Assembly: GCA_945861315.1 (NCBI GenBank)
Contig: CAMAUB010000019.1
Coordinates: 1-13,651 of the forward strand
Source: Chlamydia trachomatis
GTDB lineage: Bacteria > Chlamydiota > Chlamydiia > Chlamydiales > JAAKFR01
Direction of reading: 5' to 3'
Length of the DNA stretch: 13,651 bases
In this document: positions 1 through 13,651 of the stretch, in pieces
How the letters are laid out: the number at the start of each line of letters is the position of its first letter
How positions within the stretch are numbered: the stretch's first letter is position 1
Made by a program: the position numbers and the translations under genes
Notes under the pieces: model-generated
The model's input: the letters and a program-made list of their open reading frames with translations, nothing else
Database searches by the model: none
Told to the model about the DNA's origin: nothing

Positions 1-130
1 AGATTGATACCCTCTGGTTACGCGAAAGCACCCGGGGTTTAATGATCCCAAGTTGATCAATATTTCTAATATTAACCGACTTGTGATCATTAAACCGCGG
101 GGCTTTGGCGCAACCATAAAATATCAATCT
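1..130. repeat. Large imperfect palindrome E1
   Basis: Bases 1-64 are the imperfect reverse complement of 68-130, with a 3-base centre. By hand alignment about 52 of 64 columns match, with one gap. The outermost 9 bases (AGATTGATA / TATCAATCT) pair perfectly and appear to mark the ends. Each arm carries one copy of a GC-rich core: 21-47 on the plus strand and 85-111 on the minus strand, the latter reading AAAGCCCCGCGGTTTAATG. The same core recurs in palindromes E2 (11495-11587) and E3 (12579-12749). There is no coding potential. It lies downstream of dnaA, and its left end may extend beyond the window. Its function is unknown; it resembles a small non-autonomous mobile element or a structured repeat. 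Confidence 0.8.
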
Positions 131-276
131 AAATTTAATCGACTATAAAATTGCCTTTTTTGGCATCTTTGTGCCAAAATTTTTCGACTATGTGATCACA
201 CATGCTCTCAAAATTTTGACACAAATCTGCACAAAAAATGCTAATTTTATCAAACAAAGCGAATTTCGAAAGAGAT
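131..276. other. Intergenic region downstream of dnaA
   Basis: This AT-rich gap between palindrome E1 and the dnaA stop codon has no supported gene. It holds the weak hairpin at 158-184, a perfect 10-base palindrome TGTGATCACA at 191-200, and two copies of TCGACTAT (139-146 and 184-191). I looked for DnaA boxes (TTATCCACA-like) and saw no convincing match. Reading frames that cross it on the minus strand are shadows running into dnaA. Confidence 0.5.
158..184 (+). terminator. Possible intrinsic terminator, plus strand
   Basis: An 8-bp stem (TTTTGGCA at 158-165, TGCCAAAA at 172-179) with a 6-base loop is followed by TTTTT. On the plus strand this has terminator form and would serve a gene to the left of the window. 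On the minus strand the stem is followed by A and G, so it would not end dnaA transcription well. The stem has only four G-C pairs, so it is weak. Confidence 0.35.
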
Positions 277-1617
277 CTATTGCAGAAGTGAGAGGACCCC
301 TTTGACAGAGCCGGAAATTTCGTGGTTTTTGGTGTCGAGCCCTTTTTGGATTTGACGCACTGATGCCATAACCGTGGAGTGATCTCTGGAGAAAATATCT
401 CCAATTTTCATGTAAGGGAGTTGGAGTTTGTCGCGGCAAAGATGCATCGCAATTTGACGTGGAAGAGCGCATTCTCGCGCCTGTGACTTGCTTAGAATAT
501 CATCCATCCGAATGCCATAGTATTCTGCAACGGTTCGAATAATTTTGCCAGGTGTTAGCTCTGCTTTCTCTTCTTCTTGGATAAGGTCTGCAAGAATGTG
601 ACGCACTCTTTCAATTGTTAAGGGGCCGCCTGGGCTTAGGTGGGTGCGCAGCATGAGTGCTTCGATGCCTCGAACAAGCCCCTTGAGATTGCCTGAAAAT
701 ATCTCAAGAAGGAAATCAATGATTTGTTCATCAAGGTGGAAGGAGGCTTTTTTAATTTTTTGGATGAGTACTGCACGCATTTTTTCTTGATCAAGCATTT
801 GTAGAGGGACAATAATACCCCACTCAAAGCGACTTACAAGGCGAGGTTCGATATATTTGAGCTCTCCAGGGGAGCAGTTTGCACTGAGGATAATTTGCTT
901 TCCCTCAACATGGAGCGTATTAAAGGTGTGAAAGAACTCTTCTTGTGTGGCGCTTTTACGAGAGAAAATTTCGATATCATCGATGATGAGGGCATCAACA
1001 TTGCGGTACGCTCTTCTAAAGGTTTGCATCTCACCAGTTCTAATTGCTTTGACAACGTGTTCTGTAAACGTATCAGCGCGTACGTAAATGACTTTGAGTC
1101 CTCTTGCTCTCATAGCAGTTGCAGAGGCCATGAGAAGATGGCTTTTGCCTGTGCCGCTTCGTCCAAAAAGGTAGATAGGATTGAAACAGAGCATCCCTTC
1201 AGTTGGCTCACACGCCTCTTTGAGCAGCTTGTGGGCAAGCAAGTTGTTTTGTGAGGTGACAAAAGTGTCAAGAGTTGAGTTTGGATCAAGCTCATCAAAG
1301 CTAAGAGAGAATAGGGGAGTTTTGGGCAGAGAAGGGTCGGGTTTTTTGCGCCGTTTTTTCGACTTCTCCTCTTCACTCTCAACTGTAGCAATTGCTACGT
1401 GCACTTTGATTTGTTTATTGTTATTATTTGAAAGACGCATTTGCACGCGATGACGCATATGTTCTTCAAACCAAATAGCTTTGAATGAATCAGGCGCCTC
1501 TAAATAGAGGTTGCAGGCGTCAAAACGGGCAATTTTTAGGGGGCGAAGCCATTTATCGACAATCTCCTTCCCAAGTTCTTGCTCTTGCCTTGTTAAAAAC
1601 TCTTCCCAAGCTCTCAT
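277..1617 (-). CDS. dnaA: Chromosomal replication initiator DnaA
   Basis: DnaA is an AAA+ ATPase that binds the origin and melts DNA to start replication. This 446-residue protein has all four domains. Domain I is at about 1-75, beginning MRAWEEFL, and a short charged linker follows at 80-105. The AAA+ core spans about 110-345, with Walker A GRSGTGKS (152-159), Walker B IIDDI (211-215) and the arginine-finger region LVSRFEWG (260-267). The DNA-binding domain IV lies at about 350-446, with the signature GDIFSRDHSTV near 406-416. The usual second T of RDHTTV is S here. An AGGGTA ribosome-binding site lies 6-11 bases upstream of the ATG. Chlamydiota usually carry two dnaA genes; the neighbour yidC points to the copy called dnaA1 in Chlamydia, an inference from remembered gene order. 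yidC is 38 bases upstream on the same strand, so the two are probably co-transcribed. Confidence 0.95.
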   Translation of the reverse strand: MRAWEEFLTRQEQELGKEIVDKWLRPLKIARFDACNLYLEAPDSFKAIWFEEHMRHRVQMRLSNNNNKQIKVHVAIATVESEEEKSKKRRKKPDPSLPKTPLFSLSFDELDPNSTLDTFVTSQNNLLAHKLLKEACEPTEGMLCFNPIYLFGRSGTGKSHLLMASATAMRARGLKVIYVRADTFTEHVVKAIRTGEMQTFRRAYRNVDALIIDDIEIFSRKSATQEEFFHTFNTLHVEGKQIILSANCSPGELKYIEPRLVSRFEWGIIVPLQMLDQEKMRAVLIQKIKKASFHLDEQIIDFLLEIFSGNLKGLVRGIEALMLRTHLSPGGPLTIERVRHILADLIQEEEKAELTPGKIIRTVAEYYGIRMDDILSKSQARECALPRQIAMHLCRDKLQLPYMKIGDIFSRDHSTVMASVRQIQKGLDTKNHEISGSVKGVLSLLQ

Positions 1618-1655
1618 AGATCTACCCTAATAGCTTTTAGTAGGAATTATTTCTA

Positions 1656-4034
1656 CTATTTTTTTATCGGAGTGGTAATTAATTCGGGTTTGTCCCCTTT
1701 TTTGTCCAAAATTCTGTTGGTGAACCACTGTTGTAAGATACCAAGCAACATAGATGAGAACCAGTAGAGGTTTAGCCCCGATGGGAAATTGTAGAACATG
1801 ACTGTGAAAATAACGGTCATGATCAATCCCATAGATTTTTGCTGACGTTGTTGGTCACTCATCAGAGCTGGATCTTTAGGAGCTCCAGCACTTGAGATGC
1901 GTTGTTGTAAGAACATCACTCCACCTAAGAGGAATGGAAGTAGATGGAACTGGGTTCCTAAAAAGAAGATGGGTGCTTTCCATGAGAAGAGTACGTCTGG
2001 GGCAGTTAGATTGTCGATCCATCCCGGAATGAAGCTAGCTCCACGCAATTGAAATGAAGATTTGAGTAGATCAAACATTGCGATAAGAAAGGGAAGTTGG
2101 ATCAAAATTGGAACGCAACCCATAAAAGGGTTGACCTTCTTATCTCGATAAATCTGCATGATCTCCATCTGAGCGCGCTTTGGATCTTTTTTGTGCTTTT
2201 TTTGGATCGCTTGAATCGTAGGGGTAAGCTTTTGCATGCGGCGCATGGATTTGATTGACCACGCATTTAATGGGTAGAGAACAAGTCTTAAAAAAACGGT
2301 TAGCAAGATGATAGAGATACCCCATGAGCCTGTGATCATGTGAAAAAACTGCATCACAACAAAAAGGAGCTTAGCAAATGGTTTGGATATGAATGAGAGC
2401 CAGCCGTAGAACGTGCGCGCTGAGGAGTAGTCTGGGTTATAGCCTGTCGCTTTATCTGTAAAAATTCGATCAACAGTTTTCAAAGTCTTCTCTTCAAATG
2501 CACCTGAATAGAGGCGAAATGAAGAGGTTCCTCCGGAGGTGGGTAGAGGAAGTAAAACTTCGTATCCTGGGTACTTTGCTGGGGGGTAGGGTTGATATTT
2601 TGGATCGATCACAGCTAGTTGTGTTGGAACAGTGGTTCCTGGAATAGCAATCGCTTTATATCCCTCTCCAACTGGTTTGAGTGGGTCTAAAATCACACCA
2701 AGATAGCCGTTTGAGACAAGTATCCAGTCAGGACGCACCGAACTTGAAGAGATCACCTCTCCTTGTTTGGGTAGTCCAAGCTTATCAACTTCACCCTTCC
2801 CTTTACGGATGGAGCGGTATTGGATGCGGGGAGATGAACTATTGGACATGATCTCAACTTCAGGAACACCAGAACCAATCCAAAGGCCACGTGCATCCCC
2901 TTCAACACGCACATCAAGGTCAAATGTGTAGGGAGCTGCTTTTGGCGCAAGTGTGTAAACTTTAGTGATCTTACGATGAGGTTGTTCTGCAACGAATATG
3001 ATGCGTTCTTTTGAAAATTCAGTCACGCTATAGACTAGCTCAGCCATCTCAGGATAGTCTGAGACAATATTTGTTGCGTAGTACTGAGCGGGGATGTTGA
3101 CTTGGCTATTTTTAAGCACAATTCCCCGTCTAATCAAAGGGTAGTAGCCGCCAATCTTTCCAATGGTGTGGGGTTCAGATTGACCGGGTGTATAGTAGGG
3201 GTGAGCTGGAAAGTGTGCATTTGCAACAGAGTCTTCAATAATATCACGTCCAAAGCCAATTTGATTGACGACGCTCTTCTGATTTTTATCACTACGCAGG
3301 GGAAGATTAATTTCAGCTAAAGCTCCACCAATATTGGAGAAGGCAAGCTGAATGGTGTCATTTTCAAGTACGTAGTATTTTTGGGTTTGATCTACTTGGG
3401 CAACAGGAGCTGTTTTGATCAGAGCGGTGAAAACAGGAAGGTCTTGCATTGAAATGAAAACTCTTCCACGCCACTCGTAAAAGCCGGCAGGCAGCCATGT
3501 TGAACCTGATTTATAAAGAGCTAGAGCGTTGGACTTTATGGGATCTTTAAGAAAGCTGACAGCTCCATTGTTGTATTCCGCAAAATGAATGGTCGCCACT
3601 CCCTCATCAAAAGTGATTAGTTGAAGGTCAGTACTACCAGAGAGGGGAAGGTGGGCTATTTCAAGAGAGGGAGAGGCGTCTGCAGAATAGAGCACTGGAC
3701 CACCGATCACTGGATTTTCTGTCATGAGCTTAAGCTCTTTGCCCCCATAGTTCAGAGAAGTTGGTTGTGGCCGCTCCCAGGATAGTGTGAGAAGATTTTG
3801 TCCCACTAAGAGCGCTTGTTGTCCACCATCTAGTTGGACAATGGGTAAATCTGACGCTTTGGCTGTTCGAACTGCGATCTCTGCATCTAAGTGAACTTGG
3901 CTTTGAGTTGCAAGTGCCTTTTGCTCGACAAAGCTCTCTCGATTTTTTTGGTCTCGTTGATAACTAAAAAAAATGTTTAACCCAAAAAAGACAACAGTCA
4001 CTAGGAGTACATAAAGGATGGTACGTGCATTCAT
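1656..4034 (-). CDS. yidC: Membrane protein insertase YidC, long chlamydial type
   Basis: YidC inserts and folds inner-membrane proteins, with or without SecYEG. From the chosen start MNARTILYV the protein is 792 residues, far longer than the roughly 550 of E. coli YidC; I recall a similar length in Chlamydia. It has an N-terminal membrane segment (5-23) and a very large periplasmic domain (about 24-543). The conserved insertase core at the C-terminus starts with a helix at about 555-589 containing the conserved groove arginine (R583, in FLRLVLYP). A basic cytoplasmic loop follows at about 612-625, then helices at 638-657, 687-710 and 735-770, the last with NFPSGLNLYW. An upstream in-frame ATG (4052) would add MLCYFV; the later start is preferred because it places MNAR directly before the hydrophobic segment. 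Neither start has a clear Shine-Dalgarno. dnaA follows 38 bases downstream. Confidence 0.95.
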   Translation of the reverse strand: MNARTILYVLLVTVVFFGLNIFFSYQRDQKNRESFVEQKALATQSQVHLDAEIAVRTAKASDLPIVQLDGGQQALLVGQNLLTLSWERPQPTSLNYGGKELKLMTENPVIGGPVLYSADASPSLEIAHLPLSGSTDLQLITFDEGVATIHFAEYNNGAVSFLKDPIKSNALALYKSGSTWLPAGFYEWRGRVFISMQDLPVFTALIKTAPVAQVDQTQKYYVLENDTIQLAFSNIGGALAEINLPLRSDKNQKSVVNQIGFGRDIIEDSVANAHFPAHPYYTPGQSEPHTIGKIGGYYPLIRRGIVLKNSQVNIPAQYYATNIVSDYPEMAELVYSVTEFSKERIIFVAEQPHRKITKVYTLAPKAAPYTFDLDVRVEGDARGLWIGSGVPEVEIMSNSSSPRIQYRSIRKGKGEVDKLGLPKQGEVISSSSVRPDWILVSNGYLGVILDPLKPVGEGYKAIAIPGTTVPTQLAVIDPKYQPYPPAKYPGYEVLLPLPTSGGTSSFRLYSGAFEEKTLKTVDRIFTDKATGYNPDYSSARTFYGWLSFISKPFAKLLFVVMQFFHMITGSWGISIILLTVFLRLVLYPLNAWSIKSMRRMQKLTPTIQAIQKKHKKDPKRAQMEIMQIYRDKKVNPFMGCVPILIQLPFLIAMFDLLKSSFQLRGASFIPGWIDNLTAPDVLFSWKAPIFFLGTQFHLLPFLLGGVMFLQQRISSAGAPKDPALMSDQQRQQKSMGLIMTVIFTVMFYNFPSGLNLYWFSSMLLGILQQWFTNRILDKKGDKPELITTPIKK

Positions 4035-4065
4035 AACGAAATAACATAGCAAAGTATGGATTTAC

Positions 4066-4094
4066 TTGACATTCGAAATTTTTTTTGTTCGAAT
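4066..4094 (+). promoter_or_regulatory. Possible promoter overlapped by TTCGAA inverted repeat
   Basis: TTGACA at 4066-4071 is a perfect -35 box. Seventeen bases later TCGAAT (4089-4094) matches four of six -10 positions. An inverted repeat, ATTCGAA (4071-4077) and TTCGAAT (4088-4094), fills exactly the spacer and -10, separated by an AT tract, as an operator would. Transcription would start about 1-3 bases before the ATG at 4103, giving a nearly leaderless mRNA, which fits the absence of a Shine-Dalgarno there. The site lies between divergent yidC and the TPR-kinase-ligA operon, so it could control either. Assignment is inference. Confidence 0.35.
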
Positions 4095-4102
4095 GACATA
4101 GC

Positions 4103-4935
4103 ATGAGAATCATTATACTACTCTTTTGTTTATCAGTTGCTAAACTTGACGCTCTTACATTTGATGAGGTAAAAAAAGAACTTCTAACTTGTCAGAACTT
4201 GTTAGAAGATAATCCCAAAAATGCAGAGGCTCACTATCGGTTGGCGATAGCCTATTATATTGATCAGGAGTTAGATGAAGCATTTAAACATTTTCTTCTA
4301 GCTCTTGACACTGTGGAAACTAAAAAACCACGTTCTTTAGATAAATGTCGTGAAGCGATTGACTTCTATGTTTCACAAGCTGGAAGTGATCCTATCCGAG
4401 CGGCAACACAATTACTTACTCGTTATAAGGATAATACTTCAAAAGAGATGGCCTTTATCTTATCTATGTCGTATGCAAACTTAGGGGAGTATGGAACTTT
4501 CTTTAAAGACTTCTTTGAAGGTTTTCCTTATTATTCAGAATCATTTTTAGCGTATAAGACGCGCGGCATTTTAGCTCTGCGTTTAGCTCAACATGAAAAA
4601 GAGCAAAGACAAAGTTCTTGCTATCGGCAGAAGGCGTTTGAGCATCTTGAAGCGGCACTAGCAAGCTACCCTTACGATGCTAGTCTCTATAAAGTCTTGA
4701 TTTTTCTTGCAAAAGAGGACAATAATGACGCACTTATAGCTAACTATTTGCAAAAGATAGTTGAGCACACTGTGAAGATTGCACGTGCAGATATTTATCT
4801 ATATGTGCGTGAGGCGGTAACATTAGATGAACTTGATATTGCGCAAAAGATGATTAATCAGGCAAAAGTGTACTATGAATATAGCCGTGCACTAGTTGCG
4901 GCTCAAGACTATTTAAATCAACATCGAGAAGGACT

Positions 4936-4939
<4 letters not shown>
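4103..4939 (+). CDS. Exported TPR-like protein of unknown function
   Basis: I do not recognise the family of this 278-residue protein. Residues 1-17 (MRIIILLFCLSVAKLDA) look like a short signal peptide, so it is probably exported. Residues 25-70 form a helical pair with TPR spacing (NPKNAEAHYRLAIAYY then LDEAFKHFLLAL), and a similar helical pattern recurs around 175-200 (AFEHLEAALASYPYDASLYKVL). The whole mature chain is predicted helical and probably forms a TPR-like scaffold for protein contacts. Its stop overlaps the start of the next gene as ATGA (4936-4939), so translation is probably coupled to the Pkn1-like protein, and a shared pathway is likely. No Shine-Dalgarno is evident before the ATG, which would fit the near-leaderless promoter upstream. 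A lipoprotein is unlikely because no lipobox cysteine follows the hydrophobic stretch. Confidence 0.75.
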
Positions 4940-9701
<4,762 letters not shown>

Positions 9702-9731
9702 CGTATAAGTATTATAAAATAAAATGCTATA

Positions 9732-11033
9732 TTAGATCAAAGCTAAAAAAGTTTGATGACTATAACCATTTAAAGTAACTTTTTGAACTGTCCCAATCAA
9801 AGAGTCATCTCCCTCTAAGATCACATTACGCCAACACCTAGTGAGCGCTTTTAGGTGCTTTTGGTCTTTATTACGCCTCTCGATAAGCACCTCGACCCTC
9901 TCTCCTAGCTTATTTTGCATCAGCTCAAAAGAGATCTCTTGCTGGAGGGCAAGTAGTCTTTGTAGGCGATCATTTTTCACCTCTTCAGGGATATCGTCGC
10001 GCCATCTCTTAGCAGGAGTGCCATTTCGAGGGCTATAGGTATAGAGAAAGGCATTGGCATAGCGCACTTGGCGCATCGCTTCCATTGTCTCTTGAAACTC
10101 TTCTTCCGTCTCAGTTGGGAAGCCCACAATCATGTCAGTGCCAAGCTCAACACCTGGAATGATCTCTCGAAGATCGGCAACCTTCTGCATATACTCTTCT
10201 TTTGTATAGATACGGTGCATCTTGCGAAGAATGCGAGATGAGCCAGCTTGAAGAGGAAAATGGACGTGTTCACACAAAGAGTCAAGGTCGCGAATCGCCT
10301 CCATAAGCTCTCTTGTGATGTCTACGGGGTGAGAGGTAAGAAAACGCACTCGATTAACACCTTCAATCTTATCGAGTTGATAGAGTAGATCGTGGAAAAG
10401 ACAGTTCCATTGTGGCTGATCTTTCCCAAAACTGTTTACATTTTGGCCAAGTAGTGTGATTTCCTTGTATCCCTCATCAGCTAATTTACGGCACTCCTCT
10501 ACAATACTAACAGCAGAGCGCGACACCTCTTTTCCACGTGTGTAGGGGACAACACAGTAGGTACAGTACTTATCACACCCTCTAATAATTGAGACAAAAG
10601 CTTTGTGTTTGTTTTGTCGCTTAGCTCCAATATAGTCAAGCTCTTGGCTAAAGGTGTCATCTGTACGCAAGGTTTGCTGGTGTGTTGTTGTCACCTCATC
10701 TAACACTGCATCTAAGTCGTGGATATTACTTGTTCCTAAAACAAAATCTATATGGGGGAGTTTGCGAAAAAGCGTCTCTTTTTTTGCATTGGCCATACAC
10801 CCAGTCACACCGATGATCTTTCCTCTCTTCGCTTTTCGTCCAAGTTGACCTAGTTTTCCCATCACTTTTCTCTCCGCTAAATCGCGAATCGAACAGGTGT
10901 TGAAAATCAAAAGATCAGCCTCTTCCTCTTGCTGAGTCTGAGTGAGACCACGTTTTGTTAAAATGCCAGCCATGACCTCGGTATCAAGCTCATTCATCTG
11001 ACAACCGTAGGTGCGCAAATAAAATTTTTTCAT
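9732..11033 (-). CDS. miaB: tRNA-2-methylthio-N6-dimethylallyladenosine synthase MiaB
   Basis: MiaB is a radical-SAM methylthiotransferase that converts i6A37 to ms2i6A37 in tRNAs reading codons that start with U. The 433-residue protein has the N-terminal UPF0004 domain starting MKKFYLRTYGCQMN, with three cysteines for the auxiliary iron-sulfur cluster (C11, C47, C79). The radical-SAM motif RGCDKYCTYC follows (C153, C157, C160), then VPYTRGKEVSR, a motif of this subfamily. LLGQNVNSFG, HFPLQAGSSRIL and DMIVGFPTETEEEF follow in the usual order, and a TRAM RNA-binding domain ends the protein (about 370-433). GGAAG lies about 7 bases upstream of the ATG. It is divergent from the HemJ/CopD-like gene and followed 30 bases later by the unrecognised membrane protein on the same strand. 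Confidence 0.96.
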   Translation of the reverse strand: MKKFYLRTYGCQMNELDTEVMAGILTKRGLTQTQQEEEADLLIFNTCSIRDLAERKVMGKLGQLGRKAKRGKIIGVTGCMANAKKETLFRKLPHIDFVLGTSNIHDLDAVLDEVTTTHQQTLRTDDTFSQELDYIGAKRQNKHKAFVSIIRGCDKYCTYCVVPYTRGKEVSRSAVSIVEECRKLADEGYKEITLLGQNVNSFGKDQPQWNCLFHDLLYQLDKIEGVNRVRFLTSHPVDITRELMEAIRDLDSLCEHVHFPLQAGSSRILRKMHRIYTKEEYMQKVADLREIIPGVELGTDMIVGFPTETEEEFQETMEAMRQVRYANAFLYTYSPRNGTPAKRWRDDIPEEVKNDRLQRLLALQQEISFELMQNKLGERVEVLIERRNKDQKHLKALTRCWRNVILEGDDSLIGTVQKVTLNGYSHQTFLALI

Positions 11034-11078
11034 TCTTCTTCCATTTAAAAGGCAGTCATCCTATCGTATTGAGTTCTT

Positions 11079-11495
11079 ATGGTGCTACTGAAATTTTTCC
11101 ACGTTCTTTTCATTTTTCTCTGGATAGGAAGCTTATTAACCGTCACCGGTTTCATGGCTCATCAAAAGGAGAGTAGTAAAGAATTGTCTCGCCTTCTCAA
11201 AAGGATTTATCTCTCTGTAGAACTTCCCTCTATGTGCTTGGCTATTCTTTTTGGAGTTGTCCTGCTTTTTACAAAAACAGATATCAATTTCAAGGCTCCT
11301 TGGCTCCATATTAAGCTCACTTTTGCTTTTCTGCTCATTGTTTGCGATATCATCTGTGGTGCTCTAGTGGGTCATTTACAGCAGCGCGCAGCTTGCGCAG
11401 GAAAGATTGGACACCTGTTTTTACACTATTTATCCCTCCTCTTTCTAGTGGCAGTCCTACTCGCGATTTATTACTTGAAACCACAAATGACATAA
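11079..11495 (+). CDS. HemJ/CopD-like small integral membrane protein
   Basis: This 138-residue protein is almost entirely four membrane helices: about 5-27 (FFHVLFIFLWIGSLLTVTGF), 47-65, 75-97 and 110-133. The pattern matches the HemJ/CopD superfamily: an N-terminal helix with His followed by Trp-Ile-Gly (H8, FLWIGSL), then PSMCLAILFGVVLLF, PWLHIKLTFAFLL and a C-terminal helix ending in YYLKP. HemJ oxidises protoporphyrinogen IX in heme synthesis; CopD relatives are linked to copper. The WLHIK segment and the ending favour HemJ, but the Arg-containing stretch after helix 1 of typical HemJ is replaced by VTGFMAHQ, so activity is uncertain. No good Shine-Dalgarno precedes the ATG. The gene is divergent from miaB with a 45-base gap. 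Its stop codon shares its last base with hairpin E2. Confidence 0.65.
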   Translation: MVLLKFFHVLFIFLWIGSLLTVTGFMAHQKESSKELSRLLKRIYLSVELPSMCLAILFGVVLLFTKTDINFKAPWLHIKLTFAFLLIVCDIICGALVGHLQQRAACAGKIGHLFLHYLSLLFLVAVLLAIYYLKPQMT

Positions 11496-11587
11496 TACCC
11501 AAACAATTTGAATAATTGGATTTCGGCTGCGTCAAAGCCCCGGGCTTGAACGCAGCCGAAATCCAATTATTCAAATTGTTTGGGTAT
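11495..11587. repeat. Perfect 38-bp inverted repeat E2 with core in the loop
   Basis: Bases 11495-11532 and 11550-11587 are exact reverse complements over 38 bp, around a 17-base centre. The centre (11533-11549) and the innermost arm bases make up one copy of the core seen in E1 and E3, CAAAGCCCCGGGCTTGAACG. The centre is itself nearly self-complementary, so the fold could continue inward. There is no T-tract after either arm, so it is not a standard terminator, although a transcript would form a very stable hairpin. It begins at the last base of the HemJ/CopD-like stop codon and ends 17 bases before the rplM promoter. Lack of any arm mismatch suggests recent insertion or active maintenance. 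Confidence 0.92.
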
Positions 11588-11603
11588 AAAAGAATCTTTT
11601 AAC

Positions 11604-11632
11604 TTGGCAAAAATACTCAAGAATTTTATGAT
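11604..11632 (+). promoter_or_regulatory. Sigma70-type promoter of rplM-rpsI
   Basis: TTGGCA (11604-11609) and TATGAT (11627-11632) each match the -35 and -10 consensus at five of six positions with the optimal 17-base spacing. Transcription would begin near 11639, leaving a leader of about 20 bases that contains the rplM ribosome-binding site. The perfect hairpin E2 ends 17 bases upstream of the -35 box. Confidence 0.75.
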
Positions 11633-11659
11633 GTCTGCTCTAATAAGAAAGGAAGTCAA

Positions 11660-12106
11660 ATGAAAAGAAAGAAAGAAACAACAACCACATTCGTTCGAAA
11701 AGAAGATGTGTCACTCAAGTGGTATATTTTTGATGCAAAAGGTAAAACGTTAGGTCGTTTTTGCTGCGAGGTTGCAAAAGTTTTAAGAGGGAAGCATAAG
11801 CCAGATTTCACTCCATATATTGACACAGGTGATGGTGTTATTGTCGTTAATGCAGAGCAAATCAAAGTGACCGGAGCTAAAGAAGCTCAAAAGATCTATA
11901 GGCACTATACCGGACACATTGGTGGACTTAGAGAAATTCCTTACAGAACGATGCAAGAGAAGCATCCAGAAAGAATTATTGAGCGCGCGGTGAAAGGCAT
12001 GATGCCAAAATCACGTCTAGGGCACCAACAGCTGCGTAAACTTAGAATCTTCAAAGGTGAAGAACACTCGCTAGAAGCACAAAAACCGGTTAAAGTAGAA
12101 CTATGA
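11660..12106 (+). CDS. rplM: 50S ribosomal protein L13
   Basis: L13 is an early-assembling protein of the large ribosomal subunit. The 148-residue length is normal. Diagnostic stretches are [13 protein letters not shown] near the N-terminus, [24 protein letters not shown], the [13 protein letters not shown] loop, and [14 protein letters not shown] near 110-123. The first 15 residues (Thr/Lys-rich) are a short extension compared with the E. coli protein. AAAGGAAG ends 4 bases before the ATG and is a strong Shine-Dalgarno. It is transcribed from the TTGGCA/TATGAT promoter just upstream. Its stop overlaps the rpsI start (ATGA at 12103-12106), so the two are translationally coupled, as expected for the conserved rplM-rpsI pair. 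Confidence 0.98.
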
Positions 12107-12501
12107 AAAATAAAATTGAAGAGACAGTAGCGACAGGAAGAAGAAAACGTGCAGTATCTAGTGTCAGACTAAGACCTGGAACTGGTAAGATTGATGTCAA
12201 CGGACGTGAATTTGACCAATACTTCCCTGCTAAAGTGCAAAGAACAATTATTTTAGAACCTCTCAGCGATTTAAATGCTGTTGAGAACTACGATCTCATC
12301 ATCCGTGCGAACGGTGGTGGTATTGAAGGTCAAGTGATTGCCACTCGCCTAGGAATAGCTAGAGCGCTAGTCAAAGAGAGTGAAGATCGCCGCCACGACC
12401 TAAAAGTTAAGGGTTTCCTAACCCGCGATCCTCGAAAGAAAGAGCGTAAGAAATACGGCCACAAAAAAGCCCGCAAGAGTTTTCAATTCTCCAAGCGTTA
12501 A
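12103..12501 (+). CDS. rpsI: 30S ribosomal protein S9
   Basis: S9 is a small-subunit head protein whose C-terminal tail reaches the P-site tRNA. The 132 residues carry the family hallmarks: [14 protein letters not shown] near the start, the [10 protein letters not shown] turn, a central [19 protein letters not shown], and a very basic C-terminus with [14 protein letters not shown] ending in the invariant SKR. Start ATG overlaps the rplM stop. A strong intrinsic terminator follows 41 bases after the stop codon, closing the two-gene operon. Confidence 0.98.
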
Positions 12502-12542
12502 GTACATGGACTTCCCCCTCCTCCTTTACCTTGGAGACATTG

Positions 12543-12577
12543 CCCCTGCCTTCTCGCGAAGGCAGGGGATTTCTTTT
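12543..12577 (+). terminator. Intrinsic terminator of rplM-rpsI
   Basis: Stem CCCCTGCCTTC (12543-12553) pairs perfectly with GAAGGCAGGGG (12558-12568) around a 4-base TCGC loop, followed by ATTTCTTTT. The 11-bp GC-rich stem and T-tract are textbook for Rho-independent termination. It lies immediately before palindrome E3. Confidence 0.93.
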
Positions 12578-12578
12578 A

Positions 12579-12749
12579 CTTAGGGCTCGTAAAACAATAA
12601 CATAGATGACTGGACTAGTGCGGAAGCTCCCGCGATTGAACGATCAAAATGGGGTTCGTATGAGGTCAATACTAACCTCATTTCGATCGTTCAATCCAGG
12701 GGTTTTGGTGCCGTCCAGTCATCCATGTTATTGTTTTACGGGCCCTTAG
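12579..12749. repeat. Large imperfect palindrome E3
   Basis: The 171-base element is near-symmetrical. CTTAGGGCTCG at the left pairs with the right end at 12739-12749. The outer arms, about 35 bases (GTAAAACAATAACATAGATG on the left), differ at only a few positions. Each arm then carries the GC-rich core: plus strand 12618-12645 (GCTCCCGCGATTGAACGATC) and minus strand 12685-12712 (AACCCCTGGATTGAACGATC). An inner arm with ATGGGGTT / AACCTCAT follows around a short centre. Architecture (outer arm, core, inner arm, centre) is the same as E1, but outer and inner arm sequences are different. It has no coding potential and starts right after the rpsI terminator T-tract. Confidence 0.88.
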
Positions 12750-12818
12750 AAACTCAGCTTCATAAAATATTTCTTATTTTTTTAAAAAAAGTCTGACGAT
12801 TTACAAAGTATTAATAAT

Positions 12819-13517
12819 ATGATAAACTTGTTACTTAATAACCCGAATTACTTAATAACCCGAAACTCGGTGGGTGGTATGGTTTATACATCAAATAGTC
12901 ACGAGATTTATGCAAGAAAAGGACACTATCACAGCCCTCGCCAAGAAAATGCGTGTGCTAATGACGGCTCACTCATCACACTACTTGCAATCGCCACAGT
13001 TGCTATGGTTGCCGTTACTTCAGCAGCGTACTTCGGAGTCTTTGCAGTTAACTCGGCAAGCCTAATAGGATGCTACATTGAAACAAGTGTTATTGGCTTA
13101 GCTTTGATTGTTGCTATTGCCTCACGTTGCATCGAAGCTTCTAAACATCAAGCTGATCCTAATACTAGACCTCTTTCCAGCTATGATGATATGTACGAAG
13201 GAATGGTCAAAGATTATAGTGATTCCTCTGCTTCCCCTACTAGAACTCTTATCCGTAATTATGATATGAGTGTAACAATTACGTCAGAAGATGGAAGAAC
13301 AATTAATATACCGTACGTAGAAGGAATGGTCGAAGATTATAATTATTCCCCCTTTACACACTGCATAGTGTGCGATAGGGGTAAGTTTATGCACGTGATC
13401 CGCCTAAGTGAAGATAAAAAGATAATGAAGTATAGGGTTGAGACATCGCCTAATTTTGAGTTACTATTTTCAAATAGGGACAATTTTCAACTTCCGTCTC
13501 TAGTTTATACTAATTGA
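12819..13517 (+). CDS. Inc-like membrane protein with bilobed hydrophobic hairpin
   Basis: I do not recognise a named family for this 232-residue protein. Residues 51-72 (LITLLAIATVAMVAVTSAAY) and 80-102 (ASLIGCYIETSVIGLALIVA) form two adjacent membrane helices joined by a very short turn, the bilobed hydrophobic domain typical of chlamydial inclusion membrane proteins. Both flanks would then face the same side, with about 130 residues after the hairpin. The C-terminal part contains an internal repeat: EGMVKDYSDS at 127-136 and EGMVEDYNYS at 168-177. No Sec signal precedes the hairpin, which fits type III export as in Inc proteins, but that is inference. The start is uncertain: the ATG at 12819 lacks a Shine-Dalgarno and has a frame-shifting duplication just after it. 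The in-frame ATG at 12879 (212 residues), with GGTGG close upstream, is a good alternative. It is a single gene between palindromes E3 and E4. Confidence 0.68.
   Translation: MINLLLNNPNYLITRNSVGGMVYTSNSHEIYARKGHYHSPRQENACANDGSLITLLAIATVAMVAVTSAAYFGVFAVNSASLIGCYIETSVIGLALIVAIASRCIEASKHQADPNTRPLSSYDDMYEGMVKDYSDSSASPTRTLIRNYDMSVTITSEDGRTINIPYVEGMVEDYNYSPFTHCIVCDRGKFMHVIRLSEDKKIMKYRVETSPNFELLFSNRDNFQLPSLVYTN
12831..12864 (+). repeat. 17-bp tandem duplication
   Basis: TTACTTAATAACCCGAA occurs twice in direct succession (12831-12847 and 12848-12864) with no mismatch. It falls within the first codons of the Inc-like reading frame if the ATG at 12819 is used. Because 17 is not a multiple of three, the two copies are read in different frames. 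Consistent with a recent slippage event, or the repeat lies in an untranslated leader. Confidence 0.9.
13197..13341 (+). repeat. Internal coding repeat in the Inc-like gene
   Basis: GAAGGAATGGTCAAAGATTA at 13197-13216 (plus TA) recurs at 13320-13341 with one change (GTCAAAG to GTCGAAG), so 21 of 22 bases match. Both copies are in the same reading frame and encode EGMV(K/E)DY followed by Ser/Pro-rich residues. Near identity at DNA level indicates recent internal duplication or a constraint on the motif. Confidence 0.85.
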
Positions 13518-13524
13518 AAAAAAT

Positions 13525-13651
13525 AAGTTGACAAACTCATGCCATCTCGCACAGCATCTTTGAACAACCCTTTCTCGCTCATATTTAATAATATGAGCTT
13601 CGAAATGCTTGATCAAATCTACTGCACGGTCTGGCATGATTTTATGAACTT
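13525..13651. repeat. Large imperfect palindrome E4, reaches window edge
   Basis: Starting at 13525, AAGTT-(2-3 bases)-AAACTCATGCCA reads again on the opposite strand from the window end as AAGTT-(3)-AAATCATGCCA. Further matches continue inward: CG..CAG, TTTGA.CAA, TTTC and GCTCATATTA. The centre is near 13588. Arms are about 60 bases and more diverged than in E1 to E3, and no clear copy of the GC-rich core is present. Both strands are open for 37-49 codons through it, as expected of a palindrome with mirrored sequence. It begins 8 bases after the Inc-like stop codon. Its right end may lie beyond the window. Confidence 0.72.

Follow-up and report, generated by a model that had tools for sequence, protein, structure and literature searches.

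Palindromes of Chlamydiota that look like MITEs with one conserved centre and changing transposon ends

What kind of element carries one and the same core within palindromic arms that do not resemble each other? The window, i.e., the whole stretch of 13,651 nucleotides that was analysed, raises this question with three hairpins, E1, E2 and E3. A sequence-only reading had described them as long palindromes with unlike arms and one common core, of which E1 and E3 have a copy in each arm and E2 a single, central one. The positions bear this out, and the comparison of the folds with shuffled sequences shows strong hairpins. Their extents had to be revised, as E1 runs to about position 145 instead of 130, E2 proper covers 11496-11586 and E3 proper covers 12583-12745 (Table 1). 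The neighbouring genes, which we take from their translations to be dnaA-like, a membrane-protein insertase, ligA, miaB-like, rplM and rpsI, look ordinary. These palindromes very probably belong to a family of hairpin MITEs of Chlamydiota, about 165 bp long and presumably moved in trans by IS630 or ISAzo13 transposases, whose central module has repeatedly been given new ends. The support is at the level of sequence (shared terminal inverted repeats (TIRs), target duplications, copy number, shared modules and kept mismatches).

Table 1. Hairpin elements of the window, their cores and their flanks
Feature	Positions	Strand	Remarks
E1	1..145	.	TA-type end TATAGTCGATT...; left ~15 bp beyond window start
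E1 flank, TA	146-147		
E1 core, R-type arm	21..47	+	GCGAAAGCACCCGGGG...; aligned to covariance model
E1 core, L-type arm	85..111	-	GCGCCAAAGCCCCGCGGTTTAATGATC; exact match to core pattern
E2	11496..11586	.	91-bp short form, IS630-type ends TACCCAAACAATTTGAATAATTGG, one core
E2 single core	11529..11553	+	
E3	12583..12745	.	Complete 163-bp element, ISAzo13-type ends (GGGCTCGTAAAACAATAAC...)
E3 left target duplication TTA	12580..12582	.	
E3 right target duplication TTA	12746..12748	.	
E3 core, R-type arm	12618..12645	+	
E3 core, L-type arm	12685..12712	-	CCAAAACCCCTGGATTGAACGATC

Folded as single-stranded DNA, E1 (over 1-130), E2 (over 11490-11592) and E3 (over 12576-12752) reach z values of -11.4, -17.1 and -14.3, respectively, and in each case none of 200 dinucleotide shuffles was as good. 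A covariance model trained on 38 related elements, E3 included and E1 not, gives E1 91.4 bits (E 4.8e-28) and E2 48.5 bits, the latter nearly all from pairing alone. As the window starts inside E1, its right-arm stretch 131-145 has no partner on the left; the E1 terminus is also found on an element in L020. E2 is flanked by AA and TA, so that its TA duplication is imperfect. The exact 21-base terminus of E3 (TTAGGGCTCGTAAAACAATAA) is found again in two other genomes, G151 and G174. Two other repeats of the window can be mentioned. An imperfect inverted repeat with 39-nt arms, 77% complementary, adjoins E1 (156-237) and has a weak covariance-model score (E 0.0008) and no core. Two 30-base segments, 90% identical (13197-13226 and 13320-13349), both lie within the ORF 12819-13517.

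The core belongs to a family found in many Chlamydiota. With at most 3 mismatches, it was found in 40 of the 232 Chlamydiota genomes searched, with 116 matches in G120, 50 in G093 and 45 in G122 (the source genomes are MAGs, and some counts may contain orientation duplicates); the reversed pattern, used as a control, has no match in any of the 232. An exact scan of one genome per species (84,980 species) returned 37 stretches, of which 35 are in records titled Chlamydiota. Another is in a record titled Verrucomicrobia (L035), whose genome, G002, falls within the phylum searched from G001. The last one (L021, titled Proteobacteria) has one core-like match and no palindrome and was taken as chance. 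No exact core match was found in viral contigs, and blastn with one G120 element as query gave no match in plasmids. No Rfam family reached its curated cut-off, the three matches up to E 1 (31.1, 25.1 and 24.4 bits) being far below the curated scores of 96, 245 and 65 bits. Under strict filters, with 16 candidates scored per genome, the covariance model has matches in 100 of the 232 Chlamydiota genomes, a rough figure as coreless long hairpins also score, and in none of 150 genomes from the phylum of G003.

The elements are non-coding and measure 91-172 bp, about 165 bp when complete. Arm symmetry has a median of 90% over 171 readings. The proposed picture of a family with many copies, in which a conserved core lies within symmetrical but mutually unrelated arms, is supported. 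The elements were found by their left core, the conservation of which is thus partly a matter of ascertainment; the genome searches made no use of the right core. The statement that all copies are intergenic is correct for E1-E3 and does not extend to the family, for which 28 of 109 element readings fall within mechanical ORFs at least 90 aa long. Several core matches of G120 are located at most 100 bases from a contig start, where repeats that interrupt an assembly would be expected, and the elements probably explain some contig breaks in metagenome assemblies of environmental Chlamydiota. Copy numbers and donors all come from Chlamydiota genomes other than that of the window.

Target duplications and gaps devoid of the element in relatives both argue for mobility. 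Among 242 candidates of G120, 40 were scored, and the first 40 matches listed have 94-100% identity to a 166-base query, most or all of which they cover. At the fetched loci, the element has the form TACCC...GGGTA and a usual length of 160-161 bp. The 67 strand-wise readings, which represent about 33 copies, have TA on the left in 64 cases and on the right in 63; beyond TA, the flanks have no visible likeness. The copy L133 is inserted in the inner stem of another copy, where ...GAATCTAGCCCC... became ...GAATCTA[element]TAGCCCC..., and this repeated TA shows the duplication directly. Orthologous gaps around rplM and rpsI, the comparison of which had been suggested, were read in eight relatives (G049, G050, G051, G054, G055, G056, G057 and G058; RplM identity 73-80%). 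An E2-like element is absent in all seven relatives with 200 bp readable before rplM (best palindrome score 8-15.5), G050 being left out as 85 bp were readable. In the same way, none of the eight has an E3-like element within 260 bp after rpsI, with scores of 10.5-38.5 versus 76 for E3. Three of them, G050, G056 and G058 (L341, L338 and L335), carry their own inverted repeats just after rpsI, near the place of E3, with a palindrome score of about 38.

The outer arms resemble the ends of transposons. The elements of G122 begin with CTAGTGCTCTGTAAACTTAATTTTTGC, and their 26-bp end also precedes, with one mismatch, a transposase gene in L152. This transposase is spread over two overlapping frames that match NF033545 (IS630) with 143 and 62 bits (cut-off 100), PF13358 being matched too. 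In L175, the unchanged element end stands before the same gene start, the gene being cut by the contig end. The IS630 transposon L204 (G080) encodes an open 353-aa transposase (NF033545, 223 bits) between the TIRs TATACCGAACGTGATTCAAAAATTGGC and TATACCGAAGTAAATTCAAAAATTGGC, which are of the TATACC(N)7TTCAAAAATTGG type, the end type of E2. The 1.3-kb ISAzo13 transposon L300 (G116), whose transposase is split by a stop into two pieces (NF033519, 204 and 324 bits, cut-off 200), has the ends, each read inwards, GGGGCTGTGAAAGAATAAGTTGAAC after TAA and GGTACTGTGAAAAAATAACTTGAAC after TTA; these ends and their TWA flanks are those of the E3 type. This transposon emerged from a search for the terminus. 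A search for PF01609 (DDE_Tnp_1) as the donor of TWA ends was abandoned, a script finding no matching end pair at 30 loci in 10 of 13 genomes.

The ISAzo13-type end pattern is found, with at most one mismatch, in 40 of the 232 genomes (a single match in some), and a control pattern has a single match in each of four genomes. No donor transposon was seen for the end type of E1, and no PF13358 match passed in G001, G083, G093, G112 and G143, which have several or many elements; MAGs lose repeats. IS630 duplicates TA and ISAzo13 duplicates three bases, and the TA and TWA flanks seen agree with these sizes. The palindromes look like MITE-like non-autonomous transposons whose outer arms are transposon ends, and IS630 or ISAzo13 transposases would move them in trans. 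The sequence-only reading had judged the elements unlike an ordinary MITE; this is not supported, as the arms start with TIRs such as those of IS630- and ISAzo13-family transposons. The arms do differ, but they look unrelated because one window holds three end types.

Closely related centres are found between very different ends. For example, the centres of L068 (TWA ends) and of L080 or L076 (TA ends) are 95% identical and their ends 36-47% alike, while L158 (CTAG type) and L091 (TATACC type) share centres that are 93% identical between ends that are 39-42% alike, the values for ends being raw ones, without a shuffled baseline. A tree of 47 centres was obtained from 135 readings, by dropping 10 (7 unclassed, 3 with unlike classes) and thinning the rest. 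On this tree, which is poorly resolved (85 columns, 10 of 44 inner branches starred), the three end types need 14 changes, for a minimum of 2; shuffled end labels need 16.4 on average and are as low as observed in 11 of 200 cases. Even if the starred branches only are considered, at least 3 (TWA), 5 (CTAG) and 6 (TA) changes are required. End labels come from simple letter rules, which leave 18 of 131 readings unclassable and make a few CTAG labels doubtful (e.g., L072); the contrast between TA and TWA is independent of the latter. Near-identical centres between unrelated ends, and end types scattered over the tree, suggest that the core is a shared cargo whose transposon ends have repeatedly changed. 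L116, with a left arm like that of L120 and a right arm like that of L088 (79% alike), is a possible recombinant.

Other arrangements were encountered along the way. In L087 (G105), the right arm gives way, directly behind the core linker, to a stretch containing TACCATTTCCCGAAATT, which recurs in L212 (also G105). ISAzo13-ended hairpins of 159-172 bp have two further centres in common, modules B and C (L301, L306, L309 and L323 from G128, G150 and G164; L287 and L329 from G050 and G232), which suggests that the architecture with an exchangeable centre is more general. In L342 and L343 (G051), TATACCCC-type elements lie amid a larger imperfect palindrome, 331-335 bp long, as though they had entered the loop of a repeat from a different family; in L344, a third copy, palindrome and element end together.

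Two rivals explain the arms in another way. Copying of the arms from the insertion context, a possibility raised by the sequence-only reading, could proceed by fold-back synthesis at a mobile core and would account for arms that are symmetrical but not alike from one locus of the window to the next. It is hardly credible, since the outer 27 bp or so match transposon ends, G120 copies with like arms have differing flanks outside TA, and no such arm is visible in the readable gaps of the relatives. The elements could also be ordinary MITEs of one lineage, whose TIRs drifted with their diverging transposases and whose core is conserved only because it is recent. The ends of the TATACC group, which vary gradually around TATACC(N)7TTCAAAA(A/T)TTGG, are what such drift would give. 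However, the duplication has two bases in TA and three in TWA, a change that indicates a transposase of another family, and centres that are 95% identical bear wholly different ends, which leaves this explanation very improbable.

E2, with its single core, looks like an internal-deletion derivative rather than an element of another design. One-core palindromes of about 92-94 bp with ISAzo13-type ends are also found in G093 (L001 and L299) and in G151 (L307); L001 and L299 are probably the same copy, and end spacing indicates a second G093 copy on C135. Several internally deleted forms are present in G122. A 144/145-bp form lacking one half of the inner stem is found at four fetched loci (L279-L282), and the full module is therefore not needed for spread. 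Forms of 73 bp with almost no core, at two loci, may be deletions in place.

The stem has changed while remaining a stem. Among the 38 aligned elements, 28 of 40 stem pairs have changes on both sides with pairing kept, and the summed table holds 186 double versus 22 single changes, with 83 unpaired (cells count sequences, not events). Imperfect pairs amount to 27 G-T cells versus 35 A-C cells; without an excess of G-T over A-C, nothing points to a strand-specific RNA, and arm-to-arm DNA copying or a folded-DNA function fits the stem changes better. Three imperfections are kept among the 38 elements: a C.C is present in 34, a G.G in 29 and an additional A in 36. Among 131 readings of the core, 95 are asymmetric L/R, 7 symmetric L/L, 16 unclassed and 13 R/L, the last of which may be copies read from the opposite strand. 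The C/G difference is also retained by a diverged module in G144 and G174 (GCGCGAAATCGCC...ATCGACGATC versus GCGCCAAATCAACC...ATCGACGATC). Since these imperfections have persisted while the paired positions around them changed, folded-DNA recognition or palindrome breaking appears more likely than neutral cargo as the use of the core, and the mismatched hairpin may be recognised as folded DNA.

Long perfect palindromes are unstable, being exposed to hairpin nucleases and stalled replication. The core could thus be kept only as a palindrome breaker, corrected copies being lost, and the concerted pair changes, which suggest arm-to-arm copying, yet leave three imperfections in place, are in line with this. 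Any mismatch would serve this purpose, yet the same ones and their flanking letters are kept, even the C/G difference of the diverged module, and symmetrical L/L cores do exist; such a role as the sole reason for the core seems rather unlikely. It is still less probable that the hairpin has a role as RNA, be it a processing site, a small RNA or a terminator, which would make insertions tolerable or useful, as could be thought from the Correia elements of Neisseria, cleaved by RNase III in mRNA according to the available text of PMC10969869. The lack of G-U excess and of an Rfam family at cut-off both speak against an RNA, although the first test would miss a function exerted by both strands. 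Nor do the elements favour gaps at gene 3' ends, divergent gaps being if anything over-represented (22 elements versus 114 neighbouring ORF pairs; 39 versus 392 for co-directional and 14 versus 119 for convergent gaps).

In the preferred reading, that of a hairpin MITE family with exchanged ends, each element starts with a TIR and a short linker, followed by core L, by the inner stem on either side of the loop, and then by core R, a second linker and the closing TIR. The TIRs are of the IS630 kind (TA target) or of the ISAzo13 kind (TAA/TTA target), and the corresponding transposases would act in trans. The central module of about 100 bp, with its mismatched core, would be passed on as a unit and joined repeatedly to new pairs of ends. 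These could be acquired by recombination in the shared core or in the linkers, followed by copying from arm to arm within the palindrome. The mismatched hairpin would be kept because folded DNA, or escape from the instability of perfect palindromes, aids survival of the element. We hold more tentatively, as a possible extension, that the core module is a satellite indifferent to the transposase, a folded hairpin recognised by a factor of the host or of an element, which persists by changing ends (at least two kinds of IS630, and ISAzo13) and has sister modules A', B and C, hairpins of like architecture, in the phylum.

How does this family compare with known systems? Like MITEs, its elements are short, non-coding and multi-copy, with a target duplication and with TIRs shared with autonomous transposons (L152/L175, L204 and L300); these transposons come from other genomes than that of the window, the L300 frame having a stop and L152 being in two frames. 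In a stricter definition, the interior is a deletion remnant of the partner, and this is not what was found, no core being present in the stretches of L152, L204 and L300 read after the shared end. RUP, ERIC, Nezha and similar elements are IS630/Tc1-type MITEs of bacteria, with which the chlamydial family shares its small size, lack of coding capacity, many copies, TA duplication and TIRs common with an IS630 transposon. In contrast to them, its interior is conserved and common to elements with the ends of other transposons. E3 has the L300-like ends and TWA flanks of ISAzo13-family transposons but encodes nothing, and a literature search combining ISAzo13 and MITE found no such element in the available text of the one pertinent paper (PMC9208149). 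According to the same partial text, IS are present in only 5.7% of the Chlamydiae genomes of the set (PMC9208149).

The REP/RAYT palindrome measures 20-40 bp in the part of PMC3733652 that is available. The chlamydial elements differ from it, complete ones being of about 165 bp with TA/TWA duplications. The attC sites of integrons have R and L boxes at the outer ends of the folded strand, beside cassettes and an integrase. By its letters, GTTGAAC/GTTCAAC fits GTTRRRY/RYYYAAC, but it lies mid-stem and in the opposite order. CRISPR and attC readings were set aside. The 67-base period of core matches in G120 fits the spacing of the two core arms of one element. Literature searches, whose coverage leaves out much of the subscription literature, found no title or abstract that describes the chlamydial element, and the text of a review of prokaryotic MITEs (PMC10969869) contains none of 'chlamyd', 'IS630' and 'ISAzo13'. 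Closer in architecture are the Correia repeat enclosed elements (CREE) of Neisseria, which, in the accessible text of PMC2649163, are short elements that have inverted repeats and a core of conserved structure. The likeness is one of architecture alone, taken from partial descriptions. We know of no exchange of ends for CREE.

As a rule, a non-autonomous transposon depends on the transposase of one parent and disappears together with it. The SINEs that have a conserved central domain, CORE-SINEs among them, are eukaryotic, RNA-mediated retroposons. They resemble the chlamydial elements in having a conserved centre with different outer parts, as for HaSE1 and HaSE2 in the available text of PMC3272025. 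In contrast to these RNA-mediated elements, the chlamydial ones are DNA hairpins, and their proposed movers are DDE transposases. The core is widespread and would serve to trace the recent activity of mobile DNA in environmental Chlamydiota. If the preferred reading is true, it would become testable how such parasites outlive their helper transposases. A conserved centre that has the ends of different transposase families and even retains its mismatches would then be a bacterial counterpart of CORE-SINEs, and the unusual point of these elements seems to be their modularity, one conserved hairpin being able to ride on several unrelated transposases.
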